DNA from: an uncultured bacterium
Lineage (GTDB): Bacteria; Cyanobacteriota; Vampirovibrionia; Gastranaerophilales; Gastranaerophilaceae
Assembly: GCA_902795965.1 (NCBI GenBank)
Contig: CADBNI010000021.1
Location: forward strand, 62,001 to 126,000
Length of the DNA stretch: 64,000 nucleotides
Reading direction: 5' to 3'
Shown here: positions 1 through 64,000 of the stretch, piece by piece
Position numbering within the stretch: the first letter of the stretch is position 1
Layout of the letters: each line of letters begins with the position of its first letter
Translations under genes and position numbers: made by a program
Notes under the pieces: generated by a model
Told to the model about the DNA's origin: nothing
Seen by the model: the letters and a program-made list of their open reading frames with translations, nothing else
Databases searched by the model: none

Positions 1-1
1 T

Positions 2-316
2 ATAAAGAAAAGGTTTTTGCATTGGGGATATGATGTTGATATTTGCATAAAGGCATTTAATCCTCCGATAAAAAACAGAGTTACGGCTTTTAATTCAAAA
101 GTTCGTTCTGCTAACGGTGAGATTTGTTTGTTTGTTGACAAAAAATGCGAAAAACTTCTTTATAATATTTATAATCTCAAATATGTGGAAGGGAGTTCAA
201 AAATTGATATTCCGACATATCATCAGATAAAACAGTCAAAAGAATTAAAATTCTTGTCACACCCTTTTGATGCGGCATCTTATCTTGTGGATTTTTATTG
301 GCCGATAGGGATTTAA
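2..316 (+). CDS. Phage-type terminase large subunit, C-terminal fragment (runs off the left edge)
   Basis: The frame is open to the first base of the window, so the gene starts outside it; the TTG at 17 is only an internal codon. The visible 105 residues resemble the C-terminal nuclease half of phage terminase large subunits: a stretch with KAFNPPIKNRVTAFN, then a lysine-rich segment, and a final HPFDAASYLVDFYW, which matches the position where terminases carry a conserved H-x-x-DA-x-x-Y motif near the end. In phages this protein packages DNA into the capsid. It may be a prophage edge or a degraded relic; only one other possibly phage-like gene follows (676). The family call rests on the C-terminal pattern only. 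Confidence 0.55.
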   Translation: MKKRFLHWGYDVDICIKAFNPPIKNRVTAFNSKVRSANGEICLFVDKKCEKLLYNIYNLKYVEGSSKIDIPTYHQIKQSKELKFLSHPFDAASYLVDFYWPIGI

Positions 317-317
317 A

Positions 318-393
318 CGGGGCTTATGCCGCCCCTGCACCCCGCAGTTTCTTTCTTGTGCCGACAAGAAAGAAACCAAAGAAGCTCCCGACC
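318..393. repeat. Dispersed hairpin repeat, copy 1
   Basis: Its core is a 13-bp perfect inverted repeat (347-359 with 364-376, loop of 4). The whole segment occurs again in opposite orientation at 41424-41494 with only a few differences. Copy 1 lies directly after the terminase fragment and could act as a bidirectional terminator. No gene is visible from 317 to 675. Confidence 0.75.
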
Positions 394-481
394 ATAACTT
401 CGTTCGCTAATAATTTGTACGGCTCAAGTGCTACGCACGTAGATATATTAAGTCTAAACAATAATTGTCGAACATAGTATA

Positions 482-563
482 AAAGGCGGACAAACTCACT
501 CGGTGTCACCCTGAACTTGATTCAGGGTCTATTAATTTTATCGTTCAGGCAGTGTCCGCCTTT
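482..563. repeat. Nested inverted-repeat element
   Basis: Outer arms of 11 bp (482-492 and 553-563, AAAGGCGGACA and its complement) enclose an inner hairpin at 509-527 (CCCTGAA and TTCAGGG). The inner sequence, ending in a GGTCTATTAATT-like stretch, is similar to intergenic sequence at about 62187-62222. It looks like a small non-coding mobile or REP-like element in the gap between the terminase fragment and the next gene. Confidence 0.6.
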
Positions 564-675
564 GTTGTTGTTTCGCCTACAATTATTGCTTACTGCGTTG
601 AGGTCGGATTGATTTTTAATTAAATTAATTGTAATTATTTTAGCTTATTAGCTATTTAATTTAAAGGAAAAAATT

Positions 676-906
676 ATGGATAAATTTATTGAATATTCAC
701 CGATAATTGTTGTGGTTCTTGTGTTTTTTATACAACAAAAGATTTTTGTTACTCCCGAACAGTTGGAGAAAAAACATCGGGAAATTATTGACGAAATGGA
801 AGAAAAATTTGTCAGTGTTATAAGTTTTAATGACCTGAAAGCTCAATTTTCCGAGGTTAAAGAAAAAATTGATAAAATGTATGATTTGTTGATTGATTTG
901 AAGTGA
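676..906 (+). CDS. Small single-span membrane protein with coiled coil
   Basis: A 76-residue protein not assigned to a named family. Residues 8-22 (SPIIVVVLVFFIQ region) form one hydrophobic span; the rest is charged and predicted helical, with heptad-like spacing (LEKKHREIIDEMEEKF, VKEKIDKMYDLL). An AAAGGAAAAA ribosome site sits just before the ATG. Small proteins of this shape are common beside phage lysis and tail genes, and it follows a terminase remnant, so a phage origin is possible but unproven. The same architecture also fits a stand-alone membrane anchor. Confidence 0.6.
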   Translation: MDKFIEYSPIIVVVLVFFIQQKIFVTPEQLEKKHREIIDEMEEKFVSVISFNDLKAQFSEVKEKIDKMYDLLIDLK

Positions 907-944
907 TTTCGGAAGAACAGAAGTTTGTCAGGAAGGCAAGTTGT

Positions 945-1000
945 TATCGGTGTTCGTAGCGCACCTTAAAGTACTTATCCTACTTACCAAACTTACCTTA
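945..1000. repeat. Dispersed CTTACC/GATAAGT-type repeat
   Basis: A run rich in ACTTATCC, TACTTACC and AACTTACC words. The same word set recurs at 11926-11970 (opposite strand), 12047-12087 and 62288-62334, always between genes. Confidence 0.6.
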
Positions 1001-1096
1001 CTTTATACTTTTATTAACATTTCTTTACAAACCTTTCAAGTTTTTTAAAGTTCATGTAAAAAAATACCGTAATACTACATGAAAGAAAGGAAAATC

Positions 1097-2869
1097 ATGG
1101 GATTAGCAGCAGGACAAGCGAGATTACTGACTATCACAGGGCGAAAATCCGACTGTGAATTTGAATCTATGCGTCTTTCGCACCAAAAAATAGCTTTGGC
1201 GCGTGAACTTGCTTATATTTCCAATGAATACCAAAACTCTCTTGATCAAACGAAGTTGGTTTATGACTATTATGGAACGGGCGATACAAGCACTCCTTTG
1301 TCATACGGTTTGCTTATGACTCCTTCTGCATTAAACGATTATATGCCGACATTGCTTACTGATTCGGCAGGCAGAATTATGCTGAACGGTAAGTTGGCTT
1401 TGGCTGCGAAGGCTGCGGGTATCCCGCAGGAAGGCTTGGGAACATTGCCGTCGGAAACCATGAGGAACAATTTTATAGCGGGCTTGATTGATAACGGTGT
1501 GTTGAATGCCTATACGGGCGAGAAGATTATGTCGCTTCCGTACAATCAGACTGCGGGTGTCGGCGGCGGTGCAACTGTTGCTACCGTTACACAGGATGTA
1601 AGCTATGACGAGTTGAAAGATATGTTAAACGATTATCACGGTTCTCCTCTTGAAACTATATTTAATGATGATTATACAAGATGTATAAATATCTATGATA
1701 ATAAAAACAATACATTTCTGTTTAAAAATGCAAGTTGGGGCGACGGCGGTGATTTTAATGATATACGCTCCAGAAATTATACACAAAATTCGGATTTATC
1801 GTCTATATCTCTAAAAGATATTTTGGAAGGCGATTATGTATTGATTGCTGCAGGACAAGATGAACGTAACAGTGCTTTAGGTTTTGCGGGTGGTGCTATT
1901 GATGCCGTTGTAAATTCCGAAGTTTGGAATGATATGATGTCAGCTTGTGAAGAACTTTTGGACATAGGTGATACTTATACTCAAAAAGCATTGGAATATG
2001 CAAGAAGTCAAATAGAATATATGATATCCAATCAATGTGACCAGAGTAAAGGTCCGGGTGCATTTGGTGATGATAAAGAATCTAAAAGCACGAAATGGCA
2101 ATATCATAATGATGAAGATATGAAGAACTTTGCTTTCCATGAAGGCGGTTCTTATGAAGAAAATGATTGGACAGTAATGACTAATGCCGCAAATTGGGCA
2201 AGTGATGACGGTGATAACTATATCGGGCTTGTTTGCCGATTTAACTGCGGTGAAGGTCGTGATGATGATTCCGATATTTCGGCAATTTCCGTTAACATCA
2301 GTAACGTATTCAAGGCTTATTTAACATATTTTGCGGATTTTATGAACGGTCTTTCAAAAACTGATGCTTACGGTCGTGAAATTTATGACGTTACAAACCA
2401 AAGAAGTACATCAAAACTCGTCGGTGATGAATTTACGTTTAAAGTAAAAACAGGTACTAATATATCAAGTGATGACTTGGGACAAGCAACATTTTATGAT
2501 GCAATGTTTAACCAAATTTGCCTTCACGGTTGGGCAGAAAATGACCACGTGACCGACAATGATTATCTAAAAGACATGTTGCAAAACGGTATGATGTTTA
2601 TATCAAAAGTAAAAAATGACGGGTTTTACTATCAGGGTAACTATGCAACCGATAATTATATCAAAGAGGTTGCGGACGAAACTCTTATTGCGCAGGCAGA
2701 GGCTAAATACAATACAGAAAAAGCCAAACTTAATGCAAAAGAAGAAACACTTGACTTGAAAATGAAAAACCTTGACACCGAAATTTCATCTCTTACGACC
2801 GAATACGATACGGTTAAAAATACGATTTCCAAAAATATTGAAAAGTCGTTTAAGCGATATAATGCGTAG
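1097..2869 (+). CDS. Large lineage-specific protein with helical ends, function unknown
   Basis: A protein of about 590 residues. The ATG at 1097 is preferred over the one at 1079 because AAGAAAGG lies just before it, while the upstream ATG has no ribosome site. No signal peptide or membrane span is seen. The N-terminus (SMRLSHQKIALARELAYISNEYQ) and the last 50 residues are strongly helical; the last segment is coiled-coil-like (LDLKMKNLDTEISSL). The middle, residues 80-540, is rich in Asn, Asp and Gly. Both ends resemble the 108-residue protein at 45219, which suggests a shared family in which this member carries a large central insert. I do not recognise a function; a secreted or structural role is a guess. 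Confidence 0.75.
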   Translation: MGLAAGQARLLTITGRKSDCEFESMRLSHQKIALARELAYISNEYQNSLDQTKLVYDYYGTGDTSTPLSYGLLMTPSALNDYMPTLLTDSAGRIMLNGKLALAAKAAGIPQEGLGTLPSETMRNNFIAGLIDNGVLNAYTGEKIMSLPYNQTAGVGGGATVATVTQDVSYDELKDMLNDYHGSPLETIFNDDYTRCINIYDNKNNTFLFKNASWGDGGDFNDIRSRNYTQNSDLSSISLKDILEGDYVLIAAGQDERNSALGFAGGAIDAVVNSEVWNDMMSACEELLDIGDTYTQKALEYARSQIEYMISNQCDQSKGPGAFGDDKESKSTKWQYHNDEDMKNFAFHEGGSYEENDWTVMTNAANWASDDGDNYIGLVCRFNCGEGRDDDSDISAISVNISNVFKAYLTYFADFMNGLSKTDAYGREIYDVTNQRSTSKLVGDEFTFKVKTGTNISSDDLGQATFYDAMFNQICLHGWAENDHVTDNDYLKDMLQNGMMFISKVKNDGFYYQGNYATDNYIKEVADETLIAQAEAKYNTEKAKLNAKEETLDLKMKNLDTEISSLTTEYDTVKNTISKNIEKSFKRYNA

Positions 2870-2872
2870 TAT

Positions 2873-2969
2873 AAGTGAAAAGTGAAAAGTTCATTAAGCT
2901 CGCTTCGGAAATATATATTTATGTTCGCTTAGCGAACCGATAATGACTTCTCACGTTTCACGTTTCACT
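2873..2969. repeat. Inverted AAGTGAAAAGTGAAAAGT repeat
   Basis: AAGTGAAAAGTGAAAAGT at 2873-2890 faces a complementary TTCTCACGTTTCACGTTTCACTT arrangement ending at 2969, with a small palindrome at 2923-2937 (GTTCGCT and AGCGAAC) between. A similar word string lies at 19833-19862. The element follows the 1097 gene and could stop transcription. The rest of the gap to 3168 is AT-rich leader sequence. Confidence 0.6.
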
Positions 2970-3168
2970 TAAAAAGTGTTCTCTTTCCCCTATTAAGTTA
3001 TGTAAATTTACTACTTTTGTAATACTTTTGAGTGATGAAAAACCTCAAAAAAGTGGTATAATATAAGTAGATACAGTTAATTTCATTAATGTACGATTGA
3101 CAACAAAATTTACAAAATTGCAATAAATCTTCTGATATTATAATATATATAATAGAAAGGCGGAAGAA

Positions 3169-4803
3169 ATGAGCAGCCTGCAATTTCAAAACGATTTGGA
3201 CAGATTAACGGAGGTCTTGCCCGAAAAGGTCAAGAGATACATCTCTTATGAGAACATGGAAGATGTTATCGAAATTGTTTTGGATATCGGCAGAACCCCC
3301 GAAATCCGACATTCGGGAGGAAAAATTGATTATTTGGGCGAAGAATTTGTTACGGAAGACGACATAAATTATATTACCGCCCGACTTCAGGAATTTACGT
3401 CCGACAACCGCTCGGGAATCCCCGGAACACTCCACAGAATTAGTGCTATAAGAAACCGTCAAGGCAAAATTATCGGTCTTACTTGCAGAATTGGCAGAGT
3501 TGTTACGGGGACGATTGCTTGTATAAAGGATATTTGTCTTTTGAACAAAAGCATTTTGTTTTTGGGACGTCCCGGAGTTGGAAAGACTACAAAATTACGT
3601 GAAATTTCCCGCCTTGTTGCTGACGAATTGGGAAAACGTGTTGTAATTGTTGATACATCAAACGAAATTGCAGGTGACGGAGATACTCCTCACCCCGCAA
3701 TCGGGCATGCGCGCCGTATGCAGGTTACACAACCCGAGTATCAGAAAGATATTATGATTGAGGCGGTTGAAAACCATACTCCCGAAGTTATCGTTGTTGA
3801 TGAAATCGGTACGGAAGCTGAAGCTCAGGCGGCTCGTACAATAGCGGAACGCGGGGTTATGCTGATTGCTACCGCACACGGAAACAGCCTTGAAAACCTT
3901 ATCAAAAACCCGACACTGTCGGATTTGGTGGGCGGTATTCAATCCGTTACGCTTGGTGATGATGAGGCAAAACGCAGAGCCTCGCAAAAAACGGTGCTTG
4001 AACGTGAAAAACAACCGACTTTTGATGTCGTAATTGAGATTTTGGACAGAAATACTCTTGCGGTGTATAAAGATACTGCGGAGGCGGTAGACTATATTCT
4101 TAGAGGTTGGCCTATCAGACCCGAAATTAGAAAAGTTGACAAAACTTATGAAACTCCGCAAGCTCCCGAACAAAAAAACGAACCGACTTTGACGGATATT
4201 CCGCAGGAGATTAATAAACTTGAACAAAAAATTTCACCCGAACGTAATACCGACAGTCTTAAATTCAGCTTTTCAAGACAAAAATATGTTGAAGAAGTAA
4301 AAGGGTTTAAAAAGATTTATCTTTATGCGGTTTCGCGTACTATTGTCGAAAAAGTTATCGAACGTTTGGATTTGAATGCGGAAATTACACGCAGTATTGA
4401 AGATGCGGATATTGTAATTGCTCATAAAAACTTTGCCAAAGGCGGAGCGAAAGTCTTGAGTACCGCAAACGATTACAGGATACAGATTTTTTACGTGAAA
4501 ACCAATTCTATGGCGCAAATTCAAAAGGTTTTGAAGGAAGCGTTGGATATTGTTGAAACTTCAAAAACACTTCAGGGTTATTATGATGATACGGAACGCG
4601 CTCTTGACGAGGCAAAAGAGGGGATAAACAAGGTTCTTGCGGGAGCGGAACATGTTGAACTTACTCCGCAAAGCCAGCATATCAGAAAACTTCAGCACGA
4701 ACTTGTGGAACAACATAACCTTTCGAGTAAATCAATCGGAGAAGGTAATAACAGACATTTGCGAATAATCGGCGGAACCGATTACGATAAAAAAACGGTC
4801 TAA
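3169..4803 (+). CDS. Ycf45-like AAA ATPase with R3H domain
   Basis: A 544-residue ATPase resembling cyanobacterial/plastid Ycf45 and the SpoIIIAA-type ATPase group, proteins that combine a RecA-like nucleotide-binding fold with a nucleic-acid-binding R3H domain. The P-loop GRPGVGKTT is at residues 133-141 and Walker B VIVVDEIG at 207-214. A C-terminal R3H-type segment (R-x3-H, then SIGEGNNRHLRI) lies near residues 510-535. The ribosome site GAAAGGCGG precedes the ATG. It stands alone, flanked by repeats. Its cellular role is not firmly known; single-stranded nucleic acid binding is the usual family annotation. Confidence 0.85.
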   Translation: MSSLQFQNDLDRLTEVLPEKVKRYISYENMEDVIEIVLDIGRTPEIRHSGGKIDYLGEEFVTEDDINYITARLQEFTSDNRSGIPGTLHRISAIRNRQGKIIGLTCRIGRVVTGTIACIKDICLLNKSILFLGRPGVGKTTKLREISRLVADELGKRVVIVDTSNEIAGDGDTPHPAIGHARRMQVTQPEYQKDIMIEAVENHTPEVIVVDEIGTEAEAQAARTIAERGVMLIATAHGNSLENLIKNPTLSDLVGGIQSVTLGDDEAKRRASQKTVLEREKQPTFDVVIEILDRNTLAVYKDTAEAVDYILRGWPIRPEIRKVDKTYETPQAPEQKNEPTLTDIPQEINKLEQKISPERNTDSLKFSFSRQKYVEEVKGFKKIYLYAVSRTIVEKVIERLDLNAEITRSIEDADIVIAHKNFAKGGAKVLSTANDYRIQIFYVKTNSMAQIQKVLKEALDIVETSKTLQGYYDDTERALDEAKEGINKVLAGAEHVELTPQSQHIRKLQHELVEQHNLSSKSIGEGNNRHLRIIGGTDYDKKTV

Positions 4804-4826
4804 AATTATTTAGCAATTATATCATA

Positions 4827-4912
4827 GTCATTACGAGGAACATTTACAGAATGCGACGTAGTAATCTCATTCAAATCAATTTTTTGAGATTCTTCGCTTT
4901 GCTCAGAATGAC
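4827..4912. repeat. REP-like GTCATT...AATGAC element
   Basis: Starts with GTCATTACGAGG and ends with CTTTGCTCAGAATGAC, giving complementary ends around an inner TTGAGATTCTTCGC. Related copies sit at 20060-20130, 41598-41670 and 50695-50721, with a half copy at 38782. Confidence 0.65.
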
Positions 4913-4918
4913 AGATTA

Positions 4919-5035
4919 TTATTTTTTAGATGAAAATTCGTCCGCAAATTCTTTATTTAATTTATGTGTGTTATATGAGTAAAAAATTACCATATATAAA
5001 AGTACCGCAATAACTATTGCTCCTGACCAATCCAT
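4919..5035 (-). CDS. 38-residue single-span membrane microprotein
   Basis: A short ORF that starts with MDWSGAIVIAVLLYMVIF, which forms one membrane span, followed by a charged tail ending in SSKK. AAGGAG lies 8 bases before its ATG, and the ATG shares its first base with the stop codon of the 81-residue gene upstream, a classic translationally coupled arrangement. Both signs argue for a real gene. Function unknown; it probably works with its membrane-protein neighbour. Confidence 0.6.
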   Translation of the reverse strand: MDWSGAIVIAVLLYMVIFYSYNTHKLNKEFADEFSSKK

Positions 5036-5280
5036 TATATATTCTCCTTGTTAATTATTTCTAAAATATTTTGTAATTCTATTCTCCTGTTTATATAGGC
5101 ATTTATAAACAATATTGTAAAAATTAATCCTAATATCATAAAAGTAAAAACCAAAATATTTTTACTTTCAAATACGGCAAATCCTATTGAACCGCCTGCC
5201 GTGACAAGCATTGCAGTCCATAAATGGCTCATTTCGTTGCGCAAGGAGTTTGCTTTTTCTTTCAAATAACTTTCGTTCAT
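5035..5280 (-). CDS. Small two-span membrane protein
   Basis: 81 residues. Residues 1-18 are charged and helical (MNESYLKEKANSLRNEMS), then come two hydrophobic spans at about 22-38 and 43-62, and a short charged tail. It is the upstream partner of the 38-residue microprotein (stop/start overlap) and lies 76 bases downstream of the zinc-ribbon ATPase gene on the same strand, so it could belong to that operon. No named family recognised. Confidence 0.65.
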   Translation of the reverse strand: MNESYLKEKANSLRNEMSHLWTAMLVTAGGSIGFAVFESKNILVFTFMILGLIFTILFINAYINRRIELQNILEIINKENI

Positions 5281-5356
5281 AAATTCATTATATCATTTTT
5301 CGTAATTACGGCAAGTTATTTTAGCTTTTTTCATCTATAAGTTTGACAAATTTTTT

Positions 5357-8293
5357 TTAAATCTCTATTCCGTGCAGTTGGCAGAAGGATTTTAGGACGC
5401 TTTGGGCTTTCTTCAAATCCGTATATACATATTTATTTTGGGTTTGTTCAATAAGTTCTTTGGATTTTTTGTACAATTTGTCTGCGCCTTGGAGGTATTC
5501 TGTTTGTTTGGGCGATTTTATAAGCCCCAATTCCTGAAAATATTTTCCGTAAAGCAGGTAAAGTCTTGACAAAATATCTTTCAGATTGTATTTTCTTGCG
5601 GTTATAATCGCGCTTTCTATGTGCATTTTGGCGGTTTCAAAATCCGAAGTCGTTATATAACATTTTGCGAGTACCGTTTTCAAAAGTATTGCAAAGAAAT
5701 AGTTGTCGATTTTCGGGTTTTGTGCTACTTCAAGTGCCTGCTGCGCAATATCCGCTGCTTTTTGCGGACCTTCGGTATCCAAGGTTGCTTCCGCTATCAA
5801 ATACCATGTCAAAAGCGCACCGAGTGCCATTTTTTCTTTTGCAAAATATGCAATTTGGTCGTTATATATTTCCATTGCCTGTTTGGAATTGTCGTTGTCT
5901 TTAAATACTTTTCCCAACAAAGTTTTCAGAATATTTTTTGTAAAATTATCTCCGTTATTGTTTGCGAAAGTTACGATTTGGAAAAGGTCTTCCTGTATAT
6001 TGTGATATTTTTTTCTAAAGAAATTGTTTATAATGTTTATGAAATTCCAACGCAGTATGGTCAGATTGTCCATTACATCTTCACGATAGGATTTTAGAAC
6101 TTCTTCAAGAATTTGTTCCGAAGCCTTGAAATTTCCTTTCATTGAATTTGCGAATGCTAACGTGAGTTTACATTTGCAGATAAACAAATCGTCTTTAATA
6201 TTGTTTCGTTCCGCTACGTCAAAAATTACCGTTAAAATTTCAAATGCGCGGTCATTACCTTGTAATACGAGGGCATTTGCGAGTATAAGATATGTTTTTA
6301 ACCAAGTCTCAAACAGAAATGCCATATCGTATTTGTTGTGTTTTTTCAGGAAATATTTGTTCAAGATAGGCATAATCTCGTTGTCAATCATGTTTATGAT
6401 TTGACCGCAGTTGCCGATATTTAAAAGAGCGTTGAGTTTTGACACTTTTAAAAGAGCAATGTCCAAAAGGTTTTCGGGCGGGGTTTTTTCTATTACGGAA
6501 TCAACGCATTCGACTTCACCGAAATAGTTTCCCGTTTTTCTGCAACAGGAAGAAAGATATGCCAAAAGTTCAATTTCTTTCGGGCTGTTGCCGATTGCCT
6601 GCGCGTTTGAAATTGCATCAGGCAGATATTCCATCGCCTCTTGCGGATTGGAATTTGCAAGGAGTTTGCCGAGTCTTTCCGATATATTGTAGCGAATTTT
6701 TAATGTTTCGCTTTCATCAAATTCATTTATAAGTGCGAGCGATTGTTTTTGAGAAATTGCGTAAAGATTTAGGTCGCCTATATATGCGGCAAGTTTTGTA
6801 TTTTTTGTCCAAATCTCCAGTGAAAGTTCGTTTTGTTTTAAGTTTTGTGCTATTACACCCGATATTGCGTTTGAATTAAGCGTAAAGCCTGCAAGATGTG
6901 TGAATATGAGTTTGTTAATTTTTTCATAAAGTTCATCATTTTTTGCGGTTTTTAAAATTGTTTCCCACAAAAGCTGTGAGGTAAATTCGCAGTAAATTTC
7001 GTTAAGCGGTGCTATGTAATCCATACTGCGCAGGTAGACGAGTATTTTTTTGAATTTTTTGTTATCAAGTTCAAAAATTTCTTTAATTAGGTTGACGTTA
7101 ATTTTGTCACCGATAATTGCCGATGCCAAAAGGATTGTGTAAGCATCGGGGTTCAGATGCGATAACAGTGCTAATCTGTGTTCCAAAAGCCCTTTAAAGT
7201 TCGTGCTGAGTTCAAATTCCTGTTCGCAAAGTGTGCAATCGTTTTTGAGGCAAAGAGCATGGTTTATGTATGAAGGGTTTCCGTTGCTGATTTTGTAAAT
7301 CTCACGTAATTCCGCATCCGAGATTTCGGGAAAATCCTTGATTCTTTTCTTTTTTTGTTTTAATAATGCCCAGATTTGCCCGTATTCAAGCGGAGCTACG
7401 GAAACATCAAGGTAAATATTTTCTCTTTCCGTCGGAAAATAAAAATATCCTTTTGCGGGTTTTGATTCGTTGTATAAAAGCAGGAATTTGAGGTTTCTCC
7501 AAATGTTTTCTTTTTTGATTAAACGACTGATAAATTCGTATGAAAATCCGTCTATAAAGTCAAAATTATCAATTACGATAAGGAATTTGCTTTGAGTTAA
7601 TTTGTCAAATATTTTGTTTAAGAATTTAAACGTTTTGTTTTTGCCCGAAACGATATCTTCAAATTTTCCTGTTTTTTCGGGGTATAAAAAGTTTATAAAA
7701 TCAAAAATTTCCGAATTGTTAAGTTCGGGAAATTCCGTTCTGAAAAATGCCGAGGCATCTTTTTTGAATTGCGCATTGTTTAAGCAAAAATTCGGCATGC
7801 CAAAAGTGTTAAGCAAAATATCTTGTATGACACCTCCCGGGGTAATTTGGGTAATCGGAGTGCATTTGCCGTAAAATACGCTGAAATCTTTTATTTCTTT
7901 GATAATGTTTTTGAGTACAAGGCTTTTACCGCTTCCTTTTGCACCGCTGAGTGAAAAGATTTTTTTATCGTTGGAATTTATACCTTTAACCAAAATATCT
8001 TTCGCATTTTTTTGAGAAACAATATTTGCGCGATATTCAAGAATAAATTCGTCTTCCGTTTGTGTTTGTTCAAAGGTATAACCGCATTTTCTGCATTTAT
8101 GCGCATCAGGAAAATTTATGCTGTTGCAGTTTGGGCAGATTTTTAAAATTTCGGTTCCGCAATTTTTGCACCTGTGGTCAAAAATCGAATTAACGGTATT
8201 GCAATTTTTGCAGACCAAACCTGTACGAGCCTTACAATAAGGGCATTTTAGCGTATTGTCAGGAATTGTTTTTTTACATATGGGACAAATCAT
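5357..8293 (-). CDS. Zinc-ribbon STAND-type ATPase with helical repeats
   Basis: A 978-residue protein in three parts. Residues 3-70 hold six CxxC pairs (zinc-ribbon knuckles). An AAA/NACHT-like ATPase follows, with P-loop GAKGSGKS at 117-124 and a Walker-B-like FLIVIDNFDFI near residue 240. From about residue 380 to the end the sequence is alpha-helical and TPR/MalT-like. Such STAND ATPases act as ligand-triggered switches, as in MalT- or adenylate-cyclase-associated proteins. Here no output domain is fused; the gene starts 5 bases after the sigma factor gene, so the sigma factor may be its partner. This pairing is inference from position. Confidence 0.8.
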   Translation of the reverse strand: MICPICKKTIPDNTLKCPYCKARTGLVCKNCNTVNSIFDHRCKNCGTEILKICPNCNSINFPDAHKCRKCGYTFEQTQTEDEFILEYRANIVSQKNAKDILVKGINSNDKKIFSLSGAKGSGKSLVLKNIIKEIKDFSVFYGKCTPITQITPGGVIQDILLNTFGMPNFCLNNAQFKKDASAFFRTEFPELNNSEIFDFINFLYPEKTGKFEDIVSGKNKTFKFLNKIFDKLTQSKFLIVIDNFDFIDGFSYEFISRLIKKENIWRNLKFLLLYNESKPAKGYFYFPTERENIYLDVSVAPLEYGQIWALLKQKKKRIKDFPEISDAELREIYKISNGNPSYINHALCLKNDCTLCEQEFELSTNFKGLLEHRLALLSHLNPDAYTILLASAIIGDKINVNLIKEIFELDNKKFKKILVYLRSMDYIAPLNEIYCEFTSQLLWETILKTAKNDELYEKINKLIFTHLAGFTLNSNAISGVIAQNLKQNELSLEIWTKNTKLAAYIGDLNLYAISQKQSLALINEFDESETLKIRYNISERLGKLLANSNPQEAMEYLPDAISNAQAIGNSPKEIELLAYLSSCCRKTGNYFGEVECVDSVIEKTPPENLLDIALLKVSKLNALLNIGNCGQIINMIDNEIMPILNKYFLKKHNKYDMAFLFETWLKTYLILANALVLQGNDRAFEILTVIFDVAERNNIKDDLFICKCKLTLAFANSMKGNFKASEQILEEVLKSYREDVMDNLTILRWNFINIINNFFRKKYHNIQEDLFQIVTFANNNGDNFTKNILKTLLGKVFKDNDNSKQAMEIYNDQIAYFAKEKMALGALLTWYLIAEATLDTEGPQKAADIAQQALEVAQNPKIDNYFFAILLKTVLAKCYITTSDFETAKMHIESAIITARKYNLKDILSRLYLLYGKYFQELGLIKSPKQTEYLQGADKLYKKSKELIEQTQNKYVYTDLKKAQSVLKSFCQLHGIEI

Positions 8294-8298
8294 TTATG

Positions 8299-8850
8299 TC
8301 ACCCCAATGACTGCTTCACTTCGCTCATAAGTTTGAACAGTCGTTTTGACACTTCCGATTGAGATATATTAAGCTCTTGTGCAATTTCGCTTTGAGTTAA
8401 GCCTTTTTCGTATCTGAGATTGTAAAGTCTGAGATAATTTTTGGCAGGTACTCTGCGGTCAATATCATAAACCGCATCAACGATTTTTTGTAAAATGTCT
8501 TTTCTAACCGCTATATCTTCGGGAGTTTCAGCAATGTCAACGGGTTCGTACTTCACATTGATATTTGCATAATCGTTATCATCAACCGGTACGGTATCAA
8601 CCGCTTTGTAACCTTCGCGCGATCTTCTCAATCTGCCTTCATTTTTCAGTACGTTCAAGATGGAGGTTGTTGCAATTTTTTTCAAATATGCTTCAAGTGT
8701 TTTGTCTGACGTAACGGTTTTGACAATAAGCATTGAGCGTCTGCAAGTTTCATTGAAAAAATCATCATACAAATCTTCGTTGTTTGCAAACTTCCTGTCA
8801 TTTTTAATAATTTTTTCGATTAAGTTTATTTTTTCTTGTTCCAATTCCAC
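8299..8850 (-). CDS. RNA polymerase sigma-70 family factor
   Basis: Has a region-2-like N-terminus (YDDFFNETCRRS, then LEAYLKKIATTSILNVLKNE) and a clear region 4 helix-turn-helix at the C-terminus (GLTQSEIAQELNISQSEVSK). No region 1.1 is seen, and the length fits a small alternative sigma factor. An open frame extends to a TTG at 8871, but an extended -10 (TGCTATAAT, TATAAT at 8878-8873) lies only two bases before that TTG. The GTG at 8850, with AGGA 9 bases upstream, is therefore the better start. The gene sits between the DUF1822/TonB-like gene and the zinc-ribbon ATPase and seems to have its own internal promoter as well as operon read-through. Confidence 0.8.
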   Translation of the reverse strand: MELEQEKINLIEKIIKNDRKFANNEDLYDDFFNETCRRSMLIVKTVTSDKTLEAYLKKIATTSILNVLKNEGRLRRSREGYKAVDTVPVDDNDYANINVKYEPVDIAETPEDIAVRKDILQKIVDAVYDIDRRVPAKNYLRLYNLRYEKGLTQSEIAQELNISQSEVSKRLFKLMSEVKQSLG

Positions 8851-8884
8851 TTTAGCAATTCCTGTTTTCAATATTATAGCATGT

Positions 8885-11347
8885 TTAAAAGTATATGATA
8901 AGAGCCAAATTGAAATAGGGGGTCTTAATCTCGTCAGCAGGCGGTTTTACGACATTTAAAGTTTCTTTAACAGATTGTAACACAATGTTATCAATTTGAG
9001 TTGAACCGCTGCCCGAAACTATTGATGATTCTTGAATTGTACCATTCTTGTCAAGTTTTAAGTTTATCTTAACATAATTTGTGTAGGCATATTCGGTTGC
9101 AAGCAATAAGTCAGCCGAGAGTGACAATTTTATGCTTTTGCCCGCAGTTCTCAGGTATGACTGCATTTTCGGACTGTAAGAAAGATTGTCGGGAACATCC
9201 CAAATCAGCTTGCTCACATTCATATAAGGTTCGGATGCGGAAGATTTTGTTTGTGTCGGAGTTGTGGTTTTCAGTTCTTTAACAACTTTTTTTGCTTCCG
9301 TGTTTACGGGTTTTGTAACTTCTGGAGCATTTGTTGCTAAGATATCTTCCGCAGAACTGTCTGACGGTATTGTTTTCGTAATTTCGTTATTTGCAGGTTG
9401 CTCTGCATTTTCTTCCGTTTTTGGTTTAACAAACATTGATATTGATGCTGTTGCAATTACCGCTGCAAGTGCTGCGGCAACAATAAGAGTCTTTTTGTTT
9501 GTTGATTTTGCGGGTGTATTGTTGAACAAAGCTGCCCCCGGAACTGCTGCCGGGTCTTCTTCGTAACTTACTTCGTCTTCAAGAGATTTTATATCGTTTG
9601 TGTTTGAAGTTGCTTCTTCTTCGTTGTAAAGGACGTTTATATCGTTTTGTTCTTCGTCTTGTTCGTAAGTTATCGTTTCGTTGTTTTCTTGAGATTCAAC
9701 GTAATCTGTCTGTTCATCTGCTGATGAAGTCAAAAGTACGTCATCAATTTGCGAAAGAACTTCGTCTGATGAAATATCTTCGGGAGAATTTTCCGTTTCT
9801 ACTCTTTCGATTGAGATATTTTCGTTATCATCTGCCGATAGATTTTCCAAAAGATTTTTGCCGAAGGAATCATAATCCCTTTCAGAATTATCTTCCGCAA
9901 TCGGTTCTTCAAACGAGTTTTCCGTATTGTCGGTAATTTCAACGTCATTAACAAAATCAATGCTTTCAGCAACTTCCGTGTTATCGGATGTATTTTCTTC
10001 AACTGCCGAATCTTCAAACGATAACGGTTCAATTTCGGGTTCGGTCAACTGTCCCGTTTCTATTTGTTCAAAGGAAACTGTTTCTTCTGCTGTGTTTTCA
10101 ATAGGTTCTATTACCGTTTCTTCCACTTCGTTAAAAGACATTTTTTCAATCGGTTCAACCGTTGTTGTATCTGTTGTAATTTCTGTTTCTGCTATGTTGT
10201 CTAAAGACAATACTTCATCAACTGCATCAAGAGCAGGTAAAATTTCTTCTGCGGTTTCGGGAACGGAATCAAAATCCAATTTTTCAACACTGTCAATTTT
10301 ATCGTCAAGATTTTCCGCGATTGTTTCTTCCAAATTATCGGAAATTTCAAGATTTTCGGATTCTGGTGTTTCTTCAATGTTTAAAAGTTCCAAATTGTCG
10401 GAAATTTCTTCCGTAGCAATATCGGAAACTTCGTTTGAAATTCCTTCCGAAGCAGTATCAAATTCCGGAGTTTCAGCCCAAACATCTTCCGATGTGCTTT
10501 CAAGTTCGGGAGTTTCCGTTAATACATCTTCTGTCAAATCGCCAATGGTTTCCGCTAAAATTTCCGTTTCTTCAACCGGTTGTTCCGAAGGAATTGAATC
10601 AAATGCATCAAATTCATCTTGAACTACAATATCTTGAGGCAATTTTGTTTTGTCGATTTCAGGATCGGAAACAGCTTTAAATGAAAGTGTTTCAAAATTT
10701 TCAAATTCAATAAACTTATCTCTCAGTTCCGCGCTTTTTGTCAGTTGTTCAAGCAAATATTTTTTATCGTTTTCCGAAATATCGTTGTCAGCCATTGCCA
10801 TGATTAATCTTTCGGAATTTTCCGTATCATTTTCCGACAGTTCAACGTTTTTATTTCCCTGAAAATTATTTATAAAGTTAACAAGTTCGGAAGAAGGAGT
10901 AAGTTTTTCTTTTTCTATGAAATAATAATCGGAATTTGCGTTATTTTTGTTGATTAATCTCGGTTCAAAAAACCCTAAAAATTTTACATGCGATTTGTCT
11001 TGCGCTAACTGTAACACGATATAAATATCAGGAACAAGATTGTATTCAAAATGAGATTTTGGAATAAATATAACGTTTTCATCAAATACAACTCTCACGT
11101 CAATGTGAATATTTGGGAGCATGATGTCCGAAATATCGGTACCTTCCAAAATTTTCTTAATTGAATGAATGTTATATATGTCCGAAGTTTTTACGTTTTC
11201 GGCAGAAAGATATTTCAATGCCAACTCCGCACCGAGTGTGTTTACATATGCACGATTTTTAACATCTTTGCGCGTAAAAGCGTTAGCCGCAACGCTTGCG
11301 TCGTATCTCTCTTTTTCGTCAATATAAATTAAAGTTTCCTGTTCCAT
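8885..11347 (-). CDS. DUF1822-like protein with acidic linker, membrane span and TonB-like C-terminus
   Basis: An 820-residue protein with an unusual layout. Residues 1-150 resemble cyanobacterial DUF1822 proteins (RAYVNTLGAELALKYL, later a VPDIYIVLQL strand and FLGFFEP). Residues 220-620 are low-complexity and very rich in Glu, Ser, Thr and Asp. A single span follows (KKTLIVAAALAAVIATASI). The last 100 residues look like a TonB C-terminal domain (VKINLKLDKNGTIQESSIVSGSG). The N-terminus would be cytoplasmic and the C-terminus periplasmic. The AAGGGGAAT ribosome site supports the ATG. With the sigma factor 13 bases downstream, it could be a membrane-bound sensor or anti-sigma-like regulator; that is inference. 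Confidence 0.75.
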   Translation of the reverse strand: MEQETLIYIDEKERYDASVAANAFTRKDVKNRAYVNTLGAELALKYLSAENVKTSDIYNIHSIKKILEGTDISDIMLPNIHIDVRVVFDENVIFIPKSHFEYNLVPDIYIVLQLAQDKSHVKFLGFFEPRLINKNNANSDYYFIEKEKLTPSSELVNFINNFQGNKNVELSENDTENSERLIMAMADNDISENDKKYLLEQLTKSAELRDKFIEFENFETLSFKAVSDPEIDKTKLPQDIVVQDEFDAFDSIPSEQPVEETEILAETIGDLTEDVLTETPELESTSEDVWAETPEFDTASEGISNEVSDIATEEISDNLELLNIEETPESENLEISDNLEETIAENLDDKIDSVEKLDFDSVPETAEEILPALDAVDEVLSLDNIAETEITTDTTTVEPIEKMSFNEVEETVIEPIENTAEETVSFEQIETGQLTEPEIEPLSFEDSAVEENTSDNTEVAESIDFVNDVEITDNTENSFEEPIAEDNSERDYDSFGKNLLENLSADDNENISIERVETENSPEDISSDEVLSQIDDVLLTSSADEQTDYVESQENNETITYEQDEEQNDINVLYNEEEATSNTNDIKSLEDEVSYEEDPAAVPGAALFNNTPAKSTNKKTLIVAAALAAVIATASISMFVKPKTEENAEQPANNEITKTIPSDSSAEDILATNAPEVTKPVNTEAKKVVKELKTTTPTQTKSSASEPYMNVSKLIWDVPDNLSYSPKMQSYLRTAGKSIKLSLSADLLLATEYAYTNYVKINLKLDKNGTIQESSIVSGSGSTQIDNIVLQSVKETLNVVKPPADEIKTPYFNLALIIYF

Positions 11348-11403
11348 AATATTCCCCTTCCAACATATAAGATGACACGGGAATTTAAATTATTCCAAAA
11401 ATG

Positions 11404-11423
11404 TTGTAAAGTTTTGTAACAAA
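11404..11423 (+). promoter_or_regulatory. Conserved 20-bp upstream element, copy 1
   Basis: TTGTAAAGTTTTGTAACAAA, identical to 39185-39204 and related to 45124-45145. It contains two TGTAA words 10 bp apart and sits about 80-100 bp before a small orphan gene in each case. Probably a regulator or promoter site. Confidence 0.5.
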
Positions 11424-11504
11424 TATTGAAAAATAATTTTATTTTCGTCAAAATTATTTTGTCAGTCGTTTTGTATAATTAGTGTTAAAAGGAGGTTTAG
11501 TCCT

Positions 11505-11882
11505 ATGATTAGTGCGGTTTCAAATATTAGTTTTAGAGGTGATATGCCTGCGGTTGATTTAAGTTCTCCGAGTAAATTTACTGCTGCCCCTGTTGCAGAT
11601 ATGCCTGCGGATAGGGCAGATTTCTCTCGAGATGAAGAACAGACTTCAAAAACGGGCAGAAATATTGCAATCGGTACGGTAATTGCCGCATTGGCAGCAT
11701 TTGCGGGATTGGGTTATGCCGTAAAAACAGGTAAAATAACCGAAATGGAAGTTCCTGCGGAAGGGTTTGTTGCAAAATCCAAGGCATATATAAATAATGC
11801 CGCCCACAAAGTCGGAAGCTGGGGCGAAAGTTGCTATAACACCGTTGCAGGATGGTTTAATAAAGGCGAAAAAACAACATAA
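11505..11882 (+). CDS. Small orphan protein with ISFRG motif and one membrane span
   Basis: 125 residues. It begins MISAVSNISFRGDMP; an N-terminal ISFRG/ISFKG motif recurs in many small proteins of this bacterial group (from memory, not checked here). A hydrophobic span lies at about 53-70 (IAIGTVIAALAAFAGLGYAV), followed by an Ala- and Gly-rich amphipathic tail. A strong AAAGGAGG site precedes the ATG, TATAAT is at 11474-11479, and an intrinsic terminator follows. It is monocistronic. No function is known to me. Confidence 0.7.
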   Translation: MISAVSNISFRGDMPAVDLSSPSKFTAAPVADMPADRADFSRDEEQTSKTGRNIAIGTVIAALAAFAGLGYAVKTGKITEMEVPAEGFVAKSKAYINNAAHKVGSWGESCYNTVAGWFNKGEKTT

Positions 11883-11892
11883 AAATTTTTAA

Positions 11893-11915
11893 AACTCCCG
11901 AAAGGGAGTTTTTTT
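11893..11915 (+). terminator. Intrinsic terminator of the 11505 gene
   Basis: AACTCCC, loop GAAA, GGGAGTT, followed by seven T. It begins 10 bases after the stop codon. Confidence 0.9.
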
Positions 11916-11925
11916 ATGAGGTGAG

Positions 11926-12087
11926 TAAGTTAAGTTTGATAAGTTGGGTAAGTATGATAAGTGCTTATCGGTGCGCTTTGCGCACGAAAAAATTCTCTCT
12001 CCCTAAATCGGAGAGGGGTTAAGTTTTGTACACCTTCGGTGTGCCGTACTTACCCTACTTACCAAACCTATCCTGCTTATCAAACTT
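11926..12087. repeat. Two inverted GATAAGT-type repeats flanking a GGAGAGGG-type repeat
   Basis: 11926-11970 (TAAGTTTGATAAGTTGGGT words) and 12047-12087 (complementary ACTTACCAAACC and CTTATCAAACTT words) face each other around TCTCTCCCTAAATCGGAGAG and a small ACACCTTCGGTGTG-like hairpin. The right arm overlaps the stop codon of hemW, so repeat sequence supplies the end of that gene. Confidence 0.6.
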
Positions 12088-13171
12088 CCGATAAAAACTC
12101 CGACAAAATTACGTTGCTGACCAAAATTCCTTTATCACTTAATTTGTATCCTTTTTCGGTTTTTAAAAGGAACTTTAACGGAACATACTTATCCAATATA
12201 TTTTGGTATTTTTTGTCGAAATTAATTCCAAAATTTTTATTAATTTTGTGAACGTCTATTCCCGACATTTTTCTAAATCCCAAAAATATTTCTTCTTCAA
12301 GTTTTTCTTGCTCGGTGAGTAATTGTGAATGCTTGTGATGTGTCGGATTTTGTATGTATTCGGACAAATCTGAGGTATTAAAATATCTTGTGCCGTTTTC
12401 GTACCCGTGTGCGCCAACCCCGAAGCCGTAGTACGAATTGTTGTCCCAATAATTCAAATTGTGGCGGGAAGCAAAGCCTTTTTTTGAAAAATTGCTTATT
12501 TCATAATGTTCAAATCCGTTTTCTTTCAAAATTTTTATTGCATCAAGATACATGTCCGCCTGAGTGTCTTCATCAGGAAGATTTTTGGGCGGATTTTTCC
12601 CGAAAAAGCAATCATCATCAATTTTCAACCCGTATAATGAAATATGTTTTATGTCAAGCGAAACAGCCCTTTGCAAATCCTCTTTAAACATATTTCTTGT
12701 CTGTTCGGGCAAACCGTATATAAAATCAAGACTAATGTTCTCAAATCCTGCATTTTTTGCTGATTTAACCGCATTTTCGACATCTTTTGAACCGTGTCGC
12801 CTGCCGATTATTTTAAGAATATTGTCGTCAAATGTTTGACAGCCGAAACTCAATCTGTTAATCCCGACGGATTTCAATTCCGACAGGTAATTTTGAGTAA
12901 TTGTTTCCGGGTTGAGTTCAGCGGTGATTTCCGTTTTATTGTCTGTGTTAAACAATTTTATCAACTTTTGAAATTCGTAAGGTGAAAGCAGTGACGGAGT
13001 TCCTCCGCCAAAATAGAGTGTTTTCAAGGCTTCGTCTTTGTATGAATTTTTTATTTCTTTTTCAAGCGCATTGAGATATTGTTCTTTCATCTCAAGTCGA
13101 GGGTAAGACACGAATGAGCAATACTTGCATTTTGATTTGCAAAACGGTATGTGGATATAAACATTTTCCAT
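12080..13171 (-). CDS. hemW: HemW-like radical SAM protein
   Basis: 363 residues. The N-terminal YIHIPFCKSKCKYCSF has the C-x3-C-x2-C iron-sulfur motif and the CxF ending typical of HemW rather than HemN. A GGGTPSLL glycine motif follows at about residue 55, and the family's C-terminal HemN_C-type region is present. HemW is a haem-binding chaperone-like relative of oxygen-independent coproporphyrinogen oxidase. No other haem gene is nearby. The divergent MotA-like gene begins 72 bases away. Confidence 0.85.
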   Translation of the reverse strand: MENVYIHIPFCKSKCKYCSFVSYPRLEMKEQYLNALEKEIKNSYKDEALKTLYFGGGTPSLLSPYEFQKLIKLFNTDNKTEITAELNPETITQNYLSELKSVGINRLSFGCQTFDDNILKIIGRRHGSKDVENAVKSAKNAGFENISLDFIYGLPEQTRNMFKEDLQRAVSLDIKHISLYGLKIDDDCFFGKNPPKNLPDEDTQADMYLDAIKILKENGFEHYEISNFSKKGFASRHNLNYWDNNSYYGFGVGAHGYENGTRYFNTSDLSEYIQNPTHHKHSQLLTEQEKLEEEIFLGFRKMSGIDVHKINKNFGINFDKKYQNILDKYVPLKFLLKTEKGYKLSDKGILVSNVILSEFLSEV

Positions 13172-13197
13172 AAAATGATTTTAATACAAAAAAGCGG

Positions 13198-13226
13198 TTG
13201 CGTTGTTCAAGGTGTTATGTTATAAT
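13198..13226 (+). promoter_or_regulatory. Promoter of the MotA/MotB-like operon
   Basis: TTGCGT, 17-base spacer, TATAAT (13221-13226) with an upstream TG, i.e. an extended -10. AAGGAG follows before the ATG at 13244. Confidence 0.65.
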
Positions 13227-13243
13227 CCTGTCAAGGAGAAAGT

Positions 13244-14155
13244 ATGAATTTATTAATCATTTTTACGGATATACCGATTTTAATCGTATTGGCGACTTTT
13301 GTTGTAGCTATCGTTTATTGCGTTAAGAATTATGTTTTTGTAAATAAAAATCTTACAATCTTTTTGAATTTTATTTCAAATTTCAAAAAGACCGATTTGA
13401 ATTTCAGGTTTAAAGAAATTGATGAATGGATGCTTTTAAATCCTTATGTATCCGCGATTTGGCTTGAATTTAAAAATACGCTTGTGTTTTCGGAATCCGT
13501 AGCACTAAAAGGTAAGAATAATAATTTGACTTATAAAGAAGTATCTTCAACGGTTCAAAATATTCAAACAACCGTTGATCCTTTGTATTTCTTTAATGAA
13601 GAAACGCTTGTTACATCAAAATATAACAGCAAATTTTTGAACACTATACCTACTATTTTGACAGGTTTCGGGCCTTTGTTTACGTTCTTGAACATTGCAA
13701 TCGCATTCGGTAAAATTGACTTCAGTTCGCAGGAAAAAACGGTTTCGTCCGTTGCGGGTTTGATGGCATCAATGCAGACTGCGGCACTTGTATCAGTTAT
13801 CGCGGTAGGTTCTTCGCTTATATTTTTGCTTTTTGAAAGAATATTTTATCAAAGATTTTGCAGAGGTCCGCTTTCAAAATGCGAAGATTTGATGGCAAAA
13901 CTGTTTGACAATATTTCTTCCGAAAAATTCCTTTTGGAATTGTTGAAAGAAACGAAAATTCAAAACAACTCAATGTCGAATTTGATAACCGCTATGCCCG
14001 AACACTTTAAAATAGCCATGAATGCGGGCATTGCAAGCAATCTTGTTCCGTATTTGGAAAATCTTATTTTTGGTATGAACCAGTTAAACAAAGGAATGAA
14101 AGAAGTTGCTAAAAATGCGGGTAAAAATTCGGATGATGTCGATGAATTATTTTAG
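13244..14155 (+). CDS. MotA/TolQ/ExbB-type channel protein, ZorA-like
   Basis: 303 residues with one N-terminal span (about 4-28) and two spans in the MotA/ExbB-like core: TILTGFGPLFTFLNIAIAF at about 135-155 and SMQTAALVSVIAVGSSLIF at about 172-195. In this superfamily such proteins form the ring of a proton-driven motor with a MotB/ExbD partner; the partner is the next gene (9 bases on). The GFGPLFTF and LMASMQTA segments recall ZorA of the Zorya anti-phage system, but no zorC, zorD or zorE follows and the long ZorA tail is missing. It is not flagellar MotA by position. Function: probably an ion-driven envelope machine. Confidence 0.7.
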   Translation: MNLLIIFTDIPILIVLATFVVAIVYCVKNYVFVNKNLTIFLNFISNFKKTDLNFRFKEIDEWMLLNPYVSAIWLEFKNTLVFSESVALKGKNNNLTYKEVSSTVQNIQTTVDPLYFFNEETLVTSKYNSKFLNTIPTILTGFGPLFTFLNIAIAFGKIDFSSQEKTVSSVAGLMASMQTAALVSVIAVGSSLIFLLFERIFYQRFCRGPLSKCEDLMAKLFDNISSEKFLLELLKETKIQNNSMSNLITAMPEHFKIAMNAGIASNLVPYLENLIFGMNQLNKGMKEVAKNAGKNSDDVDELF

Positions 14156-14164
14156 AGGTTAAGA

Positions 14165-14863
14165 ATGGCGATACGCAGACGCGGCGGTAAGGCTGCCGAA
14201 GGTGACAACAACATATTTTGGACTACAATGTCAGACTTGATGTTAGGTTTGGCAATCGTTTTTATGACCTTGTTCGTACTTGCCATGACAGGTTTTACTC
14301 AACAGAGCGTAAAGCAAAAAGTTAAACAAATTGAAGTTAATAAAGAATTAACCGAAAAACTTCGACAAGAGCATATAGATGCTCAGGTTGATGAAATGAC
14401 GGGCGATATCAAGATTTCAGACCTTGAGTTGTTTGAATTGGGAAGTTATCGTTTGTCTGCTAAAGGTAAAGCGTATTTGGACAAATTTGCTCCGATTTAT
14501 ATCAATACTATTTTTTCAAAAGAAGATTTGCATGACGAAATAGAAAGTATTATAATTCAGGGACATACCGACAGCCACATGTTTGCGGGTGTGAAAGACC
14601 ATGACGAACAATATTTGAGGAATATGACATTGAGTTTGCAGAGGGCAAATTCTATTGCGAATTATATTTTTAAAACAAAGTACGACAAAAAATATACGGC
14701 GAAATTGAAAAAAATCCTTGTTGTTGAGGGAAAAAGTTATTCCGAGCCTATTTTGGTTAACGGTAAAGAGGATTGCAACAAAAGCAGACGTGTTGAAATG
14801 CGCCTAAAGACCAAAAGACTTGATATTACGGAAGTCTTGTTCGGAGGTGCTTTGCATTTATGA
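14165..14863 (+). CDS. MotB/OmpA-type partner protein, ZorB-like
   Basis: 232 residues. A single span at about 17-40 starts with [20 protein letters not shown], where the SD pair marks the likely proton-channel aspartate of MotB/ZorB proteins. The C-terminal half (residues 90-220) is an OmpA-like peptidoglycan-binding domain: GHTDSH, then [14 protein letters not shown], and finally [11 protein letters not shown]. It would anchor the motor to the cell wall. It follows the MotA-like gene and overlaps the next gene by four bases (ATGA), so the three are co-translated. Confidence 0.75.
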
Positions 14864-16215
14864 TAAATCAGGATTTGATACTTGAAACAATCAATATGAT
14901 TAAACTTTATAATCTTGATATCAGAACTGTTACGCTCGCGTTAAGTTTGAGGGATTGTATTGATAGTGATGTTAATGTTGTTTGCGAAAATATTTATAAC
15001 AAGATTATCAAATATGCAAAGAATTTGGTTGAGTATGCCGATGAATTTGAAAACGAATACTCAATTCCCATTGTGAATAAACGAATTGCCGTTACTCCGA
15101 TTTCTTTAATCGGCGAGGCTTGCAAAAATCCGGATTACGTAAAGATTGCCAAAACCCTTGATAGGGCGGCAAAAGATGTTGGTGTAAATTTTATCGGCGG
15201 ATTTTCCGCACTTGTTGAAAAGGGCTGTACAAAAGGTGACAAACTTTTGATTGAGAGTATTCCCGAGGCATTGGCGCAAACGGAAAGAATTTGTTCTTCG
15301 GTTAATGTAGCATCTTCAAAGGCGGGTATTAATATGGATGCTGTTTTGAAGATGGCGGAAATTATTAAGAAAACCGCTGAAATTACCAAAGACGGTATTG
15401 GGGCTGCAAAATTGGTAGTATTTTGCAATTCTCCGGGGGACAATCCTTTTATGGCAGGAGCTTTTTGCGGTATTGGCGAACCCGAATGCGCTTTGAATGT
15501 CGGAGTTTCAGGACCGGGGGTTGTGAGAGCGGCCATCGAATCTTTGGATAAAAATGCTGATTTGAGTACGCTTGCAAATAAGATTAAACAGATTGCCTAT
15601 AAAATTACTACGACAGGTGAGCTTGTCGGACGTAAACTTGCCCAAAAACTTGATATACCTTTTGGGGTTATAGATTTGTCTTTAGCTCCGACACCTGCCG
15701 TTGGCGATAGTGTTGCGGGTATATTTCAGGCAATGGGGCTTGAACATGCGGGTGCGCATGGTACAACCGCCGCACTTGCAATGCTTAATGATGCGGTAAA
15801 AAAAGGCGGAATTATGGCAAGTTCGCATGTGGGCGGTTTGTCCGGAGCTTTTATTCCCGTTTCCGAAGATGCGGGCATGATTGAAGCTGCACAAAAAGGT
15901 TATTTAACATTTAACAAACTTGAGGCAATGACTTCGGTTTGTTCTGTCGGACTTGATATGATAGCAATTCCGGGTGATACTCCCGTTGATACCGTTGCGG
16001 GAATTATCGCCGATGAAATGGCTATCGGTATGATAAACAAAAAAACAACCGCAGTGAGAATTATTCCGGTTGCGGGTAAAGTAGTAGGTGATGAAGTCGA
16101 ATACGGCGGACTTTTGGGTAAAGCTCCCATTATGCCCGTAAATACTCTGTCATCAACAAGTTTTGTAAGGCGCGGAGGTCGCATTCCCGCACCGATACAC
16201 AGTCTGAATAACTGA
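14860..16215 (+). CDS. UPF0210 / PFL-family (DUF711) protein
   Basis: 451 residues, the usual length of this family, which is related in fold to pyruvate formate-lyase-like enzymes but has no proven activity. Family features include a [10 protein letters not shown] segment, a Gly-rich [21 protein letters not shown] core near 205-225, [20 protein letters not shown] near 280-300 and a conserved tail with [15 protein letters not shown]. The start overlaps the stop of the MotB-like gene. Genes of this family often follow a small ACT-domain gene; here the MotAB-like pair takes that place, which is unusual. Confidence 0.85.
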
Positions 16216-16221
16216 GGAAAT

Positions 16222-16758
16222 ATGCCTGAATCTATAAAAATATTTGAGAATAGCTTGAGAGATTATCTGATAGATGCAAGATCGGATAAATATAATTCTA
16301 ATGACAAAATTCAACAAAAATACAATAACTTAAAAGTCTATATGGATCCGCAGAGGTATTCTACACCTCATTTTTGCGTTTCGGTAAATATATCTGCTGC
16401 TACATATTCAATAGAGCCGCTTCAAAGAATTGCGGGAAGTATGGGTACTGATGAAAGATTCGTTCTTTTGTGGGCAGCCAGAGATAATATTAATGGCGAA
16501 CTTAGGAAACATTGGAACAGTTTGTCTGACGGTGTTGAACTTTTGAGCGAAACAGTTATTAACAGTATGTCAGGTGACAGCAATGCACCTTTGATGAAAG
16601 GTGAAAGTTTAGGTGCAAACGAAATAATGACGGGTACGGGTATTCGTAATAAACCTAAGCTGAAGTTTGAAAAAATTTCAAGGTTAAGAAGGAACAGGGA
16701 AAGAAAGCATGAAAACTCTAAAAGAACTGGGCGAAGAACTAAAAGAGTTAATGATTGA
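16222..16758 (+). CDS. Unknown protein, first of a tandem paralogous pair
   Basis: 178 residues. Residues 30-105 align with the downstream gene product: YNNLKVYMDPQRYSTPHFCV against YNNLKLSMDVAYNPSPHVVV, and IAGSMGTDERFVLLW against INGGLGPDDKFVSRW. The last 25 residues (RLRRNRERKHENSKR region) are very basic and encoded in the 50-base overlap with the next gene, so they may be a frame-extended tail. GAGGAA precedes the ATG, 6 bases after the UPF0210 stop, so it belongs to the same operon. No named family recognised. Confidence 0.7.
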   Translation: MPESIKIFENSLRDYLIDARSDKYNSNDKIQQKYNNLKVYMDPQRYSTPHFCVSVNISAATYSIEPLQRIAGSMGTDERFVLLWAARDNINGELRKHWNSLSDGVELLSETVINSMSGDSNAPLMKGESLGANEIMTGTGIRNKPKLKFEKISRLRRNRERKHENSKRTGRRTKRVND

Positions 16759-17050
16759 ACTTCAATCTGATGCTCATAACAGAGGTAACTTTCGACCCGA
16801 GAGGTATAACAATTTAAAATTGAGTATGGACGTCGCATACAACCCGAGTCCTCATGTTGTTGTGAGTCTTTCAATGTCGTCTGCCGAATTTGATTTAAAA
16901 ACTTTGGAAAAGATTAACGGCGGACTCGGACCTGATGATAAGTTTGTTTCCCGTTGGTTTGCCAAGCCGGCTACCGTTCCTGCTCTTATGGCTTGCTGGC
17001 GAAATGCACAAAAGAACCGCGGAAAAATTTACGATAAATACAAAGTTTAG
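16709..17050 (+). CDS. Unknown protein, second of the paralogous pair
   Basis: 113 residues, related to the middle of the upstream product (shared YNNLK, S/TPHxxVS, a G-x-x-G-x-D-x-[KR]-F pattern and a late W-R-N motif), so the pair probably arose by tandem duplication. It starts inside the upstream gene in another frame with AGGGAAAGAAAG before the ATG. It ends three bases before the convergent pseudopilin stop. The fold seems small and mixed alpha/beta; no function known. Confidence 0.65.
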   Translation: MKTLKELGEELKELMIELQSDAHNRGNFRPERYNNLKLSMDVAYNPSPHVVVSLSMSSAEFDLKTLEKINGGLGPDDKFVSRWFAKPATVPALMACWRNAQKNRGKIYDKYKV

Positions 17051-17682
17051 TAGTATATTATTTTCCATCCGTTTTTTATTATCGAATATGCGCAGCCCGA
17101 CCATACTCCCACTGAAGGACAACCGTTTAGATTCGATACTTTGATTGCATTTTTGTCAAGATTTATATTTAAAACAAACCAATCTTTTCCCACAATATTC
17201 GGACCTTTTGAACCGTTTACATCAATAAAAATATTTTGAAGATATCCCATTTTTGATTGATTACTGTTACGAAACATAAAATATGCACCGTTTGGGTCAA
17301 TGTAGCATATTCTGGGAGCGCCAAACATTGCTATTGACATTCCTTTTCCATAGTAATCTTTTGGTTCCGCGGAATATCCGCAAGTTGATGTCGAATTGCA
17401 ATATTTGGCAATTTTAATATAAGGCGCCCAATATTTATCAAAATATGCTTTCATATTGTCGTAATTCATACTCTGATTTGTATCTATCCAGTTAATTGAA
17501 TCTCCGTTTTCTGCTATTGAATTTTGCATTGCTTGATTTAGAGTTGAATAAATCTTTTTTAACTTTGTTACCGTAACTTGTTTTTCATGATGTTTAACAA
17601 TCAAAGGCATAGTAATTGCTGCAACAACACCTATTATTCCAAGCACTATTAATATTTCAACTAAAGTAAAGCCTCTTTTCAT
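17047..17682 (-). CDS. Pseudopilin with type IV prepilin leader (module 1)
   Basis: 211 residues. The short leader MKRG is followed by FTLVEILIVLGIIGVVAAIT, the classic prepilin peptidase site with Glu at +5 and the hydrophobic N-terminal helix. The C-terminal half carries FIDVNGSKGPNIVGKDWF, a signature shared by all five pilins in this window and possibly a calcium loop. AAAGGTGA precedes the ATG. It is divergent from an XRE regulator at 17794. It is likely an inner-membrane or surface pseudopilin of a type II/IV pilus-like system whose assembly genes are not here. Confidence 0.85.
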   Translation of the reverse strand: MKRGFTLVEILIVLGIIGVVAAITMPLIVKHHEKQVTVTKLKKIYSTLNQAMQNSIAENGDSINWIDTNQSMNYDNMKAYFDKYWAPYIKIAKYCNSTSTCGYSAEPKDYYGKGMSIAMFGAPRICYIDPNGAYFMFRNSNQSKMGYLQNIFIDVNGSKGPNIVGKDWFVLNINLDKNAIKVSNLNGCPSVGVWSGCAYSIIKNGWKIIYY

Positions 17683-17793
17683 AATTCACCTTTCTTATGT
17701 TAATAAATGTATCAATAATCTAATTATAACTCGATTAAATCGAATTGTCAATAGATTAATGCTGATTGTAAATGCAAATAATATAATTGTAAA
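17683..17793. promoter_or_regulatory. Divergent pilin/XRE control region, module 1
   Basis: Contains the inverted repeat TCGATT-A-AATCGA at 17731-17743, a likely operator. TATAAT at 17782-17787 lies 6 bases before the regulator ATG with no ribosome site, so the regulator mRNA is probably leaderless. Confidence 0.55.
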
Positions 17794-17997
17794 ATGATTA
17801 TTGTTAATTTGTATAATGTAACTTGGAAGAAAAAATATACCAATAAAGAGTTAGCGGCACTCTCGGGGCTTAGTGTCGCAACGATTACAAAACTGACAAG
17901 AGGCGAGCATGTTGATTTAAAAATAAGCACTCTTGAGAAAATCGCAAAAATTTTTGGCTGTAATGTTAAAGATATTTTGATTGAACTTGAGGATTAG
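17794..17997 (+). CDS. Small XRE-family regulator (module 1)
   Basis: 67 residues, essentially only a helix-turn-helix domain: TNKELAALSGLSVATITKLT is the recognition core and the tail IFGCNVKDILIE matches the XRE end pattern. It is divergent from the pseudopilin at 17682 and overlaps the uvrC end by 32 bases tail to tail. Probably a repressor or activator of the neighbouring pilin and of itself; this is inference from position and the shared palindrome. Confidence 0.8.
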   Translation: MIIVNLYNVTWKKKYTNKELAALSGLSVATITKLTRGEHVDLKISTLEKIAKIFGCNVKDILIELED

Positions 17998-19651
17998 TTT
18001 TTATCATTGATTTTGAGCGCAGTTGTCTGTGGAAAGTGATTGCAAACCTGTGTGCCTCATCTCTTATACGCTGAAACAGGAATAATGCGCTTGAATTTCT
18101 CGGTAAGATTACGGGTTTTGACTGTTTTGGCAGGAATACTTCTTCGTTTTTCTTTGCCAAACTTACAACGTCTATGCCTTTTACACCCAATTCTTCAATA
18201 ATTTGCATTACGCTCGAAAGTTGTCCTTTTCCGCCGTCTATAATTATCAGGTCGGGTTTTTCCCATTTTTTTTCTCCAAGGTGGCTCAATCTTCTTGTTA
18301 AAACTTCTTTCATTGACAGAAAGTCGTCGGGTTTGCCTTCGGTTGAATTGATTTTGAATTTTCTGTATTCCGAGGCTTTTTTTACACCGTTTATGAATGT
18401 TACCATTGAGGCAACCGTATTTGTTCCCTGAATGTGAGAAATATCGTAGCATTCCATTCTGTGCGGGAAATTTTTGAGTTTTAATTTTTCGGCCAAGTAT
18501 GAACCGATTTCGTTAAAATCATCTCTGATTTTGGACATTTTGGCAATTTGTGCGTTGCCTAATACTACTTTTGCATTTTTGTCGGCAAGCATTTGGAGTT
18601 CTTTGCCTTGTGCGGATTTGCCGTAACTTATTTTAACTTTCTTTTGAGCAAGAATTTCAAGCCATTCTTCGTAAAGGGCTTTTTCCCCGACCGCTTCGAG
18701 TTCGTTGGATACAATTCTGTCGGGAAATTCAAGTTTCAGTGTGCTGTAATATTCTTTGAAAAATGTTGCGAAAAACTCTGTTCGGTCTTCTTCTTCGACT
18801 TCGTAAACAAAGTCTTTTTTGTCGATAAGCCTGCCTTCTCTTATCATAAGGATTACGATTGCAAAAATTCCGTCCTCCGCAAGCAGTGAGATTACGTCCT
18901 CGTTGAGTTTGGTGTTTTCGTATACGACTTTTTGTTTTTCGAGTGTCTTTTTTAGGTCATTGTAACTGTCGCGAAGTTTTGCGGCTTTTTCAAACTGTAA
19001 TTCGTCGGAATATTTTTGCATTTGTTCCTGAATTTGTTTCATCAGTTCGGTTTGTTTGCCCGATAAAAACATTTCGGCTTGCTTGACGATTTTTTGGTAT
19101 TCATCGGGGGTTACGAGATTTTGACAGGGTGCAAGACACCTGCCTATGTGATAATACAGGCATGGACGGTCTTTGAATTTCGGGGTCTTGCACTGTTTGA
19201 GGGGAAAGATTTTTTTTAAGAAATCAAGGGTTGCATGCATTGCCCGAATATCCGTGTAAGGTCCGTAGTAGTGACCTTTTTCGGGATTTAAGTTTTTTTT
19301 GCGCACGATTGATATGCGCGGAAAATCTTCGTCCGTTATCAGGAAATACGGATATTTTTTGTCGTCTTTTAAGAGAATGTTGTATTTGGGCTTGTGTTTT
19401 TTTATGAGGTGATTTTCGAGAATTAGTGCTTCAACTTCGGTGTTTGTGATTATGTATTCAAGCCGTTCGATTTGCGATACGAGTACGTTTACTTTTACGC
19501 TGTCGTGTTTTCGGTTGAAATAGCTCATAACACGTCTTTTTAGGATTTTTGCTTTTCCGACATATATAATTTCGTCATTCTTGTCGTAGTATATGTAACA
19601 CCCGGGCAATGACGGCAAAAGTTTAAGCGTTTGTTTCAAGTTCTCATTCAT
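17966..19651 (-). CDS. uvrC: Excinuclease ABC subunit C, lacking the C-terminal HhH domain
   Basis: The ATG at 19651 (MNENLKQTLKLLP) is chosen because the GIY-YIG nuclease domain starts right after it; the open frame reaches 19741 through repeat DNA. Domains: GIY-YIG (PGCYIYYD, then IIYVGKAK) at 12-90, UVR motif (LQFEKAAKLRDSYNDL) near 210-235, and the RNase-H-like endonuclease with YDISHIQG, IIDGGKGQ and RDEAHRFA. UvrC makes the dual incision in nucleotide excision repair. The protein is about 561 residues and stops shortly after FHRQLRSK, where the tandem helix-hairpin-helix region of about 50-60 residues normally follows. The last residues are antisense to the XRE gene. Confidence 0.9.
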   Translation of the reverse strand: MNENLKQTLKLLPSLPGCYIYYDKNDEIIYVGKAKILKRRVMSYFNRKHDSVKVNVLVSQIERLEYIITNTEVEALILENHLIKKHKPKYNILLKDDKKYPYFLITDEDFPRISIVRKKNLNPEKGHYYGPYTDIRAMHATLDFLKKIFPLKQCKTPKFKDRPCLYYHIGRCLAPCQNLVTPDEYQKIVKQAEMFLSGKQTELMKQIQEQMQKYSDELQFEKAAKLRDSYNDLKKTLEKQKVVYENTKLNEDVISLLAEDGIFAIVILMIREGRLIDKKDFVYEVEEEDRTEFFATFFKEYYSTLKLEFPDRIVSNELEAVGEKALYEEWLEILAQKKVKISYGKSAQGKELQMLADKNAKVVLGNAQIAKMSKIRDDFNEIGSYLAEKLKLKNFPHRMECYDISHIQGTNTVASMVTFINGVKKASEYRKFKINSTEGKPDDFLSMKEVLTRRLSHLGEKKWEKPDLIIIDGGKGQLSSVMQIIEELGVKGIDVVSLAKKNEEVFLPKQSKPVILPRNSSALFLFQRIRDEAHRFAITFHRQLRSKSMIKTNPQVQSKYL

Positions 19652-19670
19652 CAAATATATTATAGCATAA

Positions 19671-19952
19671 TCAGATGAATAGAGGCATAGAAGTATGGAG
19701 GAATAGCTTATTTCGTGAGCTTTGCTCACCAAAACCGTCATGCTGAACGTCGGATTGACCTCCGCGATTCAGCATTTCAAAACGAGCTTTTGAAACAAGT
19801 TCAGAATAACATGAAGGACGGAAAGTCTGTTGTGAAAAGTGAAACGTGAGAAGTGAAAAGTTCTTATAAGGTAAGATTGAACCCCCGCCCAACCTCCCCA
19901 TAGGGGAGGAATTTTTTTTGACTTCCCCTAAAGTAAAACCTGTGTTTTTCAT
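19671..19952 (-). pseudogene. Pilin-leader remnant running into repeats
   Basis: AAAGGA and an ATG at 19952 are followed by MKNTGFTLGEVKK, a prepilin-like leader. The frame then runs into palindromic repeat sequence (CCTCCCCTATGGGGAGG), the GTGAAAAGTGAAACGTG repeat at 19833-19862 and TCATGCTGAAC/GTTCAGAATAACATG-type repeats up to 19738. No pilin body or hydrophobic helix follows. It is most likely the stump of a pilin gene broken by repeat insertion. The 19652-20152 gap holds otherwise only repeats and the pgk leader. Confidence 0.4.
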
Positions 19953-20059
19953 AAATTTTTCCTTTCTGACTATCTTGTTTAATTATAATTGATATAAATA
20001 CTTTTGCAAAAAAAATAATCCTGTTTGCATTTCAAGTTTTTTCTTTTTATAATAATTAT

Positions 20060-20130
20060 GTCATTCTGAGGCGGTTATGATTTGAGATCCTTCGCTTTGC
20101 TCAGGATGACATAGCCGAAGAATCTCATAA
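20060..20130. repeat. REP-like element in the pgk leader
   Basis: GTCATTCTGAG (20060-20070) faces CTCAGGATGAC (20100-20110), followed by CGAAGAATCTCATAA. A TATAAT lies upstream near 20047, so the element is probably transcribed in the 5' leader of pgk. Confidence 0.65.
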
Positions 20131-20152
20131 CTTCCATTAAGGAGAGAAAAAT

Positions 20153-21355
20153 ATGAAAAAATCAATCAATGATTTAGGTGACGTTAAAGGTAAACGCGCA
20201 CTTGTCAGAGTTGACGTTAACGTGCCTTTGGACGCTGACAAAAATGTTACGGACGATACAAGAATTCAGGCTATTGTTCCCACCGTCAGAGCTTTGCAGG
20301 AAAAAGGAGCTAAAATTATTCTTATGGCTCACCTTGGCAGACCTAAAGGCGAATGGAATCCCGAATTTACTCTTGAACCCGTTGCAAAACACATGTCAAA
20401 AGTTTTGGGCGAAGATGTATTATTCGTAAAATCCCCCGTCGGTGAAGGTGCTGATAAAGAATTGGAAAACCTGAAAGACGGTCAGGTTGCTTTGTTGGAA
20501 AATATTCGTTACTACAAAGCCGAAGAAGCTAAAGATGACGATATGACTTTCGCACAAGAACTTGCAAAACTTGGCGATTTCTACGTAAATGACGCTTTCG
20601 GTGCGGCTCACAGAAAACATACTTCTACCGCAAAAGTTGCTCAAATCGTAAAACCCGCAGTTGCAGGTCTTTTGATGGAAAAAGAAATCAGATGTCTTTC
20701 TCAGGCTCTTGATAATCCTACAAGACCTTTCACTGCAGTTGTTGGCGGTGCAAAAGTTTCTTCCAAAATCGGTGTTTTGGAAAACTTGTTGGACAAAGTT
20801 GACAATATGATTATCGGCGGCGGTATGGCTTATACTTTCGTAAAAGCTAACGGCGGAAAAATCGGTAATTCAATTTGTGAAGACGACCAACTCGAAACCG
20901 CAAAAGCTATTGAAGCAAAAGCTAAAGCTAAAGGCGTAAAACTTGTTATGGCAACAGATGTTTTGGTTGCTGACGATTTTTCGGGCAACGGCACAAACAA
21001 ATTTGTTAAAATTAACGAAATTCCTGACGGATTTGAAGGTGTTGATGCGGGTCCTGAATCAAGAAAAGCGTTTGCGGAAGTTTTGAGATCTTCTAAAACT
21101 ATTTTGATGAACGGTCCTGTCGGAGCATTTGAAAACCCGAAATTTGCCGAAGGTACAAAAGCCGTATTGGAAGCTATCGTAGAAGCTACAAAAGGCGGTG
21201 CGGTATCAGTAATTGGCGGTGGTGATTCCGTTTCTGCTGCTAAAAAATTCTGTAAAGCGGAAGATTTCACCCACGTTTCAACAGGCGGCGGAGCATCACT
21301 TGAATTTATTGAAGGAAAAGTTCTCCCCGGTGTTGCGGCATTGGACGAAAAATAA
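20153..21355 (+). CDS. pgk: Phosphoglycerate kinase
   Basis: 400 residues, the normal bacterial length. Converts 1,3-bisphosphoglycerate and ADP to 3-phosphoglycerate and ATP in glycolysis. Signature RALVRVDVNVP near the start, HLGRPKG near 60, NDAFGAAHRKHTST near 145 and a C-terminal GGGDSVSAAKK with THVSTGGGASLEF for nucleotide binding. AAGGAGAG precedes the ATG. Monocistronic between a REP element and a terminator. Confidence 0.97.
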   Translation: MKKSINDLGDVKGKRALVRVDVNVPLDADKNVTDDTRIQAIVPTVRALQEKGAKIILMAHLGRPKGEWNPEFTLEPVAKHMSKVLGEDVLFVKSPVGEGADKELENLKDGQVALLENIRYYKAEEAKDDDMTFAQELAKLGDFYVNDAFGAAHRKHTSTAKVAQIVKPAVAGLLMEKEIRCLSQALDNPTRPFTAVVGGAKVSSKIGVLENLLDKVDNMIIGGGMAYTFVKANGGKIGNSICEDDQLETAKAIEAKAKAKGVKLVMATDVLVADDFSGNGTNKFVKINEIPDGFEGVDAGPESRKAFAEVLRSSKTILMNGPVGAFENPKFAEGTKAVLEAIVEATKGGAVSVIGGGDSVSAAKKFCKAEDFTHVSTGGGASLEFIEGKVLPGVAALDEK

Positions 21356-21371
21356 TGAATTAAAAAATAAT

Positions 21372-21401
21372 AAAAAAGCTCCTCATAAGAGGAGCTTTTT
21401 T
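21372..21401. terminator. Bidirectional intrinsic terminator
   Basis: AAAAAAGCTCCT and AGGAGCTTTTTT with a 6-base loop. A-run and T-run on either side let it end both pgk and the convergent prohibitin-like gene. Confidence 0.9.
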
Positions 21402-21414
21402 ATGTATAGCAAAA

Positions 21415-22206
21415 CTATTTTTTCGCAATATTAATGAACGGGATTGAATTTCCCATCATGTATTCGGGGAGTTTTCCGTCCCATTTTTGAACGGCTTCGT
21501 ATTCAACAAGAGCCTTATTTTGGGTCAGGGCATGCGCTCTGATTGACATGGATTTTGCTTCGGCTTCGGCAGAAATAAGTTTTTGTTTTGCTTCTTCTTG
21601 AATTTGAACTGTTTTATTTTTTGCTTTCAGGGCATCTTGTTCTGCAGTAACTTTACTTTCAATAGCTTTTTCAAATACGTCCGAATAAGATATTGCGGTC
21701 ATTTGAAAATCTGTTACGTTAATATATTTTGGTGAAAGGTGCGCTTGAAGTTTTTGCAAAATTTCGGTTGTTGCTTTTTCTCGGTTTGCAACCAAATCTT
21801 GTGCATTCCATTTACCGATAACGTCTTTGATTGTACCTTCAACAACGGGAGTAAGTACGGTGTCTACGTAATTAGTACCGACTTCTCTGTACATTCTGTG
21901 AGCGTTTTCCGGTTGAAGATTGTAGTTTAGAACGTAGGTGATTTTAGCCTGTTGAATATCTTTTGTATAAACAGATGTTTCAATGTAATTTTTTTGAGTT
22001 TTTACGTTCATATTCTTAATATGTGAAATAAAAGGCATTACGAGATGAACACCTTCTGTGTAACTTGTCGGCGAAACCTTTCCGAGAGTCACTTTGACCC
22101 CTCTTTCACCTACACCGACTATTGAAATCGGGTTGAAAAATGCGATAAAAACTACCAAGAGCGATATTATTATCGCAGGTACAATGAGTTTGCTTGAATC
22201 TTCCAT
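21415..22206 (-). CDS. Prohibitin/SPFH-family membrane protein
   Basis: 263 residues. One N-terminal span (LIVPAIIISLLVVFIAFF), then an SPFH domain starting VGVGERGVKVTLGKV, with the family's YTEGVHLVMPF and a helical C-terminus rich in Ala, Lys and Glu (EEAKQKLISAEAEAKSM). SPFH proteins form membrane-bound rings or scaffolds, often tied to FtsH-type proteolysis. AGGAG precedes the ATG. It follows a 62-residue membrane protein by 12 bases in the same operon. Confidence 0.9.
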   Translation of the reverse strand: MEDSSKLIVPAIIISLLVVFIAFFNPISIVGVGERGVKVTLGKVSPTSYTEGVHLVMPFISHIKNMNVKTQKNYIETSVYTKDIQQAKITYVLNYNLQPENAHRMYREVGTNYVDTVLTPVVEGTIKDVIGKWNAQDLVANREKATTEILQKLQAHLSPKYINVTDFQMTAISYSDVFEKAIESKVTAEQDALKAKNKTVQIQEEAKQKLISAEAEAKSMSIRAHALTQNKALVEYEAVQKWDGKLPEYMMGNSIPFINIAKK

Positions 22207-22218
22207 TTTTAAAATCTC

Positions 22219-22407
22219 CTATATACTTAAAACAGATAATATGACATACAATGCAAGAATAATTAGTGCAAAAATTCCGTAACTGTTTGCAATCAGTTTT
22301 CCGTGGGTTTTGTACAAATTTTTGTTAAATATAAAGCTCAAAAGCATAATAATCAGATTTGTAAAAATCACAAACGCTAACAGTAAAAACAAAATTCTTA
22401 AAGGCAT
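22219..22407 (-). CDS. Small two-span membrane protein
   Basis: 62 residues with two hydrophobic segments, about 4-27 and 44-61, joined by a short basic loop (NKNLYKTHGK). A strong AGGAGAG site supports the ATG. First gene of a two-gene unit with the prohibitin-like protein, so it may be its membrane partner. No named family recognised. Confidence 0.7.
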   Translation of the reverse strand: MPLRILFLLLAFVIFTNLIIMLLSFIFNKNLYKTHGKLIANSYGIFALIILALYVILSVLSI

Positions 22408-22469
22408 ATCTCTCTCCTGTTTTAAAAAATTCTATTTTAAATCAAAATTTGAAACATCATATTAATAAA

Positions 22470-23906
22470 TTATTTTTTTATTACGCAATTTTTTGGAATT
22501 GTATCTTTAAAATATGGAGGCATGTAGCCTGAATAACCGTTTGCGGCGTACACGTTGTTATTGCTTGCAAACCACATAATATCAATGTTTTCTACAGGAG
22601 TTATTTTTTTATATTCATAATAAATTGCTTTACAATCTTTTGGGAGCGAATATGTTTTTAACCTTGATTCGTGTTCTGTTTTTGTCCAGCTAAAACCTGT
22701 CCCGAACGGTATTTGCTCAAAAATTACCAATATTGCAAAAATTATCGCAAAATATTTTGTGTTTTTTAAAAAATTTGCTAAACCTGCTGCATATATAGGT
22801 AAAAGTAAAAATATACATCTGCCTGATGCTCTTATTGCTACTGCTCCGGGAAAATATTTGTAGAGTAATGAGTTAGCATCATAGTTTGAAAAGAAATATA
22901 GAATTAGTCCGACAAACAGAAGCAGTTGTATTCTGTATTTTGAAAAAATAAATCCGATTAAAACAAATATTGTTGTTAAATATCCTATACCAACGGTTAT
23001 TTCTCCGTTCAAATGTTTAGTAAAGGGATTATGTATAATCATATTATCAAATTTGCTCTCTGATATAAACAAGCAATAATGTCTTAATAAAAATTCCGGA
23101 GACCAGCCGAATTTTGAACCGACCGAGAGATAATGGTCAATAAGCGGGATTAAAAGTGCAAATGAAATTATGGCGGAAAAGAAAAGTTCTTTTTTGTAAG
23201 TAATAATATTTTTTACTATGGTTTTTCTTGTTTCGGGGTAAGACAATCCGATAACTGCTGCTAAAAATGTTCCTAAAATATAGAACCAACCGAGATAAAA
23301 ACAACTGTAAAGCTGAACTACAAACATTAACGAGCCGATAGCGAATAATATATTGTTTTTTAATTTTGAATTTTCTTGATTTACACTAAAAAATGCCGTT
23401 AGTGAAAACATCATAAAGAATTGCAAATAAAGCTGATAATGTCCTATTTGTACATGGCGCGGAAGTCCGAATGCAAAAAGAAAAGCCGCGACAGATGCAG
23501 GTAAACTTTTAACTTTTAATACTTTTATCATAAAAAGGTAACACGATAAAAAGTTCAATACGGATAAAATAATAAACCAAATTTGTAAAGCTGTTTGAGG
23601 AGATTTTATAAGAAATCTCAACGGTACATATATAAACATTCCTCCGATAAACATGTCTGAAAATGCCAGAGTATTTTTATACGGGTAGAAAAACGGCATA
23701 TCCCAGAAATATTTGTGTATTTCTGTTTGAGTAAGCCAAAGATAACCGTGTTCAAGTATATAGTTTACAAATCTTGCATCTCCCAAATCTCCCGGCATTA
23801 AATTCGTTGAATAAAATAACGGATAAAAAAACATAATCAATCCGAATATACAAAAGATTATCGGGAGGTATAAGTTTTTATTAAAAATTCTTTTTATTTT
23901 GCCCAT
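22470..23906 (-). CDS. Polytopic membrane protein, possible GT-C type glycosyltransferase
   Basis: 478 residues with roughly ten to twelve membrane spans. The first periplasmic loop holds PGDLGDARFVNYILEHG, whose D-x-R pattern recalls the catalytic loop of GT-C glycosyltransferases and of YfhO-like proteins. The last 90 residues are soluble and probably periplasmic. GT-C enzymes use lipid-linked sugars for envelope glycans. The family call is tentative because the sequence between spans is not distinctive. Confidence 0.5.
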   Translation of the reverse strand: MGKIKRIFNKNLYLPIIFCIFGLIMFFYPLFYSTNLMPGDLGDARFVNYILEHGYLWLTQTEIHKYFWDMPFFYPYKNTLAFSDMFIGGMFIYVPLRFLIKSPQTALQIWFIILSVLNFLSCYLFMIKVLKVKSLPASVAAFLFAFGLPRHVQIGHYQLYLQFFMMFSLTAFFSVNQENSKLKNNILFAIGSLMFVVQLYSCFYLGWFYILGTFLAAVIGLSYPETRKTIVKNIITYKKELFFSAIISFALLIPLIDHYLSVGSKFGWSPEFLLRHYCLFISESKFDNMIIHNPFTKHLNGEITVGIGYLTTIFVLIGFIFSKYRIQLLLFVGLILYFFSNYDANSLLYKYFPGAVAIRASGRCIFLLLPIYAAGLANFLKNTKYFAIIFAILVIFEQIPFGTGFSWTKTEHESRLKTYSLPKDCKAIYYEYKKITPVENIDIMWFASNNNVYAANGYSGYMPPYFKDTIPKNCVIKK

Positions 23907-23936
23907 TAATTTTTATTTTATCATGAAAATTTAGCC

Positions 23937-25019
23937 TTATAAAATCCTTTCAAACTTATCATCAAGTCGGTATTTTCTTTGTTTGCCTTCACCTGTTGCA
24001 ACAAAAAATCCTGCATTAACCCAATTTTTTGCTAATTCCCTTGCTGTACGCGGTGAGAATTTGAAGAAATTTGCAATATCTTTTGATGTTACATATTTTT
24101 GAGTTTCAAAAAGGTTGAGTATTTGACGCTGCTTTGTATCAAGCTCACGCAACACTTTAATTTCATCTTTTGAATTTTCCTGTTCTTTTGCCTTGTTATA
24201 TACGGATTTAAATGCTATTGCCATACCGTTTATAAAGTATTCAATCCATTTTGTAATATCTGCCTCTGCCCTGCCTAAGTAGTAGTTATGGGATTTGCCG
24301 ATAGTAATTGCTTCATAATATCCTTGTAAGTCTTTTGCATAGTATTCTTCAAGTGAATAAATGCCTTTTAAATCATATCCGTTTTTATGTAATGCAAGAG
24401 TTGTTAAAAGCCTTGCAGTCCTGCCATTACCGTCAAAATAAGGGTGTATCGTAACAAACTGGTAGTGGATTATGCTTGCTACGATAGGAATTGGTATGTC
24501 ATTTACCGAATTAATCCATTTAACAAATGCTTTCATTAAATCAGCAACATCTTTTGCTTCCGGCGGCATATATACAATATTACCTGTTGCAGAATCTGTT
24601 ATAACATTTTGCCCTTCTCTGTATTCTGTACCTTTAACTTTTGTACTGCCACCACCTGTTACAAGTGCATGAATATGTTTAACATTTTCTTCCGTTATAG
24701 GTGATTTCGTTTTGGCAAGTTTTTCTATGTAATCAAGTGCTGTATAGTAACCCTTAATTTCCTTTTCATCACGGACTCTGCCTGTATTTGAAACAACTTT
24801 TTTACTGCTTATAAGGTCTTTTACTTCTTCTTTTGTAAGTCTGTTACCTTCAATTTGAGTTGAATAATGAATTGTGGAAAGTTTTGCGGTTTCTCTTAAT
24901 GAGTTCAGTAGCTTAGGATTAATAGGTAAGGCTTTAATGCCTTCTTTAACCCTCTCTATTTCAAGAAGGTTGTTTGCTATTGTGTTGGTTATTGAAAACT
25001 TTGGTTCAAACTTTGCCAT
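23937..25019 (-). CDS. fic: Fic-family protein with inhibitory helix and winged HTH
   Basis: 360 residues. The Fic motif HPYFDGNGRTAR lies at 192-203, so the catalytic His and nucleotide-binding residues are intact. An N-terminal inhibition motif S-x3-E-G (STQIEGN, residues 53-59) places it in the self-inhibited class II group. The C-terminal 65 residues form a winged helix (KYVTSKDIANFFKFSPRTARE). Such proteins AMPylate or otherwise modify targets and may regulate transcription. It stands alone. Its role in this organism is unknown. Confidence 0.9.
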   Translation of the reverse strand: MAKFEPKFSITNTIANNLLEIERVKEGIKALPINPKLLNSLRETAKLSTIHYSTQIEGNRLTKEEVKDLISSKKVVSNTGRVRDEKEIKGYYTALDYIEKLAKTKSPITEENVKHIHALVTGGGSTKVKGTEYREGQNVITDSATGNIVYMPPEAKDVADLMKAFVKWINSVNDIPIPIVASIIHYQFVTIHPYFDGNGRTARLLTTLALHKNGYDLKGIYSLEEYYAKDLQGYYEAITIGKSHNYYLGRAEADITKWIEYFINGMAIAFKSVYNKAKEQENSKDEIKVLRELDTKQRQILNLFETQKYVTSKDIANFFKFSPRTARELAKNWVNAGFFVATGEGKQRKYRLDDKFERIL

Positions 25020-25127
25020 AAAACTTCCTTATTTCTGCCGTTATTTTGCCACAATCCTGCCGCAAAGTCAAGGTTTTAACAAATTTTTGTAATTATATAA
25101 ACTTGATTTTTCAAAAATATCCATTAA

Positions 25128-26354
25128 ATGATTGATGTGCGCAATGAGGGAATAATCTATTGTAGAATTGAGGATATGGTAACACAAGATATTCAAACTA
25201 CAAATAGAGAACTTTATACTAAATATAACTGGTTCGCAACTTATTACCCGCCTGTGGTTCAAAGGGCGTGTGACAACTTTTTTCTGCCCGGTTTTCAGTT
25301 TATATTTTTGGGTTTGAGTAAAAATATGAATACTCTTATGGACAGGGATTCTTATTTTGTTACGAAAGTCCGCATAAATGAGATGTATGAAATGTTTTTC
25401 CGAGCTTCGGAAAAGACTATCGGGCTTTTGCTTGAAAGAACTCTCGGCAGACCCGATTCAAAATTTAATCTTAATAAACTTACGGATTTGGAAGCAAAGA
25501 TTATTACTGCTTTTAACGATTATATGTACAGTGCGATTTTAAGGCTGTTGTCGCCTGCTCCGCCTACTTTGAAACGTACAAATTTTGACGTAATTCATTT
25601 GACGTTTTTGGTTAAAGATATTGATAAAAATGAATCGGGGAAATTCATAATTACTTTGCCCGAAGTTATGCTAAATCCCGATATCGTTACAAACAGCGGT
25701 GAAAAATTTGATAATAACTATTTTTTGCCTTGTTCAATAAAAACTTCAATAAAAATAGGTTTTTTGAGGTTGAGAGTCTTTGATTTAAAAAATATTGATG
25801 TCGGTGATATTGTCGTTTTGGATAACAGTAATATTAATCATATGACTTTAGAATTGTTGGATTTTGAAAAGGATATCAACATAAATCCGCGTATGGATTT
25901 GGTTATTCCTTTTGATAATGACGAAGGGGAGGAAGAAGATATGTCTGATACAAATCTTTGGGACAGTATAGAAGTTGAAATGGACGCTAAGTTTAAGCCC
26001 GTTAAGATAACTCTTGGTGAATTGAAAAGTATTGAGGAAGGTCTGGTTGTCGACTTATCTTCAATTTATGACAATGAAGTTACTCTGTGCGTTGAAGATA
26101 AAATGATTGCACGCGGTGAACTTGTTATTGTCAATGACAGATACGGTGTAAAGGTTAAAGAAATTGCCGCTGAAGAAGAAATTCCCGAGCAGGCGGCTGC
26201 CGATACTGTTAATAATGTTCAAACGGAAGAACAGGTTCCACAAGATGTTCCCGTTGAAGAACAACCCGTTGGGGAGGAAGGTCAGCCCGAAGCGGCTTCC
26301 GAGGAAGATGAATTTGATTACAGCGATTTTGAACTTGAAGATGAGGATATTTAG
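25128..26354 (+). CDS. fliM: FliM-like flagellar motor switch protein with SpoA domain
   Basis: 408 residues. The middle region resembles the FliM core (SEKTIGLLLERTLG, LTDLEAKIITAFNDY, then FLVKDIDKNESGKFIITLPE), and a FliN/SpoA surface-presentation domain spans about 275-345 (ITLGELKSIEEGLVVDLSS). The first residues lack the EIDALL-type CheY-binding motif of classic FliM, and the tail is long and acidic. No good ribosome site precedes the ATG at 25128; an in-frame ATG at 25176 is an alternative. It heads fliO, fliP, fliQ and fliR. The symbol is given by domain and position. Confidence 0.75.
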   Translation: MIDVRNEGIIYCRIEDMVTQDIQTTNRELYTKYNWFATYYPPVVQRACDNFFLPGFQFIFLGLSKNMNTLMDRDSYFVTKVRINEMYEMFFRASEKTIGLLLERTLGRPDSKFNLNKLTDLEAKIITAFNDYMYSAILRLLSPAPPTLKRTNFDVIHLTFLVKDIDKNESGKFIITLPEVMLNPDIVTNSGEKFDNNYFLPCSIKTSIKIGFLRLRVFDLKNIDVGDIVVLDNSNINHMTLELLDFEKDININPRMDLVIPFDNDEGEEEDMSDTNLWDSIEVEMDAKFKPVKITLGELKSIEEGLVVDLSSIYDNEVTLCVEDKMIARGELVIVNDRYGVKVKEIAAEEEIPEQAAADTVNNVQTEEQVPQDVPVEEQPVGEEGQPEAASEEDEFDYSDFELEDEDI

Positions 26355-26356
26355 TT

Positions 26357-26728
26357 ATGGGCGGATATTTTGCGACATTTATAGTTTATACAACGGCAAT
26401 GGTCGGCATGATTTTTCTTGCCGTATTTGTGTATAAAAAATTCTCTTATAACGGAGTTTCAAAATCAAAATTTTTGAATGTTGAAGATTGCATAAGCCTT
26501 GCTCCGCGAAAAAATTTGTATGTTGTAAGAGCAGGTAATGAGAGATTTTTGGTAGCTTCAGATGCGGAAAGAACTTCTTTGATTTCAAAACTTGATGAAA
26601 ATGTAAAAGAAATCAAAGTCGAGGAAAAAATGGATTCTGCCGTTGATGAATTACCTGTAATTGTTGATTTTCAAAAGAAATCGACGGGTTCAAAAAAGAT
26701 TTTTAAAAATATAATTAACAACATATAA
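26357..26728 (+). CDS. fliO: Flagellar export apparatus protein FliO
   Basis: 123 residues. One N-terminal span (IVYTTAMVGMIFLAVFV) followed by the FliO-type cytoplasmic pattern: a basic stretch, then ISLAPRKNLYVVRAGNERFLVASDAE. FliO helps assemble the FliP/FliR core of the export gate. It starts two bases after the fliM stop and is 33 bases before fliP. FliO proteins are poorly conserved, so the call rests on pattern and position together. Confidence 0.8.
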   Translation: MGGYFATFIVYTTAMVGMIFLAVFVYKKFSYNGVSKSKFLNVEDCISLAPRKNLYVVRAGNERFLVASDAERTSLISKLDENVKEIKVEEKMDSAVDELPVIVDFQKKSTGSKKIFKNIINNI

Positions 26729-26761
26729 ACATTTTTTTAAAGACTTGGAAGGAAAAATATT

Positions 26762-27403
26762 ATGGATACGATATTAAAGGATATGAATCCTATTATACAA
26801 ATGCTGATAGTAATGAGCTTGTTCTCGTTGCTTCCTTTGGTATTTTGTTGTATGACAAGTTTTTTGAGGTTTGTAATCGTATTTTCAATGTTGAAAACCG
26901 CAATGGGTACTCAACAAGTTCCGCCATCAATCGTAATTATCGGTCTTTCAATGATATTGACTTTTTATACTATGGGCGGAACATTTCAAAAAATGTATGA
27001 ATTGGGTTCTGTTCCGTATCAAAAAAATCATAATATTATAGAAACGATTAATGAGGGTTCAAAGCCTTTAAAAGAATTTATGATGAAACAAACCCGCGAG
27101 GGTGATTTGGCATTTTTTGTCGAATTATCAAAAGGCAAAGCCCCGAACAATCCTGATGAACTTACTGTTTGGGAAATTGCGCCCGCGTTTATTTTGAGTG
27201 AACTTAAAACATCGTTTGAAATCGGATTTATAATATTTGTTCCGTTTATTGTACTTGACCTTGTAGTGGCAAATATTTTGCTTGCGTTAGGTATGTTTAT
27301 GTTGTCGCCGACGATTATATCTCTGCCGTTTAAACTGCTGATATTTATTGCGGTAGACGGTTGGGCGCTGATTGTTCAAGGGCTTGTAACAAGTTATAAT
27401 TAG
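26762..27403 (+). CDS. fliP: Flagellar export gate protein FliP
   Basis: 213 residues with four spans. Signature segments are FVIVFSMLKTAMGTQQVPPS, then a large loop, a late ISELKTSF-like stretch (ILSELKTSFEIGF) and a C-terminal LPFKLLIFIAVDGW. FliP pentamers with FliQ and FliR form the export pore. No signal peptide is obvious before the first span, as in SctR-type members. AAGGAA precedes the ATG. Confidence 0.95.
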   Translation: MDTILKDMNPIIQMLIVMSLFSLLPLVFCCMTSFLRFVIVFSMLKTAMGTQQVPPSIVIIGLSMILTFYTMGGTFQKMYELGSVPYQKNHNIIETINEGSKPLKEFMMKQTREGDLAFFVELSKGKAPNNPDELTVWEIAPAFILSELKTSFEIGFIIFVPFIVLDLVVANILLALGMFMLSPTIISLPFKLLIFIAVDGWALIVQGLVTSYN

Positions 27404-27411
27404 GAGGGGTA

Positions 27412-27888
27412 ATGGAAGTTTTAATTGAATATTTAGCAAAAGGATTTTTATTAATGCTTGCAATATCTATGCCTTGTGTACTTGTTGCGGCGGGTATCGG
27501 TTTGATTGTCGGTATTTTGCAGGCTGTAACTCAGGTTCAGGAACAAACTATTGCAGCCGCTCCGAAAATTTTGGGTGTATTTTTGGTAATTATTATAGGC
27601 GGTATAGGATTTATTAATATGCTTAAAGGTTTTGTAATTGACGGCATGTCTATTGCTTTTAATCTTGTATCGAAAAATGATTCGTTTGTATTGCCGTCTG
27701 ATTATTACAAATACACGACACCTTTTGAAAGAGAAATGAAAAACAGCGGAGAAATTGACTATATAATGAAGCATCCGGGCAAAGTTCCGTATATTGATAA
27801 TCAGCACAAAATCAAATATTACGGAGCGCCGAATACTCCGATGCCGAAACCGAATTTTGTTGAAACGAATAAAATACTGGGCAGATAA
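27412..27888 (+). CDS. fliQ: FliQ with a long C-terminal extension
   Basis: 158 residues; FliQ is normally about 89. Residues 1-85 are the two-helix FliQ hairpin, with the family core VGILQAVTQVQEQTIAAAPK. Residues 90-158 are extra, soluble, Pro- and Tyr-containing (PSDYYKYTTPFEREMK, KVPYIDNQHKIKYYG), and unlike any FliQ part I know. The extension is not a frameshift product: AGGAGG-led fliR starts after its own stop. It may bind a substrate or another export component in the cytoplasm. Confidence 0.9.
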   Translation: MEVLIEYLAKGFLLMLAISMPCVLVAAGIGLIVGILQAVTQVQEQTIAAAPKILGVFLVIIIGGIGFINMLKGFVIDGMSIAFNLVSKNDSFVLPSDYYKYTTPFEREMKNSGEIDYIMKHPGKVPYIDNQHKIKYYGAPNTPMPKPNFVETNKILGR

Positions 27889-27896
27889 GGAGGATT

Positions 27897-28676
27897 ATGG
27901 AGCAAATTCTTACCGAATTAATGAAAACATTTCCGATGCTTAATACGTATTTGGCAGCGGGTATTTTCATATTTGCAAGATTGTTGGGATTTATAAGATT
28001 TGCCCCCGTTTTTAACAGAAAAGAAATTCCCGGCATGGTAAAGATTTCGCTCGTTTTGTTGTTTACGATAATTTTGACATGTGTAGCAAAGCCTGATGTC
28101 AAGGTTGTTGAAACATCTTTTGTGCTTTCAATTCTTTTAAATATGGTTGTCGGAGCAATGATAGGTTATGTTGCGCAGTTGATTCTGCTTGCGATTGAGG
28201 CGGGTGGAGATATGGTGAATATGCAGATGGGGCTTTCTTCCGCAATGGTTTTGGATCCTACAACTTCGGCTCAGGTTTCTATTGTCGGTAAATGTTTTCA
28301 ACTTTTGGGACTTTTAATTTTTATACAGTTGGGCGGAATTTATTGGCTTTTGCAGGCATTTATGCACAGTATCGAAATATTTCCGCTTGATGCGGTTGTA
28401 ATTCCTCTTAAACAGCTTGTTAATATGGATTATTTGGTTCAGCTTTCGTCAAATGTTTTGTTTATGGGATTGCAGATAGCTTCTCCCGTATTGCTGGCGA
28501 CTTTGGGACAGGATATTATTTTGGGTGTAATTTCAAAAACCGCTCCGCAGGTAAACGTTTTTCAGTTGAGTTTCTTGTTCAAGCCTGTTTTGGGTGCTGC
28601 GATTATGGTTTGGATTTTACCCATGCTTGTGAATGTAATTTCCGATTATTTCCTTTCATTTGCAAAAATTATTTAA
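27897..28676 (+). CDS. fliR: Flagellar export gate protein FliR
   Basis: 259 residues, normal length, with about six to eight hydrophobic segments. Typical features: FARLLGFIRFAPVFNRKEIP at the N-terminus, a GGDMVNMQMGLSSAMVLDP core near 103-121, and NVFQLSFLFKPVLG near the end. FliR seeds the FliP5-FliR pore complex. Preceded by AAGGAGG, 8 bases after fliQ. It closes the fliM-O-P-Q-R operon; the next gene has its own promoter. Confidence 0.93.
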   Translation: MEQILTELMKTFPMLNTYLAAGIFIFARLLGFIRFAPVFNRKEIPGMVKISLVLLFTIILTCVAKPDVKVVETSFVLSILLNMVVGAMIGYVAQLILLAIEAGGDMVNMQMGLSSAMVLDPTTSAQVSIVGKCFQLLGLLIFIQLGGIYWLLQAFMHSIEIFPLDAVVIPLKQLVNMDYLVQLSSNVLFMGLQIASPVLLATLGQDIILGVISKTAPQVNVFQLSFLFKPVLGAAIMVWILPMLVNVISDYFLSFAKII

Positions 28677-28684
28677 AATTTTCG

Positions 28685-28693
28685 TGCTATAAT
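28685..28693 (+). promoter_or_regulatory. Extended -10 promoter before the 28717 dehydrogenase
   Basis: TGCTATAAT at 28685-28693, followed by AAAAGGGG before the ATG. The same TGCTATAAT occurs at 37869-37877 and before the sigma factor gene. Confidence 0.55.
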
Positions 28694-28716
28694 TTTTTTA
28701 TGAAAAGGGGATAGAA

Positions 28717-29685
28717 ATGAAAGCTGTAGTATTTGATGAAGAATTAAAATTGGTTAACGATTATGAAAAACCCGTTCCGCAGAAAGGTGAAGCACTTGTG
28801 AGAGTTACTCTTGCGGGCATTTGTAATACCGATTATGAAATTACAAAAGGTTATATGGGCTATAAGGGTATTTTAGGTCATGAAGCCGTTGGTATTGTTG
28901 AAGAAATTAATGATGAGGATAAATCACTTTTGGGTAAAAGGGTCGTGGCTGAAATAAGCTACGGTTGTAAAAAACCCGAATGTCCTTATTGTGCCGAAAA
29001 ACTTTACCGCCATTGCCCGGAACGTCATACTCTCGGAATTTTTCATAAAGACGGTGTTTTTGCACAATATTTTACAATGCCTTTGGAAGTCCTGTTTGAA
29101 GTTCCCGAAAATGTTCCCGATGAACAGGCAGTATTTGTCGAACCTTTGGCGGCAGCATGCGAAATTACGGAACAACTTCATATAAAACCGTTTGAAAAAG
29201 TTGTTATTTTGGGTGACGGAAAGTTGGGGTTGATTACGGCTTTGACTTTGAACGCTCAAAATATTGATGTTTTGCTTGTCGGGAAACACCAAAATAAACT
29301 TGATATAGCAAAAGCTCAAGGGGTTGAAACCGTTCTTTTGAGTGATTTGAAGGTCGAGAAAAAATATGATGTCGTTGTTGAGGCGACAGGATCAATTTCG
29401 GGATTTGAAACGGCTCTTGCACTTACAAAACCGCGCGGAGTTTTGGTTTTGAAAAGTACAGTTGCGGCTTCAAAAGAATTTAATCTTGCACCGATTGTAA
29501 TTGATGAAATAACGGTTTTAGGGTCAAGATGCGGTCAATTCCCCGCGGCACTCAGACTTTTGAAATCGGGCAAGGTTGATTTTTCTCCTTTGATTTCGGG
29601 GAGATACAAGGCTGATGATGCGCTTGAAGCATTTGAAAAAAATAAGGAAAAAGATACCATAAAGATCCTTTTGGATTTTAATTAA
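28717..29685 (+). CDS. Zinc-dependent alcohol dehydrogenase-like protein (MDR family)
   Basis: 322 residues. GroES-like N-terminus with LAGICNTDYEI and GHEAVGIVEE for the catalytic zinc, and a structural zinc loop with four Cys (GCKKPECPYCAEKLYRHC). The Rossmann part begins VVILGDGKLGLITALTL near 167. Such enzymes oxidise alcohols or polyols with NAD(P); substrate not predictable here. Slightly shorter than classic members (about 340). Followed 12 bases later by the LptF/G permease, so they may be co-transcribed. Confidence 0.85.
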   Translation: MKAVVFDEELKLVNDYEKPVPQKGEALVRVTLAGICNTDYEITKGYMGYKGILGHEAVGIVEEINDEDKSLLGKRVVAEISYGCKKPECPYCAEKLYRHCPERHTLGIFHKDGVFAQYFTMPLEVLFEVPENVPDEQAVFVEPLAAACEITEQLHIKPFEKVVILGDGKLGLITALTLNAQNIDVLLVGKHQNKLDIAKAQGVETVLLSDLKVEKKYDVVVEATGSISGFETALALTKPRGVLVLKSTVAASKEFNLAPIVIDEITVLGSRCGQFPAALRLLKSGKVDFSPLISGRYKADDALEAFEKNKEKDTIKILLDFN

Positions 29686-29696
29686 CGGGAAGAATC

Positions 29697-30803
29697 ATGG
29701 CAAGTAACGTAAAATCATTGGATAAATATATTTTAAAACAGGTAATAGAGATGTTCTTGATGGGCGTTGCTGTTTTTACGTCAATCATTTTTGCATCCGA
29801 TACTTTTATTACTTTGATTAAACAGATATCGCATTTCGGTATACCGTTTAAGGTTGCTTTTATGATGATTATTCTGAACTTGCCTCAGGTTATTGTTATG
29901 ACAATTCCTATGGGTGTTCTTTTAGCGACCGTAATGACTTTGAACGGTTTGAGCCTTAAATCCGAAATTACTGTTATGAGAGCCTGCGGAATAGGTTTGA
30001 ACAGAATAGCAAAACCGATTTTTATTTTTGCAATAATTATGGCATTATGCAGTTTCTTTATTAACGAAGCCATTGTTCCCGTTATGACAAAGCAGTCTAA
30101 AGACCTTGCACTTTGGGCTTTCGGACAAAAAAATATTCCCGAAGGCAAACAAAATTTTGTATTTAAAGAGGTCAATAATAACGGAGCTTTGAAACGCTTG
30201 TTTTATGTTGGATATTGCGAAAATAAGGTTCTGCATAATATTACGGTTCTTGATACGTCAAAAGCGGGTACTATACAGGTATTGCAGGCAGATGAAGGTA
30301 AAACTTCACCCGAAGGCTGGGATTTTAGAAAAGGGGCAGTTTATACCGTTAATGCGGAAGGTAAAATACTTAATACAACTCTTTTTGACAGTTCGATTAT
30401 TAAGTTTGGGCTTGATTTGTCAGCGGAGTTAAACAGAAATGTTACGAGAGAAATGAATTTCAGTAACTTGTTGGCTTATATCAAGAGTCACCCCGATTTG
30501 GAAGGCGAGGAGAGAAATTATTTTTGGATAGAACTTTATGACAAGCTGGCTTTGCCTTTGACGACCGTAGTATTCGTGTTGATTGGTGTTCCGCTTGCGA
30601 TTACTCCTCCTCGTGTCAGGTATAACAGAGGATTTTTGTTCAGTATTTTGATAATTTTTGCTTATTATCTGATTAGGGCATTGTCCATATCGTTTGGTGA
30701 GGCAGGAACTTTGCCCGCATTTTTGGGTGCTTGGCTTCCGAATATAATACTTACTATAATCGGAGTATTCATTTATCACAGAAAAGTTTATACAATAAGT
30801 TAG
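29697..30803 (+). CDS. LptF/LptG (YjgP/YjgQ) family permease
   Basis: 368 residues. Starts LDKYILKQVIEMFLMGVAVF, the family's conserved first helix, followed by NLPQVIVMTIPMGVLLATVM with the usual P-x-x-x-L motif, a periplasmic beta-jellyroll middle (about 130-270), and three C-terminal spans. These proteins are the membrane part of the ABC transporter that extracts lipopolysaccharide. A single homologue with no lptB beside it, as in cyanobacteria. Cannot tell LptF from LptG by sequence alone. Confidence 0.88.
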   Translation: MASNVKSLDKYILKQVIEMFLMGVAVFTSIIFASDTFITLIKQISHFGIPFKVAFMMIILNLPQVIVMTIPMGVLLATVMTLNGLSLKSEITVMRACGIGLNRIAKPIFIFAIIMALCSFFINEAIVPVMTKQSKDLALWAFGQKNIPEGKQNFVFKEVNNNGALKRLFYVGYCENKVLHNITVLDTSKAGTIQVLQADEGKTSPEGWDFRKGAVYTVNAEGKILNTTLFDSSIIKFGLDLSAELNRNVTREMNFSNLLAYIKSHPDLEGEERNYFWIELYDKLALPLTTVVFVLIGVPLAITPPRVRYNRGFLFSILIIFAYYLIRALSISFGEAGTLPAFLGAWLPNIILTIIGVFIYHRKVYTIS

Positions 30804-30837
30804 AGCAAAAAATATTTTTACGGGTTTTAGGAAAAAT

Positions 30838-31410
30838 ATGAGCAATAATCTTTTTGAAAATAATTTAAAAAGGCTTAATGACTATGATTTGAATATTTTG
30901 AACGACAATTCGTTTAAGGATTTGGACGACAAGTCGCTCAAGATGGAATATCTTATTGCGGAAAAAGAAGAACAGCTTGAAAAATTGAATAACAAGATTA
31001 AGGGTGCCGAACTTTTAGGCAAACTCGTTGATGTTATGGAGTTGAAAATACAGATTAAAACTCTTGAAAATGAGCTTGGAGAATTGAAAAAAGAATATGC
31101 AAAACAAAATCTTGCGGAACGCTTGACCCCGAAAATTGCAAAATCAAAACGCAAAATGGCACCGTTGAAAGTAATTGCAAGATTTTTGACAAGAAGAATT
31201 TTTTCAAAAGTTTCCAAAAAATTCCGTTCGATAGCGGATTTGGGAGATTCTCTCGATACTCTGGAGAGTATTAACAGTAATGTTGATGAACTTATTGCCA
31301 TGAAAGTTCCGTACGGTGAAACAAAGGCAAATTACGAAAAATTGACTAATTACCTCTATCGCGCCAACAGAATTCATTCTCAAATCAATAAAAGAATGCA
31401 AAAACTGTAA
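30838..31410 (+). CDS. Coiled-coil protein of unknown function
   Basis: 190 residues, no membrane span or signal. Residues 35-90 form a long coiled coil (LIAEKEEQLEKLNNKIKG, LKIQIKTLENELGELKKEY); residues 90-130 are very basic (KIAKSKRKMAPLK, FLTRRIFSKVSKKF). TAGGAAAAA precedes the ATG, 34 bases after the LptF/G gene, likely the same operon. It ends directly against a convergent pseudopilin stop. The basic region could bind nucleic acid or membrane phosphates. Confidence 0.7.
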   Translation: MSNNLFENNLKRLNDYDLNILNDNSFKDLDDKSLKMEYLIAEKEEQLEKLNNKIKGAELLGKLVDVMELKIQIKTLENELGELKKEYAKQNLAERLTPKIAKSKRKMAPLKVIARFLTRRIFSKVSKKFRSIADLGDSLDTLESINSNVDELIAMKVPYGETKANYEKLTNYLYRANRIHSQINKRMQKL

Positions 31411-32262
31411 TTATCTGCATTTCTTTTTACCTGTCCACGAAAGGTCGTTGCAGTGCAGGTAATCCATGTTCCCGTTGTAGATTACCCAGCCTGCACAGCC
31501 CATACCGTTTGTGCTCCAACCGGAAACGTAACCTATTGATTTGTCCTTACAATTTATTTTAAAGCTGTATCCGCTTGTATCGGCTGCCACTCCGTGCGGT
31601 ACAAGCCCGTATTTTGTTATGTATATAAAAAATGTATCCACTCCGTATTGATTAGGTTCTTTTGTTCCGTTTACATCAACCATAATATTCCCGCAGACGT
31701 TTTTCATTTGTATTGAAGTCCCTTCAGTTAAAGAACAATTAGCATCCCAAACCCATGGCATTATTATTGTTCCGTTAGCAAGTCGGGCTTTTGAATTATT
31801 GTTAGAATCAAGATTGCCCGCATTTTGTTTGCCATCCAAACCTACATAATTAACATTTTTCAGGCAGCCTGTTTCGCTCGATTTACAAATTTTGGTTGTT
31901 TTGAGGTAAGGTTGAAATTTTTCCATAAGTTTGTCCGAGCTTGTTTTATCTTCCGAATTCGCCAAATCCCAATTATCCGGAGTACCATAATCTTGTACTG
32001 CTCTTTCGTACGCTTGAGAAAGTATTGAATATGATTGTTTTAACCTGTTAACGGTTTGCATTTCACGAATTTTTTGGTTTATAACAGGCATTGTAATCGC
32101 TGCAACAGTGCCTATGATGCCGAGGGTGATGAGGACCTCCGCGAGGGTGAAGGCACATTTTTGCCCCCTCTCCCTAACCCTCTCCCTCAAGGGGCGAGGG
32201 AACTTATCTCTGCTTCCTCCCTGATTAGAAGATGAAATTTTTTCCTTAGCTTCTTGTTTCAT
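31411..32262 (-). CDS. Pseudopilin with a repeat inserted in its leader (module 2)
   Basis: 283 residues. AAGGAG supports the ATG at 32262, but the prepilin motif CAFTLAEVLITLGIIGTVAA only starts at residue 36. The extra leader, residues 15-35, is encoded by a GGGAGAGGGTTAGGGAGAGG-type repeat (about 32155-32210) of a kind also found between genes here. A leader of about 36 residues is far longer than the usual 5-10. The C-terminal part has the shared MVDVNGTKEPNQYGVDTFF motif. Divergent from the XRE gene at 32391. Prepilin peptidases can accept some long leaders, so it may still be functional. Confidence 0.8.
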   Translation of the reverse strand: MKQEAKEKISSSNQGGSRDKFPRPLRERVRERGQKCAFTLAEVLITLGIIGTVAAITMPVINQKIREMQTVNRLKQSYSILSQAYERAVQDYGTPDNWDLANSEDKTSSDKLMEKFQPYLKTTKICKSSETGCLKNVNYVGLDGKQNAGNLDSNNNSKARLANGTIIMPWVWDANCSLTEGTSIQMKNVCGNIMVDVNGTKEPNQYGVDTFFIYITKYGLVPHGVAADTSGYSFKINCKDKSIGYVSGWSTNGMGCAGWVIYNGNMDYLHCNDLSWTGKKKCR

Positions 32263-32390
32263 AATTTCTCCTTATGAATTGGTAAATTGTATTTTATATT
32301 CTTGTACATATTATTATATCATATTATTTTTTAAAATACAAGCATATATTTCATTTTTTAAATTTTTATATGTGATTATAATTAGTAAAT
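32263..32390. promoter_or_regulatory. Divergent pilin/XRE control region, module 2
   Basis: A 10-bp inverted repeat TTGTATTTTA (32287-32296) and TAAAATACAA (32332-32341), 35 bases apart. TATAAT at 32377-32382 is 8 bases before the regulator ATG without a ribosome site. Confidence 0.5.
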
Positions 32391-32723
32391 ATGGATGAAA
32401 AAACGATTAAACAACTTTTGGGTTTACAAATAAAGCATTTGCGTAAAAAGCATAATTTAACGCAATTTGCTCTTGGGGAAAAAATAGGGATAGATCAGCG
32501 TCAGATTGCTTATATTGAGGGCGGAAACAGCTTTCCGTCTTTGAAAACGCTTAACAAATTTTGTGATGTTTTTAATTGTCAGCTCAAAGATTTGTTTGAT
32601 TATGAGCATTTTGTTAATAATCGTAATGTAAAAAAAGAGATTGAAGATAAAATTTCAATTCTTGATGAAAAAAGTTTAAATCTTTATTATCAAATTTTGA
32701 ACGTCATTGACAAAAGCTGTTAA
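32391..32723 (+). CDS. XRE-family regulator (module 2)
   Basis: 110 residues. HTH at about 15-70: HNLTQFALGEKIGIDQRQIAYIE and a CQLKDLFDYE end, typical of XRE/Cro-type domains. The last 40 residues are a short helical tail that may dimerise. Divergent from the module 2 pseudopilin; it overlaps the convergent TPR gene by four bases at its end. Likely controls the pilin, by analogy with the four other pairs. Confidence 0.85.
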   Translation: MDEKTIKQLLGLQIKHLRKKHNLTQFALGEKIGIDQRQIAYIEGGNSFPSLKTLNKFCDVFNCQLKDLFDYEHFVNNRNVKKEIEDKISILDEKSLNLYYQILNVIDKSC

Positions 32724-33322
32724 AATCCTTTGGCTGAGATGGCTTCGCTCATAGCGACCGCAGGGTAGTATTTCGGCAATATTGCAAGGCAGTCGTTTGT
32801 GGCAATCCTTGCTCGCGTATAGTCTTTTATCGAATAAAAAATGTATGCCAAAAGATAGTGAAGTTCGGGGTCGTTATAAAAATAACTTTTTGCACGTTTC
32901 AGGAAAAATTTTGCCTGTTCAAAAAGATTGTTGTTATAAAATACTCTGCCGATAAATTTGTAAACTTCGGGGTTTATGGAAAACATAAAATCCGCATATC
33001 TTACAATTTTTTCGACAAAATCGCCTTTGTAATAATGAATTAAAATGTTTAAATCAATTTCCAAAAAATTTCTCAGCTCAAAATATGTCGGATATTCACG
33101 AACATCCCCCTCAATCAATGAAATCATAAATAATGCCCAATGTGCGCGGATATCAATGTCTTTTAATTCGTTAAAAATCCGTTTTGCCTCGTCCAAATTA
33201 TCTTCAAGAATTTGGCAGTAACCGTATTCAAGCGGATAGCCTTTTTTAATGAAAAATTGCCGACAATTTTCATCATAATTTGTCAGCAATTTTTCTTTTT
33301 CTTTTGAATATTCCGAAATCAT
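32720..33322 (-). CDS. TPR-like protein
   Basis: 200 residues, all helical. Repeat-like units near 100-185 (PEVYKFIGRVFYNNNLFEQA, PELHYLLAYIFYSIKDYTRA) match the TPR pattern. No signal peptide. It starts three bases after the stop of the secreted TPR gene upstream and so is its operon partner. Probably a protein-interaction module; no partner can be named. Confidence 0.65.
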   Translation of the reverse strand: MISEYSKEKEKLLTNYDENCRQFFIKKGYPLEYGYCQILEDNLDEAKRIFNELKDIDIRAHWALFMISLIEGDVREYPTYFELRNFLEIDLNILIHYYKGDFVEKIVRYADFMFSINPEVYKFIGRVFYNNNLFEQAKFFLKRAKSYFYNDPELHYLLAYIFYSIKDYTRARIATNDCLAILPKYYPAVAMSEAISAKGF

Positions 33323-33325
33323 ATA

Positions 33326-34261
33326 CTAATATCTGTTGTTATTGTTGTTGCTGAATGTAAAATCAGTCATCATTGAGTTCATAATCATAGCCTGCATAAG
33401 ACGCGGGTCAACATTTTTACCTTCCTGCTGCCGGGCCATCAGATACGGAACCATATTCATCATACTTCCGTTATTGTTGTTGTTATTGCCGAGCATCATA
33501 CTGAATTCAGCCATCTGCGGGTCTTGATATTGAACGGAATAAGGTGTTTGATTTTGGAGTGAAACATTAACACCTGCATCTTTAAGGGTTTTTATTGCAT
33601 TTAAGACTTCTTCATCACTTACTTGTGCAATTCTGTCGTTTTCTTCGGCAGAAGACTTGTCATTATCAAAGTTTCTGATTTTTTGAATATCTTTGTATTC
33701 CAAGTTTTCTTTGTTATTAATTTCTTTTTGAATGTTGTTGAGTTCTTTTTGTTGCAATTCTCTGTTCAATTCGGGTGATAATCCGTTGCCGTAAGGTGCA
33801 TTTACGAATTGATCCAAAGCATCAACATTATTGTCTTCGCCGGTTGCTTCCGGAGCTTTGCAGGTCGGACCTCCGGTCAGACAATCTTTTCCTTTTGTTG
33901 CATATTCAGCAAGGTAAGAATTCGGGCTGAGTGAAATTACTTTTTCATAGGCTTCAACCGCATCTGATTGCATATTTACATGTGTGTAAGCCAAAGCCAT
34001 GTAATAGTATGCTGCGGCATTAGAAGGTTCTTTTTTCGTAAGAGAAAACAGTTCTTGCAGACAGCCTGTGTAATTTCCGCCTTTGTATTTTTTGATTGCA
34101 CTCTTGAGGTTTGCGTTCGGGTAATAGATTGTATTTTTATCCAAACCCGATGATGAAGAATTACCCGAATTGTAATTGTTAATCGGCTGCAAATCTACCG
34201 CACAAACACTCAATGTGCCTAATGCCAAAACAATTAATGTTGATAAAATTTTCTTATTCAT
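33326..34261 (-). CDS. Secreted TPR protein with Asn-rich C-terminus
   Basis: 311 residues. Signal peptide MNKKILSTLIVLALGTLSVCA, with likely cleavage after CA. TPR units at about 55-125 (AAYYYMALAYTHVNMQSDAV, VISLSPNSYLAEYATKG). The rest is Gln- and Asn-rich, ending in runs of Asn (FSNNNNNRY). AAAGGAAA precedes the ATG. Located outside the inner membrane, perhaps in pilus or envelope assembly, given TPR proteins' common role; no direct evidence. Confidence 0.7.
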   Translation of the reverse strand: MNKKILSTLIVLALGTLSVCAVDLQPINNYNSGNSSSSGLDKNTIYYPNANLKSAIKKYKGGNYTGCLQELFSLTKKEPSNAAAYYYMALAYTHVNMQSDAVEAYEKVISLSPNSYLAEYATKGKDCLTGGPTCKAPEATGEDNNVDALDQFVNAPYGNGLSPELNRELQQKELNNIQKEINNKENLEYKDIQKIRNFDNDKSSAEENDRIAQVSDEEVLNAIKTLKDAGVNVSLQNQTPYSVQYQDPQMAEFSMMLGNNNNNNGSMMNMVPYLMARQQEGKNVDPRLMQAMIMNSMMTDFTFSNNNNNRY

Positions 34262-34351
34262 ACTTTTTCCTTTAATGTTTTTTTTGTATAAATCAACTTC
34301 TATAATGATTATATAACATTTTGTAAAAATATCATAATGTAAATATATGAT

Positions 34352-34900
34352 TTATCTCATTGCAAATTTGCATCCGCAGTAATTTTGTCTGTATAATCCC
34401 AATTCTTTTGATATTTTATTTGTTTTTAAAAATCCGTCTTTCTTTTTAAAATTTACTGCAAAATATTCCAAGCCCTCTTGTTTTGCGATTTTTTCCCCGA
34501 TTTGCGTAAGTTTGTCAAAATTTTTGTGCGGGCTTATAACGATTGATGTTGTAAACTTATCAATTCCTTTGGATTTTGCATATTTTGCGGTTTTTAGAAG
34601 TCTTAATTCAAAACATTTGTCGCATCTCAAGCCTTTTTCGGGTTCATTTTCAAATCCTTTTACAAAGTCGTAATATTCTTGCGGGTTATAATCCGCTTCG
34701 ACAAGTTCCGTATCAAAATGTCTGCAAAGAGTGCGTTCTGCCTCAAGTCGTTTTTGGTACTCGCTGTCTGGGTAAATGTTCGGATTATAAAAGTATGCAA
34801 CAGGCGAATATCCCAAATCTTTTAAATAAGATATGGGATATCCCGAACAAATTGCGCAACACGTATGGATAACTATTTTTTCAGTTCTTTGTTTATCCAT
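34352..34900 (-). CDS. queH: Epoxyqueuosine reductase QueH
   Basis: 182 residues, matching the DUF208/QueH family, which reduces epoxyqueuosine to queuosine in tRNA in a cobalamin-independent way. Conserved pattern: HTCCAICSGYP at residues 12-22, a CDKCFELRL motif near 94 and the terminal NYCGC, giving the Cys set for an iron-sulfur cluster. The ATG lies 28 bases inside the end of the upstream VKOR-DsbA gene, so the two are coupled. No other queuosine gene is in the window. Confidence 0.92.
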   Translation of the reverse strand: MDKQRTEKIVIHTCCAICSGYPISYLKDLGYSPVAYFYNPNIYPDSEYQKRLEAERTLCRHFDTELVEADYNPQEYYDFVKGFENEPEKGLRCDKCFELRLLKTAKYAKSKGIDKFTTSIVISPHKNFDKLTQIGEKIAKQEGLEYFAVNFKKKDGFLKTNKISKELGLYRQNYCGCKFAMR

Positions 34901-36051
34901 TCAACGTATTCCTGATATTTTTTTATTCCAATGTATGCCTCTCCGTTGACCAAAGTTGTAGGAGTGCCGTTTACACCTCTTTTGTAGCAATCGTCAATTT
35001 GTTTTTTTATTTCTTCTTCGGTTTCGATACTGTTTGCATCTTTTTTAAGCTGTTCCATATCAAATCCCATATCTTTTACCAAATCAAGAATTTGAGCTTC
35101 GGTTTGCGGTTTTTTCTCAAACAGGATATTATTCATATCCCAGAATTTTCCTTGTTTTTCAGCTGCAATCGAGTATTTTGCATCAATACAAGCACCGTTA
35201 TGGAGTTGGTTTGTAAGATATACATTGCATTCTTTGTCAAGCGGAAGATTTCTGTGAACGATTTGAATACCTTTAATTTCTTTAGCAAGTTTGTGCATCA
35301 TAATATTATGTGCAAAACAAATAGGGCATTGATAATCCGAATAAACATATACAATCAATTTCGGATTTTCCGAGCCTAAGATATTTCCGCTTACCGCGTA
35401 TTTGTTCTTTTTAACGTTTATAAACTCTTTGAATTCCTTTTGTCTTTCTACTTGCGGAGCAAAAATATTTGTTTTTGTCGTGTAGAATAAAAATCCGCCC
35501 GCACAAAGCATTACGACAATAAAAGCGATTAAGTATGCTTTTACTTTTATTGCATCAACAAAATCTTCAACGCTTTGACGGATTGATTTTTTGAATCCTC
35601 CGTTTTTAAAGTCCGTTGCAATACAACCGATTAAGAAATTCAAAATGTAGGTAAACGCGCAAAGAACGCACAATTTTTTGATTTCAAAAAGGCTCAGACA
35701 GAGCAAAAGCATAGAAATTGCGAACGAAACCACGCCTAATGATGCGATATAATCAAGAGGATTTTTAAATACTTCCAAAAATTTTAAAAATTTTATGTTT
35801 TTAAGTTTTTCAACAAATAACATAAGCAATATAAACATATAGAGGAACATTCCCCAGTATGCAAGCGGTATCCCGAAGAATTGGGATTCGGTAGTTTTTG
35901 CTATTCCGTCACAGTCAATAAATTCGTTTATTGAACAAAAACTTGATAATGCATAAGGGTTAAAGTTTGCATCATAGTAAATCAAAGCCAATTTTATTGT
36001 GGTAACAATCCCGATAAGTGCCAATATTGCAATAGAAATCTTTTTCTTCAT
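34873..36051 (-). CDS. VKOR-DsbA fusion for disulfide formation
   Basis: The ATG at 36051 has AAGGAG 7 bases upstream; the frame also reaches a TTG at 36057. The N-terminal half (to about residue 190) is a vitamin K epoxide reductase domain of four to five spans with CSINEFIDC near 41-49 and CVLC near 131. After one more span near 173-193 comes a DsbA/thioredoxin domain with YSDYQCPIC near 231-240. Together they oxidise secreted proteins and pass electrons to quinone, as in cyanobacterial VKOR-Trx fusions. This would serve Cys-containing pilins and other secreted proteins. Confidence 0.88.
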   Translation of the reverse strand: MKKKISIAILALIGIVTTIKLALIYYDANFNPYALSSFCSINEFIDCDGIAKTTESQFFGIPLAYWGMFLYMFILLMLFVEKLKNIKFLKFLEVFKNPLDYIASLGVVSFAISMLLLCLSLFEIKKLCVLCAFTYILNFLIGCIATDFKNGGFKKSIRQSVEDFVDAIKVKAYLIAFIVVMLCAGGFLFYTTKTNIFAPQVERQKEFKEFINVKKNKYAVSGNILGSENPKLIVYVYSDYQCPICFAHNIMMHKLAKEIKGIQIVHRNLPLDKECNVYLTNQLHNGACIDAKYSIAAEKQGKFWDMNNILFEKKPQTEAQILDLVKDMGFDMEQLKKDANSIETEEEIKKQIDDCYKRGVNGTPTTLVNGEAYIGIKKYQEYVEWINKELKK

Positions 36052-36189
36052 AGCCAATCTCCTTACGTATAATATTACAATTTAATTAAATATAAATCAA
36101 TAGTATAAAGAAGAATTAAATGTAATGCTTTTGTTTAATAATCTTGAATTAATTGTATATGTATTATATAGTAATGTCGTGAGGTCGGT

Positions 36190-36933
36190 TTGAAAAAGAA
36201 TACACTTGATATGTTTTTGCAAAAAGTTTTGAATGTGCCGTTTTGGATTAAACAGGTTATGTTTCTAAAACTGTCAAATGAAATGAAAAGCCATTATTGC
36301 TATGAATTTTTGCAAAATAATGAAGGTAATCTTTTTACAACTTATGTTCCGATATTGACTTTTAACGGAAGAATGGAACTTGAGGAAAGAAAAAGCGGGT
36401 TTGATTACAATATTTATAATTTTTTGCAATCCTGCGAGGACGGATTGAGTATAATCGAAATTGCCTCAAATACTTTTCTTACGATGGAAGAAGTTGCGAA
36501 AATATTTGAATTTTGCGTTGAACAGACTTTTGTAAAAACTCCCGAAGCAAAGGAAATTTCTGCAATGGCGGGATTTATAGCGGGTAAATTCAGACTCGGT
36601 GAATATTATAGGCGCAGAGGCGATTTGAATGTTGATGAACTTCATAACGCAATCATGACCCATGAAAATTCTACCGATAAACAATTTGGTGAAGTCCTTG
36701 TTAATTTGGGTTATGTCAGTGAAAATGAGATGAAAACGCTTTTGCTTCTTAAAGAGGAAGCTCAAAAACGTTTTATTTTGGATTACAATATTGTACCAAA
36801 ATCCGGAACGGCTTATTCGGACGAAAGTCAACAATATAAAGAAGAAGCGGAAAAACTTAAAGAAGAAAATAAAATATTAAAAAGCAAGTTGGTACAACTT
36901 CTTGCTATGGTAAAGAAAAATGCAAACCCCTGA
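36190..36933 (+). CDS. Protein with GspE/MshEN-like N-terminal domain
   Basis: 247 residues from a TTG start with GAGG five bases upstream. Residues 130-200 match the N-terminal domain of type II secretion/type IV pilus ATPases (GKFRLGEYYRRRGDLNVDEL, then FGEVLVNLGYVSENEM), which in MshE binds c-di-GMP or a partner. No ATPase domain follows. The last 30 residues form a coiled coil. Such free MshEN-like proteins may regulate secretion or motility; function here unproven. It overlaps the asparaginase start by 14 bases. Confidence 0.7.
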   Translation: MKKNTLDMFLQKVLNVPFWIKQVMFLKLSNEMKSHYCYEFLQNNEGNLFTTYVPILTFNGRMELEERKSGFDYNIYNFLQSCEDGLSIIEIASNTFLTMEEVAKIFEFCVEQTFVKTPEAKEISAMAGFIAGKFRLGEYYRRRGDLNVDELHNAIMTHENSTDKQFGEVLVNLGYVSENEMKTLLLLKEEAQKRFILDYNIVPKSGTAYSDESQQYKEEAEKLKEENKILKSKLVQLLAMVKKNANP

Positions 36934-37861
36934 AATACTTGTAAAATACATACGTGACGGATTGTTAGAACAGGAACATGCGGGATATGTTATTCTTGCA
37001 AACAGAAATCGCCCGATTGATTTTAAAGGTGACAGCGACAACTGTCCGTTTTATCTTCGCTCCTGTGCAAAACCTTTGCAGGCAAGTTTGATTATTGATT
37101 TTGGCATGGATAAATTTTACGAAATGACAGAAGAAGAAATTGCGGTTTGTTCGGCTTCTCATGCGGGTGAAAAAGTTCATACCAAGGTGATTAAAGGACT
37201 TTTGGATAAAATCGGACTTGATGAAACTTACTTGAAATGCGGATTACATGAACCTTTATCAAAAACGCGCAGACGTGAAATGCTCCTTAACGGTGAAGAA
37301 GTGAATGTTTTGCAGAACAACTGTTCGGGAAAACACGTTATGATGCTTGGTTTATGCAAAATGAAAGGTTGGGATTTATCTGATTACGACAGTTTGGAAC
37401 ACCCTCTACAAGTTGAAATTAAACGCAAAATTTATGATTTGTGCGAAGTTAAACATGAATATCCCGTTACAAAGGACGGATGCGGTGTTCCTATAGTTTC
37501 AATGCCGCTTGTTAATATGCTCAAAGGTTATTTGAATCTTTTCTGCGATAAAAAATATGAAAAAATCAAAAACGCTTTTTTGAATAATCCTTACCTTATT
37601 GGCGGTGAGGACAGAACGGATACGAAAATTATTGAAAATTCCGAAGGTTTAATTGCAAAAGTCGGTGCGGGCGGGCTTTGTATTGTGGTGAATACGTTAA
37701 CGGAAGAAGCGTTTGTCGTAAAAATTTGCGATTGTGATATGAAAGCGCGCGAGCTTACCGTTATTCAGACTCTCAAAAATCTTAAATGGGCTGATATCCC
37801 CGTTGATAAAACAATAAAAACCCTTCATGGCGATATCGTGGGCGAAATTATTGTTAATTGA
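36920..37861 (+). CDS. Asparaginase family protein (Asparaginase_II type)
   Basis: 313 residues. Family pattern: RSCAKPLQASLIIDFG near 47-62, CSASHAGEKVHTK near 76-88, NNCSGKHVMMLGLCKMKGW near 131-149 and a CGVP segment near 183. Members hydrolyse asparagine to aspartate and ammonia. The ATG lies inside the end of the MshEN-like gene. It is followed by an own-promoter TIM-barrel gene 36 bases on. The enzyme is cytoplasmic since no signal peptide is seen. Confidence 0.88.
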   Translation: MQTPEILVKYIRDGLLEQEHAGYVILANRNRPIDFKGDSDNCPFYLRSCAKPLQASLIIDFGMDKFYEMTEEEIAVCSASHAGEKVHTKVIKGLLDKIGLDETYLKCGLHEPLSKTRRREMLLNGEEVNVLQNNCSGKHVMMLGLCKMKGWDLSDYDSLEHPLQVEIKRKIYDLCEVKHEYPVTKDGCGVPIVSMPLVNMLKGYLNLFCDKKYEKIKNAFLNNPYLIGGEDRTDTKIIENSEGLIAKVGAGGLCIVVNTLTEEAFVVKICDCDMKARELTVIQTLKNLKWADIPVDKTIKTLHGDIVGEIIVN

Positions 37862-37868
37862 AAAATTG

Positions 37869-37877
37869 TGCTATAAT
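37869..37877 (+). promoter_or_regulatory. Extended -10 promoter before the TIM-barrel gene
   Basis: TGCTATAAT at 37869-37877 followed by GAAGGAG and a GTG start at 37898. Confidence 0.55.
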
Positions 37878-37897
37878 TTCTTTGAAGGAGAATTACG

Positions 37898-38737
37898 GTG
37901 CAAAAAACTTTTGACAAACTTAATTTTATCACTGCAGGTATGCCGTTAAGAACAGGTAAAGGTTCTTATCCAGATGCTTTTGATATTTTGAAAGAAATGA
38001 ATTTGGACGGTATGGAACTTGAATTTGTTCACGGGGTCAGAATGCGTGACGAACACAGAACTTTTGTCAAGGATATGTCAAAAGACTTTGTAATCACCGC
38101 TCACGGGCCATTTTACATAAACCTTAATTCTCAAGAACCCGAAAAAATTGATGCAAGTGTTCAAAGGATTATTGATACAGCCTCTGTTGCCTCGCAGGCG
38201 GGGGCATTCAGTATTACTTATCACGCTGCTTTTTATATGGGTCAAGATAAATCCGTCGTCTTTGAACAGGTCAAAAATCAAACAAAACGTATAATTGACG
38301 TGCTTGAAAAAGAAAATATCAAGGTTTGGATTCGCCCCGAAACTACGGGAAAAGGCACGCAGTGGGGCGATATTGACGAAATTATTAATCTTTCAAAAGA
38401 ATTTGAACAGGTCTTGCCCTGCGTGGATTTTTCTCATCTTCATGCACGAAGTGCAGGCGAATTTAACACTTATGACGAATTTGCCAAAGTGCTTGAAAAA
38501 ATGGGTAACGAAATAGGACAATATGCACTCGAGAATTTTCACGGTCATCTTGCGGGAATTGAATACACCGCAAAAGGTGAAAGACAACATTTAAACCTGC
38601 AAGAATCCGATATGAATTACAAAGATTTACTCAAAGCCTTGAAAGATTTTGACGTAAAAGGTGCAATAGTTTGCGAAAGCCCCAATATTGAGGACGACTG
38701 CAAGTTGCTTAAAGATTTTTATAACTCCATCAAATAA
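37898..38737 (+). CDS. nfo: Endonuclease IV-like TIM-barrel protein
   Basis: 279 residues, GTG start with GAAGGAG. Fits the AP endonuclease 2/xylose isomerase-like barrel: TAHGPFYINLNS near 66, TYHAAFYMG near 107, RPETTGKG near 148, VDFSHLHARSAGEF near 176, and FHGHLAGIEY with CESPNIE late. These His, Glu and Asp residues match the three-zinc site of endonuclease IV, which cuts DNA 5' of abasic sites. Some archaeal-type members have unclear function, so the symbol is tentative. Confidence 0.72.
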   Translation: MQKTFDKLNFITAGMPLRTGKGSYPDAFDILKEMNLDGMELEFVHGVRMRDEHRTFVKDMSKDFVITAHGPFYINLNSQEPEKIDASVQRIIDTASVASQAGAFSITYHAAFYMGQDKSVVFEQVKNQTKRIIDVLEKENIKVWIRPETTGKGTQWGDIDEIINLSKEFEQVLPCVDFSHLHARSAGEFNTYDEFAKVLEKMGNEIGQYALENFHGHLAGIEYTAKGERQHLNLQESDMNYKDLLKALKDFDVKGAIVCESPNIEDDCKLLKDFYNSIK

Positions 38738-38781
38738 ACGATATAATTAAAGTTTTTTGTAAATTTTCCGATTACCTTATT

Positions 38782-38807
38782 GTCATTCTGAGGCTTTAGC
38801 CGAAGGA
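38782..38807 (+). repeat. Half REP element carrying the next ribosome site
   Basis: GTCATTCTGAGG followed by CTTTAGCCGAAGGAGG. The AAGGAGG that serves the 38815 gene lies within repeat-derived sequence. Confidence 0.5.
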
Positions 38808-38814
38808 GGTTTAT

Positions 38815-39183
38815 ATGTTCAACAATGTTAACAATCCTTTTGCGCAACGTGCGGTTTCTTCATCAACATCTTCCGACAGCGGAGGAAAACGTCAAAAAGA
38901 AGACCCTAAAAAAGAACTGAAAAAATATATAGATGAGGAAGAACCCGATGAAGTTTTAATCGGCGGTCAGCCGATTTTGACCGAGGACGAGGTGCTTGCA
39001 ATGACCCGCAGTTACATTGCAAACCTGAAAAACGAACATTCCGACAACGAAAAAATTCTCAAAAAATTGGATAATTATTTGGAAAAATTTGACGTTAAAA
39101 AATTTATGAAAAAGAACCCCAATATGACAAGCCCTGATTTTTATATGGTTATGTATAACGAAACCGAAGGACTTGTAAAATGA
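38815..39183 (+). CDS. Small orphan protein, acidic and helical
   Basis: 122 residues, no signal or span. A Ser-rich start, a very charged middle (KRQKEDPKKELKKYIDEEEP), and a helical C-terminal part. AAGGAGG precedes the ATG. The upstream ribosome site lies in a REP half element. No named family; possible role unknown. It is followed by the 20-bp element shared with 11404. Confidence 0.6.
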   Translation: MFNNVNNPFAQRAVSSSTSSDSGGKRQKEDPKKELKKYIDEEEPDEVLIGGQPILTEDEVLAMTRSYIANLKNEHSDNEKILKKLDNYLEKFDVKKFMKKNPNMTSPDFYMVMYNETEGLVK

Positions 39184-39184
39184 A

Positions 39185-39204
39185 TTGTAAAGTTTTGTAA
39201 CAAA
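39185..39204 (+). promoter_or_regulatory. Conserved 20-bp upstream element, copy 2
   Basis: Identical to 11404-11423. It starts right after the stop codon of the 38815 gene, 72 bp before the 39276 gene. Confidence 0.55.
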
Positions 39205-39275
39205 ATAAAAAATTTTAGGCAATTATGTGGAAATTATATCCTTAATATATATAAGAGATATTAAGGAGTATAATT

Positions 39276-39539
39276 ATGGTACAAAGATATGACAAACCTG
39301 TTGAAGGTATAGGACCGTATAAAGCAAAAAGTTACGGAGATATTCTTGAACAGTACAGAAACTACGAGGCAACCGAATATAAACCACAAAAAACTACGGT
39401 GCCATTAGTTAAGAAAAAACAACAGGCTCAAAATGTTCCGACAGTGCCTATGGGTACAAGTGTACTATCATTTGCGGGAGTTCTTAATAAGTTTGGGAAC
39501 GAGCAAAATAATCAGGCAGGCGGTATTGCTCGCGGATAA
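39276..39539 (+). CDS. Small orphan protein, basic and Gln/Pro-rich
   Basis: 87 residues. Short, low-complexity in its middle (KPQKTTVPLVKKKQQ), no membrane span or signal peptide, ending QAGGIARG. TTAAGGAG lies 8 bases before the ATG. It shares its upstream 20-bp element with the 11505 gene. It may be lineage-specific. No function recognised. Confidence 0.6.
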   Translation: MVQRYDKPVEGIGPYKAKSYGDILEQYRNYEATEYKPQKTTVPLVKKKQQAQNVPTVPMGTSVLSFAGVLNKFGNEQNNQAGGIARG

Positions 39540-39566
39540 TTTTTGCAAATAGTTTTTGTTTATAAT

Positions 39567-39596
39567 AGACTATTCCTTGATGAGGAATAGTCTTTT
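39567..39596 (+). terminator. Hairpin between the 39276 gene and coaX
   Basis: AGACTATTCC (39567-39576) and GGAATAGTCT (39584-39593), loop of seven, then four T before the coaX ATG. It can end the 39276 transcript. The 3' arm also holds the GAGGAA that would be the coaX ribosome site, and TATAAT (39561-39566) directly precedes it, so the hairpin may also mask coaX translation. Confidence 0.6.
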
Positions 39597-40382
39597 ATGT
39601 TATTAACATCTGATATCGGAAATACAAGCATTACCCTCGGACTTTTTGATAACGAAGCTCTGATTGAGGAATTTCGTCTTGCCTCCGACAAAGATTTGTC
39701 GTTGGAAGAATACGAGGTGCTTTTAAAATCTTTGTTTAAGGATTATTCGGTAAAAGATTGTATAATTTCTTCGGTTGTAGATGAATTAACCGCAAAATTT
39801 AAAAAAGCGGTTGATAATGTTTTCAAAATCAATTCGGTTTTGCTTTCAAGCAAAATCAATACGGGTGTAAAAATAAATATCGACAATCCCGAAGAAGCGG
39901 GGGCGGACAGGATTGCAAACGCGGCAGGTGCTTATGTGCTTTATAAACACCCTGCGATTGTGGTGGATTTTGGAACGGCAACAACTTTTGACATAATTAA
40001 TTCCAACGGTGAATTTATCGGCGGGATTATTTCGCTCGGAATTATGTCGCAAATGAAAGCATTGAACAAGTTTACGTCAAAACTTCCGCGCACTGATGTT
40101 TCTCTTTGCCCGAACGTAATCGGTCATAACACTAATGATGCAATACTTTCGGGGGTAATTAGAGGTACTGCCTCAATGATTGACGGACTTATTGAACAAT
40201 GCGAAAAAGAATTGGGCGAAAAAGCCGTAATTGTTGCAACAGGCGGATATTCGGGGCTGATTTCAAACTATTTGAAGCGTCCTTTTGACTTTATAAATCC
40301 GACTTTGACGCTTGAAGGGTTGAGATATCTTTATCAGATAAATTCAAATTCCATAAGTGAACTGCAAAAAATTTCCGACTAA
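39597..40382 (+). CDS. coaX: Type III pantothenate kinase
   Basis: 261 residues, normal length. Catalyses the first step of coenzyme A synthesis. The family's motifs are DIGNTSITLGLFDN at the N-terminus, GADRIANAAGAY near 102 and VVDFGTATTFDII near 122, followed by GGIISLGIMSQMKAL. Its ribosome site lies in the preceding hairpin. It overlaps the convergent rex gene by 39 bases at the stop. Confidence 0.95.
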   Translation: MLLTSDIGNTSITLGLFDNEALIEEFRLASDKDLSLEEYEVLLKSLFKDYSVKDCIISSVVDELTAKFKKAVDNVFKINSVLLSSKINTGVKINIDNPEEAGADRIANAAGAYVLYKHPAIVVDFGTATTFDIINSNGEFIGGIISLGIMSQMKALNKFTSKLPRTDVSLCPNVIGHNTNDAILSGVIRGTASMIDGLIEQCEKELGEKAVIVATGGYSGLISNYLKRPFDFINPTLTLEGLRYLYQINSNSISELQKISD

Positions 40383-40958
40383 GTTTTCGTTCCATACTTG
40401 TACGTTGTCAGGAACTGACAGAACGGTCGGAGTAAAGTTCCAAATATATTTGATGTGTGCGTTTACGAGAAAATCTGCGGTTGCTTGGGCGTATTGACCG
40501 GGAACCGTCATAATTGCGATTTCTATTTCTTCTTTTACTGCGGTCGGTGCAAGTTCATAGATATTTTGGATTTCCATACCGTTAATCAATTTGCCGATTT
40601 TGTTTTTGTCATTGTCAAAAATTGCCAATATTTTAAGTCCGTAAGCCGAAAAATTTCCGTAATTAGCAATCGCAGTACCGAGGTTTCCTGCCCCGATAAT
40701 CAGTGCTTTTTTTGTCTTTTTGAATCCGAGAGTCGTTTCAATCGAGCTTTTTAACTCTTTTACAATATATCCGATACGTGATTTGCCCGAATTATTCAAA
40801 AGGCTGATATCTTTCCTCACCTGCGAATCATCAATGTGCAAAAGCTCCGCAATATGTTTGCTTGAAACATATTCCTCGTTGCAGTTAATCATGTCTGATA
40901 AAATGCAATGATACAGTGTTAATCTGTTTATAACTTTGTCGGAAATCTTTTTATTCAC
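40344..40958 (-). CDS. rex: Redox-sensing transcriptional repressor Rex
   Basis: 204 residues. An N-terminal winged helix (SSKHIAELLHIDDSQVRKDI) is followed by a Rossmann fold with ALIIGAGNLGTAIANYG near 85-101 for NAD(H) binding. Rex senses the NADH/NAD ratio and controls fermentation genes. The start is GTG with TATAAT only 6 bases upstream (40970-40965) and no ribosome site, so the mRNA may be leaderless. A small hairpin at 40981-40997 lies further upstream. Confidence 0.95.
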   Translation of the reverse strand: MNKKISDKVINRLTLYHCILSDMINCNEEYVSSKHIAELLHIDDSQVRKDISLLNNSGKSRIGYIVKELKSSIETTLGFKKTKKALIIGAGNLGTAIANYGNFSAYGLKILAIFDNDKNKIGKLINGMEIQNIYELAPTAVKEEIEIAIMTVPGQYAQATADFLVNAHIKYIWNFTPTVLSVPDNVQVWNENLVGNFLQFTYGI

Positions 40959-40980
40959 AAAACAATTATATAATAAAAAT

Positions 40981-40997
40981 GACGGGGTTGCCCCGTC
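40981..40997 (-). terminator. GC-rich hairpin upstream of rex
   Basis: GACGGGG, loop TTG, CCCCGTC. Read on the minus strand a T-run follows, so it may terminate transcripts entering from the right. Confidence 0.4.
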
Positions 40998-41423
40998 GGA
41001 TTTATGAATTATATATGAAACAGCTCTCTTATATAATTATTATTCCACGGAACTAATTCTTTATAACTATATGTTAAGAAATATTTCTAATTCTTGAGAA
41101 TTAGTTTGATAAAATATTGTTAATAATTTATTTAATAACTACTTATGATAATTTTAAACAAAACCGACCTTTGACCGAGCGAACAATCAATGTTTGTGAG
41201 GAAAAAACAAAGGCTCGTACTGTTTGAGCGGTAAAGTATAATAGGCTGGATTGCGTATTGGCGGCAGAGGGCGAGTTGTTTTGCGACAGCAAAACACGCA
41301 GACCCGTTTATTGCCGCCAACCAAGCAGTCACGCGGGCCAATCCTTTGGTTCGTTCGCAATGACAATATAGCGAGTTTACGAGCCTTTAACCGAACAATT
41401 ACATTGATGTGAGCGAGGGAGCA

Positions 41424-41494
41424 GGTCGGGAGCTTCTTTGGTTTCTTTCTTGTCGGTACAAGAAAGAAACTGCGAGGGGGCGGTATACGCCCCG
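41424..41494. repeat. Dispersed hairpin repeat, copy 2
   Basis: Opposite orientation to 318-393. The 13-bp arms are at 41441-41453 and 41458-41470, loop CGGT. Confidence 0.75.
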
Positions 41495-41597
41495 CAATAC
41501 AAAATATAAAATTAATTATTTCTGTAAAATAACTAATTTATTAACAATTTATTCTTGCGAATAAGTTATTTTTGTCATATCATTGTTGTATGGAATT

Positions 41598-41670
41598 GTC
41601 ATTCTGAGATTGAAAAGTTATGAGATTCTTCGCTAACGCTCAGAATGACGTACAGTCGAAGAATCTCATA
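41598..41670. repeat. REP-like element in the gatA leader
   Basis: GTCATTCTGAG at its start faces CTCAGAATGAC, followed by GTCGAAGAATCTCATAA, as in the pgk leader. Confidence 0.65.
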
Positions 41671-41685
41671 AATAATGGAGAAATT

Positions 41686-43149
41686 ATGAACGAGCTTTTA
41701 AAAAAATCAGCAACGGAACAGAGCAAAGCTCTCAGGAATAAAGAAATTTCGGCGGTTGAACTTACAAATGCCGCTTTTGAAAGAATAGACGAATTGGAAG
41801 GTAAATTGGGTGCTTTTAACTCTTTGACAAAAGAAATTGCACTTGATACCGCAAAAAAAGTTGATGAAAAAATTGCAAAAGGCGAAGAACTTCCGCTTTT
41901 GGCAGGTGTTCCGCTTGCGCTTAAAGACAATATGAATTTGAAGGGGTCTAAGACGACAGCATCTTCAAAAATTTTGGAAAATTTTGTTTCACCTTTTAAT
42001 GCTACCGTTACGGAAAAATTGTTGAATAATCTTGTTCCTATTGTAGGAAAAGCTAATTTGGACGAATTCGCAATGGGTTCTTCAAACGAGAACTCTGCAT
42101 TCAAAAAGGTTCATAACCCTTGGAATTTGGATAAAGTTCCCGGAGGTTCTTCTGGCGGTTCTGCGGCAAGCGTTTCAGCTTGCGAAGCTACTCTTGCGCT
42201 CGGTTCCGATACGGGCGGTTCAATCAGACTTCCCGCATCTTTCTGCGGTATTGTAGGTATGAAACCGACTTACGGAAGGGTTTCTCGTTACGGTTTGATT
42301 GCTTTCGCGTCATCATTGGATCAAATAGGACCTTTTGCAAGAACGGTTGAAGACGCTGCTAATTTGCTTGAAGTTATTTCGGGTTATGATCCGAAAGATT
42401 CGACTTCGTTGAATTTGCCTGTTGAGCATTATGCGCAAAACCTTAATAACGATATTAAGGGCATGAAAGTCGGCGTTATAAAAGAACTTATGTCGGAAGG
42501 ATTGACCGAAGATGTTCAAAAGGCTATGCAAAAGGCGATTGACGATTATAAAAATATGGGTTGTGAAATCGTTGAAATTTCACTTCCGAGGCTTAAATAT
42601 TCAATCGGTATTTATTATATTTTGGCGACTGCCGAATGTTCATCGAATTTGGCAAGATTTGACGGTGTAAAATACGGATACAGAACACCTGATGCAAAGA
42701 CATTGCTTGAAATGTATACCAAAACCCGTGCCGAAGGTTTCGGCCCTGAGGTTAAACGTCGTATAATGCTTGGTACTTATGCGCTTTCTTCGGGTTATTA
42801 TGATGCTTATTATAAGAAAGCTCAGCAGATGCGCGCACTTGTTACGCAGGATTTTGAAGAAGCGTTCAAGAAGGTTGATATTTTGATATCTCCGACTTGT
42901 CCGAATACGGCATTTGATTTGGGTGCAAAATCTTCAGATCCTTTGGCAATGTATTTGACTGATATAGCAACGATTTCCGCAAACCTTGCGGGTATCCCGG
43001 GAATGAGCGTTCCTGCAGGATTTGACTGCGACGGTATGCCGATAGGCTTGCAAATCCTTGCTCCGCAACTGAAAGAAGGCAGATTGTTTAATGCGGCTCA
43101 CAAGTTTGAACGCGCAAACGATTACTACTTGCAGTTGGCAAAAATCTGA
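41686..43149 (+). CDS. gatA: Glutamyl-tRNA(Gln) amidotransferase subunit A
   Basis: 487 residues from the ATG at 41686, which has GGAG 5 bases before; the open frame upstream only reads through a REP element. GatA is the amidase of the GatCAB complex that makes Gln-tRNA(Gln). Amidase signature with catalytic residues: LKDNMNLKG (Lys), then VPGGSSGGSAASVSA and GSDTGGSIRLPASFCG (the Ser-cisSer-Lys triad). No gatB or gatC is adjacent. Confidence 0.96.
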   Translation: MNELLKKSATEQSKALRNKEISAVELTNAAFERIDELEGKLGAFNSLTKEIALDTAKKVDEKIAKGEELPLLAGVPLALKDNMNLKGSKTTASSKILENFVSPFNATVTEKLLNNLVPIVGKANLDEFAMGSSNENSAFKKVHNPWNLDKVPGGSSGGSAASVSACEATLALGSDTGGSIRLPASFCGIVGMKPTYGRVSRYGLIAFASSLDQIGPFARTVEDAANLLEVISGYDPKDSTSLNLPVEHYAQNLNNDIKGMKVGVIKELMSEGLTEDVQKAMQKAIDDYKNMGCEIVEISLPRLKYSIGIYYILATAECSSNLARFDGVKYGYRTPDAKTLLEMYTKTRAEGFGPEVKRRIMLGTYALSSGYYDAYYKKAQQMRALVTQDFEEAFKKVDILISPTCPNTAFDLGAKSSDPLAMYLTDIATISANLAGIPGMSVPAGFDCDGMPIGLQILAPQLKEGRLFNAAHKFERANDYYLQLAKI

Positions 43150-43160
43150 CAGAGGTGAAA

Positions 43161-43202
43161 ATGGAAGTTAATATAGGTGATGGATTATTTGTCAAACCTT
43201 AA
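43161..43202 (+). other. Mini-ORF: broken 5' end of the nucleotidyltransferase gene
   Basis: AGAGGTG precedes an ATG giving MEVNIGDGLFVKP, then TAA. The next codons in the same frame read HLKMLTDIFK, the start of the nucleotidyltransferase below. The stop replaces what family relatives often have as KPEHL, so it may be one G-to-T change. Confidence 0.5.
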
Positions 43203-43211
43203 CATCTGAAA

Positions 43212-43484
43212 ATGTTGACAGATATTTTCAAATTTTATTGCCCGAATGCCATTGTTTGGGCTTACGGCAGTCGTATAAACGGGAAGGCTCATGACGGAAG
43301 TGATTTGGATTTGGTTGTGAGGGATTTTGGTGCAAAAGATTTGAAACTTTCAAAACTGCGTGAACTTATAAATGACAGTAATATACCGTTTTTGGTTGAT
43401 ATAAATGAATTTGACAAACTTCCCGATTATTTTAAGACTGAAATCTTGAAGGATTATGTTGAAATTTATAATAAAAAATGTTAA
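43212..43484 (+). CDS. Minimal nucleotidyltransferase (MNT), possibly nonsense-interrupted
   Basis: 90 residues from an ATG that has no good ribosome site. The motif WAYGSRINGKAHDGSDLDLVV carries the GS and D-x-D active-site residues of MNT-type nucleotidyltransferases. These usually pair with HEPN proteins as antitoxins. The proper start seems to be 43161, but a TAA at 43200-43202 lies in frame. Re-initiation at 43212, ten bases later, is possible, so the protein may still be made. It comes 62 bases after gatA. Confidence 0.7.
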   Translation: MLTDIFKFYCPNAIVWAYGSRINGKAHDGSDLDLVVRDFGAKDLKLSKLRELINDSNIPFLVDINEFDKLPDYFKTEILKDYVEIYNKKC

Positions 43485-43493
43485 AATTAGTAT

Positions 43494-43811
43494 GTGAAAC
43501 ATATTAACAAAATTATTAACAAATTGAATAAGTCTATAAAGGATTTGTATTCTGATTTCAGCGGTGTTTATTTGTACGGGTCGTATGCGAACAATACCGC
43601 AGTTTCGGATAGTGATATTGACCTGATTGCAATATTTGCCAATTCGGTGGAACGTACCCGCAGAATGGATTTGTGGGATATTGTGGGTAAATTGGAAGCT
43701 GAATATGATGTTATTTTTGATATTCACCCAATGACTTTATCTGAGCTTGAAAAAAATTCCGTTTATTATAACCAAGTAGTAAATAAAGGTATTTTTTATG
43801 GAGCAAAATAA
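43494..43811 (+). CDS. Nucleotidyltransferase-domain protein (MNT antitoxin-like)
   Basis: 105 residues from a GTG with no clear ribosome site, 9 bases after the MNT stop. The active-site pattern is GVYLYGSYANNTAVSDSDIDL: GS, then D-x-D. It overlaps the HEPN gene by 14 bases, the usual arrangement of MNT/HEPN toxin-antitoxin pairs, where the MNT adenylylates the HEPN protein. Two MNT genes in a row with one HEPN is unusual. Confidence 0.8.
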   Translation: MKHINKIINKLNKSIKDLYSDFSGVYLYGSYANNTAVSDSDIDLIAIFANSVERTRRMDLWDIVGKLEAEYDVIFDIHPMTLSELEKNSVYYNQVVNKGIFYGAK

Positions 43812-44196
43812 ACGAGTATTGATATACAATGCGATAGATAAGTCTGAAAAGGCAATTTTGGTTGCAATTTCAAATTTTGATAACGGATATTATTCAGCTT
43901 GCCAAAACAGATTATATTATGCCGTTTTTTATGTAGTGAGCGCATTGGCTTATAAAGACGGATTTATAACATCAAAACATGCTCAGTTAATGGGTTGGTT
44001 TAATCGAGAATATATATACAAAAATAAAATTTTTGATGAAAAACTTTTTCGGATATACAAAGAAGTATTTACCGACAGGCAAAAATCTGATTACGATTTT
44101 ATGTATGAACCTTTACCCGAAGATATTGAAAAATCAATAGATGAAACAAAATTTTTTGTAAAACAGGTAAAAGATTATATTATTCAAGCCCTTTAA
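43798..44196 (+). CDS. HEPN-domain protein
   Basis: 132 residues, all helical. The segment SACQNRLYYAVFYVVSAL matches the HEPN pattern of proteins next to nucleotidyltransferases, where a [KR]-x-YYA-x-F motif is typical. The classic R-x4-6-H RNase motif is not obvious, so toxicity is uncertain. AAAGG precedes the ATG, and it is coupled to the upstream MNT gene. It converges with the XRE gene of module 3, overlapping by 17 bases. Confidence 0.8.
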   Translation: MEQNKRVLIYNAIDKSEKAILVAISNFDNGYYSACQNRLYYAVFYVVSALAYKDGFITSKHAQLMGWFNREYIYKNKIFDEKLFRIYKEVFTDRQKSDYDFMYEPLPEDIEKSIDETKFFVKQVKDYIIQAL

Positions 44197-44398
44197 AAAA
44201 TTCTTCCATTGGGATTTGGAGGGTTTTTGACATTTTGTAGAGGACTATTGCGGTGGGGGAGGTCAAACCCTGCTCAATTTTACTCATATGGCTGACGCTT
44301 ATGTCAATCATCTCCGCAAACTGCTCCTGTGTGATGTCTTTTCTTGTTCTTTCGGCTTTAATGTTGCGCCCTAATAAATATTTGTAATCTTTTGTCAT
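44180..44398 (-). CDS. XRE-family regulator (module 3)
   Basis: 72 residues, a single HTH domain: RKDITQEQFAEMIDISVSHM followed by SKIEQGLTSPTAIVLYKMSK. TATAAT lies 6 bases before the ATG with no ribosome site. Divergent from the pilin at 44521, sharing an intergenic region with a 16-bp palindrome. Probably regulates that pilin and itself. Confidence 0.85.
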   Translation of the reverse strand: MTKDYKYLLGRNIKAERTRKDITQEQFAEMIDISVSHMSKIEQGLTSPTAIVLYKMSKTLQIPMEEFFKGLE

Positions 44399-44520
44399 TT
44401 TTTAATTATATAGTCTTGACAAATTTCAAATAAGTGAATATAATGATTATAGATATCAATATATTGATAATATTGACAAAATATTGATTTTATAATGAAA
44501 ATATTGACAGAGGTGCTATT
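44399..44520. promoter_or_regulatory. Divergent pilin/XRE control region, module 3
   Basis: A near-ideal promoter for the pilin: TTGACA (44416-44421), 17 bases, TATAAT (44439-44444). A perfect 16-bp palindrome TATCAATATATTGATA follows at 44454-44469, just after the expected +1. ATATTGA words repeat at 44461, 44470, 44481 and 44501. The regulator's own TATAAT is at 44410-44405 on the minus strand, so the two promoters overlap. Confidence 0.7.
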
Positions 44521-45123
44521 ATGAGGAAATTACCTGCATTCACGCTTGCGGAAGTCTTGATTACCCTCGGGATAATCGGGGTTGTTGCCACTATGACAAT
44601 GCCTGTACTGATTACAAATATTAGAAACACCGAATTGCAAAGCAGGTTTAAAAAGACTACCGCAGAACTCCAAAACGCACTCCAAAAAGTTCAATTTGAC
44701 GAAGGGCAAACCATATACGGAAACTATACAGGTTACGGTAACAAAATTGCAAAAATTCTTGTAAAACAGTTTAAACAACCGGCAACTTGCAATATTATTG
44801 CAACTGAAATAAAAAGAAACAAACTTAACGGTAAAGATTTATTATACAAAAATTATGATAACAGTGATTTTAATACACATCTTATTGATGACGGAACAAT
44901 AATTGTAAACGATAATTTTTTTATTTTTGTAAATAATGATGCATTCTCAAATACAAGTTATCAACTCTATATCGACACAAACGGCTATAAAAAACCGAAT
45001 AAAGTAGGTTATGACTTGTTCATGTTTTGCCTAAAACCGAACGACAGATTGGACTACACTTGTGACACATACACACAAAAAGCATTTACCCAAAAAGATT
45101 ATTTTAAAAATCTGCCGAGATAA
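44521..45123 (+). CDS. Pseudopilin (module 3)
   Basis: 200 residues. Leader MRKLPA, then FTLAEVLITLGIIGVVATMT. The Ca-loop-like motif is YIDTNGYKKPNKVGYDLF. It is very similar, in protein and DNA, to the pilin at 48970-49569, with the two in opposite orientation. It has a strong promoter and a large palindromic operator. Two late Cys (FCLKPNDRLDYTC) suggest a disulfide, which the VKOR-DsbA protein could form. Confidence 0.87.
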   Translation: MRKLPAFTLAEVLITLGIIGVVATMTMPVLITNIRNTELQSRFKKTTAELQNALQKVQFDEGQTIYGNYTGYGNKIAKILVKQFKQPATCNIIATEIKRNKLNGKDLLYKNYDNSDFNTHLIDDGTIIVNDNFFIFVNNDAFSNTSYQLYIDTNGYKKPNKVGYDLFMFCLKPNDRLDYTCDTYTQKAFTQKDYFKNLPR

Positions 45124-45218
45124 TTTTGTAAACAAATGTAACAAAATAATCCTTTTGTGAAATCGGGTTATCTCAAAATACTTTACATGGTTAAGAGTAC
45201 AATATAAGGAGAGATGAG

Positions 45219-45545
45219 ATGACTTTTTTAGCTATTGATGCACAAAAGAATTTATTCACATTGCAAAAAAGCCAACTGCAATTTGAGCAAACCCTTGTTA
45301 TGAGCAGGGCAAATTACATTACAAAACAAATGGGCTATCGCGCTCAAGAACTTGAGGACACTGACGTTGACTGTGATGATGATCCGACTTATATCGCATT
45401 ACAGCAAGAGGAATCCTACCTTGAGACCCGACAGGATTCACTGGATTCGCAAATCAGTTTGATGGAAAACGAAATTTCTTCACTCAAGAACCTCGTTAAC
45501 AACAACATCAAATCGTCTTGCAGCTTGAACTTAATCGGCGGGTAG
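45219..45545 (+). CDS. Small orphan helical protein related to the 1097 gene product
   Basis: 108 residues, all helical. Its N-terminus (SQLQFEQTLVMSRANYITKQ) and C-terminus (TRQDSLDSQISLMENEISSL, then KNLVNNNIKSS) resemble both ends of the large 1097 protein. AAGGAGAG precedes the ATG. A TGTAA-x5-TGTAA element like the 11404 one lies upstream at about 45124-45145. No signal or membrane span. A secreted or structural subunit is a guess. Confidence 0.65.
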   Translation: MTFLAIDAQKNLFTLQKSQLQFEQTLVMSRANYITKQMGYRAQELEDTDVDCDDDPTYIALQQEESYLETRQDSLDSQISLMENEISSLKNLVNNNIKSSCSLNLIGG

Positions 45546-45713
45546 GCAAAGCCTACTTTAGTGTAGCTTACGACCACTGTCGAGCCGCTTTTGATGATAG
45601 CTGATTAATGCAATAATATTGGTATTAGCCGCTTTGTCTGATTAAATGCACTCGGGTCGTCTGACCAAACTTGTTTAAGTCTAATATGATTTATCCCTCG
45701 CATCTGTTTTGCT

Positions 45714-46559
45714 TTAAAAACTGATTTGTGACCGATTAAAAAGTTCTGCCGTATTCAACATCAAAGACGCTATGGTCATGGGACCTACACCCCCGGGAAC
45801 GGGCGAAATGTAAGATGCTGATTTTGATACTTCGTTAAATTCAACATCACCGCGCAACTTCCCGTTTTCATCTCTAAAAATTCCTACATCAACTACTACA
45901 CAATTATTTTTTATAAATTTTTCCCCTACAACATTTTTTCCCACTGCTGAAATTAATATATCAGCAGTTTTTGTTATGTCAGATAGATTTTTCGTTTTAC
46001 TGTGGCAGATTGTGACTGTTGCGTTTCTGTTCAAAAGCATTTGACTGACGGGTTTGCCGACCAAATTGGAACGACCGATTACAACTGCGTGTTTCCCCTC
46101 AATTTCAATATTATATTCGTCCAAAAGCAATAAAATCCCTTTCGGAGTACAGGGATAAACGTACGGTTTTTCGCCCGCAAAAAGTTTTCCGCTGTTATAT
46201 GACGTAAGCCCGTCAACGTCTTTTTGGGGAGAAATCGCATCAATAACGGTATTTTTGTCAATATGTTCGGGCAGTGGAAGCTGAACCAAAATTGCCGTAA
46301 TATTTTCGTCATTATTGAGTTCTTCAATTTTTTTCAAAAGCTCATTTTGCGAAACATCAGACGGATATTCGATTACGATTGAATTTATACCCAATTTTTC
46401 GGCAGTTTTCTTTTTGTTATTAACATAAATTCTGCTGGATGGGTCGTTACCTGCCAAAATTACTGCAAGAGAGGGTTTTTGAGGCATTTTGTTAATCTTT
46501 GTTTTTAATTCCTCAAAAATTTTATCACGTAATTTTTTGCCGTCTAAAATTATTGCCAT
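45714..46559 (-). CDS. folD: Bifunctional methylene-THF dehydrogenase/cyclohydrolase
   Basis: 281 residues, normal length. Converts methylene- to formyl-tetrahydrofolate with NAD(P). Motifs: YVNNKKKTAEKLG with the catalytic Lys near 50-62, VQLPLPEHID near 96, and a Rossmann part with VIGRSNLVGKPVSQML near 160 and the terminal PVPGGVGPMTIASL. It starts immediately after the CooC-like ATPase gene (shared base 46559), so the two are coupled. The C1 theme may extend to the UROD/MetE-like gene upstream. Confidence 0.96.
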   Translation of the reverse strand: MAIILDGKKLRDKIFEELKTKINKMPQKPSLAVILAGNDPSSRIYVNNKKKTAEKLGINSIVIEYPSDVSQNELLKKIEELNNDENITAILVQLPLPEHIDKNTVIDAISPQKDVDGLTSYNSGKLFAGEKPYVYPCTPKGILLLLDEYNIEIEGKHAVVIGRSNLVGKPVSQMLLNRNATVTICHSKTKNLSDITKTADILISAVGKNVVGEKFIKNNCVVVDVGIFRDENGKLRGDVEFNEVSKSASYISPVPGGVGPMTIASLMLNTAELFNRSQISF

Positions 46560-47305
46560 TATTCCCTCACCTGCGGAAGATTTAGTCTGAAATAAAACTG
46601 TTTTATTGCATTTTGAATTAAAGAAGATTCTTTATCAAGCGGATTTATCTCTTTGTCAGTCGGAATTACCCCCAAAACGTCCAAATCGTAACGTTTCAAA
46701 AGTTCATAAACCGAAGTCAAATCAGTATTGTCAACTTTGTTGATTATAACACCTAACTGATTGCCTGCCGCGTATTTTGCGCTGAATTCTTCAATACGCT
46801 TTGCAAGATGCGCGCTTTCTTCAGTCGGATTTCCGACGATAAGCGTTGTGTCAATATCCGTATCAACAAGCTGATTTAGATATTTCAAGTCAAATTCGCA
46901 ATCAAAAATTACGATATCGTATCTGTCAATGAGTTTCAAAACAGCATCATTGATTTGTGCCGTAATCGGGCAGCGACAATCTTTCGCGCCGACAAACCAC
47001 GAAACAATAATATCAATGTTTTCGTCCAAAGAAACAACAATGTCTTCCATTGCCCATTCTACAAATTCCTGTTTTGACATTCCTTCGGGAATACCCGTTT
47101 TATACTCGTGTTTTCCGCTCCTGATACCGTAAATCGTATTTCTTATATCAAGCCCGAAACTGTGACCGAGTTCGCTTGTCAAATCGTTATCAAACAAGAG
47201 TATTGATTTTTCGGGAAAATACTCTCTGAAAATTCTCAAAAATGCCTTTGTTACCGTTGTTTTTCCGCTTCCGCTTTTACCTGTTATTGCTAATTTGAAT
47301 GCCAT
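46559..47305 (-). CDS. CooC/MinD-like P-loop ATPase
   Basis: The ATG at 47305 with AAGGAG is chosen; the frame extends to 47356 inside the upstream gene. 248 residues. P-loop MAFKLAITGKSGSGKTTVTK at the start and a Walker-B-like IVIFDCEFDL near 126. The family inserts nickel in CO dehydrogenase/acetyl-CoA synthase or supports other metal clusters, but no such enzyme is visible here. A CRCP motif near 107 recalls the Cys-x-Cys metal site of CooC dimers. Coupled to folD. Confidence 0.75.
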   Translation of the reverse strand: MAFKLAITGKSGSGKTTVTKAFLRIFREYFPEKSILLFDNDLTSELGHSFGLDIRNTIYGIRSGKHEYKTGIPEGMSKQEFVEWAMEDIVVSLDENIDIIVSWFVGAKDCRCPITAQINDAVLKLIDRYDIVIFDCEFDLKYLNQLVDTDIDTTLIVGNPTEESAHLAKRIEEFSAKYAAGNQLGVIINKVDNTDLTSVYELLKRYDLDVLGVIPTDKEINPLDKESSLIQNAIKQFYFRLNLPQVRE

Positions 47306-48365
47306 ATTTTGACAACTCCTTTGTAAGATCCATTGCCTTTTCGGCAAGTTCTTCACTTAATCCTCCCGCACCGCATGACGGTGTGATTAACGAATTTTCC
47401 AAAATAATTTTCTCATTAATTCCTTTTTTGGTCAAATATTTTACGGCTTTTTCAAAAACAGAAATAAGTTTATTCAAATCAATCTTTTCCAAAGCCTTTG
47501 TATCAAGTGTAGGAACAACTCCCCACGCGATTTTTCCACCGTTTTCGAGAAATATTTTAATTTTTTCGCTGAAAATACTCAAATTTTGTGCGTAAGTGTA
47601 CGCATCAGTATTTATAATATCAACCCCCGCATCAATCGGAATTGTCCAGTCGCATTTCCCGCAACAATGAATTGCGCTGATTGCGCCGTATTGCTTGATT
47701 ATATCGGAAACTGATTTTAACATTTCAATAACTTCATTTTGAGAAACGGTCAAAAACGCTGATGTCCCCAACTGCGAAAGCGAAGGTTCGTCTATAAAAA
47801 TTATCGGAGTTGTATCGGAGTTTGCACATTTTATTTCTTTTATTTGCCAAAGTGCCTTCAATACGAGGGTTTTTGTAATAATTTCTTTTAAGGTTTCATC
47901 ATAAAATGCGGATTTGCCCGATTTATCCGTTAATGATGTAGAGAGTGTAAAAGGTCCGACAATTTGACCTTTTGCAAAATTAGGTTTGGTGTTTTTTATA
48001 ATTTCGATAAATTTTGGGAATGCGATTGAATTATTTCGGCTGATTGCGTATTTGTCAAGAATTTTGGCGGTTGATTCGTCCAAATTTTGAGAAGTAATAA
48101 TTTCGTAATCGTTAAAAAATTCTTCAATATTTTCAAAAAACTTGTCGCATTCGGTGTCAAGATAATCTTTTTCAACAAAAAACGAAGGCATATTTTCCAA
48201 AAATTGGATAATCATGTCTTCGTTTTTGTTAATCTTTGTGAGCTGAGGCCAAAACGGAATTTTGTAAAAATCCTTTTTTACGAGTTCCATAGCTTTTTCT
48301 AAATTGTCATGAGGAAGTGAGCCGATGGCTAAACATTCAAATGTCAATTTGGAATTTTGGCTCAT
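47277..48365 (-). CDS. MetE/UROD-superfamily methyltransferase-like protein
   Basis: ATG at 48365 with AGGTGA upstream. 362 residues, TIM-barrel pattern: ECLAIGSLPH near the start, KGQIVGPFTLSTSL near 132, IFIDEPSLSQLG near 188, and AIHCCGKCDW near 227 with Cys and His as probable zinc ligands, plus a late CGAGGL. Similar proteins are cobalamin-independent methionine synthase C-terminal relatives or corrinoid methyltransferases. It overlaps the CooC-like gene by 29 bases and starts 7 bases after the rplI stop. Its substrate is unknown; folD nearby points to C1 metabolism. Confidence 0.75.
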   Translation of the reverse strand: MSQNSKLTFECLAIGSLPHDNLEKAMELVKKDFYKIPFWPQLTKINKNEDMIIQFLENMPSFFVEKDYLDTECDKFFENIEEFFNDYEIITSQNLDESTAKILDKYAISRNNSIAFPKFIEIIKNTKPNFAKGQIVGPFTLSTSLTDKSGKSAFYDETLKEIITKTLVLKALWQIKEIKCANSDTTPIIFIDEPSLSQLGTSAFLTVSQNEVIEMLKSVSDIIKQYGAISAIHCCGKCDWTIPIDAGVDIINTDAYTYAQNLSIFSEKIKIFLENGGKIAWGVVPTLDTKALEKIDLNKLISVFEKAVKYLTKKGINEKIILENSLITPSCGAGGLSEELAEKAMDLTKELSKYGIQISNNR

Positions 48366-48372
48366 CAATCAC

Positions 48373-48870
48373 CTATTCTTCGGTAGTTTCTTCAACTTCT
48401 TCAACAGATTCTTTCAAAACTTCGGAAGCGGTAACAACAACAGCCAATTCGCATTTAACTTTTGAAGTCAATTTGATAAGCATTGTGTATTCACCGATTT
48501 TGTTGATAGGAGCGTTGAGAGAAACATTTTTTCTGTCAACTTCAATACCTGATTTTGCTTTAAGTTCTTCAGTCAATTTTTTGGTTGTAATTGTACCGAA
48601 CAATTTACCGGATTCACCTGCTTTAGCAGAGAGTTCAAGTTTTGCAAATTCTTCGATTTTCTTAGCAATTTCAAGAGCTTCAGCGTGTAATTTTTCTTGT
48701 TTAGCCTTGATTCTTGCCAAATTCTTTTCTCTGTTTTCCAAAGCACCCTTAGTTGCCAATTCTGCAACCGATTGGGGGATAAGGAAATTTCTTGCGTAGC
48801 CGTCTTTAACGTTTACTACATCACCTGCTTCGCCAAGGTTTTGTACGTCTTTTTTCAATATAACCTGCAT
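48373..48870 (-). CDS. rplI: Ribosomal protein L9
   Basis: 165 residues, slightly longer than the usual 148-150 because of an acidic tail (SVEEVEETTEE). Normal N-terminus MQVILKKDVQNLGEAGDVVN and the GYARNFLIPQ motif. AAAGGAGA precedes the ATG. First gene of a run ending in folD; no rpsF, ssb or rpsR is next to it as in many bacteria. Confidence 0.97.
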   Translation of the reverse strand: MQVILKKDVQNLGEAGDVVNVKDGYARNFLIPQSVAELATKGALENREKNLARIKAKQEKLHAEALEIAKKIEEFAKLELSAKAGESGKLFGTITTKKLTEELKAKSGIEVDRKNVSLNAPINKIGEYTMLIKLTSKVKCELAVVVTASEVLKESVEEVEETTEE

Positions 48871-48969
48871 TTTTATTCTCCTTTGCTATTTATATTTATC
48901 AAGTATTTAAACTCTACAACAAACAAAATTCATTGTCGAGTATTTTTTGAGTAATGTAAAGAAGAAATA

Positions 48970-49569
48970 TCATCTCGGCAGATTTTTAAAATAGTCTTTT
49001 TCGGTAAATGTCCTTTGCGTGTATTCGTCACAGGTATAGTCCAATCTGTCGTTCGGTTTTAAACAGAATTTAAACAAGTCATAGCCTTCTTTATTCGGTC
49101 TTTTGTAGCCGTTTGTGTCGATATAGAGTTGATAATTTGTTTTAGAGTGCTCATCATTATTTATAAAAATAAAAAAATTATCATTTACAATTATTGTTCC
49201 GTCATCAATAAGACGTGTATTAAAATCACTGTTATCATAATTTTTGTATATTAAATCTCTACCTTTAAGTTTGCTTTGAAACAATATTTCATACTGGTCA
49301 TTACGAATTGCCGGTTCTTTAAACTGTTTTACAAGAATTTTTGGTATACTTGGACCTGTGTAGTTCCCGTATAGGGTTTGTCCTTCATCAAATTGAACCT
49401 TTTGGAGTGCGTTTTGAAGTTCTGCGGTAGTCTTTTTAAACCTGCTTTGCAGTTCTGTGTTTCTAATATTTGTAATCAATACGGGCATTGTCATTGCAGC
49501 AACAACTCCGATTATACCGAGGGTAATCAAAACTTCGGCAAGAGTAAAACCTAAAAGTCTTTTCTTCAT
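48970..49569 (-). CDS. Pseudopilin (module 4), near-copy of module 3
   Basis: 199 residues. Leader MKKRLLG, then FTLAEVLITLGIIGVVAAMT. The same RNTELQSRFKKTTAELQNAL stretch as module 3 and the motif YIDTNGYKRPNKEGYDLF. Only about 20-25% of residues differ from the 44521 pilin, mostly in the middle. The two copies lie in opposite orientation around a 3.8-kb segment. AGGAGAAAA precedes the ATG. Confidence 0.87.
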   Translation of the reverse strand: MKKRLLGFTLAEVLITLGIIGVVAAMTMPVLITNIRNTELQSRFKKTTAELQNALQKVQFDEGQTLYGNYTGPSIPKILVKQFKEPAIRNDQYEILFQSKLKGRDLIYKNYDNSDFNTRLIDDGTIIVNDNFFIFINNDEHSKTNYQLYIDTNGYKRPNKEGYDLFKFCLKPNDRLDYTCDEYTQRTFTEKDYFKNLPR

Positions 49570-49668
49570 AATTTTCTCCTATATTATCTATCATTTTTAT
49601 GTATTTTATATCATATATTTTTATCACAATACATAGAAAATTGCAACAGGTAAATTTATAATGTCAAA
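49570..49668. promoter_or_regulatory. Divergent pilin/XRE control region, module 4
   Basis: TATCA words at 49589-49593, 49609-49613 and 49622-49626, spaced 20 and 13 bases, look like operator half-sites. TATAAT at 49657-49662 is 6 bases before the regulator ATG, with no ribosome site. Confidence 0.5.
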
Positions 49669-49890
49669 ATGAACAAAAGAGAGTTATTGCTAAAACTTGG
49701 GAATAAGATACGGTACGAAAGAATGCGAAAAGAACTTTCACAAGAGGAACTTGCGGCACTTGCAAACATAAATATGCGTTCAATAAGCACAATAGAGTGC
49801 GGAATTACGGATATAAAATTTACAACACTAACCAAAATTGCGGAAGCATTGAATATTGAAACAACTTCATTGATTGATTTTAGGCTTTAA
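49669..49890 (+). CDS. XRE-family regulator (module 4)
   Basis: 73 residues, a single HTH: MRKELSQEELAALANINMRS and a STIECGITDIKFTTLTKIAE continuation. Leaderless start (see control region). Divergent from the module 4 pseudopilin. Only the HTH domain is present, so specificity must come from this and dimer contacts. Confidence 0.85.
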   Translation: MNKRELLLKLGNKIRYERMRKELSQEELAALANINMRSISTIECGITDIKFTTLTKIAEALNIETTSLIDFRL

Positions 49891-50015
49891 TTATGGCAAT
49901 TATATAGTTTGCTGTTCAGCATCTTACCGTTTATCTGATTCTGAAACAAGTTCACAATGACAATACGGCTAATTTTTTGAACATTTTAGCGGTAAATTCT
50001 ATATACTTACCATAA

Positions 50016-50657
50016 TTATTTTATTGCCGGGAAATAGTATTTTACTCCTGTTTCGGTTCTCCAGCGGACGTAGCCTGTTTTGGGAACTCTGTCAATGTCA
50101 TAAACGCTGACCAAAGCCCAGTTCCCGCGTATTGCCGTAAGATTTATTTTTTGCGGAACGTTTATTGTCCCTACTACCTGCGAAGTTTCATCTGTTGCAG
50201 AATGAAGGTCTTTTGCGGAAAGCGGGCTTTCCTTCAACAATTTTAACCCGTATTTTCTGCCGTACATATTATAAAACATAATCCAACTCATAAATCTGTA
50301 CGGATCATCTTTTTTTATCCAGCCTTTTGCACCTGTTTTGTTGTTGTAAAGAACCTCAACCCAATCTTCGGTTTCGTCGGTTACGGCAAGCAATCCAAGC
50401 CCTTTTTTCGGCAAATATACAACAAATAATTCATCTGCCTTAACTTCTTCGGGGAAAATTTTTGACCCTATAAAACTTATACTGTGAACAATATTTGAAC
50501 TCTCATCAGGTTCCGCAAACAAAACAATCTCGCTCGGTGCCTGATAAAGTCCCAACGTTTTGTTGTATTCAATGCTCACGTATTCGGGAACAATATCACA
50601 AAACGCTTTCAGCGGTACAAGTAACATTATTGCAAGTATCAGTATAAGTTTTTTCAT
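50016..50657 (-). CDS. Secreted SH3-like domain protein
   Basis: The ATG at 50657 has GGAGTAG upstream and gives a signal peptide (MKKLILILAIMLLVPLKAFC); the longer frame to 50723 runs through a REP element. 213 residues. Two bacterial-SH3-like segments: one near 85-115 (LLAVTDETEDWVEVLYNN) and one near 165-195 (INLTAIRGNWALVSVYD). Such domains often bind peptidoglycan. No enzymatic domain is seen. A likely envelope protein. Confidence 0.72.
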   Translation of the reverse strand: MKKLILILAIMLLVPLKAFCDIVPEYVSIEYNKTLGLYQAPSEIVLFAEPDESSNIVHSISFIGSKIFPEEVKADELFVVYLPKKGLGLLAVTDETEDWVEVLYNNKTGAKGWIKKDDPYRFMSWIMFYNMYGRKYGLKLLKESPLSAKDLHSATDETSQVVGTINVPQKINLTAIRGNWALVSVYDIDRVPKTGYVRWRTETGVKYYFPAIK

Positions 50658-50694
50658 AAAACTACTCCGTTTATATAAGATTTTTAGGCACATT

Positions 50695-50721
50695 GTCATT
50701 CTGAGCGAAGCGAAGAATCTC
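50695..50721. repeat. REP-like element, short copy
   Basis: GTCATTCTGAG followed by CGAAGCGAAGAATCTC, just upstream of the SH3-like gene and downstream of pheT. Confidence 0.6.
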
Positions 50722-50742
50722 AAAAAATTTACCGTCTCGGAC

Positions 50743-53208
50743 TTATTCTCTGAAACTTATTTCAGCATAAGTTTTTTGAAGTTTTGCGCGAACATTATTC
50801 ATCTGATGTTCAATAACTTCGTCCGTCAGTGTCGCGTTTTCGTCCTGCATTTTTATGCGGAAAGCAAGGCTCTTAAAGCCTTTTTCGATATTTTCGCCCT
50901 GATAAACGTCAAAAACTTCGCTTCCCTTAAAGATATTTTGTTGAACCGCACTTTTTATAACTTTTTGAATATCTTCAAAAGTTACGTCGTCATTGATTAC
51001 AAATGCCAAATCCCTGCGAACTTCGGGGAATTGCGGAAGTTTTTTGTAACGCTGAACGGATTCTTTTACGATAGCGATAATTTCGTTCAAGTCAAGTTCA
51101 AACAAGAAAACTTCTTCTCCCTTAATCTTGAGTTTGTCTTTCAAAATCGGGTGAATTTGTCCGAAATATCCTATTGCGGTAAGATTTTTGCCTAAAATAT
51201 TGATTTTCGCACTTCTGTAAGGGTGCATAAAATCAACGTCATCACAAGCAGTGAATTTTATTCTTTTTGATACTCCCAATTCGTCAAAAAGCTGTTCCAA
51301 AATACCTTTTACCGTATAAAAATCGGTTTCGTTTTTGTTTTGCCATTTTGAATTTTCGATATCACCCGTCAAAACACCCGCCAAAACTCGGGTTTCTTTG
51401 ACACCTGTATGTTTTTCATCTGACGGAGCAACGATTTTGTAAGTTGTGCCGACTTCGTAAGCCCAGAATGTTTTTTGACCGTTGTCACGATTGTATTTCA
51501 TGCAGTTCAAAATACTCGGAGCCATTGTCTGACGCAGCATTGTGCATTCTTCACTTGCGGAATTAAGAACTTTGACGGCTTTTTCGTCATCAAAGGATTG
51601 CATAAATCTTTCCAAAAGCGGTTTTCCGATTAACGAAGATGTTACAATTTCGTCCAAACCTGCCGAAAGCATTAATTCGTTAACTTTTTTTATAACTTTT
51701 TCTTCAAGTGAAATTTCGGGAGTACAATTTTTTGCGGGCAAAGTCGGGGCAATTTTGTCAAACCCGTTTATCCTTGAAATTTCTTCGATTAAGTCGATTT
51801 CACGCGTAACATCATTTGCGCGGAAAGAGGGAACTCTGAATTTTACCGCAGCTTCATTCCCGCCCAATTTTTCAAACCCCAAATTTTCTAAGATTGAAAT
51901 ACATTTTTCGGGAGCGATTGAACAGCCCAAAATTCGTTTAATTTGTGCATATCTCAAGGTAATATCAATAGGTTCGAGTTTGTTGTTTCCGGTTTCAACG
52001 ACACCTTCGACTTTTGCATCTGCAAGTTCTACCAAAAGCTGCATTGCGCGCATAAGTGCCGGTCTTATTGCCTCAATATCCACACCGCGCTCAAATCTTG
52101 CACACGCTTCGGAGCGATAACCTACACTGCGCGAAGATCTTCTTGTTGTTGCAGGCGGGAAATATGCGGCTTCAAGCGCAATATTTTTTGTATTGTTGTC
52201 GATTTCGGAATTTTCACCGCCAAAAACACCTGCCAAACATACACCTTTGTCTTTTGTTGCAATCAAAACGCTTTCGTGAGTAAGATTTCTTTCTACTCCG
52301 TCAAGCGTTACGAGTGTTTCACCCTCTTTTGCGCGTCTTATGCAAAGATATCCGTCCAATTTGTCAAAATCGAACGCGTGAAAAGGTGTCCCGTATTCAA
52401 GCATCACGTAGTTTGTGATATCTACAACGTTGTTTATGGCTCTGACACCTGATGCTACAAGTCTTTTTTGCATCCAATCGGGTGAAGGTTTGATTTTTAT
52501 GTCTTTCAAAATTCCGAGAGAATAGTATTTGCAAACATCTTCGTCAACTATTTCGACTTTAAAACAGTCGGTAGACAAATCTTTTGTCGCCTCAAGCGGA
52601 GAAAATTTCAGAGGTTTGTTAAATATTGCGCTTAGTTCTCTTGCGACACCGATTACGGACATTTGATCACCTCTATTTGCCGTTGGCGCAACGTTTAAGA
52701 TGTAATCTTTTTCAAATCCCAAAACATCTTTAACATCTTCACCGATTTTTACGTTCGGGAAAATTCTGTTTAGGATTAAAATACCGTCTTCTTCCTGATA
52801 ATTTCTTTCGGAAACGCCTAATTCGTCAGCGGAACAAAGCATTCCCTGAGATTCAACCCCTCTGATTACCGCGGGAGTGAGGGTAAACATTTCACCCGTT
52901 TTTCTGTCAAGAACTTTGGAGCCAACGCTTGCATAAGGAACAATCTGTCCTTCGGCAATGTTTTGCGCACCGCAGACAACGGTTTTGTTCCCGTCTTTTG
53001 TGTTGACGGTTACAAGATGAAGTCTGTCGGAATTGGGGTGAGCATCAATTTTTTCTATTTTAACCGTTTGAATATCAGAAAATTTCGGTTTCAATTCTTC
53101 AATTTCTTCAACTTCCAAACCGCTCATAGTAAGCTCATGCGCGATTTGTTCAACTTCTATGTCCGATAAATCAACAAATTCGTTTAACCAGTTTAATGAT
53201 ACCTGCAT
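50743..53208 (-). CDS. pheT: Phenylalanyl-tRNA synthetase beta subunit
   Basis: 821 residues, normal length. Starts MQVSLNWLNEFVDL, then a tRNA-binding EMAP-like domain (NSDRLHLVTVN, 56-66), a B3/B4 editing region, the B5 part, a catalytic-like core and the C-terminal anticodon-binding FDX-ACB domain (LPQFPEVRRDLAFVIND). It needs PheS to charge tRNA(Phe); pheS is not upstream as is common, so the two genes are split here. Confidence 0.97.
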   Translation of the reverse strand: MQVSLNWLNEFVDLSDIEVEQIAHELTMSGLEVEEIEELKPKFSDIQTVKIEKIDAHPNSDRLHLVTVNTKDGNKTVVCGAQNIAEGQIVPYASVGSKVLDRKTGEMFTLTPAVIRGVESQGMLCSADELGVSERNYQEEDGILILNRIFPNVKIGEDVKDVLGFEKDYILNVAPTANRGDQMSVIGVARELSAIFNKPLKFSPLEATKDLSTDCFKVEIVDEDVCKYYSLGILKDIKIKPSPDWMQKRLVASGVRAINNVVDITNYVMLEYGTPFHAFDFDKLDGYLCIRRAKEGETLVTLDGVERNLTHESVLIATKDKGVCLAGVFGGENSEIDNNTKNIALEAAYFPPATTRRSSRSVGYRSEACARFERGVDIEAIRPALMRAMQLLVELADAKVEGVVETGNNKLEPIDITLRYAQIKRILGCSIAPEKCISILENLGFEKLGGNEAAVKFRVPSFRANDVTREIDLIEEISRINGFDKIAPTLPAKNCTPEISLEEKVIKKVNELMLSAGLDEIVTSSLIGKPLLERFMQSFDDEKAVKVLNSASEECTMLRQTMAPSILNCMKYNRDNGQKTFWAYEVGTTYKIVAPSDEKHTGVKETRVLAGVLTGDIENSKWQNKNETDFYTVKGILEQLFDELGVSKRIKFTACDDVDFMHPYRSAKINILGKNLTAIGYFGQIHPILKDKLKIKGEEVFLFELDLNEIIAIVKESVQRYKKLPQFPEVRRDLAFVINDDVTFEDIQKVIKSAVQQNIFKGSEVFDVYQGENIEKGFKSLAFRIKMQDENATLTDEVIEHQMNNVRAKLQKTYAEISFRE

Positions 53209-53334
53209 ATTTATACCTCTCTGAAAGTATGATACTACAAGGAATTATAAATGTAAATATCTCTTTACAAAACGGCAAAATTTTCCTTGATGTTTTTTTA
53301 TAAATAGTGTATCATTAGCGCAGAGGTTTAGTGT

Positions 53335-54444
53335 ATGAAAAATATTGTCAAATCAGATTTACGACAGGTAGAAATTAACGATATCAATTCGGAATTGCCC
53401 GATTTGAAGAATATAAAGGAATCAAAGGCTGTTGCCATCGGCAAATGGCTTACAAATGTTATTGATAAAAACAAAAGGATTCGTCCAAACTCGCTTTTGC
53501 CCGCAAAACCTGATTTGGCATATCTTTTGGGTGTAAGTATCGGAACGGTTCAAAACGCATTGAGGTACGTTGAGGACTTGGGTTATGTCGAATCGAAACA
53601 GTGTATAGGAACGATTGTGCGTGACAGAAACAGTGAAAGTTCGGTTCGCAAACTTACTTCAAAGCGTGAAATAGCTATTAATTCAATAAAAAGTTATATA
53701 TTATCGCAAGGATTTTCGGTCGGTGAAAATCTGCCTTCCACAAGAAATATTTCAAAGGAAATAGAAACTTCGCCGAATACAACAAGACTTGCGCTTGAAT
53801 ATCTTTGTACGGCAGGAATTTTGGAACACGGGTTTAAAAATTCCGATGAAACGGGCTGGGTTGTAAAATCGCTTGATTTTTCGGTTGAACAAGTTGTTGA
53901 TAACACGCTTGTCCAAAAAGTTGAGGACGATTTAAAATCTTATATTACGGACAATTTGAAAACGGGTGACAAAATACCCGCTCACGGTGTTTTATCTGAA
54001 AAACTTTCGGTAAGCATAAAAACAATCCATGATGCACTCAAAAGTCTTATTGATGAAGGAATTTTGCTTGCAAGGCGCGGACGTTACGGCACTACGGTTG
54101 TAAAAATGCCGAATGACAACAGTGTTGCAATAAAAAAGGAAACTTCGATTTTTGCCTCAGCACCCGAAACCGCTTTTTATTATTATGAAAAAACACAAAA
54201 CCATATAAAACGAATGATTTCCGAAAATTATTCAATAGGTGAAAAACTGCCGTCAGTGCTTGAACTTTCCAAACAGCTTGATTTAAGTCCGAACACTATA
54301 CGAAAAGCCTTTCACAATCTTGCAAAAGAGGGTTACTTGGCATTTTCCCGCGGAAGATACGGCGGTACGTTTGTTATAGATATCCCCGAAAGTGAAGAAC
54401 AGACGTATAAATGGCTTGCCGTCAATCCGAAATACAGAGATTAG
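53335..54444 (+). CDS. Regulator with four tandem GntR-type winged helices
   Basis: 369 residues. Four GntR-like HTH units and no ligand domain: about 33-97 (DLAYLLGVSIGTVQNALRYV), 110-180 (NISKEIETSPNTTRLALEYL), 200-275 (VLSEKLSVSIKTIHDALKSL) and 290-355 (ELSKQLDLSPNTIRKAFHNL). Units 3 and 4 keep the classic wing G-R-Y-G. Normal GntR proteins have one HTH and a C-terminal effector domain. This array could bind long or repeated DNA sites, so it may organise a promoter or a chromosomal locus. Divergent from pheT, 126 bases apart. Confidence 0.8.
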   Translation: MKNIVKSDLRQVEINDINSELPDLKNIKESKAVAIGKWLTNVIDKNKRIRPNSLLPAKPDLAYLLGVSIGTVQNALRYVEDLGYVESKQCIGTIVRDRNSESSVRKLTSKREIAINSIKSYILSQGFSVGENLPSTRNISKEIETSPNTTRLALEYLCTAGILEHGFKNSDETGWVVKSLDFSVEQVVDNTLVQKVEDDLKSYITDNLKTGDKIPAHGVLSEKLSVSIKTIHDALKSLIDEGILLARRGRYGTTVVKMPNDNSVAIKKETSIFASAPETAFYYYEKTQNHIKRMISENYSIGEKLPSVLELSKQLDLSPNTIRKAFHNLAKEGYLAFSRGRYGGTFVIDIPESEEQTYKWLAVNPKYRD

Positions 54445-54448
54445 TATA

Positions 54449-55159
54449 TTATTTTACGATTGAAAAACCTTTTTCGCTCGTGAATTTCAATTTATTCAAT
54501 CTTTCTCGGATAAATTCGTTCTGAGGTGAAAGCTCTTGCATTGACAAAAATTTTCTGTAATATCTGCGAGCAAAGGATTTGTTGCCTAATTTTTCCATAC
54601 AAACTCCGATTCCCGCATAAGCATCGGAGCAATCGGGATTAAATTTTAAAAGTCTTTTCAAAATAAAGGAAGCCTCTTTATACTGCTCCATTTTCATTAA
54701 AAGAGAAGATTTTTGCATGTAAGATTTTGTGTATTCGGGGGAATTTTCTATTAATTTTTGATAAATCATCAGTGCCATCTCATCTTCGTCACACAATTCG
54801 TGCGAAATTCCCAACTGCAAAACCGCATCATCACTGTCGGGTTTGATTTTTATTGCGCAGACAAAATTTTTTATCGCTCCGCAGCCAATTCCCATCAGTT
54901 GATGACAAATTCCGAGTTCATAAAATGCTTCAAAGTAATCGGGCTTTAATTCCGTTGCAATCTCAAAATATTTAACGGCTTTTTCGTAATTTTTAAGATG
55001 TTTATAGCAAATCCCAAGTCCGAAATAAATCTTTGCATTATTTCGGTCAATCAAAATTGCGTTGAGGTAATTTGCCGCAGCCTCTCTGTAAAGACTCCCT
55101 CCGCACAGAGTATTGGCTTTTTCGTAAAAAATGTTTTGTATGTTTGTATTGTATCCCAA
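54449..55159 (-). CDS. TPR protein
   Basis: A TTG at 55159 with GGAG 7 bases upstream is the likely start (TNIQNIFYEKANTL follows); the open frame reaches 55234 without a ribosome site. About 236 residues, all TPR-like repeats: AKIYFGLGICYKHLKNYEKA, then YFEAFYELGICHQLMGIG and DDAVLQLGISHELCDEDEMA. No signal peptide. Function unknown; a protein-interaction scaffold. Confidence 0.72.
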   Translation of the reverse strand: MGYNTNIQNIFYEKANTLCGGSLYREAAANYLNAILIDRNNAKIYFGLGICYKHLKNYEKAVKYFEIATELKPDYFEAFYELGICHQLMGIGCGAIKNFVCAIKIKPDSDDAVLQLGISHELCDEDEMALMIYQKLIENSPEYTKSYMQKSSLLMKMEQYKEASFILKRLLKFNPDCSDAYAGIGVCMEKLGNKSFARRYYRKFLSMQELSPQNEFIRERLNKLKFTSEKGFSIVK

Positions 55160-55272
55160 TTCTTTTCTCCGTATTTTAATAATAAAGTTTTTTTGAAAAT
55201 TGAATAACCTACATTTGATGTATAACTTAATCAATCATTGGATTTATTATTGTATTGTGTTATAAAGTTGTT

Positions 55273-56208
55273 ATGAAGAAACTTGTGACATGCCTTTTGA
55301 TAATGATTGCAATGCCCGCAATGGCATTGTCGGAATATTCGTTTTATGACGTTGACAGTGATTGGGCATCCGCTTCACGATATTCACAAGTGAATTATTC
55401 GCAAAAAACTGATACAACCGTACAAAAATCTGTTTCAAATAATTCAAACGAGGTAAACTTAAACGGGATTGAAACCCAAAAAATCCAAATCCCTAAAACA
55501 AAGTACAACGCTAAAGAATCTCTTGTTTTGAATGATGAAGAAATTTTGCAGGAGCTTATTAACCGCCAAAAAGAAAAAGATCTTGAAGATATTGAAAATC
55601 TTTGGAAAGGGACGGTTGAAAACAATCAGGTTATTGGTTTTGCACTCAAAAAACTTGCAACCCCCGAAAGTCAAAGACGTATTCATTCGTCTTTGATGGC
55701 AAAAACTCTTTCGGCGGTGATTGCGGGAGCATCACTTGCGCCTTCACTTGTCGGAGCTAATTATGCTGTTCAATCATCGGCTTTTGCAACCGGAAGGCTT
55801 GCACAAAACCTTATTAACAAAAAAAATATGCCGACCGAAATTCCTCTTACCGATACCGAATTGATTGAGCTTGCGGGATTGGTGGAAAATCTTCAAGATA
55901 AAATTATTACCGCATATTATAATTACAAAAGTTCGCTTTCACAGTTGAAAGAATCACGTCAAAGACTTTTGCTTTATAACAAAAATTACGCAAATGCTCT
56001 TGATGATGAAGATTTGCTCGAAATCTCCATTTCCTCCTCACAGTATGACAATATGAGAGTTGAGGAATTTTATTATATGGAGAGGGCAAAAAGATTTCAT
56101 CTTGAATTACAGCGTCTTGCGGGTAAAAAAATTGTGGACAATCTGAATTTGTATCAGTTTAATTTTGATTCCGCACTGTTGGGAGAAAAGGCGGTGAAGA
56201 AAAAATGA
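55273..56208 (+). CDS. Secreted helical protein, first of a paralogous pair
   Basis: The start at 55273 is chosen because MKKLVTCLLIMIAMPAMA is a clear signal peptide; the longer frame from 55255 adds six residues. 311 residues. The core (NLWKGTVENNQVIGFALKKL) aligns with NLSVLWQGAATQSDTINFAI-type sequence in the next gene. The last 130 residues are long helices (KLSSLQLKES-like) that recall one half of a TolC-type outer-membrane factor. It overlaps the next start by four bases. Confidence 0.65.
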   Translation: MKKLVTCLLIMIAMPAMALSEYSFYDVDSDWASASRYSQVNYSQKTDTTVQKSVSNNSNEVNLNGIETQKIQIPKTKYNAKESLVLNDEEILQELINRQKEKDLEDIENLWKGTVENNQVIGFALKKLATPESQRRIHSSLMAKTLSAVIAGASLAPSLVGANYAVQSSAFATGRLAQNLINKKNMPTEIPLTDTELIELAGLVENLQDKIITAYYNYKSSLSQLKESRQRLLLYNKNYANALDDEDLLEISISSSQYDNMRVEEFYYMERAKRFHLELQRLAGKKIVDNLNLYQFNFDSALLGEKAVKKK

Positions 56209-57086
56209 AAAAATTTTTGTTGGCGGTTTTGATTATGAATTTGATGCTCCCGACTTTCGCAATAACTTTGGACGATATAAAATCTCCAAGACCTAATGCT
56301 TACAGAGCGGGGCTTTCTGACGATCCCGAAAACGAATATACGGAAGCAAAATCCTCAAGTCCCGTCCATCAGGAATACGTAAAAAAAGATGCAACTCAAT
56401 TTGATTCAAATGACTTGACTTACGCGGATTTGAGCATAAAACAGATTTCAAGAGAAATTGCAGCGGATTTGGAACTTGATCAAAACGATTTGGTCGGAGA
56501 TTTGTCCGTATTGTGGCAGGGTGCTGCAACACAAAGTGATACGATTAACTTTGCAATATACAAACTTGCAAATCCCGATGAAAACAAACCTGATGAAAAA
56601 TCTGTTAAAAAAGTGCTTTCTTCTATAGCAAGCATGTCGACACTTGTCGGTGCAAGTATTCCAAACCCCGCTATTGCCGCAAGTTCTTTAATCGGAAGTA
56701 ATATTTTGGGGATTATGTCGCAGGATACCAAAGCTCTGAATTATAAATATACAAAAGTTACCGATGCCGATATGATTATTTTGGTCAGAAAAATCGAAGA
56801 TTTACAGCAAAGAACGGTCGATTTGTATTACGATTATATGACTGCTCGGAAAAAACTAAAAATGCTTGAGGATATTACAAAAGAACGTAAAAGAAATTAT
56901 GATATCGCTCAAAATATGTCAAGAGAGTTGGTTTTGATTACCGACGCTTATTACAGAACGGCACTTGATAATCAAATGCATGCCAAAACGGATTTTCTTG
57001 CCAAACGTGCTTCTTTGGAACAATTTGTCGGGAACGAAGTGTTTGTTCAGTTTGAAAAAGATTTGTCGGAAAGAGAGAAAAAATAA
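56205..57086 (+). CDS. Secreted helical protein, second of a paralogous pair
   Basis: 293 residues. Signal peptide MKKFLLAVLIMNLMLPTFA. It aligns with the upstream product over most of its length, including the LWQGAATQSDTINFAIYKLA segment and the long C-terminal helices (VDLYYDYMTARKKLKMLEDI, later KTDFLAKRASLEQFVGNEVF). The two probably form a complex at the outer envelope. Its stop is followed by the lipoate-ligase gene after two bases. Confidence 0.65.
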   Translation: MKKFLLAVLIMNLMLPTFAITLDDIKSPRPNAYRAGLSDDPENEYTEAKSSSPVHQEYVKKDATQFDSNDLTYADLSIKQISREIAADLELDQNDLVGDLSVLWQGAATQSDTINFAIYKLANPDENKPDEKSVKKVLSSIASMSTLVGASIPNPAIAASSLIGSNILGIMSQDTKALNYKYTKVTDADMIILVRKIEDLQQRTVDLYYDYMTARKKLKMLEDITKERKRNYDIAQNMSRELVLITDAYYRTALDNQMHAKTDFLAKRASLEQFVGNEVFVQFEKDLSEREKK

Positions 57087-57088
57087 AA

Positions 57089-57748
57089 TTGACAAAATTT
57101 ATTCCGTATGAGGTTAAAACAGGGCAGGAAAATATGCAAATCGACTCGGATTTGCTTAATGATGCCATACAAAATAATTTAAATGAACCTGTTTTCAGAC
57201 TTTACGGCTGGTCGCCCGCGTGTGTTTCTCTCGGAAGAAACCAAAACGATAACTTTGTTGATGAAAATTTACTCAAACGGCATAAGCTCGATTTGGTAAG
57301 ACGCTTGACGGGCGGACGCGCACTTTTGCACGACAACGAGATAACGTATTCTTACGTTTGTCCCATAAATTCCTTGAAATGCGGAGAAAATGTAACAAAT
57401 TCCTACAAAGAAATTTCGCAAATTCTTATTGACGTATTTAAAAATTTGGGGATTGAACTTGATTTTGGCGGAGTAAAAAAATTCCGCGGGCATGTTGATT
57501 ATTGTATGCTTATTTCAACCGGAGCAGATTTGTGTTACGAGGGCAAAAAGCTGATAGGTTCGGCACAATTCAGAAAAAACGGTTATATTTTGCAACATGG
57601 TTCAATTCTTTATGATTATGACAGAAAACTGCTTGAAGAAATATTTAAGGAAGAAATTGATACATCTTCAATAATTTCCGTCAAAGAAATAAATCCCGAT
57701 TTGACAAAAGAAGATATAATCAACGCTTTTAAAATTTTCCTGTTATAA
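57089..57748 (+). CDS. Lipoate-protein ligase A-like protein
   Basis: 219 residues from a TTG start with a weak GAGAG upstream. BPL/LplA/LipB fold: YGWSPACVSLGRNQ near 39-52, VRRLTGGRALLHDNEITYSY near 69-88, and KKLIGSAQFRKNGYILQHGS near 152-171. The invariant Lys in the family's K-x-x-G-x-[AS] motif is present (KLIGSAQ). Attaches lipoate or octanoate to E2/H proteins, or transfers octanoyl groups (LipM). Ligase versus transferase cannot be told apart here. Confidence 0.85.
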   Translation: MTKFIPYEVKTGQENMQIDSDLLNDAIQNNLNEPVFRLYGWSPACVSLGRNQNDNFVDENLLKRHKLDLVRRLTGGRALLHDNEITYSYVCPINSLKCGENVTNSYKEISQILIDVFKNLGIELDFGGVKKFRGHVDYCMLISTGADLCYEGKKLIGSAQFRKNGYILQHGSILYDYDRKLLEEIFKEEIDTSSIISVKEINPDLTKEDIINAFKIFLL

Positions 57749-57766
57749 TAATTTTAGGAGGCAGCT

Positions 57767-58765
57767 ATGCAGAGAATTGTTTCAGGAATGAGATCGACAG
57801 GAAAATTACACTTCGGACACTATTTGGGTGTAATTCAAAACTGGGTAAAATTACAGCACGAATATGAAAGTTATTTTTTCGTAGCCGACTGGCATGCACT
57901 TACCACAAAGTATGACAAAACGGAAACCCTGAAACAGGATGTAAAAGATGTTGTTGCGGATTGGCTTGCCTGCGGGATTGACCCCGAAGTTTCGACAATC
58001 TATGTACAATCTCTTGTTCCAGAAATTGCCGAGTTGAATGTTTATTTGAGCATGGTTACTCCGCAAAACTGGGTTGAACGCGATCCGACACTCAAAGATA
58101 TGGCAAAAATTCTCAGAACAAAAGAAGGTACAAACTCTCAAATCAGTTACGGTCTGATGGGCTATCCCGTTTTGATGAGTGCCGATATTATGATGTTTAA
58201 TGCGCATGCCGTACCCGTTGGCAATGATCAGGTTGCGCATATTGAGATTACGCGTGATATTGCAAGAAGGTTTAATAATATTTATAAAACGGATTTCTTT
58301 AACGAACCAAAACCGCTTTTGAACGATTGTTCACTTATCTGCGGACTTGACGGAAATAAAATGGGTAAATCTTTCCAAAACGACATAAAAATTTCCGATA
58401 CCGAAGAAGTAACCGCTAAAAAAATAATGACGGCTATAACCGACAGAAGCCGTCTCAGACGTGATGACTTGGGACACCCCGAGCAGTGTGAAGTTGCGTT
58501 TAAATATTGGAAAATATTCGGTGACGAAAATCAGGTTGAAACGGTAAGATGCGAATGTGAAAAGGGTAAAAGAGGCTGTGCCGATTGTAAGAGACAGTTA
58601 GGCGCGTTGATTAACGAAAAATTTGCACCAATCAGAGAAAAACGCAAATACTATGACGAACACCCCGAAGAAGTTGAAAGAATTATAAAAGAGGGTTCCG
58701 AAAAAGCTCGTATTGAAGCGCGCAAAACAATCGAAAAAGTTCGGGAAATTATCGGAATGTACTGA
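57767..58765 (+). CDS. trpS: Tryptophanyl-tRNA synthetase
   Basis: 332 residues, normal length. HIGH-like motif STGKLHFGHYLG near 11-22 and KMSKS-like GNKMGKSFQN near 196-205. AGGAGG precedes the ATG, 18 bases after the lipoate-ligase gene. It overlaps the convergent glycosyltransferase stop by 17 bases. Confidence 0.97.
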   Translation: MQRIVSGMRSTGKLHFGHYLGVIQNWVKLQHEYESYFFVADWHALTTKYDKTETLKQDVKDVVADWLACGIDPEVSTIYVQSLVPEIAELNVYLSMVTPQNWVERDPTLKDMAKILRTKEGTNSQISYGLMGYPVLMSADIMMFNAHAVPVGNDQVAHIEITRDIARRFNNIYKTDFFNEPKPLLNDCSLICGLDGNKMGKSFQNDIKISDTEEVTAKKIMTAITDRSRLRRDDLGHPEQCEVAFKYWKIFGDENQVETVRCECEKGKRGCADCKRQLGALINEKFAPIREKRKYYDEHPEEVERIIKEGSEKARIEARKTIEKVREIIGMY

Positions 58766-59711
58766 TTTTTGCAAGTCCCTGCTTAAATTTCAATTTCCAA
58801 TAACCGTCTTTTATGTCGGGATTGAAGTTTTTCCACCAGCCGAAAGGATATTCGCTCTTTATGTGTTCCAAAAGTTTCAAATATTCTTTGTAATAATCGG
58901 GTTTTAATTCTTCGTCAAATTTTCCGAGCCATGATGTCGCTTTGGAAAAATATTTGTTTACAAAAATATATTTGTATTCATCAATTTTACCGAGTTCTTT
59001 CAGAAGATTTTCCGCACCGTAAAATACGTAAATCGGTGAAAAATTTTTCTTTTTATTTACGGAAGTTGTACTGCCCAAACGATTTTTGCGGTAACAGTAA
59101 AGATTTTCGGGCAATACGGCAATTCTTTCCGCCGTAATAAATGCATGAAAATTCGGAAGTTGGTCTTGTCCCGCTCTGATGTTTTGGAATTTAATATTAT
59201 TTTTCAGCAGAAAATCGCGCCTGTACAGTTTTGTCCAGGTTGTTGTCGGAAATTTAAAAATATCTGATTTCAAATCTTTTGCACTATAAACTCCCCTAAA
59301 ATATTTTTTCGGAAATTTTGTAATACTGTAACCGCCTAACCTGCCTTTACCGTTATGATATGAAAGCCCGCCGAAAATCAGCATATCGGTTTTCAATTCA
59401 TCAGCTTTTTTGATAAGTTTTTTTATGGAATTATCCCTTAACCAATCGTCACCGTCAATAAAAAGAACATATTCGCCCTGTGCTTTTTCAAGTCCTATAT
59501 TCCTTGCCGCCCCGGAGCCTTCGTTTTCTTTGTCGATAATTTTTACCCCGAGTTTTTTATATTTGTTCAAAACATCAAGTGAATTGTCCTTAGACCCATC
59601 ATTAATACAAATGATTTCCATATCCTCAAAATCCTGTTTTAATATACTGTCCAGGCATTTTGAGATATATTTTGCTATATTATAGATAGGTACAATTACC
59701 GACAACTTCAT
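58749..59711 (-). CDS. Family 2 glycosyltransferase
   Basis: 320 residues. GT-A fold signature: LSVIVPIYNIAKYISKCLDS at the start, INDGSKDNSLDVL near 36-48, SGAARNIGLEKAQGEYVLFI near 66-85 and the metal-binding DGDDWL near 86-91. These enzymes add sugars to surface polymers. No other surface-sugar gene is adjacent. It sits between trpS and the flagellar rod genes. Confidence 0.93.
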   Translation of the reverse strand: MKLSVIVPIYNIAKYISKCLDSILKQDFEDMEIICINDGSKDNSLDVLNKYKKLGVKIIDKENEGSGAARNIGLEKAQGEYVLFIDGDDWLRDNSIKKLIKKADELKTDMLIFGGLSYHNGKGRLGGYSITKFPKKYFRGVYSAKDLKSDIFKFPTTTWTKLYRRDFLLKNNIKFQNIRAGQDQLPNFHAFITAERIAVLPENLYCYRKNRLGSTTSVNKKKNFSPIYVFYGAENLLKELGKIDEYKYIFVNKYFSKATSWLGKFDEELKPDYYKEYLKLLEHIKSEYPFGWWKNFNPDIKDGYWKLKFKQGLAKISTFR

Positions 59712-59740
59712 AAAAGTTATTATACTACAAAAATTTAAAA

Positions 59741-60184
59741 TTATCTTCCAATTTCGGTAGCCTTTTGTGCCATTGATTTTGTAATATTAATCATTGCAAG
59801 GTTGGCTTCATAAGCTCGTTGAGCCAAAATTGCATCAGCCATATCAACTGCAGGGTTTACGTTTGAGGCTCTTATGTAGCCGTTTGCATCGGCATCAGGG
59901 TGTCCGGGGCGATAAATCTTATCACCCATCGTAGGATCTTCAACGCACCCGTTGAATACTACACCGCCTTGCAAATACGGTAAAGTTCCAACTCCGAAAA
60001 CATCTTCTTTCATTGAATTCATCAGACCATGGAACGAAATATCTTCCGTAGCATTTAGGACTGGAATTTTTCTTACATAATTCGGCGTATCAACATTTGC
60101 AATGTTTTTTGCGTGAATATCAAGCCTTAAACCATGTGCTTTAAGTGCATTTGATCCGATATTCATAGATTCCATTATACTCAT
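59741..60184 (-). CDS. flgC: Flagellar proximal rod protein FlgC
   Basis: 147 residues, normal length. Motifs NALKAHGLRLDIHAKNIANVDTPN-type N-terminal region (ANVDTPNYVR) and the C-terminal YIRASNVNPAVDMADAIL with AYEANLAMI. FlgC is part of the proximal rod with FlgB and FlgF. It is last in the flgF-flgG-flgB-flgC run on the minus strand. Confidence 0.95.
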   Translation of the reverse strand: MSIMESMNIGSNALKAHGLRLDIHAKNIANVDTPNYVRKIPVLNATEDISFHGLMNSMKEDVFGVGTLPYLQGGVVFNGCVEDPTMGDKIYRPGHPDADANGYIRASNVNPAVDMADAILAQRAYEANLAMINITKSMAQKATEIGR

Positions 60185-60223
60185 TTTTTACGCCTTTCCG
60201 AGGTTTGCCCCTCGTGCAAATTT

Positions 60224-60571
60224 TTATTTACCTACATTAATTACGGTTTTCATTTCCGTTATTATATTTGACATTCTTCTTGTTGCCATCGTATAAAGAA
60301 GTGAATTTTCCTGCAAAGCCATCAATTCCTGATCAACTTCAATTTCTTGTCCGCGTCTTTCTTCGATTACGCCCGAAGGCCCGAGTTTTTCTGATAATTT
60401 GGTTTCAAGAGGATTGTTCAAAGTCCCGAGATAATCCGAAAAATTTACATCTCTGCGAACATATCCGGGGGTGTCCACGTTAGCAAGGTTTGAACCCAAA
60501 GCGCGTTGTCTTTGAGTTATCAAATCCATCATTAATGTGACTTTGCCCATATTATCAAGTGATGAAAACAT
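60224..60571 (-). CDS. flgB: Flagellar proximal rod protein FlgB
   Basis: 115 residues; slightly shorter than the usual 130-140. Rod motif RALGSNLANVDTPGYVRRDV near 23-42, and C-terminal LYTMATRRMSNIITEMKTVI. Shine-Dalgarno AAAGGATAAAA precedes the ATG. It lies between flgG and flgC. Confidence 0.93.
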   Translation of the reverse strand: MFSSLDNMGKVTLMMDLITQRQRALGSNLANVDTPGYVRRDVNFSDYLGTLNNPLETKLSEKLGPSGVIEERRGQEIEVDQELMALQENSLLYTMATRRMSNIITEMKTVINVGK

Positions 60572-60585
60572 CTTTTATCCTTTCA

Positions 60586-61299
60586 TTATTCTCTTATGTT
60601 AATTGCTTTGTTGTACATATCGTCAACAACTTTCATCATACGCGTACTTGCAATCAGTGAAGCGTTTAGCCTTAACATATCTGCCGTAGAGGAGTAAACA
60701 TTTGTGTTAGAGGTTTCAAGGTTGTTTTGGCAAATACATTCATGCTCTCTGACTAATTGCGGTTCGCCCGATTCTTCCGTCGGAACAAGTTTGTTCATTC
60801 CGATGGATTCAAGATTTTCCTGTGATGCAAATCTTACGAGTGGAATCGTTCCCAATTTTTTGGGTTTTGTATTAGCGGCATCATAAGCAAATACTTCTCC
60901 GTTCGGTTTAATTACAAATTTGTAGCAATTTGTGGGGATTTTTATGCCTTCACCGACAATCCAATCATCATTTGTAACCAAATATCCGTCTTTTCCCTGT
61001 TTAAAAGCTCCGTCACGAGTGTATGCAACTTCACCTTCGGGTGAAATTACGGGAATAAATCCTGTTCCGTTTATTGCAACATCATAAGGATTACTTGTAA
61101 CTTGAATTGAACCTGCCTGATAATCCGTTCTGATTGCACCGGTCAAATATCCGTCCTCTTTGAGCATTTGTTCAAAAGTTACGGATTTGTATCCTCTTGT
61201 ATTCATATTGGCGAGATTGTTTGCCACGTAACCTAATTTTTCAAACTGTAAGGTTACGTTATTTACACCTTTTCTTACTATACCTTGCATACTGTACAT
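60586..61299 (-). CDS. flgG: Flagellar rod protein FlgG-like
   Basis: 237 residues. Flagellar basal-body rod pattern: LGYVANNLANMNTRGYKSVT near 22-41, GTGFIPVISPEGEVAYTRDG near 79-98, and C-terminal LRLNASLIASTRMMKVVDDM. Slightly shorter than enterobacterial FlgG (260). Which of the two adjacent paralogues is FlgF or FlgG is not certain; this one carries the canonical NNLAN motif. Confidence 0.88.
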   Translation of the reverse strand: MYSMQGIVRKGVNNVTLQFEKLGYVANNLANMNTRGYKSVTFEQMLKEDGYLTGAIRTDYQAGSIQVTSNPYDVAINGTGFIPVISPEGEVAYTRDGAFKQGKDGYLVTNDDWIVGEGIKIPTNCYKFVIKPNGEVFAYDAANTKPKKLGTIPLVRFASQENLESIGMNKLVPTEESGEPQLVREHECICQNNLETSNTNVYSSTADMLRLNASLIASTRMMKVVDDMYNKAINIRE

Positions 61300-61312
61300 G
61301 ATTTATTCCTCA

Positions 61313-62011
61313 CTATGTAGTACTGCCTAATTGTGAAATTACTTTTTGCAGATTTTGGTTTTGAATCATAAAAATCTGCCTGTTTGCTTCAAAGTTTCTT
61401 ATAATCGGCATCATACCGATAAATTCGTTCTGTAAAGACACGTTTGAATATTCGTTGTAACCTTGTTTTACCTGCGGATCGAGTACGGCAACCCCGTTTG
61501 AATCCACAACTCCTATATGTCCTGCAAATTCCAATTTGTGCGTTTTTCTGTTCAAAACACTTACCATGCCTTTTGCGTTAATTTTTACATCATCAATTTT
61601 TTCCGGCACAACAGGTAGTTTTATCGGTACACCTGCGTTTGAAAGCACTTTTGCATCTTCAAGCGTCAAGAGATTTCCTTCTTTGTCGAGTTTAAATCTT
61701 CCGTCGCGTGTAAGTTTAACCCCTTCATCATTTTGGATTTGGAAATAACCCTTGTTTGCGATAGCCAAATCAAGCGGATTGTCGGACATAGCAATACGCC
61801 CTACTTTATCGTCAATGGTTTGCGAAAGCCCGTGAACTCCGATAAATTCCGTAAACGAAGAAACAACCGGGTCTTTTCTTTGAAATCCGATTTTGTCAAA
61901 TCCCGTGACATTATCGTTATACATACCCAAAAGTTCGCTTTGAACATGCATTGCTCTCAGTGATGTTGTTAATCCTTTTTCACAGAATCTTATTCCGCCG
62001 TGTATTATCAT
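61313..62011 (-). CDS. flgF: Flagellar rod protein FlgF-like
   Basis: 232 residues, paralogous to the downstream gene. Contains GMYNDNVTGFDKIGFQRKD in place of the usual NNLANxxTxGYK motif, and NKGYFQIQNDEGVKLTRDGR near 86-105. The diverged motif suggests a specialised rod member. AGAGGTA precedes the ATG. A 20-bp perfect palindrome lies about 45 bases upstream (62054-62073). Confidence 0.85.
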   Translation of the reverse strand: MIIHGGIRFCEKGLTTSLRAMHVQSELLGMYNDNVTGFDKIGFQRKDPVVSSFTEFIGVHGLSQTIDDKVGRIAMSDNPLDLAIANKGYFQIQNDEGVKLTRDGRFKLDKEGNLLTLEDAKVLSNAGVPIKLPVVPEKIDDVKINAKGMVSVLNRKTHKLEFAGHIGVVDSNGVAVLDPQVKQGYNEYSNVSLQNEFIGMMPIIRNFEANRQIFMIQNQNLQKVISQLGSTT

Positions 62012-62053
62012 GACTACCTCTTTTTTCTACATTATCGGATATATATATAATGA

Positions 62054-62073
62054 TTTTAACAATATTGTTAAAA
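62054..62073. promoter_or_regulatory. 20-bp perfect palindrome upstream of the flagellar rod operon
   Basis: TTTTAACAATATTGTTAAAA, about 43 bases before the flgF start. The left half TTTTAACAA also occurs at 25074-25082, upstream of the fliM operon. A likely operator for a flagellar regulator. Confidence 0.5.
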
Positions 62074-62145
62074 ATCCTTTGTTTGGTGTATGTCTTAATG
62101 AAAATTTTTAGGAAGTCAATGTTTTTTCAAATAGGAAGTTAAATT

Positions 62146-62334
62146 GTCATGCTGAACTTGACAAAGCTAACCGCTTTTCGTCCCACTGAACTTGATGCAG
62201 GGTCTATCCACTTTAATTAATATTGATAGATTCCGAATCGAGTTCGGAATGACAATGTTCCCGCAAAGGGAGAGGGGAAATATTTTACGATAAGTACTTA
62301 CCCGACTTACCTAACTTATCTTACTTACCAAACT
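62146..62334. repeat. Mixed intergenic repeats upstream of the rod operon
   Basis: GTCATGCTGAAC near 62148, ACTGAACTTGATGCAGGGTC near 62187-62206 (as at 510-528), ATTCCGAATCGAGTTCGGAATGACA near 62231-62255, AGGGAGAGGGG near 62266, and GATAAGTACTTACCCGACTT words at 62288-62334. No gene is visible in 62012-62339. Confidence 0.55.
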
Positions 62335-62339
62335 TTAAA

Positions 62340-63062
62340 TCACCACGGATAATCTTTCTCGATTTTCCACCCGTCATGCATGATTAATCCGCTGCAATAT
62401 GTACCTGCATTACTTGTTGCAGTCTTTGAACAGCCATATATCCCTGATGTTAATTCAGTTCTGCTCATACCTTGACCATACATATACACACCACTTCTGT
62501 CAAAATTGCCACGGGAATCATTTCTTGATGTTTTAGCTATTACAATATCAAATGCATCTTTGCCTGTTTTATTCGGACCTTTTTTACCGTTTAAATCCAC
62601 ATATATTTCACAAAAAGAACCTCGAGGCCAAAAACCGATAACACTTCCGTTAGCCAAAACCATGCCGTAAGTTGAGTTTTGTGATGCCGGGAAATACGAA
62701 TTATCAGCAACACCGTTTGTTCTTGTATATTTATCAGCCCAGCATTCGTTGGATAAATATTTGCATTCTTTTGCTACTTTTATGTAGGGTTTCAGATACT
62801 GTTCAAAAAATGCTTTTCCATAAGTGTACGTATTTCCGTTAAAACCATTTGAATCAGGTATCTCCCAAGTTTCCAAAAGTCCGTTTTCGGTTTCTGACAT
62901 TCTGACCGCCTGATACAATATACTGTAAGTTTCTTTTAAACGATTGACCGTTACATGTTTTTGGTAATTCGCAATTAATGTCGGCATGGTTACTGCCGCA
63001 ACAACTCCGATAATTCCGAGGGTTATGAGAATTTCGGCAAGTGTAAAACCTTTTTTCATCAA
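62340..63062 (-). CDS. Pseudopilin (module 5)
   Basis: 240 residues. Leader MMKKG, then FTLAEILITLGIIGVVAAVT, and the shared motif YVDLNGKKGPNKTGKDAF. The start codon has AAGGAAGAGTT upstream. The protein carries several Cys in its C-terminal half (KECKYLSNEC, YGCSKT, YCSG), so disulfides are likely. Divergent from the HTH gene at 63201. Its stop abuts a GATAAGT-type repeat. Confidence 0.87.
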   Translation of the reverse strand: MMKKGFTLAEILITLGIIGVVAAVTMPTLIANYQKHVTVNRLKETYSILYQAVRMSETENGLLETWEIPDSNGFNGNTYTYGKAFFEQYLKPYIKVAKECKYLSNECWADKYTRTNGVADNSYFPASQNSTYGMVLANGSVIGFWPRGSFCEIYVDLNGKKGPNKTGKDAFDIVIAKTSRNDSRGNFDRSGVYMYGQGMSRTELTSGIYGCSKTATSNAGTYCSGLIMHDGWKIEKDYPW

Positions 63063-63200
63063 CTCTTCCTTTCTTTTTTATTAAGTTATATTCAGAAAAT
63101 TTATTTAAAAATAATAAATTTTCATTAAATATATATAATATTATATAATATAAATTGAAAGATGTCAATACTTATTGAAAATTATATAATTATTGATATT
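63063..63200. promoter_or_regulatory. Divergent pilin/HTH control region, module 5
   Basis: An 11-bp inverted repeat GAAAATTTATT (63095-63105) and AATAAATTTTC (63113-63123), 7 bases apart. TATAAT at 63185-63190 lies 10 bases before the regulator ATG without a ribosome site. Confidence 0.55.
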
Positions 63201-63419
63201 ATGAGCGTCAGAGAAGATTTAAAAATATTGTTGGTTAAAGAGCAAATGACATTGACAGAGCTTGCAAACGAAGCTCAGCGTCAAACAGGTAAAAAATACA
63301 CTGTCTACGGACTTTCTCAAAAATTAATCAACAGTTCCATGAAGTATGACGAAATGAAGTTTCTTGCGGGGGTTTTGGGGTACAATATAAAGTTTGAAAA
63401 GGTTAATTCATTACCATAA
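63201..63419 (+). CDS. XRE-like HTH regulator (module 5)
   Basis: The ATG at 63201 (MSVREDLKILLVKEQMTLTE) is preferred over 63162, whose extra N-terminus is AT-rich junk. 72 residues. The pattern LTELANEAQRQTGKKYTVYG, then LSQKLINSSMKYDEMKFLAG and LGYNIKFEKV, matches a small XRE-like DNA-binding family with a longer loop. It differs from the four other regulators in type but has the same position. It overlaps the tspO stop by 17 bases. Confidence 0.75.
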   Translation: MSVREDLKILLVKEQMTLTELANEAQRQTGKKYTVYGLSQKLINSSMKYDEMKFLAGVLGYNIKFEKVNSLP

Positions 63420-63789
63420 AACCGTAATTCAGGTATCCCGCAAAGCATACCCACAAAAAATACGGTATAAGCAAATATGCGGAAAGTTTTGAAACTTTAT
63501 AAAACGCCGAAATTGTTGCCGCCAAAAATATCAGCAAAAGCAACAGAATTACAAATGCCAATTCCATATTCTGCCATTGGAAAAATGCGGGCGACCACAA
63601 AAAATTCAACAAAATCTGTATACTGAAAAGAACGTACCCTGCGGTTTTGCTATGAGGAGTTTTTACTCTCAAAAAGATTATAAAAGATGCCAAAATTAAG
63701 ATATAAAGCGCAATCCACGCAGGTGCAAAAACGTACGAAGGCGGAGTGAAAGGCGGTTTATTTAATGTATCATACCAATTTAAGTTCAT
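63403..63789 (-). CDS. tspO: TspO/MBR family membrane protein
   Basis: The ATG at 63789 (MNLNWYDTLNKPPFTPPSYV) fits the family start; the open frame reaches 63951 in AT-rich sequence. 128 residues with about five spans. Conserved W-Y-x-x-L-x-K-P-P-x-x-P-P motif, LNFLWSPAFFQWQN near 80-93 and a late WVCFAGYLNYG. TspO binds tetrapyrroles or cholesterol and is common in bacteria and mitochondria. No haem genes are next to it. Confidence 0.92.
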   Translation of the reverse strand: MNLNWYDTLNKPPFTPPSYVFAPAWIALYILILASFIIFLRVKTPHSKTAGYVLFSIQILLNFLWSPAFFQWQNMELAFVILLLLLIFLAATISAFYKVSKLSAYLLIPYFLWVCFAGYLNYGFMVMN

Positions 63790-63831
63790 ATACTTATTAT
63801 TATTTATTATGCGAAAAATGCAATTATGCAG

Positions 63832-63861
63832 TTGACTAATAGTTATTTTCTCCGATATTAT
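63832..63861 (+). promoter_or_regulatory. Promoter of dxs
   Basis: TTGACT (63832-63837), 18-base spacer, TATTAT (63856-63861), followed by AAAAGGAGAG before the ATG at 63885. Confidence 0.65.
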
Positions 63862-63884
63862 ATTTACAAAAAGGAGAGAAAAAG

Positions 63885-64000
63885 ATGATTTTAGACAAAG
63901 TGCAAAATCCTGATGATTTAAAAAAATTATCAATCGAAGAAATGAATACACTCGCTGATGAAATGCGCGGACTTATTATCAAAAAAGTAAACACGACAGG
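63885..64000 (+). CDS. dxs: 1-deoxy-D-xylulose-5-phosphate synthase, N-terminal end (runs off the right edge)
   Basis: Begins MILDKVQNPDDLKKLSIEEM and continues NTLADEMRGLIIKKVNTTG to the window end. This matches the start of DXS, with the usual DLKxLS-x-EE-[ML]-x-x-LA-x-E-[IM]-R pattern and the beginning of the S/T-x-TGGH motif. DXS makes the first committed compound of the MEP isoprenoid pathway. AAGGAGAG and a good promoter lie upstream. Only the first 38 residues are in the window. Confidence 0.8.
   Translation, partial: MILDKVQNPDDLKKLSIEEMNTLADEMRGLIIKKVNTT

Follow-up and report, generated by a model that had tools for sequence, protein, structure and literature searches.

The locus described here raises the question of how a protein with a DUF1822 domain, encoded directly ahead of a sigma factor gene in a member of the Gastranaerophilales, gut bacteria related to cyanobacteria and known mostly from metagenomes, might be connected to transcription. 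The explanation proposed below, to which we assign a probability of roughly 0.85 on the basis of sequence comparison and structural modelling, is that the DUF1822 protein (gene A) acts as an anti-sigma factor anchored in the membrane and controls the product of gene B, an ECF sigma factor, which would be released by a signal and would activate its own operon.

The window (the whole stretch of 64,000 nucleotides that was analysed) contains the three genes A, B and C that the earlier note had described as an operon, and all of them were found on the minus strand at the positions listed in Table 1. The intergenic gaps of 5-13 bases given in that note hold for B and C, which are 5 nt apart, and have to be revised for A and B: the open reading frame of B from the TTG codon comprises 190 amino acids, but its relatives begin with (M/V)E(L/I).. 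(alignment A1), so that the GTG codon is the likely start and the gap amounts to about 34 nt rather than 13.

Table 1. Features of the A-B-C locus, in coordinates of the window
Feature	Position	Strand	Description or evidence
Gene A	8885..11347	(-)	DUF1822 head - anti-sigma domain - acidic linker - span - TonB-like domain, 820 aa
Gene B, ECF-type sigma factor	8299..8850	(-)	likely start GTG 8850, 183 aa; ORF (8299-8871) back to TTG 8871
Gene C	5357..8293	(-)	three zinc ribbons, P-loop (STAND-like) ATPase, TPR repeats, 978 aa
DUF1822 head of A, residues 1-165	10853..11347	(-)	PF08852 31.6 bits; AF2; VIA-align; D74...D83-x-R85
Predicted anti-sigma domain (three-helix ASD) of A, residues 172-227	10667..10834	(-)	RsiW/MucA matches; zf-HC2 in orthologues; cross-family HMM
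Acidic cytoplasmic linker of A, residues 236-612, probably disordered	9512..10642	(-)	
Single membrane span of A, residues 622-640	9428..9484	(-)	lysines on N-terminal (cytoplasmic) side
Conserved TonB_C-like periplasmic domain of A, residues ~710-820	8885..9220	(-)	TonB_2 match
Candidate autoregulated promoter GGAATA-N14-GTCATC	11371..11396	(-)	3' end 23 nt before A start codon
Conserved TTGTTACAA element, upstream of the promoter	11414..11422	(-)	aligned upstream regions of A

Several other genes of the window deserve mention. About 2 kb upstream of the operon, at 13244-14863, there is a MotA/MotB-like pair, with ZorA/ZorB scores below the curated cut-offs and an OmpA domain on the second protein. 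Downstream of the operon and convergent with it (3169-4803), a single protein combines a SpoIIIAA-like ATPase, a phosphatase-like domain (PF25516) and R3H. Dispersed pilin-like proteins (17047-17682, 31411-32262, 44521-45123 and 62340-63062) have a common N-terminus close to FTLAE(V/I)LI(T/V)LGIIGVVA, and proteins that resemble flagellar export and rod components (FliP/FliR-like, FlgF/FlgG-like), as judged by reading alone, are encoded at 26762-28676 and 60586-62011.

That B is a sigma factor, as had been claimed, is confirmed by its match to TIGR02937 (sigma70-ECF; 60.9 bits over positions 26-188, cut-off 42.9) and by a Sigma70_r4 match of 32.2 bits; the Pfam sigma2 match taken alone is weak (13.6 bits). 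Thus, B combines sigma2 and sigma4 regions within about 190 amino acids, which is the build of an ECF sigma factor, and a search of the PDB started with the profile of B identifies SigW as the first match (E 5e-5). Nearly all relatives encode one strong match to B per genome.

The association of A with B is widely conserved. The DUF1822 protein A was detected in 52 of 58 relatives, and in 45 of these 52 genomes it is followed immediately, in the same orientation, by B; of the others, A lies at the contig end in three (G002, G013, G033) and at a contig edge in G040, where no B was found, and the two genes are separated in three (G034, G039, G044). Within the genus, the order from A to B is retained in 30 of 33 genomes, and 45 of the 46 named loci found with C contain the A tail, B and C in this order. 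Close relatives in named records are MAGs of Candidatus Gastranaerophilales or Melainabacteria. A chance arrangement of the three genes is therefore excluded. The conservation of gene order that the earlier note had named as a check extends across the Gastranaerophilales for A and the sigma gene, whereas C is adjacent in some families only.

Gene C encodes the predicted zinc-ribbon P-loop ATPase that had been read from the sequence, with 12 invariant cysteines that form three ribbons, a P-loop and TPRs. Its assignment to the STAND/AAA_16 type is tentative: C itself scores 26.9 bits against a cut-off of 32.6, and the homologue in locus L050 scores 44.1. This gene follows B in two genera of the family (g1 and g2) and in single members of families f5 and f7; in families f2, f3, f4 and f6 and in genus g3, its homologues are unlinked and located elsewhere in the genome. 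Such a distribution weakens the suggestion that the ATPase is a second sensor, and because the adjacency of A and B is broad and C is linked only in some families, the A-B pair is the core of the system and C is accessory. A second, longer zinc-ribbon ATPase paralogue (a frame of 1174 amino acids) is encoded elsewhere in the source genome (G000, contig C20, 4252-7026) and in most same-genus genomes as well. A cyclase-like insert seen in the ATPases of L043 and L050 was dropped from consideration after no cyclase match was found in Pfam or the PDB.

The region of A that appears to connect it to B is located directly C-terminal to the DUF1822 head, at residues ~172-227. The first clue came from weak zf-HC2 matches behind the DUF1822 head in two relatives. 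The motif H-(I/L)-x2-C-x2-C (that is, H-x3-C-x2-C), a sequence signature of zinc-type anti-sigma domains (ASDs), occurs at this position in 13 of 41 aligned heads, from families f2, f3 and f4 and genus g3. When the segment is scanned alone, three orthologues match zf-HC2 with 29.9, 26.3 and 24.7 bits (Pfam cut-off 22.2), and four more score just under the cut-off, at 20.5–22.0 bits. In the source genus, the zinc ligands are missing and a zf-HC2 scan of A yields no match; the segment is retained despite the loss of the ligands ('ENSERLIMAMADNDISENDKKYLLEQLTKSAELRDKFIEFENFETLS'), and by sequence alone the domain of the source protein is weak. An HMM built exclusively from the zinc-type ASDs of other families nonetheless retrieves nearly all of the A proteins that belong to the source genus (E 3e-5 to 8e-3), and reaches A of genus g2 only at E 0.16, with the next non-A protein at E 0.43; no cyanobacterial DUF1822 protein scores with this HMM.

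Two further comparisons bear on the same segment. A PDB search started with the profile of A residues 1–240 (31 genomes) identifies RsiW as the first match, with E 5e-5 over profile positions 178-220, followed by DdvA, also an anti-sigma factor, at E 0.09. SigW and RsiW are the two partner chains of the PDB entry 5wuq, so that the profile searches with B and A are each topped by one partner of the same complex. At the structural level, residues 172-226 of the AlphaFold2 (AF2) model are similar to the ASD of MucA (Z 7.2, 2.2 Å over 54 residues) and to RsiW (Z 7.0). The three helices at 172-227 correspond to helices 1-3 of the class I ASD bundle, the part that binds sigma4; no clear fourth, sigma2-binding helix is seen in the model, which ends at residue 240. 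Sequence profile and fold comparison thus agree in pointing to an anti-sigma factor. The definition of class I anti-sigma factors requires an N-terminal ASD, and about 44% of class I ASDs lack H-x3-C-x2-C (PMC7406223). Given that the domain of A is internal, starting near residue 172, and so departs from the strict definition, the most likely classification of A is as an anti-sigma factor of unusual build, a variant of class I.

The earlier note had proposed signalling across the envelope to the sigma factor, and had suggested that binding of the DUF1822 head to this factor be tested. The proposal gains support from the predicted ASD; the sigma clamp, however, would be the domain behind the head, so that sigma binding would not require the head. 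A reading in which the head itself binds sigma, and in which the helices resembling an ASD have a merely structural or incidental presence, appears unlikely: cyanobacterial DUF1822 proteins adjoin sigma genes without an ASD, which makes the head the shared element, but in Gastranaerophilales the zinc motif of the ASD is intact in several families and the domain matches known sigma clamps.

The head does belong to DUF1822, as claimed, with a PF08852 match above the cut-off of 25 bits. This match was obtained from a scan of the head alone or of the genome and is confined to the N-terminal half of the profile (positions 2-182 of 370); a Pfam scan of the whole protein does not report DUF1822, probably owing to the acidic linker. 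The AF2 model of A residues 1-240 has a pLDDT of 93 and a pTM of 0.87. In a VIA-align comparison with the PDB, residues 3-165 retrieve mostly PD-(D/E)XK nucleases (Z from 8.3 to ~4), including Hjc resolvases, the SPARDA nuclease, DpnI, NhoI, EcoRV and HincII; the strongest matches, again mostly of this fold, span 105-130 residues at Z 8.3-5, and Hjc, the SPARDA nuclease and DpnI lead at Z 8.3-7, where values below 8 can reflect a common arrangement. With this caution, and given that Foldseek alone finds no significant match for the head model (best E 0.18), the PD-(D/E)XK-like nuclease fold is considered probable, with moderate support from the model. The prediction provides a suggested fold for the DUF1822 family, which an earlier paper had described as a TPR protein. 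It derives from the Gastranaerophilales model, because a PDB fold search with the model of a cyanobacterial DUF1822 protein is dominated by the Ig-like C-terminal half of that protein; by profile comparison, the heads of the two groups are homologous (E 3e-9).

The hairpin in which the active site would be expected carries D74 and D83-x-R85, retained in 28, 24 and 27 of 31 sequences, respectively, with the complete D...(D/E)-x-R in 23 of the 31 (alignment A3). The catalytic signature D...(D/E)-x-K was not found in the head, where an arginine replaces the usual lysine; hence catalysis is doubtful, and a role in binding appears more likely from the sequence. Among cyanobacterial DUF1822 proteins, a small class associated with CHAT genes has eight members in which the pattern D-ø-x(6–8)-(D/E)-x-R takes the form D…E-C-R, whereas the pattern is absent from the large class. 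It is conceivable, if improbable, that the head is a nuclease-fold module whose conserved D...(D/E)-x-R site serves to detect cytoplasmic nucleic acid and perhaps to cleave it; the anti-sigma factor would then integrate this input with the envelope signal. If so, DUF1822 proteins across Cyanobacteriota would be nucleic-acid-gated sigma regulators throughout the phylum.

The remainder of A agrees with the earlier description of a long acidic linker, one membrane span and a TonB-like end. The linker comprises 377 residues, of which 32% are D/E and 2% K/R, and its length is highly variable among relatives; the C-terminus matches TonB_2 with 28.5-28.8 bits (cut-off 22), and the same match is seen in 18 of 21 orthologous tails. 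This end of the protein, together with the occurrence of an ExbB-family member in 11 of the 13 genomes of the genus, could suggest that A works as a genuine TonB, energizing transport across the outer membrane, and that B regulates this transport. However, TonB-dependent receptors are absent from 12 of the 13 same-genus genomes searched, the source genome included, and found in one; an ExbB-family search of the source genome gives no match; and the long linker is cytoplasmic, with only 170-196 residues after the span in the genus. Energy transduction by A is therefore very improbable. With the receptors missing in those 12 genomes, 'TonB' is better taken to denote a fold than a function, and the domain is more plausibly a sensor or an anchor of the putative anti-sigma factor.

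Upstream of A, the aligned regions of the relatives share the element GGAATA-N14-GTCATC, a layout that is usual for ECF promoters. In 26 of 31 same-genus genomes, an exact copy is found at this position; a further 13 exact matches are dispersed, all six of these that were examined lie inside open frames, and a reversed control pattern gives three matches in all. These counts make autoregulation of the operon through the promoter-like element likely. In the regulon search of the same-genus genomes with the strict motif, the operon's own promoter is the only recurrent site; matches to a looser motif are not conserved, and no further regulon member was found among them. The near-palindromic TTGTTACAA, kept in nearly all aligned regions upstream of A, may be the site of a regulator or part of a divergent promoter.

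Taken together, these features are compatible with the following scheme for the putative anti-sigma factor and its partner. In the resting state, the ASD of A would hold B at the inner membrane. The TonB-like domain would sense a signal in the periplasm, and B would be released, most likely because A is either cleaved in a regulated manner or changes its conformation. Freed B would then transcribe from GGAATA-N14-GTCATC promoters, and, as its own operon has one of these, would stimulate its own synthesis. Cytoplasmic inputs may be added, or the release tuned, by the DUF1822 head and in some lineages also by C.

The juxtaposition of DUF1822 with a sigma gene, a context from which the earlier note had hoped to obtain a function for the domain, had in fact been reported: ECF sigma factors and DUF1822, called a TPR protein, were described together with EACC2–caspase proteins (Kaur et al. 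2021, eLife, PMC8195603). The cyanobacterial loci analysed here agree with that report. DUF1822 is present in 243 of 386 genomes sampled across the phylum, often in several copies in cyanobacteria, and a sigma-like gene supported by profile checks lies directly upstream of DUF1822 in 12 of 20 cyanobacterial loci examined. CHAT–CHASE2, CHAT–nSTAND1 or caspase genes adjoin such loci among those scanned; in L106, L113 and L103, the neighbours are CHAT-nSTAND1-GUN4-like, CHAT-CHASE2 and caspase genes. A small cyanobacterial protein (212–255 aa) encoded upstream of DUF1822 looks ECF-like by eye and was not counted as sigma, because Pfam, NCBIfam (best E 0.026), hhalign and PDB profiles gave no ECF support.

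These neighbourhoods resemble the Gastranaerophilales operon in that a sigma gene directly adjoins a DUF1822 gene with a homologous head. The operon might accordingly be related to the sigma-DUF1822-CHAT/caspase (EACC2) conflict systems of cyanobacteria, as a variant in which the STAND-like ATPase replaces the protease as the trigger for the inactivation of A. The published proposal for such systems (PMC8195603) and the sigma-DUF1822 pairs beside CHAT-nSTAND1, CHAT-CHASE2 or caspase genes lend this idea some weight, as does an experimental precedent for a protease-freed sigma factor, the cleavage of the sigma inhibitor Csx30 by the CHAT protease Csx29 (PMC10028731). It is nevertheless rather unlikely, considering that no CHAT or caspase gene is present among the open reading frames adjoining the operon, where the conserved neighbours are other genes, that C has a different architecture and is unlinked in most families, and that the Gastranaerophilales cassette is single-copy and near-universal in the order, as opposed to the multi-copy cyanobacterial sets. 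Moreover, the partner in EACC2 neighbourhoods is a CHAT or caspase gene, the cyanobacterial DUF1822 proteins examined have neither H-x3-C-x2-C nor an ASD match, and the one that was modelled has an Ig-like C-terminal sandwich.

Because the adjacency of DUF1822 and ECF sigma genes is already published (eLife 2021), what is new here is limited to the predicted anti-sigma domain, the architecture of A and the predicted fold of the head. For DUF1822, a phylum-wide domain previously without an assigned function, the ASD fused behind the head in a conserved A–sigma pair turns a loose neighbourhood association into a specific binding hypothesis and offers a role in signalling that can be tested. For the Gastranaerophilales, a candidate regulator and a candidate promoter can now be named for a sigma factor that is near-universal in the order; our searches found no relevant literature on sigma or anti-sigma factors of Melainabacteria or Gastranaerophilales.

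Among characterized systems, AlgU-MucA of Pseudomonas and RpoE-RseA of E. coli likewise include a membrane anti-sigma factor with a zinc-less ASD, and in structure the ASD of the source protein comes closest to that of MucA; their periplasmic sensor is different, the anti-sigma gene precedes the sigma gene in the present operon, and no MucB/RseB-like partner is seen adjoining A-B. The Csx30-CASP-sigma module of type III-E CRISPR (PMC10028731) also combines a sigma inhibitor with an ECF-like sigma factor that is released by a cytoplasmic sensor, whereas the operon described here contains neither CRISPR genes nor a CHAT protease and A is membrane-anchored. Cell-surface signalling systems for iron uptake, of the FecI-FecR type, place an ECF sigma factor under the control of an anti-sigma factor that crosses the membrane once and has its signalling domain in the periplasm (PMC11637429); by contrast, the source genome lacks a TonB-dependent receptor and the TonB-like domain is part of the putative anti-sigma protein itself. 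The likeness to SigW-RsiW of Bacillus subtilis (5wuq) involves both partners, each of which is the best PDB match of its counterpart: an ECF sigma factor is paired with a single-span anti-sigma factor that has a zinc-type ASD. In RsiW, however, this domain is N-terminal, whereas in A the predicted ASD has lost its zinc ligands in the source genus, is located between a DUF1822 head and a very long acidic linker, and is joined across the membrane to a TonB-like periplasmic domain.
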